A stretch of DNA of 64,000 nucleotides from Thalassospira lucentensis (GTDB lineage: Bacteria; Pseudomonadota; Alphaproteobacteria; Rhodospirillales; Thalassospiraceae). This document shows positions 1 through 64,000 of the stretch, piece by piece. The position numbers and the translations under genes are program-made. Under the pieces are notes generated by a model. It ran no database searches. It had not been told where the DNA came from and was given only the letters and a program-made list of their open reading frames with translations. Position 1 is the first letter of the stretch; each line of letters starts with the position of its first letter. Location: NCBI RefSeq assembly GCF_011806425.1, contig NZ_JAATOV010000002.1, positions 620,001 through 684,000 of the forward strand. The letters run 5' to 3'.

Positions 1-2
1 CG

Positions 3-3000
3 GCAATTACATTGCTGTCATTTCCGTTTCTGTACTACTCACTCGACCTGCCTAAAATGATCGTCAACGAAGCGATCGGCGGGGCCGGTGCGCCATATGA
101 AATTGTCGGTTTTGATCTGACCCAGATCGAATATCTCTTTGCGCTTTCTGGTATTTTCCTCGCCCTTGTTTTCGTCAATGGCGGGTTTAAGTATTTCATC
201 AATGTCTATGTCGGGGTGATGTCCGAACGGCTTTTGCGCCGTTTGCGTTACAATCTGTTTGAACGCGTCTTGCGTTTCCCTTTGCCGCATTTTCGTAAAA
301 CCAGTCAAGGCGAAATCGTCTCGATGATCACCGCCGAGGCAGAACCGCTTGGCGGGTTCTTCGGCGAAGCTTTCTCTCTGCCGCTGTATCAGGGCGGTAT
401 TCTGGTCACGATTTCGGCCTTTATCTTTATCCAGGACCCGTTGATGGGCTTGGCCTCCATCGCGTTTTACCCGTTACAGGGATATTTGATCCCGAAACTG
501 CAAAAACGCGTCAATATGCTGGGCAAACAACGCGTGCAAAACGTGCGCCGGATGTCCGAACATATCGGCGAGGCCGTTGGGGGTGCGACCGACATTCGCG
601 CCAACGAAACGCAGGGGTTCGAACTTACCCACTTCACCCAGCGTCTGGGCCGGATTTTTGAAATCCGTAAGGAAATCTATTTCCGTAAGTTCTTTATCAA
701 GTTCCTCAACAACTTCATCGCCCAGATCACGCCGTTCTTCTTCTATTCGATTGGCGGCTATTTGGTGATTGTCGGCGATCTCAGCTTCGGCGCCCTTGTC
801 GCGGCCCTTGCCGCTTACAAAGACATGTCCGCCCCCTGGAAAGAGCTTCTGGCGTATTACCAGCGCCTTGCCGATGCGCGCATTAAATACGAACAGCTTT
901 ATGAACAGTTTGAACTGCCCGATCTGGCATCTGAACATCAACTGATCGTGCCGGTCTCGCCGCGCCTAAGCGGCCCGCTGGATGTCACGGCCCTGTCTTG
1001 GGTTGATGATGATGGCACGCGTGTTGTTGAAAACGTCTCGTTCAATATGCCACTTCCGGGCTCCGCCCTTTTGACCGGGTCTTCTGACAGCGGGAAATCA
1101 CAAGTCGCGCGCTTGCTTGCCCGAATTCTCGACCCGACCGGCGGGCGTATTTCATTCAAAGACACGGACGCAACCAGCCTTCCCGCTGCCGTGGTAGGGC
1201 AACGCTTGGCCTATATCGGCAACGACGCCTATCTGTTTAATGGCAGCATTTCAGACAACCTGTTTTATGGCCTGAAACACCGCCCAATCCTTGTTGACGC
1301 GCCGACAACCCCGGCTGGCGACAATGATAATGACAGTGACAGCAACATTGACAGTGACGCCGAAAAACACAGTCTGGATGCCGACGACAAAGCCAACACA
1401 ATCCACTTGGCAAAGTCGAAGGGCGATGACGCACGCGATACCAGCAAGTCCAAGGCCTATAACGACCTTGTTGAAATGCCATTGCCAAAGTTTGTTGACG
1501 AAATCGACATTTCCGACCCGACCGCCCTGCCGTGGAAATTGACCCGCGAAATGTATGACGAGGTTCAGCGTTCCGGCAACATCCCCTACGATCCGTCCGC
1601 CGAATGGGTTGATTTTGTCGGGCCCGGCTTCTCGTCGCGCGAAGAACTGCATGCCGAACTGATGCGTCTGCTTGAGGTCGTCGGTCTGGACCGCGACATC
1701 TATCGCATTGGTTTGCTGCGCCGTGTTGAACCTGCACAACATCCCGAACTGGTTGAATCGGTTCTGTCCGTGCGCCCGCGGCTTAAGGAAATCCTCGAAG
1801 AACGGGAATTGTCCGATCTTGTCGAACCCTATGACATCGACAAATACAACGACAACGCACCGGTTGGTGTGAACCTGTTGTTCGGGACACCGTCACAATC
1901 GTCCTTTGGTCGGCTTGAATTCCTGTCCCATCCGTTTATTCAGCAAACTCTGCGCGATACAGGTCTTTATGAACGCATGGTCAAAATGGGCCGTGAAACG
2001 CTTGATCTGATGATCGAACTGTTTACCGGCCTTCCCCCGGGACATGAATTCTTTGACCGCTACAGCTTTGTCTCGGCCGATGAAATCCCCGAAGTCAAAA
2101 GCATCCTTAAACGGACCGAGGGTGTGGCGTTTGAAGACATCCGCAAAGAAGACCAATTGCAGCTGATTGATGTTGCCATGCAATTGACCCCGGCACGTCA
2201 CCGTTTGCGGGTCATTGATGATGACTTCCGTCAGTTGGTCCTGTCCGCACGGCCAAAATTCCGTGAAAACCTGCCCGACGAACTGAAATCGCTGATCGAT
2301 TTCTTCGATGGCGATGGCTACGCACCTGCGGCACCGGTTCTTGATAACTTGCTGTTTGGTCGATTTGCCTATGGCCGTGCAAATTCCGAAGAACGCGTTG
2401 GCGAAGTTCTGTTTGAAATCGCCCATGAAAGCGGCCTTTACGAAGAACTCGTCAATCTTGGCCTTGAAAGTCAGGTCGGCGTTGGCGGCAGCCGCGTTTC
2501 ACAAACCCTGCGTCAGAAAATCGCCCTTGTCCGCGCGCTGATCAAAAATCCTGATCTGCTCGTGGTTGACGAAGGCCTCTCTGCGCTTGATCGTGAAACC
2601 CGCGAAAGCGTCATCAACTACCTTACCGGCGAAAATGACAATACCAGTCTTCTCTGGGTCGCGGGCGATGATCAGGATAATGATAAATTCGACGCCTTGC
2701 TGCATATGTCGAACGGCAAACTGGTCAAACGCCACAGTCACACCGCTGATGACACCTCGTCAGACGTCGGTGATGCCGAGGACGACGCACCGCTTGCCGA
2801 TGGCGATATCGACCAAGAGGTCCGGCTACTGCGCACCATCCCGCTCTTTGCGGGGCTTGATCCAAGTGTGGTCAAACTCCTTGCCTTTACCAGCCCGCGC
2901 CTAACCTTCAAACAGGGCGAGGTTCTTGTAAAACAGGGTGATCCTGGCGATGCGGCCTATGTGGTGATTTCGGGCCGTGGTGAAATCTGGCTCACGACCG

Positions 3001-3251
3001 AGGAAATGCAAACGGTCAAATTGCGCGATGTGAACCCCAAGGAAGTCATCGGCGAAATCGCCCTTCTGGTCGACGCCCCGCGTTCGGCAACCATCCGCGC
3101 GGTTGACGAAATGTCAGTCCTTAAACTCGACAAGGCTGAATTCCTTGGCCTGGTCAGACAGGACCAAGCCGTCGCCACCCAGTTGATCCGCGTCCTGGCC
3201 GACCGCCTCGACCAAACCACCAAACAGCTCAGCAGCAAGAATAATGACTAG
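3..3251 (+). CDS. ABC exporter (TMD-NBD) with C-terminal cyclic nucleotide-binding domain, 5'-partial
   Basis: The frame is open to the window edge, so the true start lies upstream; the TTG at 12 is only the first in-frame start-like codon. The first ~300 residues are an ABC type-1 exporter membrane domain (PKMIVNEAI, RLLRRLRYNLFERVL). An NBD begins near residue 320 with a Walker A-like GSSDSGKS. Instead of continuing, it is interrupted by ~400 residues containing an Asp/Ser-rich acidic stretch (positions about 1320-1400). It resumes with VGGSRVSQTLRQK in place of a normal LSGGQ signature, and LLVVDEGLSALD as Walker B/D-loop. The last ~120 residues are a cyclic-nucleotide-binding/Crp-type sensor (FKQGEVLVKQGDPGD, GEIALLVDAPRSATI). 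The role is probably nucleotide-regulated export of an unknown substrate at the inner membrane; coupling is uncertain because the signature motif is degenerate. Confidence 0.85.
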   Translation, partial: AITLLSFPFLYYSLDLPKMIVNEAIGGAGAPYEIVGFDLTQIEYLFALSGIFLALVFVNGGFKYFINVYVGVMSERLLRRLRYNLFERVLRFPLPHFRKTSQGEIVSMITAEAEPLGGFFGEAFSLPLYQGGILVTISAFIFIQDPLMGLASIAFYPLQGYLIPKLQKRVNMLGKQRVQNVRRMSEHIGEAVGGATDIRANETQGFELTHFTQRLGRIFEIRKEIYFRKFFIKFLNNFIAQITPFFFYSIGGYLVIVGDLSFGALVAALAAYKDMSAPWKELLAYYQRLADARIKYEQLYEQFELPDLASEHQLIVPVSPRLSGPLDVTALSWVDDDGTRVVENVSFNMPLPGSALLTGSSDSGKSQVARLLARILDPTGGRISFKDTDATSLPAAVVGQRLAYIGNDAYLFNGSISDNLFYGLKHRPILVDAPTTPAGDNDNDSDSNIDSDAEKHSLDADDKANTIHLAKSKGDDARDTSKSKAYNDLVEMPLPKFVDEIDISDPTALPWKLTREMYDEVQRSGNIPYDPSAEWVDFVGPGFSSREELHAELMRLLEVVGLDRDIYRIGLLRRVEPAQHPELVESVLSVRPRLKEILEERELSDLVEPYDIDKYNDNAPVGVNLLFGTPSQSSFGRLEFLSHPFIQQTLRDTGLYERMVKMGRETLDLMIELFTGLPPGHEFFDRYSFVSADEIPEVKSILKRTEGVAFEDIRKEDQLQLIDVAMQLTPARHRLRVIDDDFRQLVLSARPKFRENLPDELKSLIDFFDGDGYAPAAPVLDNLLFGRFAYGRANSEERVGEVLFEIAHESGLYEELVNLGLESQVGVGGSRVSQTLRQKIALVRALIKNPDLLVVDEGLSALDRETRESVINYLTGENDNTSLLWVAGDDQDNDKFDALLHMSNGKLVKRHSHTADDTSSDVGDAEDDAPLADGDIDQEVRLLRTIPLFAGLDPSVVKLLAFTSPRLTFKQGEVLVKQGDPGDAAYVVISGRGEIWLTTEEMQTVKLRDVNPKEVIGEIALLVDAPRSATIRAVDEMSVLKLDKAEFLGLVRQDQAVATQLIRVLADRLDQTTKQLSSKNND

Positions 3252-3305
3252 GGCACGATATCTGCCCCATCAAACATTCAGCCTGCAAGCAAACTGACTT
3301 TTGTG

Positions 3306-3344
3306 ATAAACCGGATCGGCACGTTGATCCGGTTTATTGCTTTT
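3306..3344 (+). terminator. Rho-independent terminator after the ABC-cNMP gene
   Basis: A perfect 12-bp stem (3306-3317 with 3326-3337, loop GGCACGTT) is followed by a short T tract at 3341-3344. It lies 55 bases after the stop of the ABC-cNMP fusion. Confidence 0.7.
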
Positions 3345-3372
3345 ACAGTCCCCAAACGCATCGCCCCATTTC

Positions 3373-3612
3373 ATGAATAAAATCGCCTCTATCCTGATTG
3401 CTTCCGTATTTGCCATCGTTCTGCTTGGCGGGTTTTTGGCCCTTGTCGGCGGCAGCATCTTGGGGGGATTGATGTTTCTGATCGGCATTCCCTTTGCCTT
3501 TCCGATATCCACCGGCATCGTTGTGCTGTTCTTTGCCGTGATCATCATCCGCACTGTCATTGAAAAACGGCGCGAACGGCGCGCTTTTCCTCGCACTACA
3601 AACTTTGAATGA
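3373..3612 (+). CDS. Small two-helix membrane protein; 3' end possibly replaced by an insertion
   Basis: A 79-residue hydrophobic protein starting MNKIASILIAS. One helix spans about residues 5-25, a second hydrophobic hairpin about 28-60, and the tail is basic (IEKRRERR). I chose the ATG at 3373 because the residues before it are hydrophilic and have no counterpart in the helix pattern. No clear Shine-Dalgarno is visible. Family not recognised. Codons for about residues 43-68 (3499-3576) recur in diverged form at 5449-5526, on the far side of the AIPR gene. The present last residues may therefore have arrived with that insertion. Confidence 0.6.
   Translation: MNKIASILIASVFAIVLLGGFLALVGGSILGGLMFLIGIPFAFPISTGIVVLFFAVIIIRTVIEKRRERRAFPRTTNFE
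3499..3576 (+). repeat. Left copy of a diverged direct repeat flanking the AIPR gene
   Basis: This 78-base stretch within the small membrane-protein gene matches 5449-5526 at about 61 of 78 positions by my hand count. Both copies encode the VVLFFxVIIIRTVIEKRR helix and basic tail. The copies bracket the AT-rich AIPR gene. Confidence 0.75.
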
Positions 3613-3723
3613 AGTTGGGAATACGTCATAAATCCACAAAAGAATAATTAGATTAATTCCTTTCAATTTTCAAAATACACATCCATGATATGACACACGC
3701 AAAAGTTATACTGGAGAATTGCA

Positions 3724-5436
3724 ATGGACGATCCGATTCTGAAAGCGTATTTGAAAGATTTTGCAAAAGAATTTAATATTTCCGATTTAAAAGAACCAGA
3801 TATATTTGAGTATTTTTCCGCCTATTGTGTAATGTTTAGAGATTTCTCCGAACATACAATACTTGAAGACATCGTTGTTGGTGGAGGACTGGATTCTGGA
3901 ATTGATTCTTTAGGATTATATTTAAATGACATACCTATCACAACATTCTCACAGGTTGACGAAGTATCAAGTAGACAAAAGATAGATGCAGATTTTTGCT
4001 TCGTTCAATCAAAGACATCTAGGAATATTAGCGCTGCTGAAATTGGGAGTTTTATCCAAGGAATCAAAGAATTCTTTGGCGAAAAATATATGCCAACGAA
4101 TGAACACATTTCAGAAAAAAGGGATTTATCGAGTTACGTATTTGAAAAAAGCGTAAAAATGAGATTCAAACCGCGACTTCATCTTTATTATTGCTATGCA
4201 GGAACCTATAAAGCAGACCGTGTAATTGAAGCGCGAGTGTCCGCTGGCAAAGATGAGCTTCTTTCATTAAACTTATTTTCAGATGTCCGTTTCACTTTTC
4301 TTGATTCGAACAAACTTCAAGAGAGATACCAAGAAGTAAACCTCAGAATAGAGAGAGAAATTACCATAAACGAGTACGCTGCCTTACCTCCCATAAATGG
4401 AATCCGGCAAGCATATTTAGGTGTATTACCATGCAAAGAGCTAATAAAACTTCTATCAAATTCAGATGGAAAATTACACAAATCACTTTTTAATGAAAAC
4501 GTTCGCGATTTTTTAAGTCGAAACCCTGTAAATGACGAAATTGAAAAAACATTGCTCTCGACAGAGAATCAAAGCAGATTAGCCGCACTAAACAATGGCG
4601 TAACGATTGTCGCAAGAGATGTCAGAATAGTAGGAAAAAAATTTACACTTGGAGATTTTCAAATAGTAAACGGATGCCAAACAAGCCACATTGTATTTGC
4701 GAATCAAGACAAAATACTTAGCGATACGTCTTTACCAGTTAAAATAATTGAAGCGGAAGACAGAGAACTAGTAAATGAAGTCGTTAGAGCAACGAACAGA
4801 CAGACAGAAGTCAAAGATGAAGCATTTGTTGTCCTTTCAGATTTCCACAAAAAACTAGAAAGATTCTTCCTTAGCATAGACGATCCAGTTGACTATAAAC
4901 TTGTTTATGAAAGACGAAAACGGCAATACTCCGATTCGGCATACACCTCCAAAAACATTGTAACTTTAACTTTTTTAACCAACAGCTTCGTAAGCTGTTT
5001 TTTAGAAAACCCTGTAGATGCCAACGACTATTATGGCGTTCTACTAAGGAGATACAATAAAGATATGTACATCGACAATCATTCGATGTGGCCATATCTT
5101 TTATCAGCAAGAGTACTAAAAGAAGTAGAAAAGCTTTGCACTGGAGGAGCAAAAAAGAACTTGTGGAAATTCCGCTTCATAATATCTCTCTTGCTGCAGA
5201 GAAGTTTTGGTGAAAAACCCAAAATACATGATGAAAAATCACAAAAAAATTATACAATAAATGCTCTCAACAAACTCAAAGATCAAAAAGAAGTTATTAG
5301 ACGAGTGAAATTAATTGAAAAAATAATAGCAAAAAAAATATCATCTAATGTTGAAAAAATAGATGTTCGAAATGCCCATCAGGATAGAAAATTTGTGGAA
5401 ACTTTGATACAAGAGTGGCCATCACCTCTCGAATAA
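3724..5436 (+). CDS. AIPR family abortive phage-infection protein
   Basis: A 570-residue protein of the AIPR family (abortive infection phage resistance, Pfam PF10592), known from lactococcal abortive-infection systems. The diagnostic block is visible near residues 288-325 (LAALNNGVTIVAR, then FQIVNGCQTSHIVF) followed by VVRATNRQTEVKDEAF. N-terminal KTSRNISAAEIGSFIQGI fits the restriction-endonuclease-like front half seen in some relatives. GGAG lies 8 bases before the ATG. The gene is markedly AT-rich and rich in AAA/ATA/TTA codons compared with both neighbours, so it is probably transferred. It appears to act alone: no methylase or partner is adjacent. The mechanism in this organism is not visible. 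Confidence 0.88.
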   Translation: MDDPILKAYLKDFAKEFNISDLKEPDIFEYFSAYCVMFRDFSEHTILEDIVVGGGLDSGIDSLGLYLNDIPITTFSQVDEVSSRQKIDADFCFVQSKTSRNISAAEIGSFIQGIKEFFGEKYMPTNEHISEKRDLSSYVFEKSVKMRFKPRLHLYYCYAGTYKADRVIEARVSAGKDELLSLNLFSDVRFTFLDSNKLQERYQEVNLRIEREITINEYAALPPINGIRQAYLGVLPCKELIKLLSNSDGKLHKSLFNENVRDFLSRNPVNDEIEKTLLSTENQSRLAALNNGVTIVARDVRIVGKKFTLGDFQIVNGCQTSHIVFANQDKILSDTSLPVKIIEAEDRELVNEVVRATNRQTEVKDEAFVVLSDFHKKLERFFLSIDDPVDYKLVYERRKRQYSDSAYTSKNIVTLTFLTNSFVSCFLENPVDANDYYGVLLRRYNKDMYIDNHSMWPYLLSARVLKEVEKLCTGGAKKNLWKFRFIISLLLQRSFGEKPKIHDEKSQKNYTINALNKLKDQKEVIRRVKLIEKIIAKKISSNVEKIDVRNAHQDRKFVETLIQEWPSPLE

Positions 5437-5448
5437 ATTCGGATCACT

Positions 5449-5528
5449 TTTCCGATGACAATCAGCTTGGTGGTGCTGTTCTTTACCGTCATCATCATCC
5501 GCACCGTGATCGAAAAGCGCCGTCAAAA
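5449..5528 (+). pseudogene. Orphan 3' fragment of the small membrane-protein gene
   Basis: This starts 13 bases after the AIPR stop and repeats the C-terminal helix and IEKRR tail of the gene at 3373-3612 with about 78% nucleotide identity. It lacks any N-terminal half. A short open frame from ATG 5455 continues to 5655 but runs through a terminator-like hairpin, so I do not call it a working gene. The simplest reading is that this is the original 3' end of the split host gene. Confidence 0.6.
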
Positions 5529-5572
5529 GTGCGAAAAGGCGCAGAAGACTGATTTTCTGCGCCTTTTCGCAC
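5529..5572 (+). terminator. Perfect 18-bp hairpin, likely terminator
   Basis: Arms 5529-5546 and 5555-5572 are perfectly complementary (GTGCGAAAAGGCGCAGAA and its complement) around an 8-base loop. There is no downstream T tract, although T-rich segments lie inside the stem. It directly follows the duplicated 3' gene fragment. Confidence 0.55.
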
Positions 5573-5732
5573 CCAGCAGAAAAAACATTCGTTTTTTACC
5601 ACCTCGGGCCAAAAAAAACGCATCATTTGACGCGCAGTTCAGACACCTCCTCTGACAAAGCACTGATAGCTTCCTGTCAGTTCAATAAACACGCTTGGCG
5701 CATGTGCGTCCGCACGTTTTAAGGAGGTCCCA

Positions 5733-7217
5733 ATGTCGGCACAATCAGAAGAACAGCGTTGCATCTCGCTCAGCCAGCTCGCTGATCTGCGCCTTTTGCG
5801 CGAACATGCTTACATTGATGGTCGCTGGTGTTCTGCGGACAACCTGCAGGTCATCGAAGTCACCAACCCGTTTGACGGCAGCTTCATCGGCACCGTGCCA
5901 AACATGGGCGTCTTTGAAACCCGCAAAGCCATCGCAACCGCCAAGGAAGCTTTCCCGGCCTGGGCCGGCATGCTGCCGCAAGACCGCGCAAGCGCGCTGC
6001 GCCGCTGGCATGATCTTCTGATCGAAAACAAAGAAGACCTCGCCCTTCTGATGACGCTTGAGCAAGGCAAACCGATTAACGAAGCCCGGGGCGAAATTGA
6101 TTACGCCGCAAGCTTCATTGATTTTTACGCAGAAGAAGCCAAGCGCGTGAATGTTGAAAACATCACATCCCACTTGCCCGGTCGCAACATGTCGGTCAAA
6201 CGCGAACCGATTGGCGTCACCGCCGCGGTGACCCCATGGAACTTCCCCTGTGCGATGATCACCCGTAAGGCCGCTGCGGCCTTGGCGGCGGGCTGCACCA
6301 TGATTGTGCGCCCGGCAACCGAAACCCCGTTTTCCGCCACCGCCTTGGCCGAACTGGCCGAACGTGCGGGCATTCCAGCAGGCGTGTTTAACGTTGTGAC
6401 CGGCGATCCGAACCCGGTCGTCGGCGAACTGTGCGGCAACACCGATGTCCGTGCCCTGTCCTTTACCGGCTCCACCGAAGTTGGCCGTTTGTTGCTGTCA
6501 CAGGGTGCGCAGACGATCAAAAAAATGTCGATGGAACTGGGCGGGCACGCACCGTTCATTCTGTTTGATGATGTTGATCTCGACGAAGCTGTGGCCCACG
6601 CGGTCAATGCCAAGTTCGCCACCAGTGGGCAGGATTGCCTTGCGGCCAACCGCATCTTTGTTCACCGCAATATCTATGCTGACTTCATTGATAAATATGC
6701 CAAGGCAATCGCGGCTTTGCGGGTTGGCAACGGCATCGAAGAACACGTTGAAATCGGTCCGCTGATGCATGACCGTGCGGTTGGCAAATGCGAAGAACAT
6801 GTTGCCGATGCCCGTGAAAAGGGCGCACGCGTTGTGACCGGCGGTAAAAAGATGGGCGGCTTGTTCTATGCCCCGACTTTGCTTGCAGACGTCACCGAAG
6901 ACATGCAAATCTTCCGCGAAGAAACATTTGGCCCGGTGGCACCTGTCATAGCCTTTGACACCGAAGAAGAAGTCATCGCCAAAGCCAATGACAGTGAATA
7001 TGGCTTGGCCGCCTATCTGTTCACCAGCGATTACGACCGGGCAAACCGGGTCTCGAATGCGCTGGAATACGGCATGGTTGCGCTGAACTGCGTGAAAATC
7101 ACCGGCGCGCCGATCCCGTTTGGCGGCGTAAAGCAATCTGGCCTGGGCCGCGAAGGATCGCGTCACGGTCTCGAAGAATTCACCGAACTCAAATATGTCT
7201 GCGCCGCTTTTAAATAA
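5733..7217 (+). CDS. doeC: Aldehyde dehydrogenase, likely aspartate-semialdehyde dehydrogenase DoeC (SSADH-like)
   Basis: A 494-residue NAD(P)-dependent aldehyde dehydrogenase of the GabD/succinate-semialdehyde class. Visible motifs are TPWNFPCAMI, FTGSTEVG, the catalytic Glu in MELGGHAP and the catalytic Cys in SGQDCLAANR (about residue 300). AAGGAGG sits 6-8 bases before the ATG. In ectoine degradation clusters such a gene (doeC/ssd) oxidises aspartate semialdehyde to aspartate, and its neighbours here (an aminotransferase 45 bases downstream, then ueh/eut genes) support that role. A general succinate-semialdehyde dehydrogenase in GABA breakdown cannot be excluded by sequence alone. Confidence 0.85.
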   Translation: MSAQSEEQRCISLSQLADLRLLREHAYIDGRWCSADNLQVIEVTNPFDGSFIGTVPNMGVFETRKAIATAKEAFPAWAGMLPQDRASALRRWHDLLIENKEDLALLMTLEQGKPINEARGEIDYAASFIDFYAEEAKRVNVENITSHLPGRNMSVKREPIGVTAAVTPWNFPCAMITRKAAAALAAGCTMIVRPATETPFSATALAELAERAGIPAGVFNVVTGDPNPVVGELCGNTDVRALSFTGSTEVGRLLLSQGAQTIKKMSMELGGHAPFILFDDVDLDEAVAHAVNAKFATSGQDCLAANRIFVHRNIYADFIDKYAKAIAALRVGNGIEEHVEIGPLMHDRAVGKCEEHVADAREKGARVVTGGKKMGGLFYAPTLLADVTEDMQIFREETFGPVAPVIAFDTEEEVIAKANDSEYGLAAYLFTSDYDRANRVSNALEYGMVALNCVKITGAPIPFGGVKQSGLGREGSRHGLEEFTELKYVCAAFK

Positions 7218-7262
7218 TAACGCGCGCATCCAAACCAACTGCATTCACATGGGAGAACAAAA

Positions 7263-8663
7263 ATGAATGTTATCAAAAACTCAACCGCCGACCTGCAGGC
7301 GATGGACCGGGCGCATTTCATGCATCCGTCGACCAATATGCGCCAGCACGCGGACGGCGAAACGCCGAACCGCATCATCAATGGCGGTAAGGGCATTTAC
7401 ATTCATGACACCGAAGGCAAAGAAAGCCTTGATGCATTCGCCGGTCTTTACTGTGTGAATATCGGCTATGGCCGGACCGAAATTGCCGACGCAATCTATG
7501 CCCAGGCCAAAGAACTGGCCTATTACCACACCTATGTCGGGCACGGGAACGAGCCGGTCATTCGTCTGTCGGATCGCATCATCAAAAGCGCGCCCGAAGG
7601 CATGCAGCGCGTCTATTACGGCATGTCCGGATCGGATGCCAACGAAACCAACATCAAACTGATCTGGTACTACAACAACATCCGCGGCCTGCCGCAGAAG
7701 AAAAAAATCATCTCGCGCTGGCGTGGTTATCACGGCTCCGGGATCATGACCGGCAGCTTGACTGGCCTTGCGGCTTTCCACAACGCGTTTGATCTGCCGC
7801 GTGCGCCGATCTTGCACACCACCTGCCCGCACCACTACTGGAACGCAGAAGCCGGTGAGACCGAGGCAGAATTTGCCAAACGTTGTGCCGACGATCTTGA
7901 AAAAATGATCCTGCGCGAAGGTCCGGAAACCGTTGCAGCCTTCATCGGCGAGCCGGTCATGGGCACGGGCGGCATCATCACCCCGCCAGAAGGCTACTGG
8001 GAAGCCATCCAGGCCGTCCTGAACAAGTATGATGTTCTGCTGGTCGCTGACGAAGTTGTCACCGCCTTTGGCCGTACCGGGTCCTATTTCGGTTCGATGC
8101 ACTATGGCATCAAGCCGGACCTGATCACGATTGCCAAGGGTGTGACCTCTGGCTACCTGCCGCTTTCCGGTGTGATTGTTGGCGAACGCGTTTGGAAAGT
8201 ACTCGAAGAAGGTTCTGACAAAATGGGCCCGCTTGGCCATGGCTGGACCTACTCGGCCCATCCGGTCTGTGCGGCCGCTGCCAATGCCAACCTTGATATT
8301 GTCGATGGTGAAAACCTGACGGGTAATTCGGCTGAAACCGGTGGCTACATGCAGCAGCGCATGCACGAAACCTTTGACAACCATCCGCTGGTTGGCGAAG
8401 CCCGCGGCGTTGGCCTGATGGCGGCACTTGAATTCGTGGCGGACAAAACCAAAAAAGAACGGTTTGATCCAAATGCGAAAATCGGTCCGCGCATCTCGGC
8501 CGCTTGCCTTGAACGCGGCATGATTGCCCGTGCCATGCCTCATGGCGACATCCTTGGCTTTGCACCGCCGCTCACGATCACCAAAGCCGAAGTCGACAAA
8601 GTCGTCGACATCGCCAAACAGGCCGTTGATGCCGTTGCCGACGAAGTTGCCGCTGGCAAATAA
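7263..8663 (+). CDS. doeD: Class III aminotransferase, likely diaminobutyrate transaminase DoeD
   Basis: A 466-residue PLP-dependent omega-aminotransferase. The PLP lysine is in TIAKGVTSGYLP (about residue 292), with ADEVVTAFGRTG holding the cofactor Asp and YYGMSGSDANETN the phosphate-binding region. It resembles SpuC/pyruvate-using transaminases. Following the aldehyde dehydrogenase by 45 bases and sharing its terminator, it probably converts L-2,4-diaminobutyrate to aspartate semialdehyde in ectoine catabolism. A GABA or putrescine transaminase is the alternative. GGGAG precedes the ATG. Confidence 0.83.
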   Translation: MNVIKNSTADLQAMDRAHFMHPSTNMRQHADGETPNRIINGGKGIYIHDTEGKESLDAFAGLYCVNIGYGRTEIADAIYAQAKELAYYHTYVGHGNEPVIRLSDRIIKSAPEGMQRVYYGMSGSDANETNIKLIWYYNNIRGLPQKKKIISRWRGYHGSGIMTGSLTGLAAFHNAFDLPRAPILHTTCPHHYWNAEAGETEAEFAKRCADDLEKMILREGPETVAAFIGEPVMGTGGIITPPEGYWEAIQAVLNKYDVLLVADEVVTAFGRTGSYFGSMHYGIKPDLITIAKGVTSGYLPLSGVIVGERVWKVLEEGSDKMGPLGHGWTYSAHPVCAAAANANLDIVDGENLTGNSAETGGYMQQRMHETFDNHPLVGEARGVGLMAALEFVADKTKKERFDPNAKIGPRISAACLERGMIARAMPHGDILGFAPPLTITKAEVDKVVDIAKQAVDAVADEVAAGK

Positions 8664-8723
8664 AAGGTATCAGCAACACAGCAATCGCAGATCCAGTTGG
8701 TGATTTTACCAACCAAATGCTCT

Positions 8724-8754
8724 CAGAGGCCGGCCCACGCCGGCCTCTGTTTTT
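8724..8754 (+). terminator. Rho-independent terminator of doeCD
   Basis: A 10-bp GC-rich stem (CAGAGGCCGG with CCGGCCTCTG, loop CCCACG) is followed by five T. It lies 60 bases after the doeD stop. Confidence 0.9.
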
Positions 8755-8786
8755 GTGCGAACCCTGTTGCCAGATTTATTGCCAGA

Positions 8787-9206
8787 TTATTCTGCCTTCC
8801 GCCCACAAGTTGCCTGATACGGTCCATTCAGGGCAATTTTGAATGAATAAGCATGACAGGTTTTGACATATCTATCATTCTTATAGATCTCGATCGTGAC
8901 GTGCTGCCATGTCTTGTCAAACTGCATGCTCCCCCCCAGATGCCAAAACTTGGTCACCAGAAGTTCGGTATTCCCTATGCCGTTAAATCCATTCCGGATG
9001 GATGCCTCGTTCGAGTTCGCAATCGTTTGCGCAACAGTGGCTTTCTCTCCATCCGTCGACGCAAGCCGTAGCTGGTCGTTGGAAATAGGCAGGTAATCAT
9101 TCTCGCTGCCGACATAGACATTGCTGTAATTCCCGGCAGATGCAGGGACCGAAAGCACCGCGAAAGCAAGGAAAAGTACCGACGTCGCGACAAATCTTAG
9201 CATCAT
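8787..9206 (-). CDS. Small secreted protein of unknown function, possible paralogue of the 9414-9827 product
   Basis: 139 residues beginning MMLRFVATSVLFLAF with a typical Sec signal peptide cleaved after VPASA. I chose the ATG at 9206 because AAAGGAAAC lies immediately upstream; an in-frame ATG at 9218 would swallow that site. The mature part is polar, with two cysteines near the C-terminus 17 residues apart (KTCHAY and QATC), probably a disulphide. Family not recognised. The next gene on the same strand has a similar size, signal peptide, KA(T/A)V segment and C-terminal cysteine pair. Confidence 0.6.
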   Translation of the reverse strand: MMLRFVATSVLFLAFAVLSVPASAGNYSNVYVGSENDYLPISNDQLRLASTDGEKATVAQTIANSNEASIRNGFNGIGNTELLVTKFWHLGGSMQFDKTWQHVTIEIYKNDRYVKTCHAYSFKIALNGPYQATCGRKAE

Positions 9207-9349
9207 GTTTCCTTTCAAAATGAAACGTACGATGTCCGACGGTCGATGTGCTTAAGTTGTGAAATTGAAGGTCAATTTTGCGCCGAAAAATCGTCGCACG
9301 TCGATGTGGTTTCAGGCGCATGTCACGCATCTTAAACACCGATACGTTA

Positions 9350-9378
9350 AGGGGCCGGTCAGATGATCGGCCCCTGTT
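9350..9378 (-). terminator. Probable terminator between the two small secreted-protein genes
   Basis: Stem AGGGGCCG (9350-9357) with CGGCCCCT (9368-9375) and a 10-base loop. It lies downstream of the minus-strand gene ending at 9414. The T-rich side is on the plus strand (GTTTTA), so its direction is uncertain. Confidence 0.45.
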
Positions 9379-9413
9379 TTATGCGTTCAAGCAACGCGTC
9401 ACTTGCGCATCAC

Positions 9414-9827
9414 CTAGCACATGGTATCAAATTTACCGTCTTTGCCCTTGCTCGATGAAACCGTGCAAGACCCGATCTGGCTGCCCGATGCATTGATGAT
9501 ATTAAGCTTGATCTCAGCACCATCCCCCTCAGACCACCAAATCGTTCCCGCAGAATCAGAACCAATAAGATTCAACGTGAATGGGGAACTTTTGGACACT
9601 GCCGAAACGATTTTCGGGTCATCGGCATTACTCAGGGCTTCCTTGACGGTAACAGCCGCTTTATCCGGTGACTTTTCACCCCATTCGCTTGGGCTCATCG
9701 GAACACCGTTCGGGGAATACACTTCAGCATGTGCCGACGTCATAAACGTCCCCAACAGCACGAATGCCATCATCACCGCCGGGAACAGAAAGTCCCGCAA
9801 GGCTTGGGAAAGATTGAGATAACTCAT
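9414..9827 (-). CDS. Small secreted protein of unknown function, possible paralogue of the 8787-9206 product
   Basis: 137 residues from MSYLNLSQALRD, with a hydrophobic signal segment ending SAHA. The ATG at 9827 has AAAGGAA spaced about 6 bases upstream, better than the ATG at 9833. The mature protein is polar and ends with a C-terminal cysteine pair (GSCTV and the final TMC), 16 residues apart. Family not recognised. It shares its layout with its neighbour, suggesting an old duplication. Its place between doeD and uehA may be incidental, although a periplasmic stress role would suit an osmolyte locus. Confidence 0.6.
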   Translation of the reverse strand: MSYLNLSQALRDFLFPAVMMAFVLLGTFMTSAHAEVYSPNGVPMSPSEWGEKSPDKAAVTVKEALSNADDPKIVSAVSKSSPFTLNLIGSDSAGTIWWSEGDGAEIKLNIINASGSQIGSCTVSSSKGKDGKFDTMC

Positions 9828-9950
9828 CGTCATTTCCTTTCAAATATGGACTGAACACACCCGCTTACATGCCGCAAACCGGTGCCCACATTTGACGTGC
9901 AACCGCACCACCCTGTGAGAAACCAAGCAGCACCCTGCCGATGACAAACA

Positions 9951-9984
9951 AAAACCCCCGCAAGCACAGGGCTGCGGGGGTTTT
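9951..9984 (-). terminator. Rho-independent terminator of uehA
   Basis: Arms AAAACCCCCGCA and TGCGGGGGTTTT flank a 10-base loop, with an A-run on the left that reads as U-run on the minus strand. It lies 34 bases beyond the uehA stop. Confidence 0.88.
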
Positions 9985-10017
9985 CGTTAGATCGGAACAA
10001 AGATGTGGGAAGATCCC

Positions 10018-11037
10018 TTACATCTGGGTACCAAATTCTTTACGAAGCGAATCAAGCACTTCTTTGGTGTCACCGCCAACTTCATCAACGAGGCTTGCGC
10101 CAACGCCTTTAGAAGCTTCTTTAAATGCGGCACGCTGTTCTTCATTCAAACGAATGACCTTGATTTCCGGCTTGGCTTCTTTGATGCGCTCAAGCGCTTC
10201 TTGGTTTGCCTTGGCCTGTGCATCATAGATGAAGTCATCAAGCTCGGCTTTAACCTCGGCAAGCATTTCTTTACGCTCGTCCGAAAGACCGGCATAGAAA
10301 TCAGCATTTGAAACCACGGTGGTGGTGTATTGCTGCTGACCGGCATAAACCAGATAATCGGTAACTTCGTAGAATTTCGCGCTTTCAACGAAGAAGATCG
10401 GGTTCACCTGAGCGTCAACAACGCTGGTCTGAAGACCCGAATAAACTTCACCCCACGGCAGAGCAACCGGATCAGAACCAAATGATTTATAGGTTTCGAT
10501 CAGGATCGGCGAGGTCATGACACGGAATTTCACACCATCAAAATCAGCCGGTTTTTCGACTGGCTTCTTGGTTGTCCAGACCATTTCGCCTTCTGGATAC
10601 ATGGTGAAAAGTTTCAAGCCTTTGGACACGAAGTCCTTGCCAAGATCGTCATAGATCGTCGGGCTGCTTGAAAGGACTTTTTTGTTAACTTCGTTATCCT
10701 GCGACAGCAGGTAAGGCACGCCAAAGACCTGAATTTCCGGAACGAACGTCCCCAAATGGCCCGGCGATGCGTTCGAGAACTGAACAGCACCCGCAGCGGT
10801 CAATTCGGTGATGTCGTTTTCCGTGCCCAGCTGACCATAGGTGTAAATGGTCACGTTCACGTCGCCATCGGTCTTTTCTTCGACCAGGCGTTTAAATTCT
10901 TGCGCATACAGGTCCTGCACATCGCCCGGGCTTTCCTCGTGGGCAAATTTCCATTCTTCAGCATGGGCGGCGGTTCCAGCAACTGCAAACAAAGCAGCAG
11001 CCGATAGGGTCGCCTTGAGGAGTTTATTAAAACTCAT
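10018..11037 (-). CDS. uehA: TRAP transporter substrate-binding protein, likely ectoine/hydroxyectoine binding
   Basis: A 339-residue DctP-family periplasmic receptor with a Sec signal peptide (AAALFAVAGTAAHA, cleaved before EEWKF). Family features are FRVMTSPILIETYKSFGSDP and WGEVYSGLQTSVVDAQ. GGGAG precedes the ATG. Its membrane partners uehB and uehC lie on the other side of enuR on the opposite strand, whereas in the Ruegeria pomeroyi type cluster uehABC are contiguous. Substrate assignment comes from context: every other gene of the ectoine catabolic set is present. The gene has its own terminator and a divergent promoter shared with enuR. Confidence 0.82.
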   Translation of the reverse strand: MSFNKLLKATLSAAALFAVAGTAAHAEEWKFAHEESPGDVQDLYAQEFKRLVEEKTDGDVNVTIYTYGQLGTENDITELTAAGAVQFSNASPGHLGTFVPEIQVFGVPYLLSQDNEVNKKVLSSSPTIYDDLGKDFVSKGLKLFTMYPEGEMVWTTKKPVEKPADFDGVKFRVMTSPILIETYKSFGSDPVALPWGEVYSGLQTSVVDAQVNPIFFVESAKFYEVTDYLVYAGQQQYTTTVVSNADFYAGLSDERKEMLAEVKAELDDFIYDAQAKANQEALERIKEAKPEIKVIRLNEEQRAAFKEASKGVGASLVDEVGGDTKEVLDSLRKEFGTQM

Positions 11038-11154
11038 TTCGAAGTCTCCCTTATTGTACGCACAGTAACCGGGGACTTACGCATTAAGCCCCGGTTTTTG
11101 GTGGCGTCTTGGTTGGCACATAAAATATGAACGCCCAAAGTGTTGAAATGTTCC

Positions 11155-11188
11155 TGCATCAGGTCAATGCTAGTTTTGTATCAGGACA
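11155..11188. promoter_or_regulatory. Direct repeats in the uehA-enuR divergent promoter, candidate EnuR operator
   Basis: TGCATCAGGTCA (11155-11166) and TGTATCAGGACA (11177-11188) are near-identical 12-mers offset by 22 bp, about two helical turns, in the intergenic space between uehA and enuR. MocR-type regulators commonly bind direct repeats. The assignment to EnuR is inference. Confidence 0.4.
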
Positions 11189-11263
11189 TAATAACTTTGA
11201 CGTCTACACATTTACCCATCTGTCATGTTAGGCTTTGCCAAAATCAAACAGGTGGAAACGTAA

Positions 11264-12661
11264 ATGTGGTTGCCGGAAATCGATCTGAGTGGCGAAACAG
11301 GGCCTAAATACAAGGCACTGGTCGAAGCAATTATCATCGATATCGAAGCAGGACGCCTGCGGCACGATGTCCGGATGCCCACCCACCGTGAACTGGCCTA
11401 TCGCCTGAAAGTCAGCGTTCAAACCGTCAGCGCGGCCTACAAAGAAGTCGAACGCCAAGGCTATTTACGCTCCGAACGACGGCGCGGCACCTTTGTTCAG
11501 GCCCGCCAGACCGACCGCGCATCGTCCTTTATTCTTGATCAACGCCAAGCTGATTTGATCGATCTGTCGATTGTGCGCACCGCCTATACCGACTTTCATA
11601 ATGATCTGTCGCGCCAAATGCATGCCCGCCTGGCCGAAGAACCCATGCATAGCTGGATGGAGGGATGCCGCCCGGTCGCAGGCTTTGAACATCACCGCGA
11701 AACCGGCGCCAGATGGCTTGAAACCATGGGGGTGACCACCACCATCCCCAACATCCTCATCACCAATGGCGCGGCCCAAGGTGTGTTTACCGCCCTTGCC
11801 ACCATTGTGCAGCCCGATGACGTTGTCCTGACCGAAAGCCTGACCGACCATGGCGTGATCGGCACCGCCAGCATCCTTCGGTTTAAGCTGGGCGCCCTTC
11901 CAACCGACGAAGAAGGCATCCTGCCCGAAGCATTTGCCCGCGAATGCCATCAACGTCAGATCCGCGCCCTTGTCGTTACCCCGATTTTCACCAACCCGAC
12001 CAATTGCCTGATGGGGTTGGAACGGCGCAAAAAAATCGCCGAAATCGCCGAACATTACGGCGTCTACATCATCGAGGATGATGTCTATCGCCCGCTTCTC
12101 GAACAAAACCTGCCGCCGATCACAAGCTTCGTGCCCAAGCTCGGCTTTCACGTTTCCAGCCTGACCAAGATCGTCATGCCGGGGCTGCGCACGGGCTTTT
12201 TAACCGTCCCGCAGCACCTGTCCATCCGTGCGAGCAGCGTTTTGCGCGTCACCGGCTGGATGGGGACTCCATTGATGGCCGAGATCGGCGCACGCTGGAT
12301 TGCCGATGGCACCGTCGATCAGGCGGTCACCGTCCAACGCGCCCTGATGCGCGAACGTCAGGCCCTCGTCGCCGAAATCCTTGGCGATGCGGTTGTCCGC
12401 CACCACCCCACATCGCTTAGTGCATGGGTGCGTATTCCGGCCCATTGGCAAGAAGAATGGTTTGCGTCTGAATTGCGCAAAAACGGCGTCGCTGTCACGA
12501 TTTCCGACCCCTTCATGACCGTCAAAGTCCCCCGCCCCAATGCCATTCGGCTGTGCCTTGGCGGGGCGGCCGATACCCCGACCCTGCAACATGGTTTGAT
12601 GCAAATCCGCCACACGATGGAGCAGATGCCCGGTGTTCACGCCTTCGACGTTATGTATTGA
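11264..12661 (+). CDS. enuR: MocR/GntR-type regulator of ectoine catabolism
   Basis: 465 residues: an N-terminal GntR winged helix (MPTHRELAYRLKVSVQTVSA, about residues 40-60) followed by a class I aminotransferase-like domain. The PLP lysine is in SSLTKIVMPG, and counting from the ATG it is residue 302, the position I recall for the PLP lysine of Ruegeria pomeroyi EnuR. NPTNCLMGLERR and IIEDDVYRPLL are cofactor-pocket motifs. In characterised systems EnuR represses uptake and catabolic genes and is relieved by pathway intermediates N-acetyl-diaminobutyrate and diaminobutyrate. Here it is divergent from uehA and upstream of uehBC-eut. Confidence 0.9.
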   Translation: MWLPEIDLSGETGPKYKALVEAIIIDIEAGRLRHDVRMPTHRELAYRLKVSVQTVSAAYKEVERQGYLRSERRRGTFVQARQTDRASSFILDQRQADLIDLSIVRTAYTDFHNDLSRQMHARLAEEPMHSWMEGCRPVAGFEHHRETGARWLETMGVTTTIPNILITNGAAQGVFTALATIVQPDDVVLTESLTDHGVIGTASILRFKLGALPTDEEGILPEAFARECHQRQIRALVVTPIFTNPTNCLMGLERRKKIAEIAEHYGVYIIEDDVYRPLLEQNLPPITSFVPKLGFHVSSLTKIVMPGLRTGFLTVPQHLSIRASSVLRVTGWMGTPLMAEIGARWIADGTVDQAVTVQRALMRERQALVAEILGDAVVRHHPTSLSAWVRIPAHWQEEWFASELRKNGVAVTISDPFMTVKVPRPNAIRLCLGGAADTPTLQHGLMQIRHTMEQMPGVHAFDVMY

Positions 12662-12814
12662 TTTTTGTGTCATGACAAAAATGTGATTGAACCGTCACAA
12701 AGCAATTTTATTCTGATCGCTTAGGCGTGAAGCGAAGACAATCGTGCGGAGGGAACCAATCACTGCACATTGCGTTTTTACAAGAATGTCTCGCACGCGC
12801 ATCAAGGAGGTCGT

Positions 12815-13396
12815 ATGTCAGCTTCTCAAGGGGATTCCCCTGCCCCACGCGGTGGGGTTCTAGGTTTTTTAAAGAAACTTGATGACGGATTATCCGTGAT
12901 TGAGCGTCAGCTTCTGGGCTGGAGCATCGTGATCATGGCGGTCAATACGGTCGCCAACGTGATCATGCGCCTCGTATTTAGTTCGAGCATTTTCTTTTCC
13001 GAAGAACTCAATCAATTTCTCATTATTCTTGTGACCTTTGTCGGCATCAGTGAAGCCGCCCGGATGGGGCGCCACATTCGCATGTCCGCCTTTACCGATA
13101 TGCTCCCGCCAAAAGCCAGCAAGATCATGATGATCATCATCACCACCGGCACGGCCTGCCTTCTGTTCTTGTTGGCATGGTATTCGGTTGGTTACGTGTC
13201 TTCTTTGATTACCTCTAATCGCCTGACACCGGCCCTTCGCATTCCATATTATTTCACCGTTCTCTGGGTGCCATTCGGTCTGACCGTCACGGGCATTCAG
13301 TTCGTGTTCGCCGCTGCGACGAACATCTTTGTTCCGGGGACACACCTGTCCTATCGGGTCGAAGATACGTTCGAAGCCGAAGACCATCACCTATAA
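12815..13396 (+). CDS. uehB: TRAP transporter small permease (DctQ type), ectoine uptake
   Basis: 193 residues from MSASQGDSPAP, start fixed by AAGGAGG seven bases upstream. About four membrane helices are visible (for example LLGWSIVIMAVNTVANVIM). SEAARMGRHIRMSAF is the DctQ family motif between helices 2 and 3. It precedes the large subunit by 13 bases and would bridge UehA-delivered ectoine to UehC in the inner membrane. Confidence 0.85.
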   Translation: MSASQGDSPAPRGGVLGFLKKLDDGLSVIERQLLGWSIVIMAVNTVANVIMRLVFSSSIFFSEELNQFLIILVTFVGISEAARMGRHIRMSAFTDMLPPKASKIMMIIITTGTACLLFLLAWYSVGYVSSLITSNRLTPALRIPYYFTVLWVPFGLTVTGIQFVFAAATNIFVPGTHLSYRVEDTFEAEDHHL

Positions 13397-13409
13397 GGAG
13401 AACGGAAAA

Positions 13410-14693
13410 ATGGATCTAGGAACCACAATCCTTATCGTGATGCTTGGGCTGTTGTTGCTCGGCTTCCCGATGATGGTCCCGCTTGCCACGGCCAGTGTCG
13501 TGGCCTTTGCCTTTTATATGCCCATCCCCGAACGCATCCTCATTCAGCAAATGGTCACCGGTATTTCCCCGGTCGCGCTGATTGCGGTGCCAATGTTTAT
13601 CTTTGCTGCTGACATCGTGACCAAGGGACATACAGCCAACCGGCTGATTGACCTTGCCATGACCTTTGTGGGCCATGTGCGCGGCGGCCTTGCCGTCACC
13701 ACCGCCCTTGGCTGCACCATGTTTGGCGCGGTATCGGGCTCGACACAGGCAACCGTGGTTGCCATGGGCGGCCCGCTGCGTCCCAAAATGCTCAAAGCCG
13801 GCTACGAAGATAAATTCGCCATGGCCTTGATCATTAACGCCAGTGACATTGCCTTTTTGATCCCGCCATCAATCGGCATGATCGTGTTTGGTGTGGTCGG
13901 CAAAGTCTCGATCGGCGAACTGTTCCTGGCCGGTATCGGCCCTGGCATTCTGATCTTGCTGATGTTCTCGGCCTATTGCGTCTATTACGCCAAAAAGAAC
14001 AACATCCCGACCATCCCGCGCATGAGCTGGTCTGAACGCGGCAAGGCCGTGGTCAGTGCCGGCCCTGCCATCATGTTCCCGGTCTTGATCGTTGGCGGCA
14101 TTTATCTGGGTTGGGTCAGCCCGACCGAAGTCGCCGCCGTCGCGGTTGTCTATGCCATCATTCTTGAAGTGCTGATTTTCAAATCGGTCAAATGGTCTGA
14201 ATTGCTTGATATCGCGCGCTCGACCGGCCTGATTACTGCGGTTGTGTTTATTCTTGTTGGTGCGGGCACGACCTTCTCGTTCGTGATTTCCTTTGCCCAA
14301 ATCCCACAGCATGTCATTGGCGCGCTGGGGCTTGAGGGTGCCAATCCTTACGTCATTCTGGCCGCGATCAGTATTGCCTTCTTTGTCGGCTGTATGTTTG
14401 TCGACCCAATCGTTGTCATCTTGGTTCTGACCCCGATCTTCATGCCGCTGGTCAATGCCGCCGGTCTTGATCCGGTTCTGGTGGGGACACTCGTGACCCT
14501 TCAGGTGGCGATTGGCTCGGCCACACCGCCATTTGGCTGTGACATCTTTACCGCGATTGCGATTTTCCGACGACCCTATGCCGAGGTGATCAAAGGCACG
14601 CCGCCCTTCATCATCATGCTGTTGTTGGCCGCAGTCATCTTGATGTTTGTGCCACAAATTGCCCTGTTCCTGCCTGAGCTTGCCTTCCGCTAA
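13410..14693 (+). CDS. uehC: TRAP transporter large permease (DctM type), ectoine uptake
   Basis: 427 residues, start MDLGTTILIV set by AAGGAGA 11 bases upstream. It is highly hydrophobic with the DctM features FGAVSGSTQATVVAMG, IPPSIGMIVFG and a second repeat GSATPPFGCDIFTAIA. It is the sodium-driven transport subunit working with UehA and UehB. The codons continue the ectoine operon; eutA follows after about 120 bases. Confidence 0.87.
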   Translation: MDLGTTILIVMLGLLLLGFPMMVPLATASVVAFAFYMPIPERILIQQMVTGISPVALIAVPMFIFAADIVTKGHTANRLIDLAMTFVGHVRGGLAVTTALGCTMFGAVSGSTQATVVAMGGPLRPKMLKAGYEDKFAMALIINASDIAFLIPPSIGMIVFGVVGKVSIGELFLAGIGPGILILLMFSAYCVYYAKKNNIPTIPRMSWSERGKAVVSAGPAIMFPVLIVGGIYLGWVSPTEVAAVAVVYAIILEVLIFKSVKWSELLDIARSTGLITAVVFILVGAGTTFSFVISFAQIPQHVIGALGLEGANPYVILAAISIAFFVGCMFVDPIVVILVLTPIFMPLVNAAGLDPVLVGTLVTLQVAIGSATPPFGCDIFTAIAIFRRPYAEVIKGTPPFIIMLLLAAVILMFVPQIALFLPELAFR

Positions 14694-14813
14694 GCGGCAC
14701 ACCAGATCAGGATCATAGGGGATGCACATCGTCATCGTGCGCCCCACCAAAACGAAACCAAGGTGGTCCAGACCAAAACAGGGTCCGGACCACCTCGCCA
14801 CTTGGAGTTCAGG

Positions 14814-15596
14814 ATGATGTCCGTATCCCAAACGGTCACGCCAGAGCCAGTCGATCTTGCTTATGTTTCCGAACCTGTCGGACCGGCAGGTCACATTGGA
14901 CTGATAACGCTTGCCACCGATTTCAACAGCGAGGATGACCTGCGCGGCATCCTGCCCGGTGATGTGCGTCTGTTCACCACCCGTATTGAAAATGCCAATC
15001 CCGTCACCGTCGAAAACCTGCGTGCCATGGCTGATGATTTGCCCCGTGCTGCGCGCACATTGCTGCCGGGATACGGGGTTGATGTTGCGATCTTTGGCTG
15101 CACGTCGGGCACCTCGGTCAATGGATCCGATAAAATCGCCGCCCTGATTAATCAAGGCATGCCCGGTGTCCGTGTGACCAACCCGCTTCTGGCCGGTGAA
15201 CTGGCCCTAAAGGCCGTCGGCGCGAAAAGAATTGCCATCGTGACACCTTATCTTCCCGCTGTGACACGCTCAGTCGCGGATGGTTTCATCGATAAGGGTT
15301 TTGACGTCACCCGACTGATGGGCTTTGGGCTGGATAATGATCGGGACATGACCGCACTGCCGCCCAAAACCATTCTTGATGCCGCGATGAAGGTCGATAC
15401 ACCCGATGCCGATGCAGTGTTTATTTCCTGCACCGCAATCCGATCTGCCGAAATCGTGGCACAGGCCGAACAAAAACTGGGCAAGCCCGTGATCACCAGC
15501 AATCAGGCCCTGATCTGGCACGCCCTGCATCTGATCAACTATACAAAGCCGGTCAAGGGTTTCGGCACCCTGTTTGACCACGCCCCGAAACCGTAA
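14814..15596 (+). CDS. eutA: Ectoine utilisation protein EutA (Asp/Glu racemase-arylmalonate decarboxylase family)
   Basis: About 260 residues with the two-cysteine architecture of maleate isomerase/arylmalonate decarboxylase relatives: FGCTSGTSVNG and FISCTAIRSAEI. The ATG pair at 14814/14817 follows GGAGTTCAGG; an upstream ATG at 14763 lacks a site. In ectoine clusters EutA acts with EutB and EutC and is proposed to handle the hydroxyl-bearing intermediates from 5-hydroxyectoine. Its exact reaction is not established by the sequence. Confidence 0.82.
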   Translation: MMSVSQTVTPEPVDLAYVSEPVGPAGHIGLITLATDFNSEDDLRGILPGDVRLFTTRIENANPVTVENLRAMADDLPRAARTLLPGYGVDVAIFGCTSGTSVNGSDKIAALINQGMPGVRVTNPLLAGELALKAVGAKRIAIVTPYLPAVTRSVADGFIDKGFDVTRLMGFGLDNDRDMTALPPKTILDAAMKVDTPDADAVFISCTAIRSAEIVAQAEQKLGKPVITSNQALIWHALHLINYTKPVKGFGTLFDHAPKP

Positions 15597-15613
15597 AGAT
15601 AGATCGAGGCCCA

Positions 15614-16603
15614 ATGAAGGACCCCATCACATTTGCTGATGTGCTGTCTGCCCGCAAAAACATTGCGGGCCATGTGATCCATACCCCGCTTCGACCCTCC
15701 GCCAGCCTGTCGGATCGGATCGGAACGCCGGTGTGGCTTAAATGCGAACAACAACAATATACCGGCAGCTTCAAGCTGCGCGGTGCCGCCAATGCTGTCC
15801 TGCGCCTCAGCGACGACCAAAAGGCCAAGGGCGTTGTTGGTGTCTCAACCGGCAACTATGGCCGCGCCCTTGCCTATGCCGCGCGCAATGCCGGGGTACG
15901 TTCCGTGATTTGCATGTCCGAATTGGTGCCGCAAAACAAGGTCGATGGCATCCGCGCCCAAGGGGCCGAAGTCCGCATCATTGGCCAATCCCAGGACGAA
16001 GCCCAGCATGAAGTCGACCGCCTTGTCGCCGAAGAAGGCCTGACCATGCTCCCGCCCTTTGACCATGCCCACATCATTGCCGGGCAAGGTACGCTTGGCC
16101 TTGAAGTCATCGAAGCGCTGCCTGATGTTGATACCTTGCTGGTGCCGCTGTCTGGGGGCGGGCTTTTGGCCGGTGTGGCCTTGGTCGCCAAAACGATCAA
16201 TCCCAACATTCGCGTCGTCGGGATCACCATGGAACGCGGCTGTGCGATGATCACCAGCCTGCAAGAAGGCAAACCAACCGCGGTCAAGGAACTGCCAACT
16301 CTGGCCGACAGTCTGGGGGGTGGTATTGGTGAAAACAACGAATACACGTTCAATATGTGCGGTGATCTGACCGATGATTTCGTTCTGGTCAACGAAGCCC
16401 AGATCGCCGATGGCATCCGTGCGGCCTATATTGACGATCAACAAGTCATCGAAGGATCAGGCGCCGTTGGCATTGCCGCCCTTCGCGCTGGTTTGATTGA
16501 TAATCCGGGGCGCACAGTTGTTCTGACCACCGGGTGCAACATCGATATGGCCCTGCACAAACGGATCGTTGGCGGCGAAGACGTCGACCTGATGGCGGAG
16601 TAA
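15614..16603 (+). CDS. eutB: Ectoine utilisation protein EutB (threonine dehydratase-like PLP enzyme)
   Basis: 329 residues of fold-type II PLP family. The lysine is in YTGSFKLRGAANAV (about residue 54) and the glycine-rich phosphate loop is LSGGGLLAG. It resembles serine/threonine ammonia-lyases. In the hydroxyectoine branch it is proposed to eliminate water from a hydroxylated diaminobutyrate-type intermediate. It starts 17 bases after eutA and is followed by eutC after 5 bases, so co-translation is likely. Confidence 0.88.
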   Translation: MKDPITFADVLSARKNIAGHVIHTPLRPSASLSDRIGTPVWLKCEQQQYTGSFKLRGAANAVLRLSDDQKAKGVVGVSTGNYGRALAYAARNAGVRSVICMSELVPQNKVDGIRAQGAEVRIIGQSQDEAQHEVDRLVAEEGLTMLPPFDHAHIIAGQGTLGLEVIEALPDVDTLLVPLSGGGLLAGVALVAKTINPNIRVVGITMERGCAMITSLQEGKPTAVKELPTLADSLGGGIGENNEYTFNMCGDLTDDFVLVNEAQIADGIRAAYIDDQQVIEGSGAVGIAALRAGLIDNPGRTVVLTTGCNIDMALHKRIVGGEDVDLMAE

Positions 16604-16608
16604 TCGAC

Positions 16609-17601
16609 ATGCCAAACATCAGAATCCTCACCGAAACCGATCTGCGCAAGGTCATCGACCTTGATATGGACGCGCTTGAATGTGTGCAAGATGCCTTTGT
16701 CGCCCTTGCGACCAAGGATGTCCGCATGCCGCCGATCCTGCGGTTGGATATTGATGACCACAATGGCGAAGTCGATGTCAAAACCGCCTATGTTCCCGGC
16801 TTGGAAAGTTTTGCGATCAAAATAAGCCCCGGCTTCTTTGATAACCCCAAACTTGGCCTGCCATCGGTCAATGGGTTGATGAACCTGTTTTCATCCACAA
16901 CCGGCATGCTCGAAGCCGTCCTTTTGGATAACGGCTTTTTGACCGACATCCGCACCGCCGCAGCCGGTGGCGTTGCCGCCAACCATCTGGCGCGCAAGGA
17001 TGCCAAACATGCGACGATTTTTGGCGCAGGTGTTCAGGCCCGCCTCCAGCTTAAAGCATTAACCTTGGTGCGCCCGATTGCATCGGCCACCATCTGGGCG
17101 CGTGATTTGGCCAAGGCCGAAGAATGCGCCAAGGCCGCCTCGCGTGATCTGGGCATTCCCGTCACCGCCACCACCGATGGCAAAGACGCCGCCGAACATG
17201 CCGATATCATCGTCACCACAACGCCCGCACGCGAACCGGTTCTGATGGCCGCTTGGGTCAAACCGGGCACCCATATCACCGCGATGGGCTCGGACGCTGA
17301 ACATAAAAACGAAATTGATCCTGCCCTGATTGGGCAGGCCGATCTTTATGTCTGCGACAGTCAGGCACAAACACGGATTTTGGGCGAACTTCATCACGCC
17401 CTGAACACCAAAACTGTGTCCGAAAGCGCAACATTCCCCGAACTTGGACAGGTCATCGCGAAAAATGCCTCTGGCAGAACCTCCGATGATCAGATTACCA
17501 TCTGTGACCTGACCGGGACTGGTGTCCAAGACACCGCAATCGCCACCCTCGCCCGAAGCCGCTGCGACAAAGCATCGGCCGGTGTCGAGATTACTGCTTA
17601 A
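16609..17601 (+). CDS. eutC: Ectoine utilisation protein EutC (ornithine cyclodeaminase/mu-crystallin family)
   Basis: 330 residues starting MPNIRILTETDL. The ATG at 16609 has GGCGGAG inside the end of eutB as its ribosome site; an earlier ATG at 16534 would overlap eutB by 70 bases. TAAAGGVAANHLARKDA and ATIFGAGVQARLQ form the NAD-binding Rossmann loop of the family. It acts with EutAB in the hydroxyectoine branch. Substrate specificity is inferred from context. Confidence 0.88.
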   Translation: MPNIRILTETDLRKVIDLDMDALECVQDAFVALATKDVRMPPILRLDIDDHNGEVDVKTAYVPGLESFAIKISPGFFDNPKLGLPSVNGLMNLFSSTTGMLEAVLLDNGFLTDIRTAAAGGVAANHLARKDAKHATIFGAGVQARLQLKALTLVRPIASATIWARDLAKAEECAKAASRDLGIPVTATTDGKDAAEHADIIVTTTPAREPVLMAAWVKPGTHITAMGSDAEHKNEIDPALIGQADLYVCDSQAQTRILGELHHALNTKTVSESATFPELGQVIAKNASGRTSDDQITICDLTGTGVQDTAIATLARSRCDKASAGVEITA

Positions 17602-17659
17602 CAACATAAGGAAAATGGGTCAGGAAAACTGAAACCCCGCCTTTATCAGGAGGCCTGCG

Positions 17660-18841
17660 ATGAGCCAGGTTGAACTAAATTTCACACGCGAGGAATACGC
17701 CGAGCGTCTGGAGAAAACCAAAAAAGCCATGGTGGAGAAGGGTCTTGATCTTTTGATCGTGACCGATCCGTCAAACATGGCCTGGCTGACCGGCTATGAC
17801 GGCTGGTCCTTTTATGTCCATCAATGTGTGCTTGTCCCGATTGAGGACGATCCGATTTGGTTTGGTCGTTCCCAAGATGCCAATGGCGCAAAGCGCACGG
17901 TCTATATGACCCATGATCGCATCATTCCTTATGCGGATTATTATGTGCAATCGACCACCCATCACCCGATGGATTACCTGTCTGAGGTGATCGAACATCG
18001 TGGTTGGGGATCGCGCAGAATTGGCGTGGAAATGGATAACTACTATTTCTCTGCCAAGGCCTTCTTGCAGCTCCAGACCCATTTGCCCAATGCAAAGTTT
18101 TCCGATGCCACCGCCCTTGTGAACTGGCAACGTGCGGTCAAATCGGAAACCGAAATTTTCTATATGCGCCAAGCCGCGCGCATTGTTGAAAACATGCATG
18201 AACGTATCTTCGAAGTCGTCGAACCGGGCATGAAGAAAAACGAACTCGTCGCGGAAATCTTCCGTACCGGGATTGCCGGTGTTGACGGGATCGGGGGCGA
18301 TTACCCGGCCATCGTGCCACTTTTGCCATCGGGTCCAGATGCCGGTGCGCCGCATCTGACATGGGATGAAAAACCCATTCCGGGCAATTCCGGGACATTC
18401 TTTGAAATTGCCGGATGTTATCGCCGCTACCACGCGCCGCTGTCGCGGACGATCTTCCTCGGCGATCCTGACCAGCGTTTCCTGGATGCCGAAAGTGCCA
18501 TCATCGAAGGCCTTCAGGCCGGGCTTGAGGCCGCAAAACCGGGTGGCCTGTGCGAAGACGTCGCCCTTGCCTTCTTTGGCGTTTTGCAAAAATACGGCAT
18601 CGAAAAAGACAGCCGCTGTGGCTATCCGATCGGGCTTTCCTATCCGCCAGATTGGGGCGAACGCACCATGAGCCTGCGCCCCGGCGACAAAACCGTTCTC
18701 GAACCGGGCATGACGTTCCACTTCATGCCGGGCCTTTGGTTTGACGACTGGGGGATCGAAATCACCGAAAGCATGATGATCACGGAAACCGGCAGCAAAA
18801 CACTGACCAGTTACCCACGGCAATTGTTCGTCAAGAACTAG
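17660..18841 (+). CDS. doeA: Ectoine hydrolase DoeA/EutD (creatinase-like M24 fold)
   Basis: 393 residues with a creatinase N-domain and a pita-bread C-domain. Its features (WLTGYDGWSFYVHQ, CYRRYHAPLSRTIFLGD, GLSYPPDWGERTMSLRPGD) match ectoine hydrolases rather than generic aminopeptidases. It opens the ectoine ring to N-alpha-acetyl-L-2,4-diaminobutyrate, the first cytoplasmic catabolic step. AGGAGG precedes the ATG. The 271 bases before doeB are unusually long for this operon and show no clear signal. Confidence 0.93.
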   Translation: MSQVELNFTREEYAERLEKTKKAMVEKGLDLLIVTDPSNMAWLTGYDGWSFYVHQCVLVPIEDDPIWFGRSQDANGAKRTVYMTHDRIIPYADYYVQSTTHHPMDYLSEVIEHRGWGSRRIGVEMDNYYFSAKAFLQLQTHLPNAKFSDATALVNWQRAVKSETEIFYMRQAARIVENMHERIFEVVEPGMKKNELVAEIFRTGIAGVDGIGGDYPAIVPLLPSGPDAGAPHLTWDEKPIPGNSGTFFEIAGCYRRYHAPLSRTIFLGDPDQRFLDAESAIIEGLQAGLEAAKPGGLCEDVALAFFGVLQKYGIEKDSRCGYPIGLSYPPDWGERTMSLRPGDKTVLEPGMTFHFMPGLWFDDWGIEITESMMITETGSKTLTSYPRQLFVKN

Positions 18842-19112
18842 CCGACAGGTCATCACCATCAAAGCGATCAGACGCGGCCACGCCACACCCGCAAACCGCG
18901 TCTGATCCTTTAAAACCGCACCGGACCAAACGTTGCGTTGCACATGCCAAAACTCCGGCGATCCGGGATGCCCCGCGCACCATGTCGCTGTGATGCCAAC
19001 ATGCTGCGATGGCGCGATGCCTTACTGCTTCGTCGCTCAATGATCCGGTGCATGATTACAAATGCCAGTTTTCTGCGGTCGCAACTTTCGGCCCATCAAG
19101 GATACGACCACT

Positions 19113-20111
19113 ATGACAAAAGCCTCCCCCATCAGCCCGACGATCCCGCTTGATCAGGATGGTATTCATCACGGCTTTTTAAAGCTGCCTTATTCACGCG
19201 ATGATTCCGCATGGGGGGCTGTGATGATCCCCATCACCGTCATCCGCAATGGCGAAGGCCCGACCGCCCTTTTGACCGGCGGCAATCACGGCGACGAATA
19301 CGAAGGACTGGTGTCCCTGTTCAAACTAGCGGGCTCCTTGACCGCTTCGGAAATCACCGGGCGCGTGATCATTTTGCCGGCGATGAATTACCCGGCATTT
19401 CGCAATGCATCGCGCACCTCCCCGATTGATGCGGGCAACATGAACCGGTCCTATCCCGGCAAGCCTGACGGCACCGTGACCCAGAAAATTGCCGATTATA
19501 TCTTCCGCTATCTCGTGCCACAGGCCGACATCGTTCTTGATATCCATTCCGGCGGCAAGACCCTTGATTTCATTCCGTTCGCGGCCGCCCATGTGCTGCC
19601 CGACAAGGAACAAGAAGCCCGTTGTGTGGCGGCGATGAATGCGTTTGGCGCGCCTTATTCGATGATGATGCTTGAACTTGATGCGGTTGGCATGTTCGAT
19701 ACCGTCGTCGAAGAAGCGGGCAAAACCTTTGTCACCACCGAACTGGGCGGCGGCGGCTCCACCACGGCGGAACGCGTCGCGATTGCCGATCGCGGTGTGC
19801 GCAACGTTCTGATCCATGCTGGCATTCTGGGCGGCGACCTTGAACCGGCCCCGGATGGCACCACCATGCTTGATATGCCCGGCGACGATTGCTTTGTCGC
19901 GTCCGAGGCCACCGGCCTGTTCGAACCCTGTGTTGATCTGGGCGATATGGTAAAACAGGGCGATTTGATCGCCCGCATTTATGATGTGGAACGCACCGGT
20001 GCGACGCCGCGCGAATATTACGCATCACGTGATGGCATTATTTCGTGCCGTCATTTCCCCGGTCTGATCAAGACCGGCGATTGTTTGGCTGTGATTGCAA
20101 AGGTTATCTGA
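19113..20111 (+). CDS. doeB: N-alpha-acetyl-L-2,4-diaminobutyrate deacetylase DoeB/EutE
   Basis: 332 residues of the AstE/AspA zinc carboxypeptidase-like family. Zinc ligands are in GGNHGDEYEG (His and Glu) and DIHSGG (His), with TELGGGGSTTAERV further on. I chose MTKASPISP at 19113 over the upstream ATG at 19062, because AAGGA lies 10-12 bases before it and deacetylase relatives begin here. It removes acetate to give diaminobutyrate for DoeD. The stop is 2 bases before asnR. Confidence 0.92.
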   Translation: MTKASPISPTIPLDQDGIHHGFLKLPYSRDDSAWGAVMIPITVIRNGEGPTALLTGGNHGDEYEGLVSLFKLAGSLTASEITGRVIILPAMNYPAFRNASRTSPIDAGNMNRSYPGKPDGTVTQKIADYIFRYLVPQADIVLDIHSGGKTLDFIPFAAAHVLPDKEQEARCVAAMNAFGAPYSMMMLELDAVGMFDTVVEEAGKTFVTTELGGGGSTTAERVAIADRGVRNVLIHAGILGGDLEPAPDGTTMLDMPGDDCFVASEATGLFEPCVDLGDMVKQGDLIARIYDVERTGATPREYYASRDGIISCRHFPGLIKTGDCLAVIAKVI

Positions 20112-20113
20112 TC

Positions 20114-20593
20114 ATGATCAAGCTTGATGAGCTCGATCTTAAAATTCTTAAAACCCTGCAACGCGAAGGGCGCATCACCAAGGTCAAATTGGCCGAGGCG
20201 GTGAACCTTTCGCCAAGCCCCTGTTGGGAACGGCTCAAACGCCTCGAAGACCTTGGGGTGATTTCGGGCTATCACGCCCATATCAACCTTGAAAAGCTGG
20301 TCAAACCGACCTTGGTCATGACCGAGGTAACCTTACGTCATCACCAACATGCTGATTTCGAACGGTTCGAAAAGGCGGTGCAAGACATCCCGGAAATCGT
20401 CGAATGCTACGCGCTTGGCGGCGGGGTCGACTACATGCTCAAGGTGCTCTGTCACGACGTTGACGCTTACCAACGCTTGGTCGACCGCCTGTTGGTGTCT
20501 GACATCGGCATTGACCGCTATTTCACCTATATCGTCACCAAACGGGTCAAAACCACTGCAGCAATACCCTTAGATAGTTTTATAAAAAATTAG
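20114..20593 (+). CDS. asnR: Lrp/AsnC-type regulator of ectoine catabolism (AsnR/DoeX)
   Basis: 159 residues with an N-terminal helix-turn-helix (LKILKTLQREGRITKVKLAEAV) and a C-terminal RAM ligand domain (VECYALGGGVDYMLKVLCHD). The ATG at 20114 follows the doeB stop by two bases. DoeX/AsnR typically accompanies ectoine degradation genes. The last residues (LDSFIKN) are written in AT-rich codons unlike the rest of the gene, and the next AT-rich gene starts 10 bases later. The 3' end may therefore have been replaced during an insertion. Confidence 0.9.
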   Translation: MIKLDELDLKILKTLQREGRITKVKLAEAVNLSPSPCWERLKRLEDLGVISGYHAHINLEKLVKPTLVMTEVTLRHHQHADFERFEKAVQDIPEIVECYALGGGVDYMLKVLCHDVDAYQRLVDRLLVSDIGIDRYFTYIVTKRVKTTAAIPLDSFIKN

Positions 20594-20603
20594 GTTTCAA
20601 GAA

Positions 20604-21614
20604 ATGACTTTAGTAATAGCCGGCTATATAGAAGACACCTTCCATTCTGAATTCGATGAAGCAATTAATGAATTCAAAGTTGAATTCGGAGTTGAAATCA
20701 AAGAAGAAGAAGAAAAATTCAGAAAATCATCAAAAAATTTTGGAAAACACAGAGATGGAATTTTTGTAATATCCGATAGTATGATAACAACTCCATCTTA
20801 CACTCACAGGAGGCCATTAGTTACTGGTTTCAAAAAAAATGTGGAAATAGAAATAAAAATAAAAAACCCAAGCATAGGAAATGACGGATACTTTCGGGAT
20901 TACAATCAATACTACATTAGATATGAATGCTTGCTATCTTTTGCAGGAAGCACGCTTGTTGCGCAACACATCATAAACTCCGTTTCAAACCATCTTTCTG
21001 ACTTAAAATTAGATTACGAATACAATAAAGAATCAATTTCAGAGCCGAAAATAAGAATGCCATGCGAGTCTGTAAACTTTGAATCAAACCCAAACGATAT
21101 CTACGATGAAGATTTTTTTGGTTTCAACGATTCTGATCTTAACAAAGCGACGTCTAATGAAATCATTTCAGAAATAGTTAAACATTCGATCAATAGATCA
21201 ATAAAATCAGCTCAAAAATATAGACTTGACAGCAACTCAATCTTACAAATGAAGACTGATTTTATACTACTATTGAGAAACCCGATAACAGGTGAAGAAA
21301 GTATTTACAAATACACGATGAAAAATAAAAATGGTGCGGATGGTATAGTCACGGTTTATGTGGATAAAGAACTCATCCCTCATAACAAAATCGCTGTAAT
21401 TGGCATGACGAACCAGTTTGAGGAAAAGGCAAAAAAAATTGCCGAAAATGCAATCAAAAATGGAGCTTCTCTAATGGAAGAAATGACTGAATTCATGAAA
21501 AATGCCATTTTAGAAGTAGAAAAAAATGGATCATTTGAAATTGGATTCCCTATTGCTATTAAAAAACTAAATAACAAAGGATTAGAAAGAGAAATAATAC
21601 AATCAATTTCATAA
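20604..21614 (+). CDS. AT-rich orphan gene; possible divergent Ntn-hydrolase (proteasome/HslV-like) protein
   Basis: 336 residues, strongly AT-rich and Lys/Asn/Ile-rich, hence probably transferred. No confident family by eye. It has features of the proteasome beta/HslV fold. After Met1 comes Thr2 in MTLVIAGYIED, then GIFVISDSMITT resembles the GD/SD turn of HslV, and a later LSFAGSTLVAQHIINSV resembles the HslV AGFAGG helix entry. HNKIAVIGMTNQFEEKAKKIAENAI resembles the C-terminal IGSGGPYA helix region. An acidic-basic insertion (EIKEEEEKFRKSSKNF) separates the first two. If real, Thr2 after Met removal could be the nucleophile. Its place next to asnR looks accidental. Confidence 0.55.
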   Translation: MTLVIAGYIEDTFHSEFDEAINEFKVEFGVEIKEEEEKFRKSSKNFGKHRDGIFVISDSMITTPSYTHRRPLVTGFKKNVEIEIKIKNPSIGNDGYFRDYNQYYIRYECLLSFAGSTLVAQHIINSVSNHLSDLKLDYEYNKESISEPKIRMPCESVNFESNPNDIYDEDFFGFNDSDLNKATSNEIISEIVKHSINRSIKSAQKYRLDSNSILQMKTDFILLLRNPITGEESIYKYTMKNKNGADGIVTVYVDKELIPHNKIAVIGMTNQFEEKAKKIAENAIKNGASLMEEMTEFMKNAILEVEKNGSFEIGFPIAIKKLNNKGLEREIIQSIS

Positions 21615-21730
21615 TTTTACTTATAAAATAAAAAATGAATTCCAATAAAAGTCATGGATTAAAACACTCTGAGACGCTAACGAAAAGATTTTTAGAAAAC
21701 TATTCCAATCAAACCTGCCCCACCCACCAT

Positions 21731-21762
21731 AAAAAACGGGGCAGGAATGCATCCCTGCCCCG
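21731..21762 (-). terminator. Terminator of the amidase-TRAP operon
   Basis: Stem CGGGGCAGG with CCTGCCCCG around a short loop, preceded by six A that read as a U-run on the minus strand. It lies 44 bases beyond the stop of the small protein gene ending at 21806. Confidence 0.88.
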
Positions 21763-21805
21763 ATTGGGTTAACTCTGTTGCTTGGTCTGCTGGCCGCCGA
21801 TTGGC

Positions 21806-21991
21806 TTAGTGTTTGTTTTCGGTCCGCCCCGTGGCGGTATGCCAGAAATCCCACGCGGCCAAAAACACGGTTAGCGCGCCCATGATGCCCAAATCCCATC
21901 GCGGCACATAGACGATCAAAATCGCGACAAACCCGGTCAGCAACGCGATGGCAAAAAGTGCCATGGCACGGTTCATTAAATCACTGTTCAT
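21806..21991 (-). CDS. Small two-helix membrane protein coupled to the amidase gene
   Basis: 61 residues (MNSDLMNRAMALFAIALLTG) with two hydrophobic helices and a charged tail ending GRTENKH. Its ATG overlaps the amidase stop by 11 bases, the usual mark of translational coupling, and it is the last gene before the terminator. Family not recognised. It could assist the neighbouring TRAP permease, but that is guesswork. Confidence 0.65.
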   Translation of the reverse strand: MNSDLMNRAMALFAIALLTGFVAILIVYVPRWDLGIMGALTVFLAAWDFWHTATGRTENKH

Positions 21992-23342
21992 CCGGCTCTC
22001 CCTGCGTGCTGAGATACGTTTTCAACCAGTTGGCTGTGCGCAACAACCGCGCGTCATTGCCCACCTTGCCAACAAGCTGAATGCCCATCGGCATGCCGTT
22101 TTGCGACCACAGCATCGGAATGGTGATCGCGGGCGTGCCACAAAATGTCCAAAGCCCGTTAAAAATGGCATTGCCCGTCGTGCTTAAATCCGCCGGGGCC
22201 GGTCCGGGGGCGGCGGGTGTTATGATCGCATCGCAGCGTTTAAACACTTCCTCCAACCCGGCATTAAACAAGCCCCGCCAATCAAGGGCGGCCAGGTAAT
22301 CACGCGCCTTAACGTCATTGCCCTGATCAATCGCCTTAAGGATTTCGGGCGATAATTGATCACGGCCATGCTTTTCATAGGCGTAATAATGCTTGGCCAT
22401 TTCAACGAAATTGATCTTGGCCCGAAGGGCGGCGGCATCGTCAAACGCCTTGGGCAACGGCGCTTCAAAGCATTGCTCGCCCAAAACACCGGTGATTTCG
22501 CGAAATGCCATCACGGTTTCTTCGTCGGCCACGTCATCAAATTGCGGCGGCCGGACAAAGGCAAACATCGGCGTGACCAACGGGTCACTGGTCGCGGTTT
22601 CAAGCAATCTTGGCGTTGGGCAAGGTGCCGTATATCGATCCCCCGCGTCATAGCCAAACAGGCTTTCAGCCACCATCGCCGCCCCACCAATCGAATTGGC
22701 AAACACCCCGATGGTATCAAGGGTCGGGCTTTGCGCCAAAACCCCCGTACGCGGAATGGCGCCAAAACTGGGCTTAAACCCAACCACCCCGCAAAATGAT
22801 GCCGGTCGGATCACCGATCCCCCGGTTTGCGTTCCCACCGCCAGCGGCACCATGGCCGCGGCCACGGCGGCGGCCGATCCGGCGGATGATCCGCCCGGTG
22901 TGTGGTTTGGGTTATGCGGATTTCGGGTTTTTGATGGATGCATAAAGGCAAGTTCGGTCGACACCGTCTTGCCCATAATGATCGCCCCGGCGGCTTTAAG
23001 CTGGGCCACCAAAACCGCGTCTTCTTCGGGCACGCGCCCAGCATCCAACGGGGTCCCGTTTGATGTCGGAATGCGCGCGGTATCAATGACGTCTTTTAAC
23101 CCCACCGGCAATCCATGAAGCGGCCCAATCGCCGCCCCGGATTGACGCCGCGCATCAAGGGCACGGGCCTGTGCCATGGCAAAATCGCTATCAAGCCATG
23201 CCCATGCCTGGACCTGTGGTTCAATCTCTTCGATCCGCGCAAGGCACGCCTCGACATATTCAACCGCGCGCACCGCCCCGGATGCCAGCCGGTCGCGCAG
23301 TTCAACCACATCAAGGGTCAGCAGTGGATTGATTGTACTCAT
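21981..23342 (-). CDS. Amidase signature family hydrolase
   Basis: 453 residues from MSTINPLLTLD. The ATG at 23342 has GGGAAAGA before it; an in-frame upstream ATG at 23390 would overlap the TRAP gene. The Ser-Ser-Lys triad is visible: Lys in VGLKDVIDT, the cis-Ser and nucleophile region in TPGGSSAGSAAAVA, and TQTGGSVIRPASF. It would hydrolyse a C-N amide in the cytoplasm. Being in one operon with a TRAP importer, it probably acts on the imported compound, which cannot be named from sequence. Confidence 0.87.
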   Translation of the reverse strand: MSTINPLLTLDVVELRDRLASGAVRAVEYVEACLARIEEIEPQVQAWAWLDSDFAMAQARALDARRQSGAAIGPLHGLPVGLKDVIDTARIPTSNGTPLDAGRVPEEDAVLVAQLKAAGAIIMGKTVSTELAFMHPSKTRNPHNPNHTPGGSSAGSAAAVAAAMVPLAVGTQTGGSVIRPASFCGVVGFKPSFGAIPRTGVLAQSPTLDTIGVFANSIGGAAMVAESLFGYDAGDRYTAPCPTPRLLETATSDPLVTPMFAFVRPPQFDDVADEETVMAFREITGVLGEQCFEAPLPKAFDDAAALRAKINFVEMAKHYYAYEKHGRDQLSPEILKAIDQGNDVKARDYLAALDWRGLFNAGLEEVFKRCDAIITPAAPGPAPADLSTTGNAIFNGLWTFCGTPAITIPMLWSQNGMPMGIQLVGKVGNDARLLRTANWLKTYLSTQGEPDEQ

Positions 23343-23367
23343 GTTATCTTTCCCGAAGCCTTTTTCA

Positions 23368-24789
23368 TTACCGTGCACCATAGAACACATCAGGCAGATG
23401 GAAAACGATCTGCGGGAACGTGTACATCAACACCATGCTGACAATCACCATGAACAGGAACGGCATGATCCCCTTAAAGATATCGGTCAACAAGATACCG
23501 GGGGGTGCAACGCCTTTAAGGTAATAGGCCGACATCGCCATGGGCGGGGTTAAGAATGACGTCTGCAAGTTCAACGCCACCAAGATGCCAAAGAACAGCG
23601 GATCAATATCAAACAGCGGCAACAGCGGCAGGAAGATCGGCACAAAGATAATGATGATTTCCGACCATTCCAAAGGCCAGCCCAGCAAGAAGATAATCAG
23701 CTGCGCCAACAACAGGAACTGAAGCGGTGTCAGGTCAAGCCCACCGACAAACTCGGCAATGACATGTTCGCCCCCCAAATACGAAAATACCGACGAAAAC
23801 GTATAAGACCCAACAAACAACCAGCACACCATCGCCGTTGTCCGCACCGTCAGGTAAACAGATTCCCGCAACCGATCAAACGTCAACGCCCGGTACGCCG
23901 CGGCCAAAATCATCCCGCCCAGCGCCCCAATTGATGCGGCCTCGGTCGGTGTCGCCAACCCAAACAGGATCGATCCCAAAACGGCGAGGATAAGAAACGC
24001 CAACGGAAAGAACGACGTCGCCAACATCCAAAGAACTTGGGGCAACGGCACTTCCGGGACTTCTTCGGCAGTTGGGCGTGGGGCGGCTTTTGGCTGAAGC
24101 ATCGCCCGACCAACGATATACAAAAGATACAGCCCAACAAGCGTCAAGCCGGGCAACAACGCCCCGGCATACAGCCGCACAATCGAAACCCCCGATGCGG
24201 CGGCATAGACAATCAACATGATCGATGGCGGGATCAAAATGCCAAGGGTACCGCCCGCACAAATAATCCCGGCGGCAAAGCTTTTATTATAGCGCGCTTT
24301 AAGCATCGCCGGCAGGGCCAGCATCCCCATAAGCGTCACAACCGCGCCCACAATCCCGGTCGCCGTTGCAAACAGCGCACAGGTCACAAGGGCCGCAACG
24401 CCAAGCGATCCGGGGATATTACGCGCCGCGATATTAAGCGTGCTAAACAGCCGATTGACGATGTTGGACCGTTCAACGATATAGCCCATGAACAAAAACA
24501 GCGGCACAGCTGTCAGGACTTCGTTGGACATCACCGTATAGGTTTGGTTGATAAATAAATCGAATATTCGGTTGTTAAACGCCCCTTCAAACCACGTAAT
24601 GGCCGATGTCAGGGTGTCACTGTCTTCGGCCAGACGGTTAAAGGACCGCCACATCCGGCCAGCATCAAAATAGGCGTAATATCCAAAGCCAATCCCCAAC
24701 GCCATCAGGGTAAAGGCCACCGGAAAGCCCATAAATACGAGGATAATAAAGATGCCCAGCATCATAAGGGCGACATGTGCGTCAATCAC
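23368..24789 (-). CDS. TRAP transporter large permease (DctM type), second system
   Basis: 473 residues from a GTG start (VIDAHVALMML) with GGAGC 8 bases upstream; a TTG at 24813 is in frame but has no better site. The sequence is very hydrophobic with DctM hallmarks FATATGIVGAVVTLMG, GTLGILIPPSIMLIVYA and SFLTPPMAMSAYY. It has the longer insert typical of the mannitol/chloroaromatic or 2-oxoacid TRAP class. It operates with the small subunit and receptor upstream. Confidence 0.9.
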   Translation of the reverse strand: MIDAHVALMMLGIFIILVFMGFPVAFTLMALGIGFGYYAYFDAGRMWRSFNRLAEDSDTLTSAITWFEGAFNNRIFDLFINQTYTVMSNEVLTAVPLFLFMGYIVERSNIVNRLFSTLNIAARNIPGSLGVAALVTCALFATATGIVGAVVTLMGMLALPAMLKARYNKSFAAGIICAGGTLGILIPPSIMLIVYAAASGVSIVRLYAGALLPGLTLVGLYLLYIVGRAMLQPKAAPRPTAEEVPEVPLPQVLWMLATSFFPLAFLILAVLGSILFGLATPTEAASIGALGGMILAAAYRALTFDRLRESVYLTVRTTAMVCWLFVGSYTFSSVFSYLGGEHVIAEFVGGLDLTPLQFLLLAQLIIFLLGWPLEWSEIIIIFVPIFLPLLPLFDIDPLFFGILVALNLQTSFLTPPMAMSAYYLKGVAPPGILLTDIFKGIMPFLFMVIVSMVLMYTFPQIVFHLPDVFYGAR

Positions 24790-24861
24790 TTTGGCAGCTC
24801 CGTTCGGGGGCAATCACTGTTTCTGGCACTGTTTCGGTCCGAAAATCGGGGTTCGTCGCCC

Positions 24862-25434
24862 TTAATCGTTCTTGGCAACACCCTGCTTCATCAGAAGTTC
24901 TTCGGTTTCCTCGACATCATCATCGGCATTGCGCCAATACCCTTCGCGGATACACATGATGCAGCGCATCACCTGCGCGATGCCCTGAATGAACAGAAGA
25001 ATGCCTGCCGCAACAATCACGGCCTTAAATTGAAAGATCGGAACGCCCGCCGGGCTGTTCACACTGACTTCACCGTATCCCCATGATCGGGCGGCATATT
25101 TCCACCCCGAAAGGATCAAGGCGATCACACCGGGGAAAAAGAAGAAGATATAAAGCACCAGATCAACCATGCCCTGGTTTCTGGGCTTCCACAGGCGATA
25201 CAGGAAATCCCCGCGCACATGCCCACCCCGCGAAAGCGTATAAGCGCCGCCCATCATGAACATCGTGCCATACATGATGAACGACACATCAAGCGACCAT
25301 GTGGTCGGTGCGTTAAACAAATACCGGGATGCGACTTCATAGCTCATGCCAAGCGTCATCAGGATGATCAACCACCCAAACGCCTTGCCAAACCAGGCGG
25401 AAAGCTTGTCCGCAAATTCAATAAATCCGATCAT
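24862..25434 (-). CDS. TRAP transporter small permease (DctQ type), second system
   Basis: 190 residues, four membrane helices, with TTWSLDVSFIMYGTMFMMGGAYTL and GGHVRGDFLYRLW matching the DctQ motif. It lies between the receptor and large-subunit genes on the same strand, 72 bases from the large subunit. The tail is acidic (DDDVEETEEL) and cytoplasmic. Confidence 0.88.
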   Translation of the reverse strand: MIGFIEFADKLSAWFGKAFGWLIILMTLGMSYEVASRYLFNAPTTWSLDVSFIMYGTMFMMGGAYTLSRGGHVRGDFLYRLWKPRNQGMVDLVLYIFFFFPGVIALILSGWKYAARSWGYGEVSVNSPAGVPIFQFKAVIVAAGILLFIQGIAQVMRCIMCIREGYWRNADDDVEETEELLMKQGVAKND

Positions 25435-25522
25435 GAGACCTTATCCGTTAGCGTCTTGACCGCCCCGTCCACCAAATCGGGTGCACGGGGCGGTCAGGGT
25501 CATCAAAACACTTCGCCGTTGA

Positions 25523-26686
25523 TCAGAGTTTCAACTTGCCTGGGAAGTAGTGTTCATATGCCAACTGATAATCGGGCGAGTTCATCAGTTCGTAATAGGT
25601 CACGCGCTCTACCCATACACGCTGGCTATCAAGAACCCGCTTCATGAACGGATCTTCTTCAAGGGTCGGGATCAGTTTGTCCCACGCGTCAAGCTGGGCC
25701 GCCAGAATGTCTTTTGACGTCCGGTGCACTTCAACACCTTCATCCATCAATTTCTGCAAATCCGATGAATAGTTATCCATCGCCAATGCGGTGTTTGATG
25801 TCGATGCGGCTTCAACACTATGAAGCAAGATCGCCTGCAAATCGGGCTCGATATCTTCCAAAAGCGCCTTGTTAAACAGGAACTCAAAGCTTTCAGACGC
25901 CTGATGGTACGATGACAAATAGTAATTTTTCGCAACATCCTGCGCGCCAAAACGCATATCCGATGACGGGTTGTTAAATTCAAACGCGTCAATCACGCCA
26001 CGTTCCATGGCGGGCACAATCTCGCCCCCCGGAAGCTGGGCAACAGACATCCCCATCGACTGCAAAAGATCGGCGGCAAGGCCCACGGTCCGGTATTTAA
26101 GGCCTTCGATATCCGCAACCGAGTTCACCGGTTTTTTAAACCAGCCAAACGGCTGTGCTGGCATCGGGAAGCCCAAACGCCCAACGATATCAAGTCCCAT
26201 CACGTCTTGGGTCAGTTCACGGTAAAACTCTTGCCCGCCCCCGGCATAATACCAGCTCAGCATGGTGGTCGCAGACCCACCAAACACCGGCCCGGTGCCA
26301 AACAGTGACGCGGCTTTGTTTTTGCCATACCAGTAAACCGGCACCGAATGGGCAATATCAATCACCCCGTCATTCACACCGTCAAGCACCTGAAACGCGG
26401 CAACAACCGCCCCGGCTGGCAACAGATCGATCTTTAACCGGCCCCCTGCCATTGCTTCAACGCGGTCGACATATTCCTTGGCAAAGGTCATCCAGATATC
26501 GGATGACGGCCAAGACGTTTGCATTTTCAACACCAGTGGTGCGGGCTGTGCATGAACAGCCGGTGCCGCAAACAATCCCGATGCCGCCGCACCCCCGGCA
26601 ACCACCCCGGTTGCCCCCTTGGTAAGGAACGAACGACGCGACACTTCTTTCGACTTAACGCCTTCAGATTTGGTTTTCATCTTCAT
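25523..26686 (-). CDS. TRAP transporter substrate-binding protein with Tat signal (2-oxoacid/lactate class)
   Basis: 387 residues from MKMKTKSEGV; GGGAGGAATTC directly before the ATG at 26686 decides the start. A twin-arginine signal (SRRSFLTKGA) precedes AAPAVHA, so the receptor is exported folded. FGTGPVFGGSATTMLSWYYAGGG and GGEIVPAMERGVIDAFEFNN resemble TakP-type receptors for 2-oxoacids or hydroxyacids. Substrate remains unassigned; the adjacent amidase and 2-hydroxyacid dehydrogenase would suit an amide or 2-oxo/hydroxy acid. Confidence 0.87.
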   Translation of the reverse strand: MKMKTKSEGVKSKEVSRRSFLTKGATGVVAGGAAASGLFAAPAVHAQPAPLVLKMQTSWPSSDIWMTFAKEYVDRVEAMAGGRLKIDLLPAGAVVAAFQVLDGVNDGVIDIAHSVPVYWYGKNKAASLFGTGPVFGGSATTMLSWYYAGGGQEFYRELTQDVMGLDIVGRLGFPMPAQPFGWFKKPVNSVADIEGLKYRTVGLAADLLQSMGMSVAQLPGGEIVPAMERGVIDAFEFNNPSSDMRFGAQDVAKNYYLSSYHQASESFEFLFNKALLEDIEPDLQAILLHSVEAASTSNTALAMDNYSSDLQKLMDEGVEVHRTSKDILAAQLDAWDKLIPTLEEDPFMKRVLDSQRVWVERVTYYELMNSPDYQLAYEHYFPGKLKL

Positions 26687-26889
26687 GAATTCCTCCCAGA
26701 AATACCGCTGCACATCGACAACCATTGCCGACACACGAACGGTAAACTCAGCCTTTCAAAAGCCCCTGACCTTCTTTGTTCAAGATCATCAAACATGCGC
26801 TTTTCCCGTTTCGGGACCAAAAACCGGCACGCATTTTGTTGTTATTAAAGCTTTGAATTCCCTGATATTTGGCGGTTTATCCGCCTTTT

Positions 26890-27855
26890 TTACGCGACCC
26901 GATCACCCGGTTCACGATCGTTAAAATAGGCATCCAGATTATCAAGCGCGCGGAACCCCATGGCATCGCGCGTTTCTTCGGTTGCTGATCCAATATGTGG
27001 CAACAAAAATACGTTTTTTAACCCGCTGATCTTTGGGTTTCCGCCCGGTTCCTCGCAAAACACATCCAATCCGGCGGCAAAAAGCTTCCCACTTTCAAGC
27101 GCCGCGACCAGATCATCTTCCTTCACAAGGTTGCCACGCGCCGTATTCACAAGGATCGCGCGGTCGGGCAATAACGCCAATGTGTCTTTGTTGATAATCC
27201 CGGTGGTGTCTTTGGTTGCCGGGCAATGCAGCGACAACACATCTGAATTGGCAAACAATCCTTCGATGCTATCGTGGAAAACCGCCCCCTTGGCCAAATG
27301 ATCGGGCAATGGTTTGCGGTTATGGTAATGCACCGTCATGCCAAATCCGCGGGCGCGTTCGGCGGCAACCTGCCCAACGCGGCCCATGCCCAAAACGCCA
27401 AATCGCTTGCCGGTAACTTGCCGCCCGACCATGAAGGCGGGCGACCAAAAATCCCATTTCCCGGCCCGCACCATGGCGTCACCCTCGGCCCCGCGCCGCG
27501 CAGCACCCAGCATACACAACATGGCGATTTCCGCCGTCGCGTCCGACAACACATCGGGGGTATTGGTCACCACCACCCCGGCTTCTTTGGCCGCCGCCAG
27601 GTCAACGTGATCGACCCCGACCGAATGGTTGGCGATGATTTTCAATCTGTCAGGAAGCGCCGCAATCACATCGGCGGTAAAATGTTCGGAATGGCACGGC
27701 AGGACCGCGTCAAAATCCTGACATTTGGCAATCAATTCATCCGTCGAAAACACGCGGTCTTCGGCGTTGATCATCACGTCATAATCGCGCGCTGCGCGCT
27801 TTAACACAGCATCGGTCAGTTTCCGCGTGATTAGAAGCCTCGGCTTGGCAGGCAT
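26890..27855 (-). CDS. D-isomer specific 2-hydroxyacid dehydrogenase (glyoxylate/hydroxypyruvate reductase-like)
   Basis: 321 residues with the NAD(P)-binding loop FGVLGMGRVGQVAAERA and catalytic Arg in LVNTARGNLVKEDDL. The Glu is in FCEEPGG and the His in LLPHIGSATEETRD. GGGAG lies 9 bases before the ATG. It is upstream of the TRAP-amidase operon on the same strand, 203 bases from the receptor start, and may reduce the imported or released 2-oxoacid. Confidence 0.88.
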   Translation of the reverse strand: MPAKPRLLITRKLTDAVLKRAARDYDVMINAEDRVFSTDELIAKCQDFDAVLPCHSEHFTADVIAALPDRLKIIANHSVGVDHVDLAAAKEAGVVVTNTPDVLSDATAEIAMLCMLGAARRGAEGDAMVRAGKWDFWSPAFMVGRQVTGKRFGVLGMGRVGQVAAERARGFGMTVHYHNRKPLPDHLAKGAVFHDSIEGLFANSDVLSLHCPATKDTTGIINKDTLALLPDRAILVNTARGNLVKEDDLVAALESGKLFAAGLDVFCEEPGGNPKISGLKNVFLLPHIGSATEETRDAMGFRALDNLDAYFNDREPGDRVA

Positions 27856-28149
27856 CGGACGCTCCCGGTTTTTCCCTGATGGGTATGCTTATTTATTATT
27901 TTTCAAGCAAACACCTTTACGGAAATTCCATCAATAGACGATCAATCATGGGGCGAATCTTTTTCACTTCGTGGAAAACCAGCCCCCGGCTTTCTGCGCG
28001 TCTGCGCCCCCATCGTCCTGTGCCCAAATTTAAAAACCACGGCGAACGCATTCCCAAAACAAGCCCGATCAAGGCGTTATTGACGATTTACATAACCGAT
28101 TCGCCCCTCAACCCTGGATCATACGCCCCCCAAAATCATGGGTAATCAC
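27856..28149. other. Intergenic region upstream of the 2-hydroxyacid dehydrogenase
   Basis: This AT-richer stretch presumably carries the minus-strand promoter of the dehydrogenase gene. I see no convincing ORF with a ribosome site, no repeat and no stable hairpin until the terminator at 28150. Confidence 0.4.
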
Positions 28150-28182
28150 AAAAAAAGGCCGCTGCCGGTAAAAGCAGCGACC
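28150..28182 (-). terminator. Terminator of the ribose-type sugar operon
   Basis: On the minus strand, GGTCGCTGC pairs with GCAGCGGCC (one G-U pair) and is followed by seven T. It lies 100 bases beyond the Gfo/Idh stop. Confidence 0.88.
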
Positions 28183-28281
28183 AAGTTTCATTTCGCTGGG
28201 ACGAAACAAAATTTGAATTTGGATGTAACCGTCATGTGGGCGATGACATCACCGCCCACCGCGCAAACAGAAATCCGCGCG

Positions 28282-29445
28282 TTAAAGTTTGACCCAAGAC
28301 GCACCGTCTTTGCCCGACCGCACCACGGCCTCGACAAACTGCATCCCCTTCAGGCCTTCTTCAATTCCCGGCACCAAAAGGGCTGCCGGGTCTGGCGATG
28401 TCCCGCTTAGGCTCGCCGTCAATTGATCGGCAAAATCGCTATAAAGGTTGGCAAACCCTTCCAGGTAGCCTTCCGGATGCCCCGGCGGAACGCGCACACC
28501 GCGCAAACCTTCGGCACCAATCCCGGCGCCACCACGGGTCAAAAGTTCCGGGCGGCCATCAAGCGGGCGGAAATGCAAATGGTTGGGATGTTCCTGTTCC
28601 CATTCAATGCCGCCTTTATCGCCATACACCCGCAATTTCAGGCCGTTTTCATGGCCAATCGCCACCTGACTGGCCCACAGCATCCCGCGCGCGCCGTTGT
28701 TATAGCGCAGCAAGATTTGCACATTATCGTCAAGCTTGCGGCCCTCAACAATCGCATCGACATCCGCACACAGCTCGCTAATCTCAAGGCCGGAAACAAA
28801 CCCGGCAAGGTTATGGGCATGGGTGCCAATATCGCCCAATGCTCCGCCCATTCCGGCCTTGGCCGGGTCGGCACGCCAACTGGCTTGTTTGTTGTCGGTA
28901 TCTTCCACCCGTGTCGCCATCCAGCCTTGCGGGTATTCCACCTGCACCACGCGAATATCGCCAAGCTTGCCATCGGCCACCATCTGGCGGGCTTCGCGCA
29001 CCATTGGATAGGCGGTGTAATTATGGGTCAGCGCGAACAAAAGTCCGGTTTCCTTGACCTTGGCGGCCAATGTTTCGGCCTCCTCCACGGTCAGGCACAG
29101 CGGCTTGTCACAAATCACATGAATACCGGCATCAAGCATCGCCATCGCGGCGGGGAAATGCAGATGGTTGGGGGTAACAATCGCACAGACATCAATGCCG
29201 TCATCTCGCGCGGCTTCTTGCTTTGCCATCGCGTCAAAACTGTCATAGCTGCGATCTGGCGCAATAAACAGCTCCTCGGCAGACGCGCGCGCCACATCGG
29301 GCTTGGACGACAATGCGCCCGCCACCAGTTCATAGCGATCATCAAGCCGGGCGGCAATGCGATGCACCGCGCCAATAAAGGCCCCGTGTCCGCCGCCAAC
29401 CATGCCCAGTCGGATACGCCGATTAAGGGGGTTTGTGTTGCTCAT
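28282..29445 (-). CDS. Gfo/Idh/MocA family NAD(P)-dependent oxidoreductase
   Basis: 387 residues. The N-terminal Rossmann loop is LGMVGGGHGAFIGAVHR, with the conserved CDKPLCLTVEEAE (the EKP-type motif) about residue 115. The C-terminal substrate domain includes GDIGTHAHNLAGF with the catalytic-region His. It likely oxidises a sugar, inositol or sugar acid brought in by the adjacent ABC importer. It is last in the operon after the isomerase-like gene. Confidence 0.9.
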   Translation of the reverse strand: MSNTNPLNRRIRLGMVGGGHGAFIGAVHRIAARLDDRYELVAGALSSKPDVARASAEELFIAPDRSYDSFDAMAKQEAARDDGIDVCAIVTPNHLHFPAAMAMLDAGIHVICDKPLCLTVEEAETLAAKVKETGLLFALTHNYTAYPMVREARQMVADGKLGDIRVVQVEYPQGWMATRVEDTDNKQASWRADPAKAGMGGALGDIGTHAHNLAGFVSGLEISELCADVDAIVEGRKLDDNVQILLRYNNGARGMLWASQVAIGHENGLKLRVYGDKGGIEWEQEHPNHLHFRPLDGRPELLTRGGAGIGAEGLRGVRVPPGHPEGYLEGFANLYSDFADQLTASLSGTSPDPAALLVPGIEEGLKGMQFVEAVVRSGKDGASWVKL

Positions 29446-29517
29446 GTCTGCCTCCTGATGTCTTTTTTGCCGGGATACGCGCGGCGATCAAACCGATCAC
29501 CGCGCCATCATCGGGTG

Positions 29518-30573
29518 TTAGCTTAGTCCAAGAATACGGCGATTGGCCGCCTCGTCCGTGCCGCCATCGGCGAAATCGTCAAAGGCCTTTTCCGTCACGC
29601 GAATGATATGGTTTTTAATAAACTCCGCCCCTTCGCGTGCGCCGTCTTCTGGATGTTTAAGGGCACATTCCCATTCCAAAACCGCCCAGCCATCAAAATC
29701 AATCGCCGCCAATTTCGAAAAGATCGCGCCAAAATCAACCTGCCCATCGCCAAGCGATCTGAAACGACCGGCCCGATTGGCCCATCCTTGATATCCGGAA
29801 TAAACGCCTTGCCGCCCGGTCGGGTTAAATTCGGCATCCTTCACATGGAACATGCGAATACGCTCAGCGTAAATGTCGATGAAATCAAGGTAATCAAGCT
29901 GCTGAAGAACAAAGTGGCTCGGATCATACAGGATGTTGGCCCGGCTGTGATTTTTCACCCGTTCCAAAAACATCTCAAACGTCGCCCCGTCAAACAGGTC
30001 TTCGCCCGGATGAATTTCGTAACACACATCCACACCGCAATCGTCGGCGACATCAAGGATCGGCATCCAACGCGATGCCAATTCATCAAACGCACTTTCA
30101 ACCAACCCGGCGGGGCGTTGTGGCCACGGATAAACATACGGCCAGGCAAGCGCACCTGAAAATGTCGCATGCGCATTAATGCCCATATTCTGCGATGCCT
30201 TGATCGCGGCCTTAACCTGCTTCACCGCCCATTCTTGGCGGGCTTTGGGATTGCCGCGCACTTCTGGCACGGCAAAGCCATCAAACATTTCATCATAGGC
30301 CGGATGGACGGCAACAAGCTGGCCTTGCAGATGGGTCGAAAGTTCCGTCACCTCAACGCCATGTTGGGCAAGGGTTCCTTTGACCTCGTCGCAGTAATCT
30401 TTACTGTCGGCTGCGCGTTCAACATCAAAAAGGCGCTTGTCCCAACTTGGGATCTGAACCCCCTTATAGCCGATGGACGCGGCCCATTTTCCGATGGAAT
30501 CCAGGCTGTTAAACGGGGCTTCGTCACCTGCGAACTGCGCAAGAAACAGTGCCGGTCCCTTGAGCGTTTTCAT
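29518..30573 (-). CDS. Sugar phosphate isomerase/epimerase (xylose isomerase-like TIM barrel)
   Basis: 351 residues from MKTLKGPALFL; GAGG six bases before this ATG decides the start over one at 30627. Metal-site motifs of the AP-endonuclease-2/xylose isomerase-like fold are visible: CYEIHPGEDLFDG, NILYDPSHFVLQQ, HVKDAEFNP and VLEWECALK. It probably isomerises or dehydrates a keto-sugar made by the Gfo/Idh partner. The substrate is not determinable here. Confidence 0.88.
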   Translation of the reverse strand: MKTLKGPALFLAQFAGDEAPFNSLDSIGKWAASIGYKGVQIPSWDKRLFDVERAADSKDYCDEVKGTLAQHGVEVTELSTHLQGQLVAVHPAYDEMFDGFAVPEVRGNPKARQEWAVKQVKAAIKASQNMGINAHATFSGALAWPYVYPWPQRPAGLVESAFDELASRWMPILDVADDCGVDVCYEIHPGEDLFDGATFEMFLERVKNHSRANILYDPSHFVLQQLDYLDFIDIYAERIRMFHVKDAEFNPTGRQGVYSGYQGWANRAGRFRSLGDGQVDFGAIFSKLAAIDFDGWAVLEWECALKHPEDGAREGAEFIKNHIIRVTEKAFDDFADGGTDEAANRRILGLS

Positions 30574-30634
30574 CGATAACCTCATAGCGCTGTGGCAAAA
30601 TGGAATTGGAAAATCTCGTGCAATCAAGATCGGC

Positions 30635-30664
30635 GGGACCGGGCGGGGTTATGCACCCGGCCCC
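30635..30664 (-). promoter_or_regulatory. Intercistronic GC-rich stem after the sugar-binding protein gene
   Basis: Arms 30635-30643 (GGGACCGGG) and 30656-30664 (CCCGGCCCC) pair with one mismatch around a 12-base loop. There is no U-run. Such stems after a periplasmic receptor gene often protect the abundant upstream message from 3' decay; that role is inference. Confidence 0.4.
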
Positions 30665-30678
30665 CTGTGATTGCCGCC

Positions 30679-31635
30679 TTAGAACGGGCTATCTGGGAAA
30701 TAGAAGTTCTTGGCGTTTTCTTGCGTAACAACCGTCGCACCCAGAATGTAACGGCCTTCAACCGGCACACCTGATGCGAATTTAAGCGCGGTCAGTTCCA
30801 TCGCGGTTGCGATCATTGCCGGCGGATACAACACATCAATCGGCGTCAGTTTGTCGCCATCCATCACGCGTTTGATGATGTCTTTCATGCCAGCCCCACC
30901 CACGATGAACATTTCATCGGTCCGATCGGCCTGTTTTACCGCTTCGATCACGCCAAGGGCGATGTCATCATCCTGTGCCCAAACTGCGTCGATTTCCGGG
31001 AAACGTGACAAGAAGTCCTGCATCACTTCATAGCCATCATCTCGGTTCCAGTTGGCGTGCTTCATATCAAGCACTTCGATGTTTGACCCTTCAAGCGATG
31101 CAACAAACGCATCCACGCGTTCAGTATCGACCGTGGTCGGAATACCACGCAGGACAACAATCTTGCCCTCGTCATTCAGGCGTTCACGGATATATTCACC
31201 CGACACCCGGCCAAGCTGTGGGTTATTCCCGGCAACATAAACGTCCTCAATTCCCGGCAGCGAAAGACCACGGTCAACCACAGTCACAAACTTGCCCGCC
31301 TTTTTGACCTGCTGAACCGGCACCGTCAGCGGATCGGATTCAAACGGCAACACCACCAACGCATCGATGTTTTGCACCGATACCAAATCTTCCAAATCAT
31401 TGGCCTGTTCGGTCGCACCATTGGCCGACACCACAATCACATCAATGTTGGGATAGGTTGCTTCAATGCGTTTTTCCGCCTGTTCCGCGTGCCAGTTCAA
31501 ACCACCGGCCCAGCCATGGGTGGCGGCTGGAATGGACACACCGATTTTGACTTTTTCCTGCGCCATCGCACCCACTGATGCAAGGCTAAGGCTCAACGCA
31601 CACGCCGCCCCAAGATATTTTGCAAACCTTTTCAT
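30679..31635 (-). CDS. Periplasmic sugar-binding protein of a ribose/xylose-type ABC importer
   Basis: 318 residues with a Sec signal peptide (LGAACALSLSLASVGAMA, mature from QEKVKIG). Periplasmic binding protein type 1 (RbsB-like) with GVSIPAATHGWAGGLNW, VLPFESDPLTVPV and WAQDDDIALGVIEAV. It delivers a monosaccharide-like ligand to the adjacent permease and ATPase. The preceding GGAGGAAAC is a strong ribosome site. Confidence 0.9.
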   Translation of the reverse strand: MKRFAKYLGAACALSLSLASVGAMAQEKVKIGVSIPAATHGWAGGLNWHAEQAEKRIEATYPNIDVIVVSANGATEQANDLEDLVSVQNIDALVVLPFESDPLTVPVQQVKKAGKFVTVVDRGLSLPGIEDVYVAGNNPQLGRVSGEYIRERLNDEGKIVVLRGIPTTVDTERVDAFVASLEGSNIEVLDMKHANWNRDDGYEVMQDFLSRFPEIDAVWAQDDDIALGVIEAVKQADRTDEMFIVGGAGMKDIIKRVMDGDKLTPIDVLYPPAMIATAMELTALKFASGVPVEGRYILGATVVTQENAKNFYFPDSPF

Positions 31636-31700
31636 TTGCGTTTCCTCCTGATCAAAAAAAATGATGCATTTTCACATTCATTCCCGGCGTTAATCGCCGG

Positions 31701-32723
31701 TTATTTGCTCTTTTTGCGTCGCCAGTCCCCGCGCTGCAGGAACACCGCGACGATGATAATCAGACCCTGAACAGCCCCGTTCAGGTAGTTACTGATCGCA
31801 TCCGTCAAATTCAGGATATTGCCAATCGTCGTCAGCATGATCGCGCCGATCACCGTGCCCCAAATGCGGCCATAACCGCCCTTAAGCATGGTGCCGCCAA
31901 TGATCACGGCCGCAATCGCTTCCAGTTCCCAAAGAACCCCGGTCGAACTCGATGCCGATCCCAAACGTGGCACATAAATGATGGTGGCAATCGACACACA
32001 CAGCCCCTGAATCACATAGGTCAGGGTCTTAACCCGGTCGACATGGATCGCCGAATAGCGCGCAACCTGTTCGTTCGATCCAATGGCAAAACATTTCCGG
32101 CCAAACGGCGTCATGTTCAGCAAAACATATCCCGCAACAGCCACCGCAAAGAACACCAGAACCGGGATCGGAATGCCCATGACATCGCCGTAATAAACCG
32201 GGCGATACACCCCGCGAATATCGAAATCCAACGACAAGGTCCCGCCATCGGCCATATAGGTCACAAGCGATCGGTAAATCCCCATGGTGCCAAGGGTGAC
32301 GATAAATGCTTCGATCTTGCCCTTGGTGCTGACAAGGCCGTTCACCGCCCCGGCCCCAATGCCCAAAACAACGCTCAGCAAAATGCCCAGCAGCACGGTC
32401 TCAACCCCGGCCCCCAATGTAGCGACCAAACCGTTCATCACAACAATCATCGCACCGGAAATAAACGCCGCCATCGACCCGACCGACAGGTCAATACCCC
32501 CTGCGGTAATCACAAAGGTCGCCCCAACCGCGATGATGCCGATAAAGGCCGCGCGGGTGAAAATGTTCGAAAGGTTGCCACCACTTAGGAACGCTTCATT
32601 GATCAGCGTGCCCAAGATGAAAAGCCCGACCAGTGCCAAAAACGGCCCCAGCGCCTTAAAATCGATGTTAAAGCCGCCCGAAGTCTTCTTTGTCGGTGCT
32701 TCGTTGCGCTCAACGCTACTCAT
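31701..32723 (-). CDS. Sugar ABC transporter permease (RbsC type)
   Basis: 340 residues from [11 protein letters not shown]. The ATG at 32723 overlaps the ATPase stop by eight bases, implying translational coupling; an upstream ATG at 32792 would lie deep in the ATPase gene. About ten hydrophobic helices, with [18 protein letters not shown] and a [24 protein letters not shown]-like RbsC block near the C-terminus. Confidence 0.92.
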
Positions 32724-34269
32724 GAACAGACGCTCCCTGCTTGCCTGAAATTCCTGTCGCGTGCCGCATGATTTCATGCTCATTGCGGCCATCCCCCACC
32801 AGAATGCCGGTAATGCGCCCCCCTGCCATCACCGCAATACGGTCAGACAGGCCAAGCATTTCAGGCATTTCAGACGACAGAAGAATGACGGATTTTCCAC
32901 GATCGGTTAGATCGCCGATGAAATGATAAATCTGGCTTTTGGTGCCGATATCGATGCCGCGCGTTGGCTCATCAATGATCACGATGTCCGGGTCGGTTTC
33001 CATGACCTTCGCCAACAGCAATTTTTGCTGATTACCACCCGAAAAATCACCGACCTTTGATTTGCGATCAGCCGCGCGGATATCAAACGCCTCAATCGCG
33101 GTTTCAAGTGCGTCTTCTTCGGCCTTGCGGTTTAAAAACACCCGCCCGAATTTTTCCAACGCCAACAAGGTCAGATTGGGCCGCATATCCATATTCAACA
33201 GCAACCCGCTGCCTTTGCGGTCCTTGGTCAAATAGGCAATGCCGCATTTCTTGGCATCTTGCAGGCTGGTGATTTTGACCGGCTCGCCATTGCGCTCGAT
33301 CTGGCCACTGCTGCGTTCACGAAGACCAATGATTGCTTCCATCAACGCGGTCCGCCCGGCCCCGACAATCCCGGCAAAGCCCAAAACTTCGCCGCGCCGC
33401 AAATCAAAACTGGCGTCGCGCACCAGCCCGTCGACACTGACGTCACGCACCGACAGGGCAATTTCCGCCCCGTCATCGGCGTGCCGGTCGGGGAACATTT
33501 GTTGGATATCGCGCCCCACCATCAGGCGCGCCATATCATCCTTTTCAAGCTCGGCCACGGTTTCGGTCGCGATATGTTGCCCATCGCGCAACACCGTCAC
33601 CCGGTCGGCAATCGCTTTGATTTCGTCAAGCTTGTGGGAAATATACAAAATGCCGACACCCTGCGCGCGCAGGCGTTTGATCTGATCAAACAGGATATCA
33701 ACTTCGCGCCCAGTCAGAACCGCTGTCGGCTCATCCAAAATCAGGATATCGGCCTTTTTTGACAGCGCCTTGGCAATTTCGACCATCTGACGATCAGAAA
33801 CCGCAAGGTCGCGAATGCGGGTGCGCGGATCAATGTCGCATTGCAACTGATCCAAAAGCTTCTTGGCCTCGGCCCGCATTGCCGCTTTATCAAGGAACCA
33901 GCCGCGTTTGATCTCGCGGCCCAAAAAGATGTTTTCTTCAACGGTCAGTTGCTCGGCCAGATTAAGTTCCTGATGGATCAGGATCACCCCATGGGCTTCG
34001 CCGACTTCACTGTCGTCAAACGTCACCGGCTTCTGATCCAGGATCAACTCGCCGCTGCTCGGTTGGTGATATCCTGACAGGATTTTGACCAAGGTGGATT
34101 TGCCAGCGCCATTTTCGCCCAAAAGCGCATGGACCTCGCCCGCATGCAAATCGATGGAAACATCGAAAAGCACCTGTGCCAACCCAAATGACTTGCAAAT
34201 CTTCCGACCAGACAGGCGCACACGCCCCTCCGCATCGGGTTTAACCGCGTGTGCGGCCGTATCCGACAT
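32716..34269 (-). CDS. Sugar ABC transporter ATP-binding protein with two NBDs (RbsA type)
   Basis: 517 residues with two ATPase domains. The first has GENGAGKST, a [13 protein letters not shown] signature region and [10 protein letters not shown]. The second has a non-canonical Walker A-like [12 protein letters not shown] but a full SGGNQQK signature and [12 protein letters not shown], as is normal for RbsA. It is the first gene of the minus-strand operon and lies divergent from a LacI-type regulator. Confidence 0.93.
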
Positions 34270-34323
34270 CTATGTATCCTCCCTGGCGTCGCATTTTTGC
34301 GATCATCTCTTGGTTCCTTCCTC

Positions 34324-34359
34324 TGTAAACGTTTTCATTTTTTATGTAAACCTTTACAT
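34324..34359. promoter_or_regulatory. Tandem LacI-type operators between the sugar operon and its regulator
   Basis: 34344-34359 is a perfect palindrome ATGTAAACCTTTACAT (two-base centre). 34324-34338 (TGTAAACGTTTTCAT) is a related half-conserved copy 20 bp away. Both lie in the divergent intergenic space of the RbsA-type gene and the LacI gene, the expected place for autoregulation. Confidence 0.75.
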
Positions 34360-34443
34360 TCGCGTTTTCGGCCCCAAAAATCACCACATCCCATTCGGAT
34401 GAATGCTGCTGGACAGTCTGTGACCGGCAGAGTAGGAAGAAGC

Positions 34444-35478
34444 ATGCACGAAAAAATCGCGACGATAGAAGATGTTGCCCGCCACGCAGGGGTCTCAATT
34501 GCCACTGTCAGCCGGGCCTTGCACAAACCCAATGTGGTGTCCCAATCCACGCGGGAAAAAGTGCAGTCGGCCATCGCCGCAACCGGATATACTGCCAATG
34601 TCATGGCGCGCAACCTGCGCTTGAACCGGTCGGGCATGATTTTGCTGCTGGTGCCTGATATCGGAAACCCGTTCTTTTCCGCCATTCTGTCTGGGATTGA
34701 ACAAGGGGCCAGCAAGGCGGGCTATAACGTTCTGATCGGCGACACCCAAAACGATCCGGACCGCGAAGCCACCTATGCCGCCTATCTGCGCAGCAATCAG
34801 GCCGATGCCATGATCTTGCTCAACGGGCGTCTTCCGGCCCCGCTGGCCAATTCCCCGGCCAAGGCCTCCCCGCCCGTGGTGATTGCCTGCGAACGCATTC
34901 CCGGCTGTGGTCTTCCGACCGTGATCATTGATAACGAGCAGGCGGCCTTTGATGCCACCACCCATCTGATCGATCACGGCCATACCCGCATCGCCAATGT
35001 TGCCGGGCCGGGCAATAATATCCTGACCGTGGATCGCACGGCGGGGTATCGTCGGGCCCTGACCGAAAACGGCATCGGAATTGATCCCGCCCTGACCTTT
35101 GTCGGCGATTACTCAATTGATTCGGGGATTGCTGCCGGCCGTGCGCTTTTGGCCGATCCCAAAACACGCCCGACCGGCCTGTTTTGCGCCAGTGACGGCA
35201 TGGCCATCGGCGTGATTGTCGCCGCCAAGGAACTTGGCCTGCGCGTGCCCCAAGATGTGTCTGTGTTTGGCTTTGATGATATTCATCTGGCCGCGGCCTA
35301 TGACCCGCCGCTGACCACCGTACGCCAACCACGCCGCCGCTTGGGCGAACGCGCCATTGCCTTGTTGCTTGATCGCCTTGATCCGACAACCCCGAACAAA
35401 CCCGCCCAACCGGGCCCGGTCATCGTCCCGACCGAACTGATCATTCGCCAAAGCACCGGCCCCTGCCCAAAAAGCTGA
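34444..35478 (+). CDS. LacI family regulator of the ribose-type sugar operon
   Basis: 344 residues from MHEKIATIEDVARHAG. This ATG (34444) has AGGAAG upstream and places the helix-turn-helix at the N-terminus (VARHAGVSIATVSRALH), as in all LacI proteins. The ligand domain has GNPFFSAILSGIEQGA, GLFCASDGMAIGV and FGFDDIHLAAAYDPPLTTV. It probably represses the divergent ABC operon through the palindromes at 34324-34359 until the sugar binds. Confidence 0.92.
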   Translation: MHEKIATIEDVARHAGVSIATVSRALHKPNVVSQSTREKVQSAIAATGYTANVMARNLRLNRSGMILLLVPDIGNPFFSAILSGIEQGASKAGYNVLIGDTQNDPDREATYAAYLRSNQADAMILLNGRLPAPLANSPAKASPPVVIACERIPGCGLPTVIIDNEQAAFDATTHLIDHGHTRIANVAGPGNNILTVDRTAGYRRALTENGIGIDPALTFVGDYSIDSGIAAGRALLADPKTRPTGLFCASDGMAIGVIVAAKELGLRVPQDVSVFGFDDIHLAAAYDPPLTTVRQPRRRLGERAIALLLDRLDPTTPNKPAQPGPVIVPTELIIRQSTGPCPKS

Positions 35479-35489
35479 CAGTACCCAAC

Positions 35490-35978
35490 CTAACGGTCGG
35501 TAATGCGGCGCCATTCGTTAAACACTTCGCGTGCGCGGCCTTCGTGATCGTCGTGGGATTTGGCTGTTTCCGAGGCAAAGATTTTAAACCGGATGCCATT
35601 GGGATCGCGCATGAACAGGCGGCGCGACGTGCCGTCATCTTCGTTGTGATACAGCACTTTATGCTGGAACAGATGGTTTTGCCACGCCACCACATCGCGC
35701 GTCGTTTCACAGCGCAGCCCGATGTGAAACACATCATCAGGCATTTGCGGATCATCGGGATACGGCCCGGTATCGGCCGGCCAGTCAAAGAACGACAACC
35801 GGGTGCCATCGGTCAGGGCATAGGTCATCAACAGATAATCGCTTTTCCAAGACGGGCTATATCCGCTTTCCGCATGGACAAGCGTCGCCCCCATGACTTT
35901 GCTGTAAAACACGTCCGTCGCTTCAAGGTCGCGGGTTGGAAAGGCAAGATGATCAACACTGACAGGTGCGGCTACCAT
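35490..35978 (-). CDS. VOC (glyoxalase/dioxygenase) superfamily protein
   Basis: 162 residues from MVAAPVSVDHLAF; GGAG six bases upstream supports the ATG at 35978. Paired beta-alpha-beta modules with metal-ligand candidates in VDHLAFPTRDLEATD (His), DDVFHIGLRC (His) and FMRDPNGIRFKIF (Glu replaced by Lys). This suggests a glyoxalase-like fold with altered metal chemistry. It converges on the LacI gene with 11 bases between stops. Function unknown. Confidence 0.82.
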   Translation of the reverse strand: MVAAPVSVDHLAFPTRDLEATDVFYSKVMGATLVHAESGYSPSWKSDYLLMTYALTDGTRLSFFDWPADTGPYPDDPQMPDDVFHIGLRCETTRDVVAWQNHLFQHKVLYHNEDDGTSRRLFMRDPNGIRFKIFASETAKSHDDHEGRAREVFNEWRRITDR

Positions 35979-36242
35979 GTATGTCTCCGTCCTTTTGGTC
36001 CTTATCGTAAACGTCGCGCGGCCCAATGAACCCCTGCACATAAAATCCGGCACATAAAATCCAACGCATTGAAAAATAACGCCTGCAATGTAACACTGCG
36101 ATAGAAATCGGCGTTATGTCGCCATGGCGTCTGGCGATGCTCGGTCGTGCTTTTTGGTTCATTGACCTGCCCTAATAGATGGGGAATTGCAGGCCAAAAT
36201 CAATGTGATGGGCTGCTTTTGAAATCGTCATGAAAGGACAAC
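35979..36242. other. 5' part of the long intergenic region upstream of nspC
   Basis: This carries the minus-strand promoter side of the VOC gene and presumably the promoter of the polyamine operon. No ORF with a ribosome site and no strong hairpin were seen. Confidence 0.4.
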
Positions 36243-36350
36243 ATGCAAAGCAGGGCAAAATCGCCATACATAGAGGCCGATTACCATATTGACCGCCCTG
36301 CCCCGCACTGCTATTGGGTCGCGGAACATATGGACGATCGCGCGCGTTGA
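36243..36350 (+). CDS. Candidate 35-residue leader ORF upstream of nspC
   Basis: ATG at 36243 preceded by GAAAGGACAAC, a good ribosome site, and ending TGA at 36350. The product (MQSRAKSPYIEADYHID and on) is rich in charged and aromatic residues and not membrane-like. It lies 255 bases before the carboxynorspermidine decarboxylase gene. Short leader ORFs control polyamine synthesis genes in other bacteria (for example speFL before speF). No homology to a known leader is recognised, so expression is unproven. Confidence 0.35.
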   Translation: MQSRAKSPYIEADYHIDRPAPHCYWVAEHMDDRAR

Positions 36351-36409
36351 TATCAAACGACCCTGACAACGCGCATTTGGCATCAACACCCGGTAAGGGG
36401 ACATAAACG

Positions 36410-36472
36410 ATGAATGACCATAGTTTATCCGTCTCCTCTTCGTGGATGACGCAGCGTTTCGCCGATCATTAG
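36410..36472 (+). CDS. Candidate 20-residue leader ORF upstream of nspC
   Basis: ATG at 36410 after TAAGGGGACATAAACG, encoding MNDHSLSVSSSWMTQRFADH. It is followed six bases later by a small hairpin (36478-36492, GCACC with GGTGC). It may be a second leader peptide or a chance ORF. Confidence 0.3.
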   Translation: MNDHSLSVSSSWMTQRFADH

Positions 36473-36604
36473 ATGATTGCACCCTTTTGGTGCCCAAAAT
36501 CGGACCCTCGCCAAACATCATTAAATGCATGCATTGGTACGATGGTCCTGTCATCGACGTCCTTTTATCCCCGTTCCTTGTGACATAGTTGTAGAGAGCC
36601 GCTT

Positions 36605-37702
36605 ATGCCCGCAACGCCCTATTACCTGATCGATAAGTCCAAGCTGTTGCGCAACATGGAAAAAATCGCCTATGTGCGCGAACAGTCCGGTGCCAAGGCG
36701 CTTTTGGCGTTAAAATGCTTTGCCACCTGGTCGGTGTTTGATTTCATGTCCGACTATATGGACGGCACCACGTCGTCCTCGCTTTACGAAGTCAAACTGG
36801 GCCGTGAAAAGTTCGGCAAGGAAACCCACGCCTATAGTGTGGCCTATTCCGATGGGGAAATTGCCGACGTCGTGCACAATGCCGACAAGATCATTTTCAA
36901 TTCCATCAGCCAGCTAACCCGGTTCAAGGACCAGGCATCCGGCATCGTGCGCGGCTTGCGCCTGAACCCACAGGTTTCCACCTCAAGCTTTGATCTGGCC
37001 GATCCGGCCCGTCCGTTTTCGCGTCTTGGCGAATGGGATGTGACCAAGGTCGAAGCGGTGATGGACCAAATTTCCGGCTTCATGATCCACAATAACTGCG
37101 AAAATGATGATTTCGATCTGTTTGATCGCATGTTGACCGACATCGAACAGAAATTCGGGTCCCTTCTGTCGCGTGTCGAATGGGTCAGCTTGGGCGGCGG
37201 CATTCACTTCACCGGCGAAAATTACCCGCTGGATGCCTTCTGCGCGCGGCTGAAATCCTTCTCAGAAAAATTTGGTGTGCAGGTATATCTCGAACCCGGC
37301 GAAGCCTCGATCACCAACAGCACGACCCTTGAGGTCACCGTGCTTGATACCCTGTTTAACGGCAAGAATTTGGCCATCGTCGATAGCTCGATCGAGGCCC
37401 ACATGCTTGACCTTTTGATTTACCGCGAAAATGCCAAGGTCCTGCCCAATACGGGCGATCATTCTTACATGATTTGTGGCAAATCCTGCCTCGCCGGTGA
37501 CGTTTTTGGCGAGTTTAATTTCGATCATGAAATCAAGGTCGGCGACCGCATCAGCATCCAGGATGCCGCGGGCTATACCATGGTCAAAAAGAACTGGTTT
37601 AACGGGGTCGGCATGCCGTCCATCGTTATCCGGGAATTGGACGGAACAACGCGCGTTATTCGCGAGTTTGACTTCACTGACTTCGTTTCAAGCCTTTCGT
37701 AA
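36605..37702 (+). CDS. nspC: Carboxynorspermidine/carboxyspermidine decarboxylase
   Basis: 365 residues of the alanine racemase-fold PLP decarboxylases. The PLP lysine is in LLALKCFATWSVF (about residue 40), GGGIHFTGENYPLDAF is the glycine loop, and LEPGEASITNS and MICGKSCLAGDVFGEF are the active-site Glu and Cys blocks. It removes CO2 from carboxy(nor)spermidine to give (nor)spermidine, the alternative polyamine route. The partner dehydrogenase is next in the operon. Confidence 0.93.
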   Translation: MPATPYYLIDKSKLLRNMEKIAYVREQSGAKALLALKCFATWSVFDFMSDYMDGTTSSSLYEVKLGREKFGKETHAYSVAYSDGEIADVVHNADKIIFNSISQLTRFKDQASGIVRGLRLNPQVSTSSFDLADPARPFSRLGEWDVTKVEAVMDQISGFMIHNNCENDDFDLFDRMLTDIEQKFGSLLSRVEWVSLGGGIHFTGENYPLDAFCARLKSFSEKFGVQVYLEPGEASITNSTTLEVTVLDTLFNGKNLAIVDSSIEAHMLDLLIYRENAKVLPNTGDHSYMICGKSCLAGDVFGEFNFDHEIKVGDRISIQDAAGYTMVKKNWFNGVGMPSIVIRELDGTTRVIREFDFTDFVSSLS

Positions 37703-37789
37703 TTTCAAAACGAAACGGCTGTTTTCATTGCGAACCGGGGTATGGCACTGCCTGCCCCCACCTCTCAAACAAGGGAGTTTTGGCCCGAC

Positions 37790-39031
37790 ATGAAAAAGAA
37801 TGTACTGATCATTGGCGCCGGTGGCGTCGCCCAGGTGGTTGCCCATAAATGCGCCCAGCATAATGACGTGTTTGGCGATCTTCATATCGCATCGCGCACG
37901 GTGTCAAAATGCCAGGACATCATCGACAGCATCCATGAAAAGAAAAACCTGAAACAGCAGGGCGTTCTTGAAGCACATGCGCTGGATGCCACCGATATCG
38001 ATGCAACCGCAGCCCTGATCGAAAAAACCGGAAGCCAGATCGTCATCAATGTCGGATCGCCGTTTCTCAATATGCCGGTCATGTCGGCCTGCATCAAAAC
38101 CGGTGCGGCCTATCTTGATACCGCCATCCATGAAGAACAGGACAAAATCTGCGAAACCCCGCCATGGTATGCCAACTATGAATGGAAACGCCGCGAAGAA
38201 TGCGAAAAGGCGGGTGTTACCGCCATTCTTGGCATCGGCTTTGATCCGGGCGTTGTAAACGCCTATGCCAAACTGGCCGTCGAAGATTACTTTGATAAAA
38301 TTGACTCGATCGATATCATCGACATCAATGCTGGCAGCCATGGCAAATATTTCGCCACCAACTTCGATCCGGAAATCAACTTCCGCGAATTTACCGGCAC
38401 GGTCTATTCTTGGCAGGACAGCAAATGGCAGTCCAACAAGATGTTCGAAATCAAGAAAATCTGGGACATGCCCGTCGTCGGCGAAAGCCAGACCTTCATG
38501 ACCGGCCATGACGAAGTCCACTCCCTGTCACAGAATTTGGACGTGCCAAATGTCCGCTTCTGGATGGGCTTTGGCGACCATTACGTCAATGTCTTCACGG
38601 TGCTCAACAGCATCGGTCTTCTGTCAGAACAGCCGGTCACAACCGCCGAAGGCCAGGAAGTCATTCCGCTGAAGGTCGTAAAAGCCTGCCTGCCAGATCC
38701 AAGCTCCCTTGCCCCGGAATATACCGGCAAAACCTGCATCGGTGATCTGGTCAAAGGGACCAAAGACGGCAAAGAAACCGAAGTCCTGATCTATAACGTC
38801 GCCGATCACAAAGACGCCTATAACGAAGTCGGTAGCCAAGGCATTTCCTACACCGCCGGTGTGCCGCCGGTCGCCGCTGCGATGCTAATCGCAACCGGCG
38901 AATGGGATGTGAAAAAAATGGCCAACGTCGAAGAATTGCCGGCCAAACCGTTCCTCAATCTTCTGAACGGCATGGGCCTTCCGACCCGCATCAAAGACGC
39001 CAATGGCGACCGCGCGCTCGACTTCAGCTAA
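37790..39031 (+). CDS. Carboxynorspermidine/carboxyspermidine dehydrogenase (saccharopine dehydrogenase family)
   Basis: 413 residues from MKKNVLIIGAGGVAQVVAHKC; this ATG places the Rossmann loop at the N-terminus, with GGGAG about 14 bases upstream. ILGIGFDPGVVNAYAKLA and FDPEINFREFTGTVY are family blocks. It condenses aspartate semialdehyde with a diamine using NADPH, making the substrate of NspC. The aspartate semialdehyde link also connects it metabolically with the ectoine pathway, although the loci are separate. Confidence 0.93.
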   Translation: MKKNVLIIGAGGVAQVVAHKCAQHNDVFGDLHIASRTVSKCQDIIDSIHEKKNLKQQGVLEAHALDATDIDATAALIEKTGSQIVINVGSPFLNMPVMSACIKTGAAYLDTAIHEEQDKICETPPWYANYEWKRREECEKAGVTAILGIGFDPGVVNAYAKLAVEDYFDKIDSIDIIDINAGSHGKYFATNFDPEINFREFTGTVYSWQDSKWQSNKMFEIKKIWDMPVVGESQTFMTGHDEVHSLSQNLDVPNVRFWMGFGDHYVNVFTVLNSIGLLSEQPVTTAEGQEVIPLKVVKACLPDPSSLAPEYTGKTCIGDLVKGTKDGKETEVLIYNVADHKDAYNEVGSQGISYTAGVPPVAAAMLIATGEWDVKKMANVEELPAKPFLNLLNGMGLPTRIKDANGDRALDFS

Positions 39032-39057
39032 GCGGTTTATGCGCTGATCTAAAACCT

Positions 39058-39095
39058 AAAATGGCGGACCACCGTAAAAGTGGCCCGCCATTTTT
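39058..39095 (+). terminator. Terminator of the nspC-dehydrogenase operon
   Basis: AAAATGGCGG pairs with CCGCCATTTTT, with an inner CAC/GTG pair around CGTAAAA. It lies 27 bases after the dehydrogenase stop. The right arm overlaps the left copy of a 14-bp direct repeat. Confidence 0.9.
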
Positions 39096-39099
39096 ATGT
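39086..39099 (+). repeat. Left direct repeat CGCCATTTTTATGT of the NYN island
   Basis: The same 14-mer occurs at 40544-40557. The two copies bracket the palindromes, structured RNA and NYN gene. It lies in the right arm and T-run of the host terminator. Confidence 0.65.
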
Positions 39100-39270
39100 T
39101 TGAATTTCGCGCATCAACGCGAGAACGATCACTAAGCCGCATTTCCAGATGACGATGGCCCTGCTTGTCGCAGGCTTTATCATGTCCAGTTGAAATTTAC
39201 GGTAAGCGTACAGCCTAATCTGCAATGATAGGGTCACAGAATGGCTTGTTTGCCCTGAACGACAATCTTG

Positions 39271-39284
39271 GTATCACGTGATAC
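39271..39284. repeat. Perfect 14-bp palindrome in the NYN island
   Basis: GTATCACGTGATAC is its own reverse complement. It is the first of three palindromes within 116 bases. Confidence 0.6.
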
Positions 39285-39289
39285 TAGAT

Positions 39290-39322
39290 GTACGGACACG
39301 GTCAATTTGACCGGCGCCGTAC
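39290..39322. repeat. Nested inverted repeat in the NYN island
   Basis: GTACGG...CCGTAC forms the outer arms and CGGTCAA/TTGACCG (one central T) the inner arms, separated by ACA and GCG bulges. It could be a bipartite protein-binding site or a cruciform/recombination site. Confidence 0.6.
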
Positions 39323-39366
39323 GTTACATGAAGAAAATCATGTTTAAGCTGATCAAGGATGTTCAA

Positions 39367-39386
39367 ATTTGCAACCGGTTGCAAAT
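39367..39386. promoter_or_regulatory. Perfect 20-bp palindrome of LacI/GalR-operator form
   Basis: ATTTGCAACCGGTTGCAAAT is an exact palindrome with the central CG and TTGCAA arms typical of LacI/GalR operators. No LacI-type gene is adjacent. It lies about 370 bases upstream of the NYN gene. Confidence 0.6.
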
Positions 39387-39626
39387 CGCACCTTACATAA
39401 TATCTAGTGAAATCGTATTTGCAGAATTTGCGCAATGCGCGTGCAATTTGCGGCCTGATTTTCGTGCGAAAAAGTGAGACGTTTTGTGTGTGCACTCTGT
39501 GAACGAAATTCTACTCACAAAAACGTGCAGTGTTTGTAATACAAAAATGTATTGCTTCAGTACTAAATTTATTTGTATAACAAGTTTACAAAAGATGGGA
39601 ACAACACCACCTTTTACACAGATAGC

Positions 39627-39696
39627 CCCCTTGGCCGTCCGTAGCCCCCGTGAGAACGGATTAATAGCAGGCTACCGACCCCAAGGGGTTTTTTTT
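39627..39696 (+). ncRNA. Structured RNA with intrinsic terminator upstream of the NYN gene
   Basis: The outer stem is CCCCTTGG (39627-39634) with CCAAGGGG (39681-39688). Inside it are a GTC/GAC step, then GTAGCC (39641-39646) with GGCTAC (39670-39675). A small hairpin CCGT-GAGA-ACGG sits at 39648-39659, leaving ATTAATAGCA single-stranded. Eight T follow at 39689-39696. The NYN start is 44 bases further on. It may be a free small RNA or an attenuator controlling the gene. No known riboswitch class is recognised. Confidence 0.6.
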
Positions 39697-39739
39697 GTCT
39701 TTTTCTATAATTTAAAAAATAAAATCATTGGGGAGAAGT

Positions 39740-40468
39740 ATGCAGCGCATGGCAATTATGATTGACGGGGCGTTCTTTCTGAAACGCTTCCCTGTTGTCT
39801 TCCCAAATAAGGATGCGCGTGACCCTGAAGTGGTTGCAGAGACTCTTTTCCGAATGGCAATCTCTCACCTTAAGCCAAAAAACCCCAACGCTAAGCGTTC
39901 CGATCTCTACCGCATTTTCTTTTACGATTGTCCGCCACTAACAAAGCGTTTGCATACGCCAATTGAAAAGAAAGTAATCAACTTTGAGAAATCAGATGAG
40001 GCGATTTTCCGAAACGCACTACATCTTAACCTGACCAAGCGCAGAAAAGTTGCCCTTAGATTGGGGCATTTGAACGACAAGAATGCAAATTGGTCATTGC
40101 GGCCGCGTGTGATGCAGGATCTGATAAAGGGCAAACGTAAATGGGACGAACTTGCCGATCATGATTTCGTCTATACGGCCAAGCAAACTGGTGTTGATAT
40201 GCGGATTGGTGTGGATATCACACAACTCTCTCAGAAGCGTCTGATCGACCAAGTTGTTTTGGTCGCAGGAGACAGCGACTTCGTGCCAGCAGCAAAACTG
40301 GCTCGTAGAGAGGGCGTTGATTTTATTCTTGACCCAATGTGGAACCATATCCATCCGGATTTACATACACATATTGATGGATTGAGATCGATGACCCGCA
40401 ATCCGGAAATGGTTGTGAATGAAGCAGAAGCGCAAAAGCAGGTCGTTGACGATCTAGATATTGAATAA
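39740..40468 (+). CDS. NYN domain (PIN-like) nuclease family protein
   Basis: 242 residues from MQRMAIMIDGAFF, start set by GGGGAGAA 4-10 bases upstream. The acidic metal site of NYN/LabA-type PIN folds is visible: AIMIDGAFFLKRF (Asp near residue 8), TGVDMRIGVDITQLS, and VLVAGDSDFVPAAKLARREG. This suggests a metal-dependent RNase. The C-terminus is acidic. The gene sits alone with the structured RNA in a small AT-rich island flanked by direct repeats, compatible with a defence, toxin or RNA-processing cassette. Confidence 0.85.
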   Translation: MQRMAIMIDGAFFLKRFPVVFPNKDARDPEVVAETLFRMAISHLKPKNPNAKRSDLYRIFFYDCPPLTKRLHTPIEKKVINFEKSDEAIFRNALHLNLTKRRKVALRLGHLNDKNANWSLRPRVMQDLIKGKRKWDELADHDFVYTAKQTGVDMRIGVDITQLSQKRLIDQVVLVAGDSDFVPAAKLARREGVDFILDPMWNHIHPDLHTHIDGLRSMTRNPEMVVNEAEAQKQVVDDLDIE

Positions 40469-40543
40469 CTTCCAGCAAAAACAGTATAGGAAAGTCAAGT
40501 AAGGCTGCGACTGTCAAAAAATGTGCACCAGCTTAAAGCTTAG

Positions 40544-40557
40544 CGCCATTTTTATGT
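40544..40557 (+). repeat. Right direct repeat CGCCATTTTTATGT of the NYN island
   Basis: Identical to 39086-39099, 76 bases after the NYN stop. Host-like GC-rich sequence and the MFS gene resume directly afterwards. Confidence 0.65.
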
Positions 40558-40590
40558 CCGCAGGGTGCGTCGGAATACCGGGGGTCTTGC

Positions 40591-41751
40591 TCAACCACGC
40601 TTCCACATGACGATGGCCGCCATCGCGACAAACACCGCACCGACCCCGGTCACCATGGCATAGCCCGCCATGTCATAAATCGGCCCCATGATCATCGGTC
40701 CGGCAAACACCGCCGAATAGGTCGCTGCACTATTCAGCCCCATCACCGCCCCGCGTGCTTCGGATGCCTGCCGGTTCAGCGACACCACCAACGCATTCAG
40801 GCCAAGCTGGTTTAGCATGCCCCACATCGCGGTTCCGGCCAGCGCGGTGATCTGACTTTGCAGGGTCAATCCCCACGTGCCATAGCTTGTGGCAATCGCC
40901 AGCAGCACGAGGCACAAATACCCCCGGGTGATTTTGGGCGAAATCATGCCCAGCACAAACCCCATCACCCCAAACCCGACCCCATAGGCCAGAACGAAAA
41001 TCCCGCTGCCTTGCGCGGTCAGGTCAAAGGCCGCGCGCACCCCCACCCCGAAAAAGGCAAAGCTTCCGTAAAACGCGGTCATAAAGGCCAGCATCACCGC
41101 CAAAAGCTGCCAAACACCGGGCAGCATAATCGCGCGGATCGGCGATGTGCGCGTGCTTTTCCCGCCGCGCAAATCGGCCAAAAACGCCATCAACACCCCA
41201 GCAACCACGACCGACAATCCCGCCATCAGGAAGTAAACCATCCGCCAGCCAAAATGCTCGGTAATGAACGCTGCCGCCGGAACCGCCACCACCAACGATA
41301 ACGCCCAGCCGGTCAACACCACGCCAAGCCGCGCGGCTTCGCGGCCTTTGGGTGCTGTCGCGGTTGCCGTGGCATAGGACCCGGGCAATAAAATCCCCAC
41401 CGCCACACCGGCCATCGCCTGCGACAGACACAGCCATATCCAATGCTGGCTCAGCCCGCTTGAAACCTGTGCCACCGCCAGCAAAATTGCCGCACCACCC
41501 AACACCCGGCCGACCGGCATCCGGTCAATCATCCCCGCCAAGGTCAGAGCCGAAATCGCGGTTGCCGCGCCAAACGCCGAAATCGCCCACGCCACGTGAT
41601 AGGTCTCGGTCGCAAGGCTAAAGGCGACCTCTGACAAGATCGGGCTTAAAACAAATGAATTTGCCCCCACAAGCAACACCGCCCCCAAAAGGGACAATAC
41701 TTTCACCTGGGCAATGGCATTTGGATTTTCGTCAGATGGGTGATGGCTCAT
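40591..41751 (-). CDS. MFS transporter (12-helix drug/sugar efflux type)
   Basis: 386 residues, about 12 hydrophobic helices. The A-motif region between helices 2 and 3 is present as AGMIDRMPVGRVLGG, and PGSYATATATAPKGREAARLG lies after helix 4. Small size and motif pattern fit a drug:H+ antiporter-1 type exporter; the substrate is unknown. It is transcribed away from the LacI gene downstream. Confidence 0.85.
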   Translation of the reverse strand: MSHHPSDENPNAIAQVKVLSLLGAVLLVGANSFVLSPILSEVAFSLATETYHVAWAISAFGAATAISALTLAGMIDRMPVGRVLGGAAILLAVAQVSSGLSQHWIWLCLSQAMAGVAVGILLPGSYATATATAPKGREAARLGVVLTGWALSLVVAVPAAAFITEHFGWRMVYFLMAGLSVVVAGVLMAFLADLRGGKSTRTSPIRAIMLPGVWQLLAVMLAFMTAFYGSFAFFGVGVRAAFDLTAQGSGIFVLAYGVGFGVMGFVLGMISPKITRGYLCLVLLAIATSYGTWGLTLQSQITALAGTAMWGMLNQLGLNALVVSLNRQASEARGAVMGLNSAATYSAVFAGPMIMGPIYDMAGYAMVTGVGAVFVAMAAIVMWKRG

Positions 41752-42109
41752 ACGCTATGTGAACACAATTTATGCGTGAACTGGCAAGCAAATTCGAAAA
41801 CAAGCCGATGAAATTCAACGACCTTCCAACCTGACCCCATCGGTTCAGACCAAAATACACGGCGGCGTGCACGGCCCCCCGCGCGCCACCCCCGAACCGA
41901 GTCTTGGTCAAAATCCGCCGAAAATCCACATCCTCCACACAACCTATGCGAATGTGCGTTGCAATATAACACCCGCTTACCCGCACAGGCATTTGGGCTC
42001 TCCCCCCACAGATCGCTTTACGGGTTCCTAGGCTTTCTATGCCGTGGCCTGCCGGGTCGATCCCTCACACCGCGATGCAAAATAATCCGTTTAAACTCAG
42101 ACGTTTGAC
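41752..42109. other. Intergenic region between the MFS and agl-regulator genes
   Basis: It contains the divergent promoters of the MFS gene and the LacI regulator. A TTGACA-like -35 (42105-42110) immediately precedes the first operator. I see no supported gene in it. Confidence 0.4.
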
Positions 42110-42129
42110 AACCGAAACCGCTTTCGGTT
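42110..42129. promoter_or_regulatory. LacI-type operator 1 upstream of the agl-type operon
   Basis: AACCGAAA and TTTCGGTT arms around CCGC, lying between a TTGACA box and a weak -10 (TAGCGT). Binding here would block polymerase. Confidence 0.75.
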
Positions 42130-42145
42130 AGCGTTACCTCCCTTT

Positions 42146-42161
42146 CCGAAAGCGGTTTCGG
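42146..42161. promoter_or_regulatory. LacI-type operator 2 upstream of the agl-type operon
   Basis: CCGAAA and TTTCGG arms around GCGG. The core is the reverse complement of operator 1, so the two sites face opposite ways, 34 bp centre to centre. Confidence 0.75.
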
Positions 42162-42210
42162 GAACGGCCAAATCGCAGCAAAAGCGATAAAAACAATCAT
42201 TGGGGGCTAA

Positions 42211-43359
42211 ATGCCACGGGCGCCAAGACGCAGTGAAACCATGACGATTGCCAGACTGGCCAAGCATCTTGGCCTGTCCGAAGGAACGGTTTCGCGCGCG
42301 CTCAACAACTATCCCGACATTGCCGCAAAAACCATCGACCGCGTGCGCAAGGCCGCCGATGACCTGGGCTATCGCCCCTCGACCACGGCCCGGCGTTTGG
42401 CGCGCGGTGTGGTCGAAACCATCGGCTTTGTCCTGCCCGCCCGCGATGGGCATCAAATTGATCCGTTTTTGGCCGAAATCCTTGATGGCTTGGCCACCGA
42501 ACTGGCCCTGTCTGATTGGGATTTGCTGGTGGCTGCCGTCCCCGATGGTCACGACGAAGTCGAAGTCATGGACCGTCTGGTCCGATCAGGCAAAGTTGGC
42601 GGGTTCGTGGTCGCCCGGACCAAGCGCCAAGATCCGCGCGTTGATTACCTGCGCAAATCCGATATTCCCTTTGTCGTGCAAGGCCGCACCGAACAGTGTG
42701 ATGACTATGCGTGGCTCGATATCGACAACCAAAAGGCCTTTGTCGATGCCATGGATCACCTTGTGGGTTTGGGCCATCGCAAGATCGCCTTTTTGGGCGG
42801 CGACCCGGACCTGAATTATGCATGGCAACGCCGCGAAGGATACCTGTCTGCGGCCAAGGCCCATGGATGCGCCATCCGCCCGGGCTATCTGCATGACGGG
42901 ATCATGGATGAAATGGCCGCCCGTGCCGCCGTGGCAGAGCTTTTAAAACATCCTGATCGTCCCACCGCCCTTTTATGTGTCACCGATGCGGTCGCCATTG
43001 GCGCGATCCATGCCCTTGCCCATGCCGGAATTTCGGTAGGGTCGGAAATGTCGGTGATTGGTTTTGATGGCCTGCCCATGGGGGAGGCCATCCACCCCGG
43101 CCTGACCACCATGAGCCAGGCCAGCTATCAGGTCGGCCGCGAGGTTGGCCGCATTGTTGTCGAACAGGCCACAGCATCGACCACTGGGCCTGCATCGCCG
43201 TTATCCCAGATTCTTTGGGACGCTACGCTGACCATCCGCGGATCAGCCAATCCACCGGCATCAGCGCCGGGAACCAATGCCCAGCCGGCATCAGCGCCGG
43301 CAACTAATGCTCAACCGGCGTCAGCGCCGGCAACCAATGCCAAGGGAGGCATCTCATGA
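42211..43359 (+). CDS. LacI family regulator of the alpha-glucoside-type ABC operon, with repeated C-terminal tail
   Basis: 382 residues; GGGGG lies 4-8 bases before the ATG. The helix-turn-helix (LAKHLGLSEGTVSRALNN) starts at residue 14 and the ligand domain includes ALLCVTDAVAIGAIHAL and VIGFDGLPMGEAIHPGLTT. It resembles AglR-type repressors. The last ~30 residues are three PASAPxTNAQ units encoded by a 30-base tandem repeat, absent from typical LacI proteins. The stop overlaps the receptor ATG (ATGA), coupling repressor and transporter translation. The paired palindromes upstream suggest autorepression. Confidence 0.92.
   Translation: MPRAPRRSETMTIARLAKHLGLSEGTVSRALNNYPDIAAKTIDRVRKAADDLGYRPSTTARRLARGVVETIGFVLPARDGHQIDPFLAEILDGLATELALSDWDLLVAAVPDGHDEVEVMDRLVRSGKVGGFVVARTKRQDPRVDYLRKSDIPFVVQGRTEQCDDYAWLDIDNQKAFVDAMDHLVGLGHRKIAFLGGDPDLNYAWQRREGYLSAAKAHGCAIRPGYLHDGIMDEMAARAAVAELLKHPDRPTALLCVTDAVAIGAIHALAHAGISVGSEMSVIGFDGLPMGEAIHPGLTTMSQASYQVGREVGRIVVEQATASTTGPASPLSQILWDATLTIRGSANPPASAPGTNAQPASAPATNAQPASAPATNAKGGIS
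43255..43344 (+). repeat. Three tandem 30-bp units within the LacI gene
   Basis: Three units starting CCGGC(A/G)TCAGCGCCGG encode PASAP(G/A)TNAQ or its variant. The last unit merges into the ribosome site GGGAGG of the next gene. Confidence 0.85.
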
Positions 43360-44702
43360 AAACACGCTTTGTACGTGCAGTGACTCTCGCAGCCGCCGGC
43401 TTGCTGGTTTCGACCAGCATGGCAAGTGCCCAGCTGCGATTCTGGACCATCGAAGAACAACCAGACCGCCTTGCCAAGCAGCAAGAAATGGCCAAGGCGT
43501 TCGAGGAAAAAACAGGAACCTCCGTCGAAGTCATCCCGGTCACGGAATCCGAACTGGGCACACGTGCCACCGCCGCCTATGCCGCGGGCGATCTGCCCGA
43601 TGTGATTTACCTGACCCTGCAATATGTCCTGCCATGGTCCGAGGCCGGCATCCTTGATACCGAGGCCAACAACGAAGTCGTCCGCGATCTGGGCAAGGAT
43701 ACCTTTGCCCCCGCCGCCCTAAAGATGGCCGACTTTAACGGCGAAGTTGCCGCCGTGCCGTCCGATGGCTGGACGCAGATGGTGCTTTATCGCAAGGACC
43801 TGTTTGACGCCGCCGGGCTCGAGGCGCCAAATAGCTACGCCAACATTCAAAAGGCCCTCAAAGCCCTGCATAATCCGCCAGAAATGTATGGCTTTGTCGC
43901 CGCGACCAAAATCGACGACAACTTCATGAGCCAAGTACTCGAACATGTGCTGTTGGCCAATGGCGCGACCCCGGTTGCCAAGGATGGCTCGGTGGGATTT
44001 GACAAGACCAAGCTGGTCGAGGCCCTCGAATTTTATAAATCCATCGCCAAGGCATCACCCCCCGGTGATCTTTATTGGAAACAATCGCGCGAAGTATATT
44101 TCGCAGGTCAGGCCGCGATGATCATTTGGTCGCCCTTCATCCTTGATGAACTGGCGGGCCTGCGCGACAGTGCCCCGCCCACGATCAATGATGATCCGAC
44201 GTCGGGCGAACTGGCATCTAAAACCGGCATCGTCACCCGTCTGACCGGCCCGTCCAACCCGGATGGCGCGGCATGGGGCGACATCAACTATTTCGGCATC
44301 ACCAATGACGCCGATACCGATCCGGCTGAAGAATTCGTCAAATTCTCGATGGACGAAGGATACACCAACACCCTTTCCATCGCGCCAGAGGGCAAATTCC
44401 CGGTCCGTCGCGGCACCGCCGAAGATCCGAAAAAGTTCACCAAGGAATGGTCAACCCTTCCGGTCGGTGTGGATCGTAAAAAACCCCTGTCCGAGGTGTA
44501 TGACCCGGCTGTAATCGACGAAATCGTTTCCGGGCTTGAAACGGCAAACCGTTGGGGTGTCGCCGAGGGCCAGTTGGCCAAGGCATCACGCATCATCAAC
44601 AGCCAGATCATCAACACGCTGGTCCGTGAATATATCGATGGCGAACGCGATGCATCGGCCACCGCCGATCTGATCAACAAAGAAATCGCTGCCGTCGACT
44701 AA
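43356..44702 (+). CDS. aglE: Substrate-binding protein of an alpha-glucoside-type ABC importer
   Basis: 448 residues with a Sec signal peptide (TLAAAGLLVSTSMASA, mature QLRFWTIEE). It is a cluster D/MalE-like receptor (family 1 solute binding) with DLPDVIYLTLQYVLPW and AVPSDGWTQMVLYRKDLFDAAGL. The gene order repressor-receptor-permease-permease-ATPase matches AglRE-F-G-K systems of alphaproteobacteria, but no alpha-glucosidase gene is present here, so the sugar is inferred. The ATG overlaps the repressor stop. Confidence 0.82.
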   Translation: MKTRFVRAVTLAAAGLLVSTSMASAQLRFWTIEEQPDRLAKQQEMAKAFEEKTGTSVEVIPVTESELGTRATAAYAAGDLPDVIYLTLQYVLPWSEAGILDTEANNEVVRDLGKDTFAPAALKMADFNGEVAAVPSDGWTQMVLYRKDLFDAAGLEAPNSYANIQKALKALHNPPEMYGFVAATKIDDNFMSQVLEHVLLANGATPVAKDGSVGFDKTKLVEALEFYKSIAKASPPGDLYWKQSREVYFAGQAAMIIWSPFILDELAGLRDSAPPTINDDPTSGELASKTGIVTRLTGPSNPDGAAWGDINYFGITNDADTDPAEEFVKFSMDEGYTNTLSIAPEGKFPVRRGTAEDPKKFTKEWSTLPVGVDRKKPLSEVYDPAVIDEIVSGLETANRWGVAEGQLAKASRIINSQIINTLVREYIDGERDASATADLINKEIAAVD

Positions 44703-44786
44703 CCCACCTTCAATCTTGCATCCGGGGCGGCATCGCCGACCTCTGCCTGCCGCCCCGGATAACTGGTTTTCACAACGGAACCCAAG

Positions 44787-46121
44787 ATGATGACACCGTC
44801 CCACAATACCAACACCCCATCCGCCACCGCCCCGCCGCAACAAAGGCCGGTGCGTAAAAAATCAAAACTTGGCCCCATGGCCCGGCGCGAAGCAAAACTT
44901 GCGCTGTGGATGCTGGCCCCGACCTTTTTGATCGTGATGGGCATTGTCCTGTTTCCGTTACTGGCCAATTTCTGGATTTCGGTCAAACCCGTCACCCTGT
45001 CGGACCTGCGCCCACCAACGGCGGTGGTGTCCGAACGGGTGCGCGGTGATATGGATGTGGCGGGCGAAGAATTTCGCATTCAATACCGCATGCGCAATTC
45101 ATCGCAAAAGGACGCCATTACCGACATCACCCTGACCGATACCTTGCCCGCCGGGGTCACCATCACCCAAATGGACCCGGCCTGTTCCCTTGATGGATCA
45201 AATGTTACCTGTCGGCTGGAAAAACTGGATGGCGGCGAACGCAACCGGTTGGAACTGACCGCCACCGCCAATGCCGATTTTGCCGCCAACCCGGTATCGC
45301 CGCGCGACAGCGAACCCACCGTCACCGGCACATCTGACAGCATCCTGACCAACAACGAATTCACCCTTGATAACTTCGCGCGCATCTTTGATTCCCGCGA
45401 ATTTTGGTCGGTCCTTTGGGTAACCATCGCCTATACCGTGTTTGGCACCTTGGGCGCGTTGGTCTTGGGCCTGTTCGCCGCACAGATTTTGAACAAGCCC
45501 TTTAAGGGCCGGTCGATCATTCGTGGCCTGTTTTTGTTTCCCTATGTCGCACCTGTGATCGCGGTTGCCTTTACATGGGTGATCTTGCTTGATCCGTTTA
45601 ACGGCACCTTCAATGCGATTTTACAGCGCATGAATGTCACCGACGCGGGCATCAACTTTTTTGGCCAACGCGCCGTACCGATTGATATTTTCGGCCTGAC
45701 CATCGAATTCCCGCTGGCCCTTGCCACGGTTATTGCCTTCGAAGCCTGGCGTTATTTCCCGCTCTCGTTCCTGTTCATTCTGGCCCGCATGCAGTCAATC
45801 TCCTCTGACATGTACGAGGCCGCCGAGGTCGATGGCGCAACGCCGCTGCAACAGTTCTGGCATATCTCCTTGCCGCAACTTCTGGGCATTCTATCGACCC
45901 TGTTTTTGCTGCGCTTCATTTGGACCTTCAACAAATTCGACGACATCTTCCTTTTGACCGGCGGGGCTGCGGGCACGCGGACCCTCACGGTGGATGTCTA
46001 TGAACAGGGCTTTGCCCTGTCCAACCTTGGGGCCGGGGCCGCCGTGGCGGTTGCGATCTTTATCCTGCTTCTGGTCTTTGCCGTCTTCTACTTCAAATTC
46101 GTCCATCGGGAGGATTCGTAA
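44787..46121 (+). CDS. aglF: ABC importer permease (MalF/AglF type) with an inserted extracytoplasmic domain
   Basis: 444 residues. After a cytoplasmic Pro/Arg-rich start and helix 1 (LALWMLAPTFLIVMGIVLFP), residues about 80-180 form a soluble beta-rich insert (ITDITLTDTLPAGVTITQMD, then CSLDG...VTCRLEKL with a cysteine pair). It resembles DUF11/CARDB-type prealbumin folds. The conserved transport core follows, including the EAA loop in YEAAEVDGATPLQQFWHISLP. MalF of E. coli has a different periplasmic P2 loop at the comparable place. The stop overlaps the next start (TAATG). Confidence 0.85.
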   Translation: MMTPSHNTNTPSATAPPQQRPVRKKSKLGPMARREAKLALWMLAPTFLIVMGIVLFPLLANFWISVKPVTLSDLRPPTAVVSERVRGDMDVAGEEFRIQYRMRNSSQKDAITDITLTDTLPAGVTITQMDPACSLDGSNVTCRLEKLDGGERNRLELTATANADFAANPVSPRDSEPTVTGTSDSILTNNEFTLDNFARIFDSREFWSVLWVTIAYTVFGTLGALVLGLFAAQILNKPFKGRSIIRGLFLFPYVAPVIAVAFTWVILLDPFNGTFNAILQRMNVTDAGINFFGQRAVPIDIFGLTIEFPLALATVIAFEAWRYFPLSFLFILARMQSISSDMYEAAEVDGATPLQQFWHISLPQLLGILSTLFLLRFIWTFNKFDDIFLLTGGAAGTRTLTVDVYEQGFALSNLGAGAAVAVAIFILLLVFAVFYFKFVHREDS

Positions 46122-47350
46122 TGCGTATCGGTACGGGTCTTCTTCTTGGCCTGATTTCGGGTCTGATCTGGGGCGTGATTGCCATTGTCATTACCGGCAT
46201 CTCACTGACCCTGATTACCGGTCTTGCCGCAACGCCGATCATTTCGGCGGGTGCGCTTGGCGGGGCGGTAAATGCCGCGATTATCATCTCGCGCCCGCCG
46301 AAAAAACGCACGCCGGGGCTTTATCTTGTCGCCTTTGCCGCCGTGGTGATTGCGATGATGCTGGTGTCCTTTGGCATGCCGTTCAGCCTGTCCTTTTCCC
46401 AAAGCTCCGCCATTCAGGCATTTGGTGTTGGCCTGATTGCCATGGCCATCACCTTTGCCAACCGGATGTGCCTGATTGACGCCCATGCGGGGATGCTCAA
46501 ACGCTACAGCTTTGATCTTGTGATTGTCCGCGTGCTTAAGGGGCTTGGCTTTGTCTTCTTCAGCGTGATTGTCATCCTGCCCTTCTACGTGATGGTGATG
46601 ACCAGCCTGAAAAACCAGCAAGACCTGTTCTTGAACCCGCTTGATCTCTCGATTGATCTCACGCAGGGCGTTGGCAGTCTGGTCGACAGCTATGTGGAAC
46701 TGTTTACCCAATTTAATTTCGGCAGTTTCCTTCTGACATCGACCATTGTCTCTGTCTCGACCGTGCTCGTGACGCTGGCCTTTTCCATTCCGGGTGCCTA
46801 TGCGGTCGCCCGGTTGAAATTCCCCGGCCAAGCCGTGCTTTCAAGCTCGATCTTGCTGATTTACCTTGTGCCGATGATCGTTCTGGTGATCCCGCTTTAT
46901 GCGGTGTTTAGCCAGCTTGGCCTGCGCAACTCGCTGATTGGGCTTTTGATTGTCTATCCGGCCACCACGGTTCCCGTCGCCCTTTACATGCTTCAGGGAT
47001 ATTTTCGTGGCATTCCCGCCGAACTCGAAGAAGCCGGTTTGATGGATGGTCTGTCGCGCCTTGGCGTGATCTGGAAAATCACCCTGCCGCTTGCCCTGCC
47101 CGCCCTGGCATCGGTGTCGCTTTATGTCTTCATGATCGCGTGGAACGAGTTTCTGTTTGCCTTCATGTTCCTCGATGATCCGGGCATTTTCACCCTGTCA
47201 CGCGGGGTTGTCTCGTTGAACTCATCGGAAGTTCCGCGCCAACACCTGATGGCCGGTGCGGTGATTGCCACGGTGCCGATCCTTGCAATTTTCCTATGGT
47301 TTGAACGCTTCCTTGTTCAGGGCCTCACAGCGGGGAGTGTCAAGGGATGA
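46121..47350 (+). CDS. aglG: ABC importer permease (MalG/AglG type) with extra N-terminal membrane helices
   Basis: 409 residues. The normal MalG-like core begins near residue 138 (LKGLGFVFFSVIVILPFYVMVM) and includes the EAA loop ELEEAGLMDGLSRLGVIWKITLP. The preceding ~135 residues add about four hydrophobic helices (GLISGLIWGVIAIVITGISL, then LYLVAFAAVVIAMMLVSF and others). The GGGAGGA site precedes the ATG that overlaps the aglF stop, so the extension belongs to the protein. Confidence 0.87.
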   Translation: MRIGTGLLLGLISGLIWGVIAIVITGISLTLITGLAATPIISAGALGGAVNAAIIISRPPKKRTPGLYLVAFAAVVIAMMLVSFGMPFSLSFSQSSAIQAFGVGLIAMAITFANRMCLIDAHAGMLKRYSFDLVIVRVLKGLGFVFFSVIVILPFYVMVMTSLKNQQDLFLNPLDLSIDLTQGVGSLVDSYVELFTQFNFGSFLLTSTIVSVSTVLVTLAFSIPGAYAVARLKFPGQAVLSSSILLIYLVPMIVLVIPLYAVFSQLGLRNSLIGLLIVYPATTVPVALYMLQGYFRGIPAELEEAGLMDGLSRLGVIWKITLPLALPALASVSLYVFMIAWNEFLFAFMFLDDPGIFTLSRGVVSLNSSEVPRQHLMAGAVIATVPILAIFLWFERFLVQGLTAGSVKG

Positions 47351-47464
47351 TGCCCCAATTACTGATGTACCAAAATGCCGGTTTGCCGTTTAAACAAACC
47401 GGTGAACAAACCAGCCCATCCACAGAAAAAACGCCCACCGCCATTGATCAGGAGGCCAAATAAA

Positions 47465-48520
47465 ATGGGTCAGATCGAATTAAAAGACATCCGTAAATCA
47501 TTTGCTGGCGTCGAAGTCATCAAGGGCATCAATCTTGAAATTAACGAGGGCGAACTGGTTATTTTCGTTGGCCCGTCGGGCTGCGGCAAATCGACCTTGC
47601 TGCGCTTGATTTCCGGGCTGGTCGAGGCATCTGACGGTCAAATCCTGATCGATGGTGATGACGTGACAGGCAAACCACCGGCCGAACGCGAACTGTCCAT
47701 GGTGTTTCAGTCCTACGCGCTGTATCCGCACAAATCCGTGCGCGAAAATATGGGCTTTGCCCTGACCGTTGCGGGCATGCCCAAATCCGACATCACCGCC
47801 AAGGTCGATGAGGCCGCCGCAACCCTCAAACTCGAAGACTATCTCGACCGCAAACCAAAGGCCCTTTCGGGCGGGCAACGCCAACGTGTTGCGATTGGCC
47901 GCGCCATTGTCCGTGAACCGCGTGCCTTCCTGTTTGATGAACCGCTGTCAAACTTGGATGCGGCGTTGCGTGTTGAAATGCGTCTGGAAATTGCCCGCCT
48001 GCATCGCAAACTCGGCGCGACCATGGTCTATGTCACCCACGATCAGGTCGAAGCCATGACCTTGGCCGACAAAATCGTTGTGCTGCAAGCCGGCCAGATC
48101 GAACAGATCGGCTCCCCGCTTGATCTTTATCGCAATCCCGGCAATCTGTTCGTCGCACAGTTTATTAGCTCGCCGAAAATGAATGTGGTGGATTGCACCG
48201 GTGTTGGCACCACCCTGACATTTGGCAATCGCAACACCTCCGACATTGCCCGCAATGCCGAGGGCGCGACAAAAATGGGCATCCGCCCCGAACACATGTC
48301 GCTTTGTGATGCTGCCGACGGCATCCTCTCCGGCCAGATCGATGTCATGGAACATCTCGGTTCGGATAGCTTTGCCTATGTCAATGTCCCCGATGTCGGC
48401 CTGTTCACCGTGCGGGTCGTGGGTCACTCGGACGCCCAAGTCGGCGACACCGTCGGCTTAATCTTCGCCTCCGAAAACGTCCACCTCTTCAACGCCGAGG
48501 AAAAAACCATCCCGGCATAA
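47465..48520 (+). CDS. aglK: ABC importer ATP-binding protein (MalK/AglK/UgpC type)
   Basis: 351 residues from [19 protein letters not shown] 9 bases upstream decides the start over an ATG at 47375. Walker A is GPSGCGKST, the signature [15 protein letters not shown], Walker [12 protein letters not shown] and the switch His [17 protein letters not shown]-terminal TOBE domain ([11 protein letters not shown]) is present, as in MalK-class ATPases. It energises the aglEFG importer and ends at a bidirectional terminator. Confidence 0.93.
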
Positions 48521-48591
48521 TATCACGCAAACCACCGCAATTTATGCTGGGACATAGGTGCGCGAAGGCGGCATTTATCAGCGCCCCCAAA

Positions 48592-48629
48592 AAAGGGGCC
48601 GGGATCAATCCCGGCCCCTTTGGTTTTTC
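48592..48629. terminator. Bidirectional terminator between the agl operon and the minus-strand operon
   Basis: A perfect 13-bp stem AAAGGGGCCGGGA (48592-48604) with its complement, loop TCAA. T-run on the plus side (GGTTTTT) and A-run before the stem for the minus strand. Confidence 0.92.
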
Positions 48630-49358
48630 TCACAGGTCGAACATCTCGTCCGGCTGGGGAATACAGACCTGCGCGTGATCTGCGATGGCCGCCTTCATGG
48701 GATCCTTGTGATCGGGATGGATATGATAAAGGCCAAGACGCCCGACCGCACACTCACGCATCACGTCAAGACAGGTCGGCAAATTGCAATGCCCCGGCGC
48801 GTCCCGGTCATCGGCGACATAACATTCATGCATCAGGAAATCCGCCCCAACAAACAGGGCGCGCGAGGACGCGGTTGGCGCACCATCCCCGCTATAGGCA
48901 AGCGACTTCCCACAAACATCAAACCGGATCGCATGATTGGGAACACTATGCAGGGTTGGCGCAAACCGTATCCGGATATCCCCGACCTGCATCTCATCGG
49001 GCACAACATGCCAGACAAGGTTGAATTTCGGGCGCCATAACGGTCCGAACGCCAGCGTTATCAGGCTTTCAAGCTGCGATCTACCCCACTGCGTGGTCGC
49101 AATCTTTAGCGCCTTGGTCCGGCCGCTATCGGACCAGTGATCAATCAACGGCACAAAGCCAAAGACATGGTCCGGATGATGGTGCGTCACCACAATCAAA
49201 TCGACGCGGTCAGGATCGGTCACATGGCGATTGATGCCACGCACCGCGCTAAATCCGCAATCAATCAGGATGGTTTTGTCCGCCCCCTCGACCAGTGCGG
49301 ACGCGTTTGGCAAGTCCGGATCGTGCGCCGATCCGGTGCCGATCAATGTCAGGCGCAT
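48630..49358 (-). CDS. Metallo-beta-lactamase fold hydrolase in an ABC operon
   Basis: 242 residues from MRLTLIGTGSAHDPDLPNAS. The ATG at 49358 comes just after the permease stop; an upstream ATG would lie inside the permease gene. Metal motif VVTHHHPDHVFGF (HxHxDH), with further ligands in FLMHECYVADDRD and HIHPDHKDPMK. It resembles cyclic-phosphodiesterase/RNase Z/PhnP-like members. As last gene of the importer operon it may process the imported compound, for example a phosphodiester; substrate unknown. Confidence 0.85.
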   Translation of the reverse strand: MRLTLIGTGSAHDPDLPNASALVEGADKTILIDCGFSAVRGINRHVTDPDRVDLIVVTHHHPDHVFGFVPLIDHWSDSGRTKALKIATTQWGRSQLESLITLAFGPLWRPKFNLVWHVVPDEMQVGDIRIRFAPTLHSVPNHAIRFDVCGKSLAYSGDGAPTASSRALFVGADFLMHECYVADDRDAPGHCNLPTCLDVMRECAVGRLGLYHIHPDHKDPMKAAIADHAQVCIPQPDEMFDL

Positions 49359-49362
49359 ATAT

Positions 49363-50247
49363 TTATCTTCCGACCGCGGCAAGAACGTCAGCACGCAAGA
49401 ACCGCTCAACCACAATCATGAACAAAACCGATGGCACCAACAGCACCAGCGCAGTGATCGAGGCAACCTGATAATTGCCCTCCATACCGGCGCGGAACAT
49501 CAGCATCGGCAAGGTGGTGATTTCCGGCGCACCGACGAAATAGGTGCCGGTAAATTCATCAAGCGATTCAAGAAATACAAAAATCGCACTGGCAATAATG
49601 CCCGGCATCGCCGATGGCAGCGTGATGGTAAAAAAGGTTCGGATCGGACCGGCCCCAATATCGCGCGCCGCCTCCTCAAGGGTTTTGTCCACCGCGCCGA
49701 ACGCCGCCGTGGCAATCCACACGGCATAGACCATGCCATGCAGGGTATGAACCAGCACCACAGCCCCCACCGTGCCATGCAGATCAAGCTGATAAAACAC
49801 GCGCGCGATATTGATATGCACCGGAATGTTCGGAAAGGCTTGTGGCACCAGAAACACCAAAAGGATCAACGCACGCGCCGGAAGCGCCAACCGTGCCAGC
49901 GCATAACCCGCCGGGATCGCCAGCGATAGACAGAAAATCACCGTCAGCACCGCAATCACTAAACTATAGCGCAGCGACACAAACGCATTCCCGTCCGGGT
50001 GAAACACCCGCGCCCAGAAATCAAACCCGTATCGGGCAGGGAAAGTGTGCGGGAAATACCATTGCTCCGCCACCGTCCACAGCAGCAAATTCGTCAACGG
50101 CCCGAATATCGCAATCGCCAGCAAAAGGATGCAAAATCCAACCGCCAACGCCCCCACAACCCCGCCGCCGGCAAGATCGCCGATGCGCGCCGCAAGGGTC
50201 TGCTTTGGGGCTTGGGCTTGGTTTTGCCAAAAACTTGCCTGTGTCAT
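49363..50247 (-). CDS. ABC importer permease, second subunit (PotC/ThiP-like)
   Basis: 294 residues, six helices. The EAA loop is LEEAARDIGAGPIRTFFTITLPSAMPGIIA. The ATG overlaps the preceding permease stop by one base (TAATG). It forms the channel with the permease at 50247-51092. Confidence 0.9.
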   Translation of the reverse strand: MTQASFWQNQAQAPKQTLAARIGDLAGGGVVGALAVGFCILLLAIAIFGPLTNLLLWTVAEQWYFPHTFPARYGFDFWARVFHPDGNAFVSLRYSLVIAVLTVIFCLSLAIPAGYALARLALPARALILLVFLVPQAFPNIPVHINIARVFYQLDLHGTVGAVVLVHTLHGMVYAVWIATAAFGAVDKTLEEAARDIGAGPIRTFFTITLPSAMPGIIASAIFVFLESLDEFTGTYFVGAPEITTLPMLMFRAGMEGNYQVASITALVLLVPSVLFMIVVERFLRADVLAAVGR

Positions 50248-51092
50248 TATTTTTCACCCCCTTTGCCCGCCACGCCACGCCGCAGATAGATCCACGCCAC
50301 CAGTCCGGTTATCAGATAGGAAATCACGCCAAGGGCATTGGCTGTGCCATAATCGTGATAGGCATTAACGCGAAACGCCATCTGCACTGTCATCATGGTC
50401 GGGCTGTGGCCACTGATCATCACCGGCACCGATAAAACCGACATCATCGTGACAATCGACAAGACCAGTGCCACGATCAGGGTCGGCATTACCTGGGGCA
50501 CGACAATCTGCCAAAGGATGCGCAACCGTCCAGCACCCAGATCGCGCGCTGCCTCGATCCCCGCCCGATCAAGCGATGCCATCGCCCCCGTCACCAACAA
50601 GGCGACAAACGGCAACTGTTTCCAAACAAAGGTGATCACAATCCCCCGCCAATCAAGAAACCCGGTGGTTTCAAGTGGCGTCAGCATCCCCATTTCGATC
50701 AGAACCCCGTTCATCAGGCCGTTCTTGGCCAAAAAGGTCCGCATGCATTGGGCGGCAACGATAAAGGGAATAAACAGCGGCCAGCGATACAAAATACGTA
50801 CCGCATTGACCAAAAACCGGTTGGTGCCCAGCGTAATATATCCGCCAATCAGGATCGCCCCGCTGGCAATCAGAACTGCTGACAAACCGACAATCAGAAC
50901 GGTAAAAACGATGTCGTCGCCATACAGCTCGAACGCCAGCACAAAATTTGCCAACGAAAACCGGGTTCCCGCGTCACCCGCGACGGTAAAAGCATCGATA
51001 AAAGAATAAGAAAGCGGATAAACAAATAATCCGGCGATAAACAGCACAGCCGGTGCCACAAGCAACAAGCCGGAAAAACGCGAGGCATTCAT
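50247..51092 (-). CDS. ABC importer permease, first subunit (PotB-like)
   Basis: 281 residues from MNASRFSGLLLVAPAVLF. This start places the first helix at the N-terminus and leaves 73 bases to the receptor; an ATG at 51131 is in frame but adds a polar tail. The EAA-type loop (GIEAARDLGAGRLRILWQIVVPQVMPTLIV) and six helices fit the spermidine/putrescine-iron-sulfate permease class. Confidence 0.9.
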   Translation of the reverse strand: MNASRFSGLLLVAPAVLFIAGLFVYPLSYSFIDAFTVAGDAGTRFSLANFVLAFELYGDDIVFTVLIVGLSAVLIASGAILIGGYITLGTNRFLVNAVRILYRWPLFIPFIVAAQCMRTFLAKNGLMNGVLIEMGMLTPLETTGFLDWRGIVITFVWKQLPFVALLVTGAMASLDRAGIEAARDLGAGRLRILWQIVVPQVMPTLIVALVLSIVTMMSVLSVPVMISGHSPTMMTVQMAFRVNAYHDYGTANALGVISYLITGLVAWIYLRRGVAGKGGEK

Positions 51093-51165
51093 GATCAAAC
51101 CAGTACGATAAAATGCGGTTGCCTGCGCCATCTGACGCAGGCAACCGAAACGATGCCTCTGTTAA

Positions 51166-52308
51166 TTATTCGACGTCCCGTTCATAGGAGGTCAGGATCG
51201 CATCGAAATAACCGACCAGCGGGAAAGACAGGCTTTTGGTCGCCAGATCTTCGGGCGTGATATCGGCAAACAGCTTGTCCCAGACATCAGCGGAAAGTTC
51301 GCTTTCCAGATATTTGGCATCAATGCCCGGATACCAGTTGAACTGCTCGACAATACCGTGCGCCTGAACGGCGGGGCTGGTGGCAAGTTCGATAAAATCA
51401 ACCGCCAGATCGCGCTGCTTGCTGGTTTCGGGGATGACATAATGCATCGGCTGGCCCGGCATACCCGGTTCTGGCAACATCAGCTTGATCTCCGGATTGA
51501 CACGGCCATCCGCCTGCCAGCTATAAAACATGTCGACCCAGACCGGACCGATACCGATTTCGCCACGATTAAGCATATCAAGCGTCCCGGCATTGCCCGG
51601 CGTGAACGTGACGTTCTTGTTGAATTCTTTCAGGTCGGCAAGGGCGGCGTTCCACTTTTCGCTGCCCACCAGCGACGGGTCGAACGGACCTTTCATCATC
51701 TTGTCGGCTTCGCCGGTAAAGGCATACATCCAGCCATTGACAAAGCTGACACCCGACATGCCGTTGCGGATGCCGTTATAGCCAAACACGCCCGGATTTT
51801 CTTTGACCCAATCGCCGAGCTCCGCATAGGATTTTGGCGGGTTCGACACCAGTGCCGGATGATAGGCCCATGCCGTCTGGCTCTGGAACATCGGCATGAC
51901 ATAGCCATCGACATCAACGCCAAGCGCATTTTTCGCCTTGTCCGAACTGACAAGCGATGCGGTATCGGCAGATGCGGCATATTTCGCCAGCAAACCGTCG
52001 GTTACCATCTTGCCAACCGGCTTTTCATGGACCACGGCAACGTCGATATCCGCGCTGGCACCGGCATCTTTCTGTGCCGACAGGCGTTCCATAATCGCAT
52101 TCGATCCCGCATCACCGGGGCCGGTGCCGATCACGCGAACGGTCACATCCGGGTGCAATTCGCGAAATTTCGGTGCCAGATACTGATTGACATATTCAAC
52201 CATATTTTCCGAACCAGCAGTCGCCACATTCAGAATGGTTTCAGCCTGTGCATGGCCAGATAGCGCCATGGCAAGGGTCGTCGCAAAGCCAAGAGTTTTG
52301 AACTTCAT
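51166..52308 (-). CDS. Substrate-binding protein of a PotD/AfuA-like ABC importer
   Basis: 380 residues with a Sec signal (LGFATTLAMALSGHAQA, mature ETILNVATAG). It is a type 2 periplasmic binding protein (family 1/8-like) with GPVWVDMFYSWQADG and VIPETSKQRDLAVDFIELA. The ATPase-receptor-permease-permease order is typical of polyamine, iron(III), thiamine or phosphonate importers. Nothing in the sequence fixes the ligand, although the metallo-hydrolase points to an organophosphate or similar ester. Confidence 0.85.
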   Translation of the reverse strand: MKFKTLGFATTLAMALSGHAQAETILNVATAGSENMVEYVNQYLAPKFRELHPDVTVRVIGTGPGDAGSNAIMERLSAQKDAGASADIDVAVVHEKPVGKMVTDGLLAKYAASADTASLVSSDKAKNALGVDVDGYVMPMFQSQTAWAYHPALVSNPPKSYAELGDWVKENPGVFGYNGIRNGMSGVSFVNGWMYAFTGEADKMMKGPFDPSLVGSEKWNAALADLKEFNKNVTFTPGNAGTLDMLNRGEIGIGPVWVDMFYSWQADGRVNPEIKLMLPEPGMPGQPMHYVIPETSKQRDLAVDFIELATSPAVQAHGIVEQFNWYPGIDAKYLESELSADVWDKLFADITPEDLATKSLSFPLVGYFDAILTSYERDVE

Positions 52309-52364
52309 CTTTAATCCTCCGGGTTGTCGGATAGTGCGAAAAAGGAAGGTATGCGCGTCGGTGC

Positions 52365-53465
52365 CTACGCCGCAGATTGTGCGTCGACATGTGGAAACAG
52401 GTGAATGGCACCAGCAGGCAGGACAATCCTGACCGCTTCGCCTTCCGAGAATTTACGAATGTCATCGACCAGAAATCGGTCATGTCCGACCTGAACGGCA
52501 TATCGGTAACTGTCGCCGGGATAGGTCGCCTGCAAGATCACGCCGGGCAGTGACAATTCATCGTCCACCGCCGCGCCGCTCGCCTCGATCCGCGCCTGGG
52601 CGGAACGGAAATGAATGTCGGCCCGCGCACAGTTGTCACCGACCGTGCATGAACCGGCAGCGGCTGAAATGCGCGCCGGTGCGATGCCCGGTCCCTCGAC
52701 AATCAGGCCATCATCCGCGTGACGGACATCAAGGGTGATGATGTTGCTCGCCCCCATGAAATCAGCAACAAAGCTGCTCGCAGGGCGATCATAAAGTTCT
52801 GCCGGGGCGCCTTGCTGGACAATCTGGCCACCATTCATCAGCGCAAGCCGATCGGCCATCACCATCGCTTCTTCGCGATCATGGGTCACATGGACCGCCG
52901 TAACCCCCAACCGTTTAAGCAAATCACGAATTTCATGGCGCAAATCGAGACGGATGCGCGCATCCAGATTTGAAAGCGGCTCATCAAGCAGCAACAAACG
53001 CGGCGCCACGGCAAGCGCACGGCCAAGGGCGACACGTTGGCGCTGCCCCCCCGAAAGGGCGGTGACCTTTCGATCCGCCAGCCCATCCAGACGCAAAAGC
53101 GCAAGAACCTCGTCAATGCGGCGCGTGATTTCGGGCTTTGGTACCCCGCGCAGCTTCAACCCATAGGCAATATTGCCAAACACCGTCATATGCGGCCAAA
53201 GGGCATAGGACTGAAACACCATCGCCGTCGGGCGGGCTTCGGGCGACAGGCGGGTCACATCAACCCCGTCAATCCGCACCTGCCCGTGTTCGGGGCGCAT
53301 AAAACCGCCAATCGTACGAAGAAGCGTCGTCTTGCCGCACCCTGACCGCCCCAGCAACGCCAGAAATTCTCCCTGCTCAAGATCAAGAGAAATCCCGTCA
53401 AGAATGCGGGTTTGCCCATAGGCAACCGAAAGGTCCCTTACGGACAATATTGCGTCTGTGGCCAT
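52365..53465 (-). CDS. ABC importer ATP-binding protein (PotA/FbpC type)
   Basis: 366 residues. Walker A GRSGCGKTT, signature [15 protein letters not shown], Walker [16 protein letters not shown], switch VTHDREEAMVMADRL, and a C-terminal TOBE-like domain. It is the first gene of the minus-strand operon, divergent from a LacI-type regulator with candidate operators between. Confidence 0.92.
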   Translation of the reverse strand: MATDAILSVRDLSVAYGQTRILDGISLDLEQGEFLALLGRSGCGKTTLLRTIGGFMRPEHGQVRIDGVDVTRLSPEARPTAMVFQSYALWPHMTVFGNIAYGLKLRGVPKPEITRRIDEVLALLRLDGLADRKVTALSGGQRQRVALGRALAVAPRLLLLDEPLSNLDARIRLDLRHEIRDLLKRLGVTAVHVTHDREEAMVMADRLALMNGGQIVQQGAPAELYDRPASSFVADFMGASNIITLDVRHADDGLIVEGPGIAPARISAAAGSCTVGDNCARADIHFRSAQARIEASGAAVDDELSLPGVILQATYPGDSYRYAVQVGHDRFLVDDIRKFSEGEAVRIVLPAGAIHLFPHVDAQSAA

Positions 53466-53494
53466 GGTTCAGCTTTCGTCAAAACAGGTTCGCA

Positions 53495-53562
53495 GCAATC
53501 TGCACACGATTGCAAGATAACCTGCACAGGTGACACATTCATGACAGCAATCGAAACGATTG
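53495..53562. promoter_or_regulatory. Candidate operators between the ABC operon and its LacI-type regulator
   Basis: Two related inverted repeats lie here. One is GCAATC...GATTGC at 53495-53513 (seven-base centre TGCACAC). The other is CAATCG-AAA-CGATTG at 53548-53562. They share the CAATC/GATTG arms and lie in the divergent promoter space. Confidence 0.55.
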
Positions 53563-53676
53563 ATGAAAGCTGTATCCCAAAAGATTTATGCTGTTGAACC
53601 GCTGAAAAATAAGGAATACTTACAATAAATACCCTGATGTAGCGCTCAGAGTTGAACCGACCTGCACTCGATTTCA

Positions 53677-53682
53677 TATAAT
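53677..53682 (+). promoter_or_regulatory. -10 box (TATAAT) of the LacI-type regulator gene
   Basis: A perfect TATAAT with a weak TTGAAC at 53652-53657 (19-bp spacing). Its position makes an ATG at 53693 almost leaderless and favours the ATG at 53711. Confidence 0.45.
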
Positions 53683-53710
53683 ATGCACAAACATGCAGAA
53701 AGCCGGGAAA

Positions 53711-54724
53711 ATGACCACCAAACGCAAGATCACCTCGCAGGATGTCGCCGATCTGGCCGGGGTGTCGCGCTCCGCCGTATCGCGCAGCTTTACCCCCGGC
53801 AGCTATGTCTCGGACAATGTGCGCACGCGCGTTTTGGGGGCGGCCAAGGAACTGGGCTATCTGCCCAATATCCTTGCGCGCGGTCTGATCGCGGGTTCAT
53901 CGGGGCTTGTCGCGCTGATCATCGGTCCGATGACCTCGCCACAGGACGCCCCATTGATCGAAGTCGTCACCCGCCTGCTGGGCGAAAAGGGCAAACGCGC
54001 TCTTCTGGTGCCGATCCCCACCGGCGGCTTGGCCGACGAGGGATTGCTACAAGCCCTCTCCTATCAGGTCGAAGCCGCAATTGTTTTTGCCGGCACCGTC
54101 GGGGCCGCGGCCGCCGAACGCTGTACGCGCATTGGCACCCATCTGACCTTGTTTGGCCGCTATATCGGCGAAGCCGGGACCAGCTGCGTCATCTATGACA
54201 ACCCAACCAGTGCCGATGCGGCAACGCGGCTTCTGATCCGGGGTGGTCATCGCAAAATTGGCTATATCGGCACCCGCCACCGCGCCTTTTCCGACCGCGA
54301 ACGCCATGATGCCGCCAGCGCGGTTCTCGCCGAATACGGGATGCATTTCCATTGCTATGGCGAAGGGGATTATGGGCATGACAGCGGGTTTCAGGCCGCA
54401 ATGGCGATGCTCAATACCATGGACCCGCCCGATGCAATTTTCGCCTCCAACGATGCCATGGCGCTGGGTGTCATCGACGCCGCACGCGTTCTGGGTATCT
54501 CCATCCCTGATCAGCTCGCCGTGGTCGGCATTGACGATCACCCGATGGGAAGCTGGCCCGCCTATCGCCTGACCAGTTGGGGGGCAAAGATCGATGTTCT
54601 GGGCGATGCGATCCTTCGTGCCACCTTCGACAAGGAAAGCCTCCCCTGTGACCGGGCAAATGTGCATATGCTGCGCGTGCCCCTTTACCCTGCCCTTCGG
54701 GACTCAACCCGACGCCTTGACTAA
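53711..54724 (+). CDS. LacI family regulator, divergent to the PotA-type ABC operon
   Basis: 337 residues from MTTKRKITSQDVADLAG; GGGAAA lies just upstream, and an in-frame ATG at 53693 is the alternative. The helix-turn-helix is DVADLAGVSRSAVSRSF, and the ligand domain has AIFASNDAMALGVIDAA and VVGIDDHPMGSWPAYRLTS. Likely represses or activates the adjacent importer in response to its substrate. Confidence 0.9.
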   Translation: MTTKRKITSQDVADLAGVSRSAVSRSFTPGSYVSDNVRTRVLGAAKELGYLPNILARGLIAGSSGLVALIIGPMTSPQDAPLIEVVTRLLGEKGKRALLVPIPTGGLADEGLLQALSYQVEAAIVFAGTVGAAAAERCTRIGTHLTLFGRYIGEAGTSCVIYDNPTSADAATRLLIRGGHRKIGYIGTRHRAFSDRERHDAASAVLAEYGMHFHCYGEGDYGHDSGFQAAMAMLNTMDPPDAIFASNDAMALGVIDAARVLGISIPDQLAVVGIDDHPMGSWPAYRLTSWGAKIDVLGDAILRATFDKESLPCDRANVHMLRVPLYPALRDSTRRLD

Positions 54725-54817
54725 CGACGGCGCATTTATCCGACCGCCTGGTGCAACTGCTCCCGATATGACAATTATCGCAGCCAGGCCCGTCGGACGG
54801 TTCTCACATATCCATGT

Positions 54818-54848
54818 CGCATTTTAATCCTCATACAATTAAAATGCG
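54818..54848. terminator. 11-bp inverted repeat between convergent genes
   Basis: CGCATTTTAAT and ATTAAAATGCG flank CCTCATACA, 94 bases after the LacI-type stop. No T-run follows, so it may be a weak terminator or a protein site. Confidence 0.45.
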
Positions 54849-54905
54849 CGAAAACCGGCGACACATGGCGCGCGTCTCACCCGCCATCTGGCATTTCACC
54901 TAAAA

Positions 54906-54928
54906 TGAATAATCGGATGCATTATTCA
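54906..54928. repeat. Inverted TGAATAAT repeat
   Basis: TGAATAAT (54906-54913) and ATTATTCA (54921-54928), with a further TGAATAAT at about 54936-54943. They lie just downstream of the Lrp-type gene. Confidence 0.5.
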
Positions 54929-54986
54929 CTTATTATGAATAATGAAATCGCCGCGTATGGGGCTATTTTCGGGCGTGCACCCGTCG

Positions 54987-55424
54987 CTATTTCAGCGATC
55001 CCAGAACCGCCAAACTTTCATAGCGCTTGATATAAGGCTCATGAAAAACGCGCTCGACAAAGGCGCTATATTCTTCCATGTCGCTGACCTGAATGCGCAA
55101 TACAAAGTCATGCGCGCCCGTAACATGATGACATTGAACGACTTCTGGCATTTTGGCAAAGGCGTCACGCATCAAAATATACCGATCCGGGCGGTCACGC
55201 TCCATGGTCAGAAGCACAATGACCATCATCCGCTTGCCAAACACCTTGGGAGAAACGACCGCAACATCGCGTTCAATCACCCCGGTTTCGCGCAAACGCT
55301 GCACCCGCCGAAGGCACGCAGCCGAGGATAGCCCGACCTTTTCGGCAAGCGCACCACCGGTTAACCGGCTGTTTTCCTGCAATAATTCAAGCAGGCGATA
55401 GTCAAATTTATCAAGCTCCGCCAC
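54987..55424 (-). CDS. Lrp/AsnC family transcriptional regulator
   Basis: 145 residues: N-terminal helix-turn-helix (LLELLQENSRLTGGALAEKVGLSSAACLRRVQRL) and the RAM ligand-binding domain (VVQCHHVTGAHDFVLRIQVSD). It is transcribed alone; no target operon is obvious next to it. It is only distantly similar to the ectoine AsnR at 20114. Confidence 0.9.
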   Translation of the reverse strand: MAELDKFDYRLLELLQENSRLTGGALAEKVGLSSAACLRRVQRLRETGVIERDVAVVSPKVFGKRMMVIVLLTMERDRPDRYILMRDAFAKMPEVVQCHHVTGAHDFVLRIQVSDMEEYSAFVERVFHEPYIKRYESLAVLGSLK

Positions 55425-55639
55425 GGTTCATGTTCCCGGTTCATCATCATGCTGCACCCCGCCCCAAACATGACCCAAGCCGCCTGCGAAAGAAAATCGT
55501 TTTTGCACATTCTTTGCGAAAATCTCGCAAGGATTTGCGAAGTTTGCGCGCCAAATAACAATTCGCGGGCGTAAATTAACTGCGGGTTCAAAGGAAACTT
55601 TGTCCCCTTATTAGCAAAACAAACTCACGAGCCAGCATC

Positions 55640-55882
55640 ATGCCAGCACATATTACGACCGAACCCCTCGCCGCCACCACCAACGTTGCGCCGATTTCGG
55701 GCGCTTCTGTCTGGCGCTGGCTCGTTCTTTTGCCGCGCAAATGGGCGCATGCCTATAAAATTGCGCGCGATACCCAAATGCTAAAATCCGCCCCCCGCGA
55801 AGTTCTGGATGATATCGGCGTTGCCCGCCGCGACGTGGCATTCGCCTGCCAACACGGTCATCTCCCAAACCGATATCGTTGA
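55640..55882 (+). CDS. DUF1127 domain small protein
   Basis: 80 residues; the C-terminal LKSAPREVLDDIGVARRDVAFAC is the DUF1127 motif common in alphaproteobacteria. Related small proteins elsewhere bind RNA or modulate phosphate and stress responses. The ribosome site is weak. A terminator follows 44 bases after the stop. Confidence 0.8.
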   Translation: MPAHITTEPLAATTNVAPISGASVWRWLVLLPRKWAHAYKIARDTQMLKSAPREVLDDIGVARRDVAFACQHGHLPNRYR

Positions 55883-55925
55883 CCGTTCCGGCAAACAATC
55901 CCCCTGTTTGCCAATGAAATCAAAG

Positions 55926-55960
55926 GCCTGCCGGTGCACCCCACCCGGCAGGCTTTTCTT
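55926..55960 (+). terminator. Terminator of the DUF1127 gene
   Basis: GCCTGCCGG pairs with CCGGCAGGC around a ten-base loop, followed by TTTTCTTTT. Confidence 0.9.
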
Positions 55961-56088
55961 TTATCAAGGTAGCCAAAGGCTCCCAGCCCAGCAATGCATT
56001 GATATTGGGACCTGCCAATTTGACATCTATTGTCCTGCCAGTCTTAATACCGGTCGAAAACACCCTAAAATGTGATATCGTCACGCGC

Positions 56089-56697
56089 ATGACCCATTCC
56101 ATCGACAAACCCATCCCCCATCTGGCGGTGTTACTTCTGGCCGCTGGGGAAAGTGCGCGTTTTGGCGGGCGCAAACAGCTTGCTGATATTGATGGCAAAC
56201 CCATGCTGCGCCATGCCATCAATACCCTAAGCCCCCTGTCACCATCGGGTTTATTCGTGGTTTTGGGCGCATTTCATGATGAAATCGCCCCAGAAATTGA
56301 CCCTGTCCACAATATCATCCTCAATGAAAACTGGGCGTTAGGCATGGGAAGCTCGATTGCGACGGGGATGGCCGAAATTGGCCGTCATGGGGCTTTTGAT
56401 GGTGTTTTGATTGCGCTCTGTGATCAAGTACGCCTTTGCACGGCGGACTATCAAAAATTGATCTCCCAATTTGATGGCTCCACCATTGTCGCCACCCGTT
56501 ATGATGGCGGATACGGTGTGCCTGCGATATTCCCGGCCCATCTGTTCAAAACCCTTGAAACCCTGTCCGGACAACAGGGCGCGCGCAGGATCCTCAATGG
56601 CCCAGACCACGATGTGATTGGCGTCGATCTGCCAAATGCCGCGCATGACATCGACACCCAAGACGATCTCAACATCCTCTCCCCGTCCAGTTCCTAA
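56089..56697 (+). CDS. MobA-like nucleotidyltransferase (possible molybdenum cofactor cytidylyltransferase)
   Basis: 202 residues from MTHSIDKPIPH. The ATG at 56089 is chosen because the family starts just before the LLLAAGESARFGGRKQL NTP-binding loop. ALCDQVRLCTADYQKLI and YGVPAIFPAHLFKTLETLSGQQGARRIL match MocA/NTP_transf_3 proteins, which attach CMP or GMP to molybdopterin. No molybdoenzyme is adjacent. The ribosome site is poor. Confidence 0.82.
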   Translation: MTHSIDKPIPHLAVLLLAAGESARFGGRKQLADIDGKPMLRHAINTLSPLSPSGLFVVLGAFHDEIAPEIDPVHNIILNENWALGMGSSIATGMAEIGRHGAFDGVLIALCDQVRLCTADYQKLISQFDGSTIVATRYDGGYGVPAIFPAHLFKTLETLSGQQGARRILNGPDHDVIGVDLPNAAHDIDTQDDLNILSPSSS

Positions 56698-56910
56698 GCC
56701 CCGGTTTTGGCCGATGCCAGCGCCTCCAACGGCCTGCACGACGCAATTGGCAGCATCCAACCGCAAACCACCGACCGATCTCTGAATTCAAACGAGGCGC
56801 CACCGCACGTGCTTTGCAACAGGCAGCGTTGGTCATCAGCAGTGTTTGCGAGTGCTTAGGGGGCGTGAAGGTCATGGCGCAGGCTTAGGTTCACGCTGCG
56901 CGTGAAGGGC
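56698..56910. other. Intergenic region before the hexamer repeat
   Basis: No ORF with a ribosome site, no stable terminator and no recognisable gene remnant were seen. Confidence 0.35.
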
Positions 56911-56956
56911 TGGGACTGGGGCTGGGGCTGGGGCTGGGGCTGGGGCTGGGGCTTGG
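56911..56956. repeat. GGGGCT hexanucleotide repeat
   Basis: TGGGAC is followed by six consecutive TGGGGC units, then TTGGGC; exact edges are uncertain by a base or two. It could be a slippage-prone or G-quadruplex-forming tract. Open frames across it give only Trp-Gly or Ala-Pro strings. Confidence 0.8.
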
Positions 56957-57123
56957 GCCAGAGTAAGGGAGCAGCCTTCACAACGCCGTCGTCTACTCAA
57001 CGCCAGCACGACACTAAGCCCAACCCAACGGCGCAATGGCCTCCGCACGCTGCGAAGACCGGCGCCAACATCACGGGGCAAGGCAACGCGCACATGACGC
57101 CTCACCGCATTGCCCAAAATGAT

Positions 57124-58344
57124 TTAAGGGCGGATCAATTTCGCCACCGGATGCTCAAACGTCACGCGGCCATCTTTCATGCCCCAGATCGGGCGGCTGA
57201 TTTCTGAGATGACTTGTGCGCGGCTTTGGGCAGGCAGCACAATGAAACTGGCCGCTTCATTCACCGCAATTTTCGTTGGCTTTCCAAGCAATTTTGCCGG
57301 GGCATCCGACACCATGGCAAAGCAGTTTTCCAATTCCGCCTCGGTCGAAAGTTGGCTGACATTGGCATACAGGTTTGCCATCCGCGACAGCGAACAATCC
57401 CCATAGGGCGTAAAGGGGTTCAGCACATTATTGGTCGCAATCGTGCAACAAACCCCATGCTGGGTCAGCTTATGCGCCGGTGCCACACCGCACGGCACGG
57501 TATGTTCATGATCGCGCCCGGTCAGGAAAAGATCCGTTGCCGGCAAGACGGTCAAGCCAATGCCCGCATCCCGCATAATCGCAATCGTTTCATCAAGCTC
57601 GGCCTTGGGCAGAACCGATAATTTGGTCACATGGCCAATCATCACCCGGCCTTGCCAGCCAAAGGCGATGGCCTGTTTGGCAACCGCATCCAAATGCCGC
57701 CAACTGGCATCAAGGTCAAAATCAAGATGGAAATCGAGATCGACGTCATAGTCGCGCGCCATTTCAAACAGGCGCAAAATCTGTCCTTCGGGATCGGTAT
57801 CCATATAGGGGCAACCGCCCAGCAAATCCGCGCCATTATCCAAGGCTTCGCTTAGCAATTCTTCGGTGCCGGGATAGTTAAACAGGCCTTCTTGCGGGAA
57901 AACACAAATTTCCAGATCAATCGCCCACGCGTAATCCGCCTTTAGGCGTTTAATCGCGTTAAAGCCCGCCAAGCCAATGCCCGGATCAATTTCAACTTGG
58001 GTGCGCACTGCATTTGTGCCCTCGGTAACTGCCTTTTCAAGCACACGCGCGCCACGGGCATAAATGTCGTCTTCGGTAAAGCCACTTTTGGCGTTGGCCA
58101 CCGCGCTGATTGCACCCTGCAGCGTCCCAGTTTTGTTTTTGGCCCGATCAAGAATACATGCCTTATCCAGATGCAGATGGCTTTCAACAAAGCCGGTGCT
58201 AACCAATTGGCCTTCGGCGTCAAAGACCGGGACATCACCGGTTAGTGACCTGGCAATCTTGATAATCTTTCCTTGGCCAACAGCAATATCAACCAACGTG
58301 TTTTCACCGGGCAGGCAGGCGTTCCTCACCAAATAATCAAGCAT
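57124..58344 (-). CDS. Amidohydrolase of the cytosine deaminase/AtzC-like group
   Basis: 406 residues from MLDYLVRNACLPG; the ATG at 58344 is one base after the upstream gene's stop. Metal-site motifs are SHLHLDKACIL (HxH), DLDFHLDFDLD (His) and MIGHVTKLSVL (His). CCTIATNNVLNPFTPYGD follows, where cytosine deaminases usually have Asp at the metal position, here Asn. It probably deaminates or hydrolyses an N-heterocycle or amide taken up by the coupled ABC transporter. Confidence 0.87.
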   Translation of the reverse strand: MLDYLVRNACLPGENTLVDIAVGQGKIIKIARSLTGDVPVFDAEGQLVSTGFVESHLHLDKACILDRAKNKTGTLQGAISAVANAKSGFTEDDIYARGARVLEKAVTEGTNAVRTQVEIDPGIGLAGFNAIKRLKADYAWAIDLEICVFPQEGLFNYPGTEELLSEALDNGADLLGGCPYMDTDPEGQILRLFEMARDYDVDLDFHLDFDLDASWRHLDAVAKQAIAFGWQGRVMIGHVTKLSVLPKAELDETIAIMRDAGIGLTVLPATDLFLTGRDHEHTVPCGVAPAHKLTQHGVCCTIATNNVLNPFTPYGDCSLSRMANLYANVSQLSTEAELENCFAMVSDAPAKLLGKPTKIAVNEAASFIVLPAQSRAQVISEISRPIWGMKDGRVTFEHPVAKLIRP

Positions 58345-58345
58345 C

Positions 58346-60901
58346 TTACTGTGCAACCTTTTTGGGTTCTTTTGTGGTTTGTTCGGCGCCGCCAAGATAG
58401 GCGGCAATCAGGCGTTCATCACGGCGAAGTTCGGACGCCTTTCCTTGGGCAACGACCTGTCCCTGTTCAAGGACATAGGCGTAATCGGCCACCGAAAGCG
58501 CCATAGTTGCCATCTGATCGACCAAAAGGATCGTCACCCCTTCATCACGTAGCTCACCCAGAATGGCATAAAGCTCTTCGGTCATGGCCGGGGCCAGACC
58601 AAGGGATGGCTCATCCAGCAAAAGTGCCTTTGGCTTTGCCACCAATCCACGCGCAATCGCCATCATTTGCTGTTCCCCACCCGACAAATGCCCGGCCAGG
58701 CTGTTGATGCGATCACGAAGGCGCGGGAAGCGCTTCAGGATCGCTTCGAGTTCGTCCTTACTAACCGGTTTTGGTTGTTTATAGGCACCAAGTTCAATGT
58801 TTTCGCGCACGGTCAGTTCGGGGAAGACCTGCCGTCCTTCGGGAACAAGGATCAGGCCCTGCTCCACGATCTGATGGGGGGCCAGCGTATGGATATATTC
58901 GTTGTTCAAAACGATGCTGCCTTTGACCGGGCGCAACAGACCGGCAAGGGCGGTCAGGAAGGTAGATTTACCCGCCCCGTTTGCCCCCAGCAGGGCGACC
59001 ATTTCGCCCTGTTGGACTTTCAGATCAACCGATTGTAGGACCGGTGCGGCACCATATCCCGCTGTCAGTCGCAGGGTTTCAATCACCGGGGAGGCCCCGA
59101 CTTCGAACGGGATGGGACGCGGGCGGGCCGTCATTTCGCCGTCGCCAAGATAGGCCGCGATCACCTGTGGATCGTTTTGAACTGCCTGCGGCGATCCGAA
59201 AATGATCGGCGTTCCCGCATCAACCGCCAGGATATGGTCGGAAATGCCCATGACCATTTCCATGTCATGTTCGACCAACACCACAGTGATCCCAGCATCG
59301 GCCAACTGACGCAATAATTTGGCCAGCGACACCTTATCAGCATGCATCAAGCCAGCAGCAGGTTCATCGAGCAACAACACGCCGGGCTTGGTGGCAAGTG
59401 ACCGAGCAATTTCGACCAATCGGCGATCCACATGCGGCAAATCACCGGCCCGGGCATCAATATCACCAAGGTAGCCACAAAATGCCAACAGCCCCGCCGC
59501 GTGGCTGCGGTTTTTGTCGGATGCAATCACCGAAAACGGTGCGCCAAACCGGCCGACCGGAAGGCCCGCGATCACATTGTCGATTACGGACATGTTTTCA
59601 AACAGACGGGTCGCCTGATAGGTGCGCGCAATGCCACTGCGTGCGGCAAAGTCGGTTGGACGCCCGGCGATATCTTGATCGCCAATGCGCACCGCCCCTT
59701 CGGTTGGTTTGTAAAAGCCGCTGATGATGTTCAAAAGGGTGGTTTTCCCGGCCCCGTTTGGACCAATGATCGATGTTACCTGCCCCGGTTTGGCGGCAAA
59801 GGAGACGCTGTTGACAGCCTTTACCCCGCCAAAAGAAATCGACACATTATCGACGGTTAACCCATCGGATTTTGGGTATGCTTTGAGACCCGCCTCAATC
59901 TCGGCGGGGGGAATGGCCTTCACACCGCGTTTGGCAATCGGGATGAAGCGCTCCGCCATACCAACCAATCCGCGCGGTGCAATCAGAAGCACCACAATCA
60001 AAAGAGCACCGAAAATCAGCAAGCGGTATTCGGCAAAATCAGACAGGAGTTCGGGCAACAGAACCGACACAGACGCCCCGACAAACGGCCCCAGAACCGT
60101 TCCCGCACCGCCCAAAATGACGGCAAACAGATACAAGATCGACTGGCTGATCGGGAAGTTCGAAGGTGCGATAAACATCATCAGAGGTGCGTACAACGCA
60201 CCCGCCAGGCCGGCCACAGCGGCCGCAATGGCAAAGCCCGATGCCTTGACCGCAAAGGCATTGTAGCCCAGCGAACTTGCAGCAATTTCGGCATCGCGCA
60301 TGCTGGTCATCGCCATGCCCCAGCCACTCACGGCCAAACGCCGGAACGCTAGCAAGCCAATACCGCCAACAATCACGCACAGCATCACAAGATCACGCTC
60401 TGCAAAAACGTAAGATCCGATTTGCGGCATCGGAAAGCCCATCAGGCCATTTTGCCCACCAGTCAAAGACCGCCATTCAATCGCGCCATGTTCGACAATA
60501 AAGGCAAAGGCAATGGTCACCATCGCCAAAAACGGCCCGGCCATCCGAACTGCCGATATGGCCAGCACACAGCCCGCAATCGCGGCAATAAGCGTTGCCG
60601 CCACCAGCGACAACCAGAAATTCAACCCGGCCAATGTCAGGATCACACTGGCATAGGCACCAATGGCAAAGAACCCGACCTGCCCTAGTGATACAAGCCC
60701 AGTCAGCCCATACAGAACATTCAGCCCCACACATAAAACCGTGGTGATGGCGACAAGGCCAATGACGAACTGGGTATATCCGCCAGTGATCGAAACGCCG
60801 ATCAAACCACCGATCACGGCAAGAATAATCGTGCAATCGAGTGCAACAGGTTTGTTCAATTTCGGGATGGGATTTTTGAATTTGCGAAGGCTTTTCATCA
60901 T
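58346..60901 (-). CDS. Fused branched-chain amino acid-type ABC transporter: LivM permease, LivG and LivF ATPases in one chain
   Basis: 851 residues. Residues about 1-325 are a LivM-type permease (YGLTGLVSLGQVGFFAIGAYAS). About 345-590 is a LivG-type NBD (IGPNGAGKTTLLNIISG; Walker B VLLLDEPAAGL). About 605-840 is a LivF-type NBD ([37 protein letters not shown]). The first NBD's signature reads LPHVDRRLVEIAR instead of the usual LPYGxQR, losing the glycine. The ATG overlaps the livH-type stop by one base. Fusion of a Liv permease to one ATPase is known; a three-part chain is less usual. Confidence 0.93.
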   Translation of the reverse strand: MMKSLRKFKNPIPKLNKPVALDCTIILAVIGGLIGVSITGGYTQFVIGLVAITTVLCVGLNVLYGLTGLVSLGQVGFFAIGAYASVILTLAGLNFWLSLVAATLIAAIAGCVLAISAVRMAGPFLAMVTIAFAFIVEHGAIEWRSLTGGQNGLMGFPMPQIGSYVFAERDLVMLCVIVGGIGLLAFRRLAVSGWGMAMTSMRDAEIAASSLGYNAFAVKASGFAIAAAVAGLAGALYAPLMMFIAPSNFPISQSILYLFAVILGGAGTVLGPFVGASVSVLLPELLSDFAEYRLLIFGALLIVVLLIAPRGLVGMAERFIPIAKRGVKAIPPAEIEAGLKAYPKSDGLTVDNVSISFGGVKAVNSVSFAAKPGQVTSIIGPNGAGKTTLLNIISGFYKPTEGAVRIGDQDIAGRPTDFAARSGIARTYQATRLFENMSVIDNVIAGLPVGRFGAPFSVIASDKNRSHAAGLLAFCGYLGDIDARAGDLPHVDRRLVEIARSLATKPGVLLLDEPAAGLMHADKVSLAKLLRQLADAGITVVLVEHDMEMVMGISDHILAVDAGTPIIFGSPQAVQNDPQVIAAYLGDGEMTARPRPIPFEVGASPVIETLRLTAGYGAAPVLQSVDLKVQQGEMVALLGANGAGKSTFLTALAGLLRPVKGSIVLNNEYIHTLAPHQIVEQGLILVPEGRQVFPELTVRENIELGAYKQPKPVSKDELEAILKRFPRLRDRINSLAGHLSGGEQQMMAIARGLVAKPKALLLDEPSLGLAPAMTEELYAILGELRDEGVTILLVDQMATMALSVADYAYVLEQGQVVAQGKASELRRDERLIAAYLGGAEQTTKEPKKVAQ

Positions 60902-61776
60902 CAGACCTTTTTGATCGCAGCACGGCCAAACAGGCCACTTGGTTTGATGGTCAGAACCGCGATCACCAAGGCAAACACGACAATGAAGGTATAGGACGAG
61001 CCGAGATAAGTGGTCACACCGGCCTCAACCAGCCCATAGATAAATCCGGCCAGCATCACCGCATAGGCCGATGTCATCCCGCCCAGAATGGCGACGGCAA
61101 AGGCCTTCAGACCAAACAAGGTACCCATATCCGAATGTACGGAAAACAGCGGGGCAATCAAAAGCCCGGCACAGCCCGCCAACATTGATGAAATGGCAAA
61201 TGAGCCGGTCACCATAACGGTGGTGTTAATGCCCATCAGCTTGGCGGCCTGAAGGTTTTGCACCACAGCCAAAAGCGCTCGCCCCTGCCGAGTATGACGA
61301 AACAGCGCGTTCAAGGCCAATGCGACACCAATGGCGGCAATCGGGATCAGGATTTGCTGCGGATACACCCCGGTGCCAAATACATTCCAGCTTTCACTGA
61401 CAAGGTTTGACGGTAACGTGCGCGGCTCATTGCCAAAGGTGAACAAAACCACGTTATCAAGCAGAATACCGCCCGCAACCGTTGCCATTAGCCAGGCTTC
61501 GGAATTGCGAATGGCAAATGGGCGGACAAGGAAAAACTCGACCAGAATACCCGCAACACCACAGCACAGAATCGCCAGCGGATAGCCCAGAATGACCGGA
61601 AAACCGTATTGTTCACAAAACACAAACCCCAATACGGCACCCAGCATCACCATGCTGCCTTGCGCGAAATTGACTTTTGAGGACACCGAATAAGTGATCT
61701 GAAATCCGAGTGCGACCAGTCCGTACATACTGCCTAGACCGATGCCGGTAATCAGGGCTGCGATTAAGAGTGTCAT
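60901..61776 (-). CDS. Branched-chain amino acid-type ABC permease (LivH)
   Basis: 291 residues, about eight helices. LVALGFQITYSVSSKVNFAQGSMVMLG and ILGGMTSAYAVMLAGFIYGL are LivH blocks. It pairs with the LivM part of the fusion protein. It lies 95 bases after the receptor gene, with a terminator hairpin between that probably lowers permease expression relative to the receptor. Confidence 0.92.
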   Translation of the reverse strand: MTLLIAALITGIGLGSMYGLVALGFQITYSVSSKVNFAQGSMVMLGAVLGFVFCEQYGFPVILGYPLAILCCGVAGILVEFFLVRPFAIRNSEAWLMATVAGGILLDNVVLFTFGNEPRTLPSNLVSESWNVFGTGVYPQQILIPIAAIGVALALNALFRHTRQGRALLAVVQNLQAAKLMGINTTVMVTGSFAISSMLAGCAGLLIAPLFSVHSDMGTLFGLKAFAVAILGGMTSAYAVMLAGFIYGLVEAGVTTYLGSSYTFIVVFALVIAVLTIKPSGLFGRAAIKKV

Positions 61777-61822
61777 TGCCGGTTACCTGCTTGTCGATTG
61801 CACATGGGTGCTGCGTTCAAAG

Positions 61823-61860
61823 GGATAAAAACCCTTGCGGCACAAAGCGCCGCAAGGGTT
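61823..61860 (-). terminator. Attenuating terminator between the receptor and LivH-type genes
   Basis: AACCCTTGCGGC and GCCGCAAGGGTT form a perfect 12-bp stem. The A-rich left flank gives a U-run on the minus strand. It lies just after the receptor stop inside the operon. Confidence 0.88.
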
Positions 61861-61871
61861 GAAAAGATTGA

Positions 61872-63059
61872 TTATTTGATCGGAATAATCTGACCGTCGA
61901 CGAAATGCGCGAAGGTGTAATCTTCGGGACCAAGCGCGTCCTGGTCGTCCGGGGTGAAGGGCGTGTCGTAGGTTTTGATCATGCCTTTGATGCCAGAAAT
62001 CTCGTACATGGCTTGGCGAATGGCCGCACCGTCTGTCGAGCCAGCCTTTTCAATCGCGGCAGCAGTCAACAGGGTCGCGTCATAGGCATTGGCAATGCCG
62101 GTTGCCGGGGTAACATCGGCAAGCGTTTTGATTTCAGGGAACTTTTCCTGAAGCTTGACAAACATCGGGTCGGCCGCATCAGTAAACAGATAGGTCTGAA
62201 TGAAATGGACCTTTTCCCCAGATTTACCCGCAAGTTCGGTGAAACGACCACCGGCCGGCCCCCAATGCGATGAGATCGGCACATCCCACCCCATACGATC
62301 TAGCGATTTGATCACCTGTGCGGTTGGGGCAACGTTGGCCACGACAAACAGGGAATCTGCACCGTTTTCTTTTAAGCGGGTCAGCTGCGGGACAACGTCA
62401 ACGTCGTTTGATTCAAACTTTTCAATCCCGGCATGTTCCATGCCGCGTTTATCAAGCGCTTTCAGCAAACCCTTTTCATTGGACTCGCCCCACGGGTTGT
62501 TAATCAGGATCATGCCCGGCTTTTTGGCACCGTAATTGGCAATCAGATATTCAGTGATCGCTTCGTCGACATATTCATCCACCGCCGAAACACGGAAGAC
62601 ATAGTTTTCATCCGCACCGTTTTTGGTGATCCCGGTGCCAGCCGCCCACGGACCGATGAACGGAATTTTCTGCTGATTAACGAACGGTACAATGGCAAAG
62701 GAAACAGGCGTATCAAGCCCCCCAATGATCGCAGCAACGCCTTCGCGTTGCGCAAGTTCACGTGCCGCAACCAGACCTTTTCCCGGGTTGGCTTCATCAT
62801 CACGCGATACAAGTTCAATCGGTTTGCCAAGAACGCCACCGTCGGCGTTGATCTTGTCAATCGCAAGCATGATACCACGCGTAATCGCCTCACCCGATTT
62901 GGCCGACTGACCACTTAGCGCAGCAACAAGACCAAGCTTGACGGTATCTTCGGCACGGGCGTTATGGGCGGGCAAGACGGCGGAAAACATCAGTGCCGCC
63001 GCAGCACCCAAAAGGGCGGCACGGCGCGTGAGTTTCGGGATATGCGAGGAAATAGGCAT
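61872..63059 (-). CDS. Branched-chain amino acid-type ABC substrate-binding protein
   Basis: 395 residues from MPISSHIPKLTRRAAL; GGGAG 6-10 bases upstream supports the ATG at 63059. An N-terminal signal (TRRAALLGAAAALMFSAVLPAHNARA) could be Tat- or Sec-type. The Leu/Ile/Val-binding type 1 fold has VKLGLVAALSGQSAKSGEAI, VISRDDEANPGKGLVAAREL-like and NPWGESNEKGLLKAL. The true ligand is likely the amidohydrolase substrate rather than leucine; that is inference. Confidence 0.9.
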   Translation of the reverse strand: MPISSHIPKLTRRAALLGAAAALMFSAVLPAHNARAEDTVKLGLVAALSGQSAKSGEAITRGIMLAIDKINADGGVLGKPIELVSRDDEANPGKGLVAARELAQREGVAAIIGGLDTPVSFAIVPFVNQQKIPFIGPWAAGTGITKNGADENYVFRVSAVDEYVDEAITEYLIANYGAKKPGMILINNPWGESNEKGLLKALDKRGMEHAGIEKFESNDVDVVPQLTRLKENGADSLFVVANVAPTAQVIKSLDRMGWDVPISSHWGPAGGRFTELAGKSGEKVHFIQTYLFTDAADPMFVKLQEKFPEIKTLADVTPATGIANAYDATLLTAAAIEKAGSTDGAAIRQAMYEISGIKGMIKTYDTPFTPDDQDALGPEDYTFAHFVDGQIIPIK

Positions 63060-63233
63060 GTGAGACTCCCTGATTATATGACTTTTGCTGTTGGTCGTCG
63101 CAGTTTCACAGTGCGCGCCAAAGAACCTTCGCACCGCAGCAAGGGACGTGCCAAAAATAACAATGCAATAAAATCAGTTTGTTAGGAGATTTTTAGCTGC
63201 GTGAAATCTGTGCATTGCCTTATGCATACGCAG

Positions 63234-63269
63234 ATTGCATGCAATTATTGCATAAAATTAGTGCATGCA
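63234..63269. promoter_or_regulatory. TGCATGCA palindromes in the receptor/NTF2-like divergent promoter
   Basis: ATTGCATGCAAT (63234-63245) and TGCATGCA (63262-63269) are perfect palindromes with centres 26 bp apart, with other TGCAT copies close by. They have the TTGnnnnCAA form bound by FadR/VanR-type GntR regulators; a GntR gene ends at 63863. Confidence 0.6.
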
Positions 63270-63329
63270 AATTTTCTGCCTACGTATTATGCTCATCGCA
63301 GATCAAATGCCGTGAATGAGGATTTCGAA

Positions 63330-63755
63330 ATGAACGAGACATCAGCGCAAACCGTGCTTGATAGCCTGCCGCCAGAAGCACAAACCGTGCGTGATTTTCT
63401 GGATGCGTCGATGAAACCCGATCCGGATCTGGCCGCGACATTCATGTCCGATGATGTTGTCATCACCTTTACCGATGGTCAGAAATACGATCATCCGTCG
63501 GGCACCACCGCATTTAATGCGGCGCGCTATAAATGGGTGAAAAAGAAGTTCGGTCAGTTTGACGTTGTTAAATATGACGGCGAGACCGTGGTTTACAGCA
63601 TCGGCTGGCTGTACGGCGAATGGCCCGATGGCACCGCGTTTGACGGCAACCGTTACGTTGATCGGTTCGTGATCAAAGACGGCAAGATCGTCAAAATGGA
63701 TGTCTGGAATGAAAGTGCCGAACGCATTTTGGTGCGCAAAGGCATTCAGGCGTAA
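63330..63755 (+). CDS. NTF2-like/SnoaL-fold small protein
   Basis: 141 residues from MNETSAQTVLDSL; GAGGAT lies about 9 bases upstream. The cone-shaped NTF2 fold is suggested by FLDASMKPDPDLAATFMSDDVVITFTDG and WPDGTAFDGNRYVDRFVIKDGKIVKMDVWNE. It is divergent from the Liv-type operon and shares the palindromic promoter region. It may be an accessory isomerase, dehydratase or binding protein for the same substrate; no catalytic residues are assigned. Confidence 0.82.
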   Translation: MNETSAQTVLDSLPPEAQTVRDFLDASMKPDPDLAATFMSDDVVITFTDGQKYDHPSGTTAFNAARYKWVKKKFGQFDVVKYDGETVVYSIGWLYGEWPDGTAFDGNRYVDRFVIKDGKIVKMDVWNESAERILVRKGIQA

Positions 63756-63862
63756 GTCCCTGCGATATGCGCCGATCGATGCAAATCGCCCCCAAACCAT
63801 TCCGCTATGCGTCTCTGGCGTCAAGTTTCGCTGATGATGATGGGCAGGACAGCGCAGATACC

Positions 63863-64000
63863 TTACGCGCCGCCGTCGCGGACCTTTTTGGCGTAGGGCT
63901 CAAGCGCATCAAGATACAAAAGCGGGCCACCTTCATCGGATGTGAAAAGCGCGCGATCGGCCACCGCATTCAAGTGATGGCGCATCAGGTCACGTGCGGT
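63863..64000 (-). CDS. GntR family regulator, FCD domain C-terminus (partial, starts beyond the window)
   Basis: On the minus strand the window edge encodes ARDLMRHHLNAVADRALF, then 27 further residues ending DGGA and a TAA at 63865-63863. This is the last-helix pattern of FadR-type FCD ligand domains. Only about 45 residues are inside the window. It converges on the NTF2-like gene and is the probable regulator of the Liv-amidohydrolase locus. Confidence 0.65.
   Translation of the reverse strand, partial: TARDLMRHHLNAVADRALFTSDEGGPLLYLDALEPYAKKVRDGGA

Follow-up and report, generated by a model that had tools for sequence, protein, structure and literature searches.

A candidate module of a structured RNA and an NYN-domain nuclease on an island at a terminator in Thalassospira lucentensis

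To our knowledge, the systems in which an RNA acts as antitoxin are few: ToxIN, CptIN, TenpIN, AvcID and AbiF. ToxN has another fold than that of NYN proteins. The abiF RNA is reported to down-regulate its gene and to act through a tight interaction with the protein (PMC12373285), and phage PhiTE to escape ToxIN by way of a pseudo-ToxI (PMC3475682). We analyzed a 64,000-nucleotide stretch of Thalassospira lucentensis DNA, hereafter the window, in which a structured RNA directly precedes a gene encoding an NYN nuclease. As in type III toxin-antitoxin systems, the RNA gene lies upstream of the nuclease gene and is co-oriented with it, and a terminator stands between them, but we found neither a tandem-repeat RNA array nor a toxin of the ToxN/AbiQ kind. 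Similarly, the nuclease has no match to the HEPN/Abi_2 protein of AbiF, and the abiF RNA (RF03085) gave no match at gathering score in the window or at the RNA of 17 related loci.

The unit lies between two sets of host genes. On the left, a polyamine operon, recognized from Pfam matches, consists of an Orn/DAP/Arg decarboxylase-type gene (36605..37702, plus strand; PF00278; called nspC in the initial annotation) and a saccharopine-dehydrogenase-like gene (37742..39031, plus strand; PF03435/PF16653), which is matched in 29 of 29 genomes of the genus. The operon ends in a terminator hairpin (39058..39094, plus strand), detected as an inverted repeat and with similar hairpins in relatives. On the right is an MFS transporter gene (40591..41751, minus strand; PF07690) with an orthologue in 10 of the 29 genomes. 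The initial annotation had described 14-bp direct repeats at this terminator, and both copies of CGCCATTTTTATGT are exact (39086-39099 and 40544-40557), the first being the right arm of the hairpin. The window holds no third exact copy; with up to two mismatches, we counted four matches, compared to 0.87 expected, a number that 2 of 100 shuffles reached.

The repeat turned out to be longer than the 14 bp claimed. A second repeat, of 29 nt (39132-39160 and 40590-40618; 79%), is spaced exactly as the 14-mers are, by 1458, although the two copies align poorly between the 14-mer block and the 29-nt block. Both ends are matched by the empty site of a relative, G008, which has a single copy of the whole stretch, 14-mer through MFS end. 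Thus, the duplication is about 75 bp long and the 14 bp are its left end: the left copy (39086..39160), which begins at the terminator arm and reaches the 3' end of the MFS gene, follows the G008 site with gaps, and the right copy (40544..40618), also supported by relatives, is joined to the MFS gene. Comparison with G008 over the 29-nt block gives, by eye, 3 differing positions for the left copy and 4 for the right; the last MFS codons lie within the right copy, and a displaced duplicate of those codons lies within the left. The second repeat at identical spacing, together with the empty site, rules out a chance likeness to the terminator. The duplication is probably copied host flank, as would be left by a circle integrating via a homologous flank, followed by divergence. 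At about 75 bp it appears too long for the target-site duplication of a transposase, which we rejected, and recombination through homologous flanks would fit better. The GC content dips between the copies (41-46%, compared to about 50-62% in the flanks), as expected from the earlier statement that the AT-rich sequence is confined there, and the ORF list has no ORF of integrase or transposase size between the repeats, in agreement with the description of an island without integrase.

We found empty sites, which the initial annotation had proposed to look for, in seven of the 10 genomes of the genus that carry an MFS orthologue; the window is one of the 10, and the orthologues of the others are 83-89% identical. 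In these seven (G014, G008, G004, G017, G016, G012 and G013), the matches to the two flanking genes are 105-199 bp apart. Two others carry different insertions (G002 and G022, where other genes separate the flanking ones by about 2.3 and 8.1 kb), and the remaining one is the window. The annotation had pictured an empty site with one 14-mer; empty sites do exist, but the whole 14-mer is found in G008 alone of the seven. The G002 insertion, at the same junction, has at its right end a degraded duplicate of the 3' part of the saccharopine-dehydrogenase-like gene (L070:3012-3305), again a flank duplication, and its 581-aa hydrophobic ORF has no match in NCBIfam, PADLOC or PHROGs.

Matches to the NYN protein (E <= 0.001) occur in 8 of 100 relatives, including the window genome, and among the 29 of these that belong to the genus, in the window genome and G003 only (72% identity). 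The initial annotation had proposed to seek the island at other terminators; the RNA and NYN unit does lie at a second place in G003, the one other genome of the 29, downstream of gyrB. Homology between the window and G003 begins at about 39166, just after the left copy, and continues through the palindromic part, the RNA and NYN. The palindrome-rich noncoding part (39166..39600) is 76% alike over positions 205-456 of a 460-nt query; a search of 59 other relatives matched G003 alone, plus 48 nt in G005, and a search of plasmids gave no match. The palindromes noted earlier are real (for example, 39367-39386), and two of them, GTATCACGTGATAC (39272-39285) and ATTTGCAACCGGTTGCAAAT (39367-39386), are partly retained in G003 and might be an operator or a recombination site. 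Of the traits of a satellite or site-specific element, the island has an empty site and lacks an integrase or transposase of its own, and we propose that it is a passively mobile cassette carrying a two-part RNA-nuclease module.

The gyrB side of the G003 unit has features of its own. A 57-bp sequence behind gyrB (L069:6878-6934), with repeats of about 21 bp, looks by eye like TnsB sites; it trails gyrB in several genomes of the genus, in which the DNA beyond it differs, and 13 bp of it recur in G003 at 9481-9493. Perhaps it is the end of a transposase-less Tn7-like element that carries the NYN unit. A 321-aa ORF adjoining NYN in G003 (L069:8289-9254) has a partial match to phrog_17908 (E 1.1e-17) and none in NCBIfam or PADLOC; it is a possible second cargo gene.

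The nuclease gene (39740..40468, plus strand) encodes a protein of 242 aa. Its initial identification as an NYN nuclease is supported by a Pfam match above the curated cut-off (PF01936; 34 compared to 24.2 bits, E 4.9e-8); at E <= 1 Pfam gave nothing else except a sub-threshold TetR_C_35, and NCBIfam also gave NYN models. The family phrog_5783 matches nearly the full length (E 1.6e-87), and the PADLOC NYN model PDLC01154 matches residues 146-194 (E 3.3e-6). Searches of the protein by sequence found neither Abi_2 (Pfam and NCBIfam) nor a toxin of the ToxN/AbiQ kind (Pfam). Residues D9, D153 and D178 are invariant in all six sequences compared and are the putative catalytic triad, assigned by motif rather than by superposition. 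The modelled structure has the NYN fold; Foldseek used alone returned meaningless top matches. The protein is a predicted ribonuclease.

The structured RNA (39622..39697, plus strand), delimited by its fold and by covariance, comprises a 5' AUAG, an outer stem (39627-39634/39681-39688), an internal loop, an inner stem with its hairpin, and a U-tract; its 5' end in the window was placed from relatives. A small hairpin precedes it (39594..39615, plus strand; by eye) and is better paired in G003 than in the window. The structured RNA of the initial annotation holds up: the region 39590-39700 folds with -39.8 kcal/mol (z -4.65), and none of 200 shuffles did as well. We surveyed the DNA upstream of the best 80 of at least 554 genome-contig relatives of NYN and the best 80 of 163 viral-contig relatives; 158 of these 160 loci had at least 150 nt upstream, and 134 remained once near-identical ones were removed. 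From these, 42 seeds were chosen by a pattern demanding GUA and CGA (parts of the internal loop) and aligned. In the seed alignment, 12 of the 15 proposed pairs changed on both sides, with 106 two-side-changed cells; shuffles gave 32.6 (sd 5.6), and sliding the alignment never gave more than 36. Only three of the 15 pairs, those adjoining the loop, had letters prescribed by the pattern.

The covariance model built from the seeds (R1), to which the window did not contribute, was run over 90 and 80 sources. It matched the window at 39626-39694 (31.5 bits, E 6.5e-6), as well as the RNAs of G003 (E 3.2e-6) and G052 (E 0.013). A match lay directly upstream of NYN in 111 of the 134 nonredundant loci at E <= 1 (102 at E <= 0.01) and in 69 of the 92 non-seed loci (60 at E <= 0.01), while 23 of the 134 had none. 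An alignment of 91 matches fitted to the structure (A7) has 290 two-side-changed cells, compared to 71.6 (sd 9.4) in shuffles; the number of two-side-changed pairs (15) was equalled by 37 of 500 shuffles. The RNA is a covarying class directly upstream of NYN homologues, and the cargo first described as one nuclease plus one RNA is exactly the pair conserved across phyla. No tandem copies are present at the window RNA, and no surveyed locus has two matches before NYN. One locus departs from the pattern: in L154 (Kallipyga), the sole R1 match (4941-4997) is downstream of NYN and precedes the ATG of a 368-aa ORF by 78 nt, and the hairpin before NYN is not matched by R1. By eye, this ORF looks like a tyrosine integrase.

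The internal loop has GUA on the 5' side together with GA on the 3' side in 72 of the 91 rows, that is, in 33 of 33 seed rows, where conservation is by choice because seeds were selected for GUA and CGA, and in 39 of 58 non-seed rows. The loop of the window and G003 is CCGUCC/CGACC, and in the window, G003 and G052 it can pair as a 3-bp helix instead. The GUA/GA loop resembles the 23S sarcin-ricin loop, but mimicry of that loop is not supported, with the GUA/GA loop lacking in the window, G003 and G052; the rRNA sarcin-ricin pattern was not found in the window's assembly. A known Rfam RNA is rejected as well: Rfam 15 gave no family at gathering score in the window and nothing convincing within 39000-40700 at relaxed E, and the 17 related loci gave 10 matches at gathering score, none of them on the RNA that precedes NYN. 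The 'skipping-rope' motif was considered as a candidate by name only.

We examined where the RNA might start and stop. In 84% of 113 RNAs, the base 4 nt ahead of the model start is an A, and the mean sigma-70 score is highest at the offset of this A. With its start there, the sigma-70 pattern scores at least 9 of 12 in 33 of the 113 (compared to 1.9% at control positions) and at least 10 of 12 in 17 (compared to 0.2%), the controls being positions 60-200 nt upstream and the start offset having been picked after the profile of the 113 RNAs. By this measure, the promoter in the window is weak (7 of 12). The outer stem and U-tract form a terminator between the RNA start and NYN, so that the RNA is its own terminator. 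Given a start at the base of the stem and a U-tract after the outer stem, transcription would yield just the hairpin.

The nuclease is widespread. Using tblastn, we found NYN in 15 of 50,697 phage records and 164 of 72,556 plasmids, 134 of the latter from Campylobacter. Genome contigs (one genome per species) held at least 554 confirmed relatives and viral contigs 163; among the genome-contig matches listed are Proteobacteria, Acidobacteria, Bacteroidota, Planctomycetes, Verrucomicrobia, Bacillota, Lentisphaerae and others. The contexts read from the annotation of 2 of the 15 NYN-positive phages and 2 of the 164 plasmids are varied: the RNA-NYN pair lies between the cI-type repressor and N in the lambda-like Escherichia phage ev099, and NYN lies between terminase and structural genes in Moraxella phage Mcat4, beside a regulator and mobP1 in Campylobacter jejuni pTet, and among transfer genes in Xanthomonas pXCM49. 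Of 60 genome loci scanned, 7 have a tRNA or tmRNA no more than about 650 bp upstream of NYN (L082, L087, L088, L097, L099, L117 and L136). The ev099 NYN is 43% identical to that of the window, and model R2 had no match at E <= 1 on the ev099-type (lambda-like) and Campylobacter RNAs; for these, only position, layout and the homology of NYN provide a link to the window RNA. The ev099-type RNA is a divergent form of the window class or a replacement for it.

We then compared the distributions of RNA and nuclease. Model R2 gave 20 rows in 17 of 385 alphaproteobacterial genomes at E <= 0.01, and only five of these rows, each from a different genome, reach 38 bits; the remaining 15 (20-30 bits, 25-58 nt) were taken for plain terminators and left out. 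NYN adjoins the RNA in four of the five, in one (G132) as two pieces with an in-frame TGA, while the fifth (G461) has the RNA and no NYN match. The NYN profile matched 74 genomes, and upstream DNA was read for 14 loci, two of which (L298 and L305) are partial matches. Within L290-L297, R2 matched upstream of NYN in L293-L296 but not in L290, L291, L292 or L297, whose hairpins with T-runs we recognized just by eye; in L300-L303, more distant NYN relatives, we saw no hairpin with a T-run upstream. Pattern scans of viral contigs gave at least 130 pattern places in 128 loci, 112 of which failed the stem/T-run filter and were left out; one of these failures, L344, has NYN 35 nt downstream. Among the 18 viral rows kept by the filter or a second pattern, 11 have NYN 30-95 nt downstream and seven, at six places (L323, L342, L350, L378, L418 and L445), have no NYN detected; of these, L323 and L378 might be no more than terminators, and the L350 stretch ends soon after the RNA. 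The orphan RNA of L418 lies about 0.6 kb before an integrase-like ORF.

The ev099-type RNA is present in 274 of 5426 E. coli genomes; the RNA plus NYN segment is covered to at least 80% in 73 of them and in part in the other 201. Many of these genomes are O157:H7 and clonal, so that the count reflects few events. In the one O157:H7 record examined, NYN is cut to 129 aa. All 23 viral stretches with the exact core of this RNA have an NYN match, of at least 256 aa in 18 and of the first 114-118 aa only in five, some of these at the end of a stretch.

A 72-nt segment of the ev099 RNA matched nine phage records, seven of them NYN-positive. The remaining two records, BSBP01 (an Escherichia phage) and vB_Shi_2KOFFS (a Shigella phage), have the RNA without an NYN match; both are virulent phages of the Chaseviridae. 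The likeness extends from ACCAAGCCC, the predicted start, to the U-tract, and the internal loop lacks one base. For 40 of the 46 records that share the region (a count that includes GenBank/RefSeq duplicates), 36 match only from base 61-73 on, that is, in the flank without the RNA. In the two relatives whose slot was examined, it holds a tRNA-Leu in DE15 (ARAGORN; L482:305-401) and a similar sequence, uncalled by ARAGORN, in Mangalitsa; thus, the RNA seems to have replaced a phage tRNA gene. Set beside DE15, the slot would show a swap between two possible anti-defence RNAs. In the larger pieces that they share here, BSBP01 and vB_Shi_2KOFFS are about 91-98% alike; being close relatives, they probably reflect one acquisition. 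With its 1-nt deletion, the phage copy could act merely as a terminator. The window RNA, one Pseudomonas RNA and one Campylobacter RNA had no match in phages.

An RNA that precedes a nuclease gene, has its own promoter and terminator, is kept where the nuclease is cut or missing, and occurs alone in phages looks like an RNA antitoxin. By analogy, we consider that the unit may be a type III-like RNA-antitoxin/NYN-RNase defence module, a new variant of the RNA-antitoxin systems, a reading that we favor tentatively as the most likely one and that may nearly as well prove right as wrong. The defence or toxin-antitoxin role suggested in the initial annotation is consistent with the data. The promoter would start the transcript at the base of the hairpin (the A at -4 of the stem), and the hairpin would be the complete small RNA, about 60-75 nt long and ending in its own U-tract. 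Most transcripts would end at this U-tract, which would leave the RNA in excess, and rare read-through would allow the NYN (PIN-like) RNase to be made. The internal and apical loops of the RNA would bind the NYN protein and keep it inactive. If the RNA were lost or displaced during phage infection, the freed nuclease would cut RNA and arrest either the cell or the phage, much as type III toxin-antitoxin and abortive infection systems do, and virulent phages would escape by carrying the RNA alone. We infer the RNase activity and toxicity of the protein, the excess of RNA, its binding and inhibition of the nuclease, the release by phage and the defence role of the unit. Several observations speak against the antitoxin reading, among them the 23 of 134 loci without a match upstream of NYN and the poor promoter of the window: the RNA is a single hairpin and not a set of tandem repeats; the R1 match of L154 stands before an integrase-like gene, which an antitoxin role does not predict; and the phages probably made a single acquisition, with a divergent coliphage RNA. 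We are rather doubtful of the wider proposal, namely that a widespread, undescribed RNA-antitoxin/NYN anti-phage system resides on prophages, plasmids and small islands in many bacterial phyla, with a hairpin that is transcript, terminator and inhibitor at once, and that Chaseviridae captured the RNA as an escape decoy in place of a tRNA gene.

The main rival to the antitoxin reading is that the hairpin is a cis-acting attenuator, a regulatory terminator in the NYN leader with no job in trans, which NYN or another factor would bind or cut to set read-through into NYN. The outer stem and U-tract do form a terminator close 5' of NYN, and the sole model match of L154, before its integrase-like gene, would be another leader. 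We nonetheless think this unlikely, since the predicted start at the base of the stem leaves no upstream room for an antiterminator, and since the RNA occurs without an NYN match in the two virulent phages, in G461, and in viral contigs L342, L418 and L445. It is improbable, in our judgment, that the RNA is instead a guide or cofactor that positions or activates the nuclease within an active ribonucleoprotein: no variable guide-like segment is evident, and inhibition is the better fit to an RNA that is retained where NYN is cut or missing and is alone in phages, even though conservation of the loop beyond pairing (GUA plus GA in 39 of 58 non-seed rows) suggests a specific contact. Morons commonly carry their own promoter and terminator, and the unit sits at gene boundaries in the window and in Mcat4, but that NYN is ordinary moron cargo with its own promoter, and a hairpin sequence functional in termination only, is very improbable, since a plain terminator does not need a covarying inner stem and internal loop, and a terminator placed between promoter and gene would silence the gene.

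If the RNA-antitoxin reading is true, the NYN member adds to these systems a different nuclease fold with a wide spread, an RNA class unmatched by Rfam 15 in the loci scanned, and a role for the anonymous phrog_5783; the lambda-like coliphages would be a ready test ground, with a possible natural phage decoy. Searches of open-licence PMC papers listed none on the RNA-NYN pair, which may be described elsewhere. The unit of ev099 occupies the same slot between cI-type repressor and N as lambda rexAB, whose superinfection exclusion involves proteins unrelated to NYN and is not known to have an RNA partner. The entries phrog_5783 and PADLOC PDLC01154 match the NYN protein but name no RNA partner. 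The protein shares with the Bacteroides fragilis CRISPR-associated NYN ribonuclease (PMC11346440) an NYN RNase domain with three conserved aspartates and the closest folds, 2QIP and 6FDL, but the B. fragilis protein lies next to a type III CRISPR system, is linked with the maturation of crRNA and is not known to have a partner RNA of its own. AbiF/Abi_2 likewise has a structured RNA (RF03085) upstream of a toxin gene in prophages; there, a HEPN-type toxin is accompanied by two RNA motifs and a separate terminator (PMC12373285), whereas here an NYN/PIN-like nuclease follows one self-terminating hairpin. The unit resembles ToxIN and its phage PhiTE (PMC3475682) in having an RNA upstream of a toxin or candidate toxin, a terminator between them, and a phage-borne mimic, here a possible one, of the antitoxin, but ToxI is a repeat array that gives 36-nt pseudoknots, while the locus described here has one hairpin and an NYN protein.
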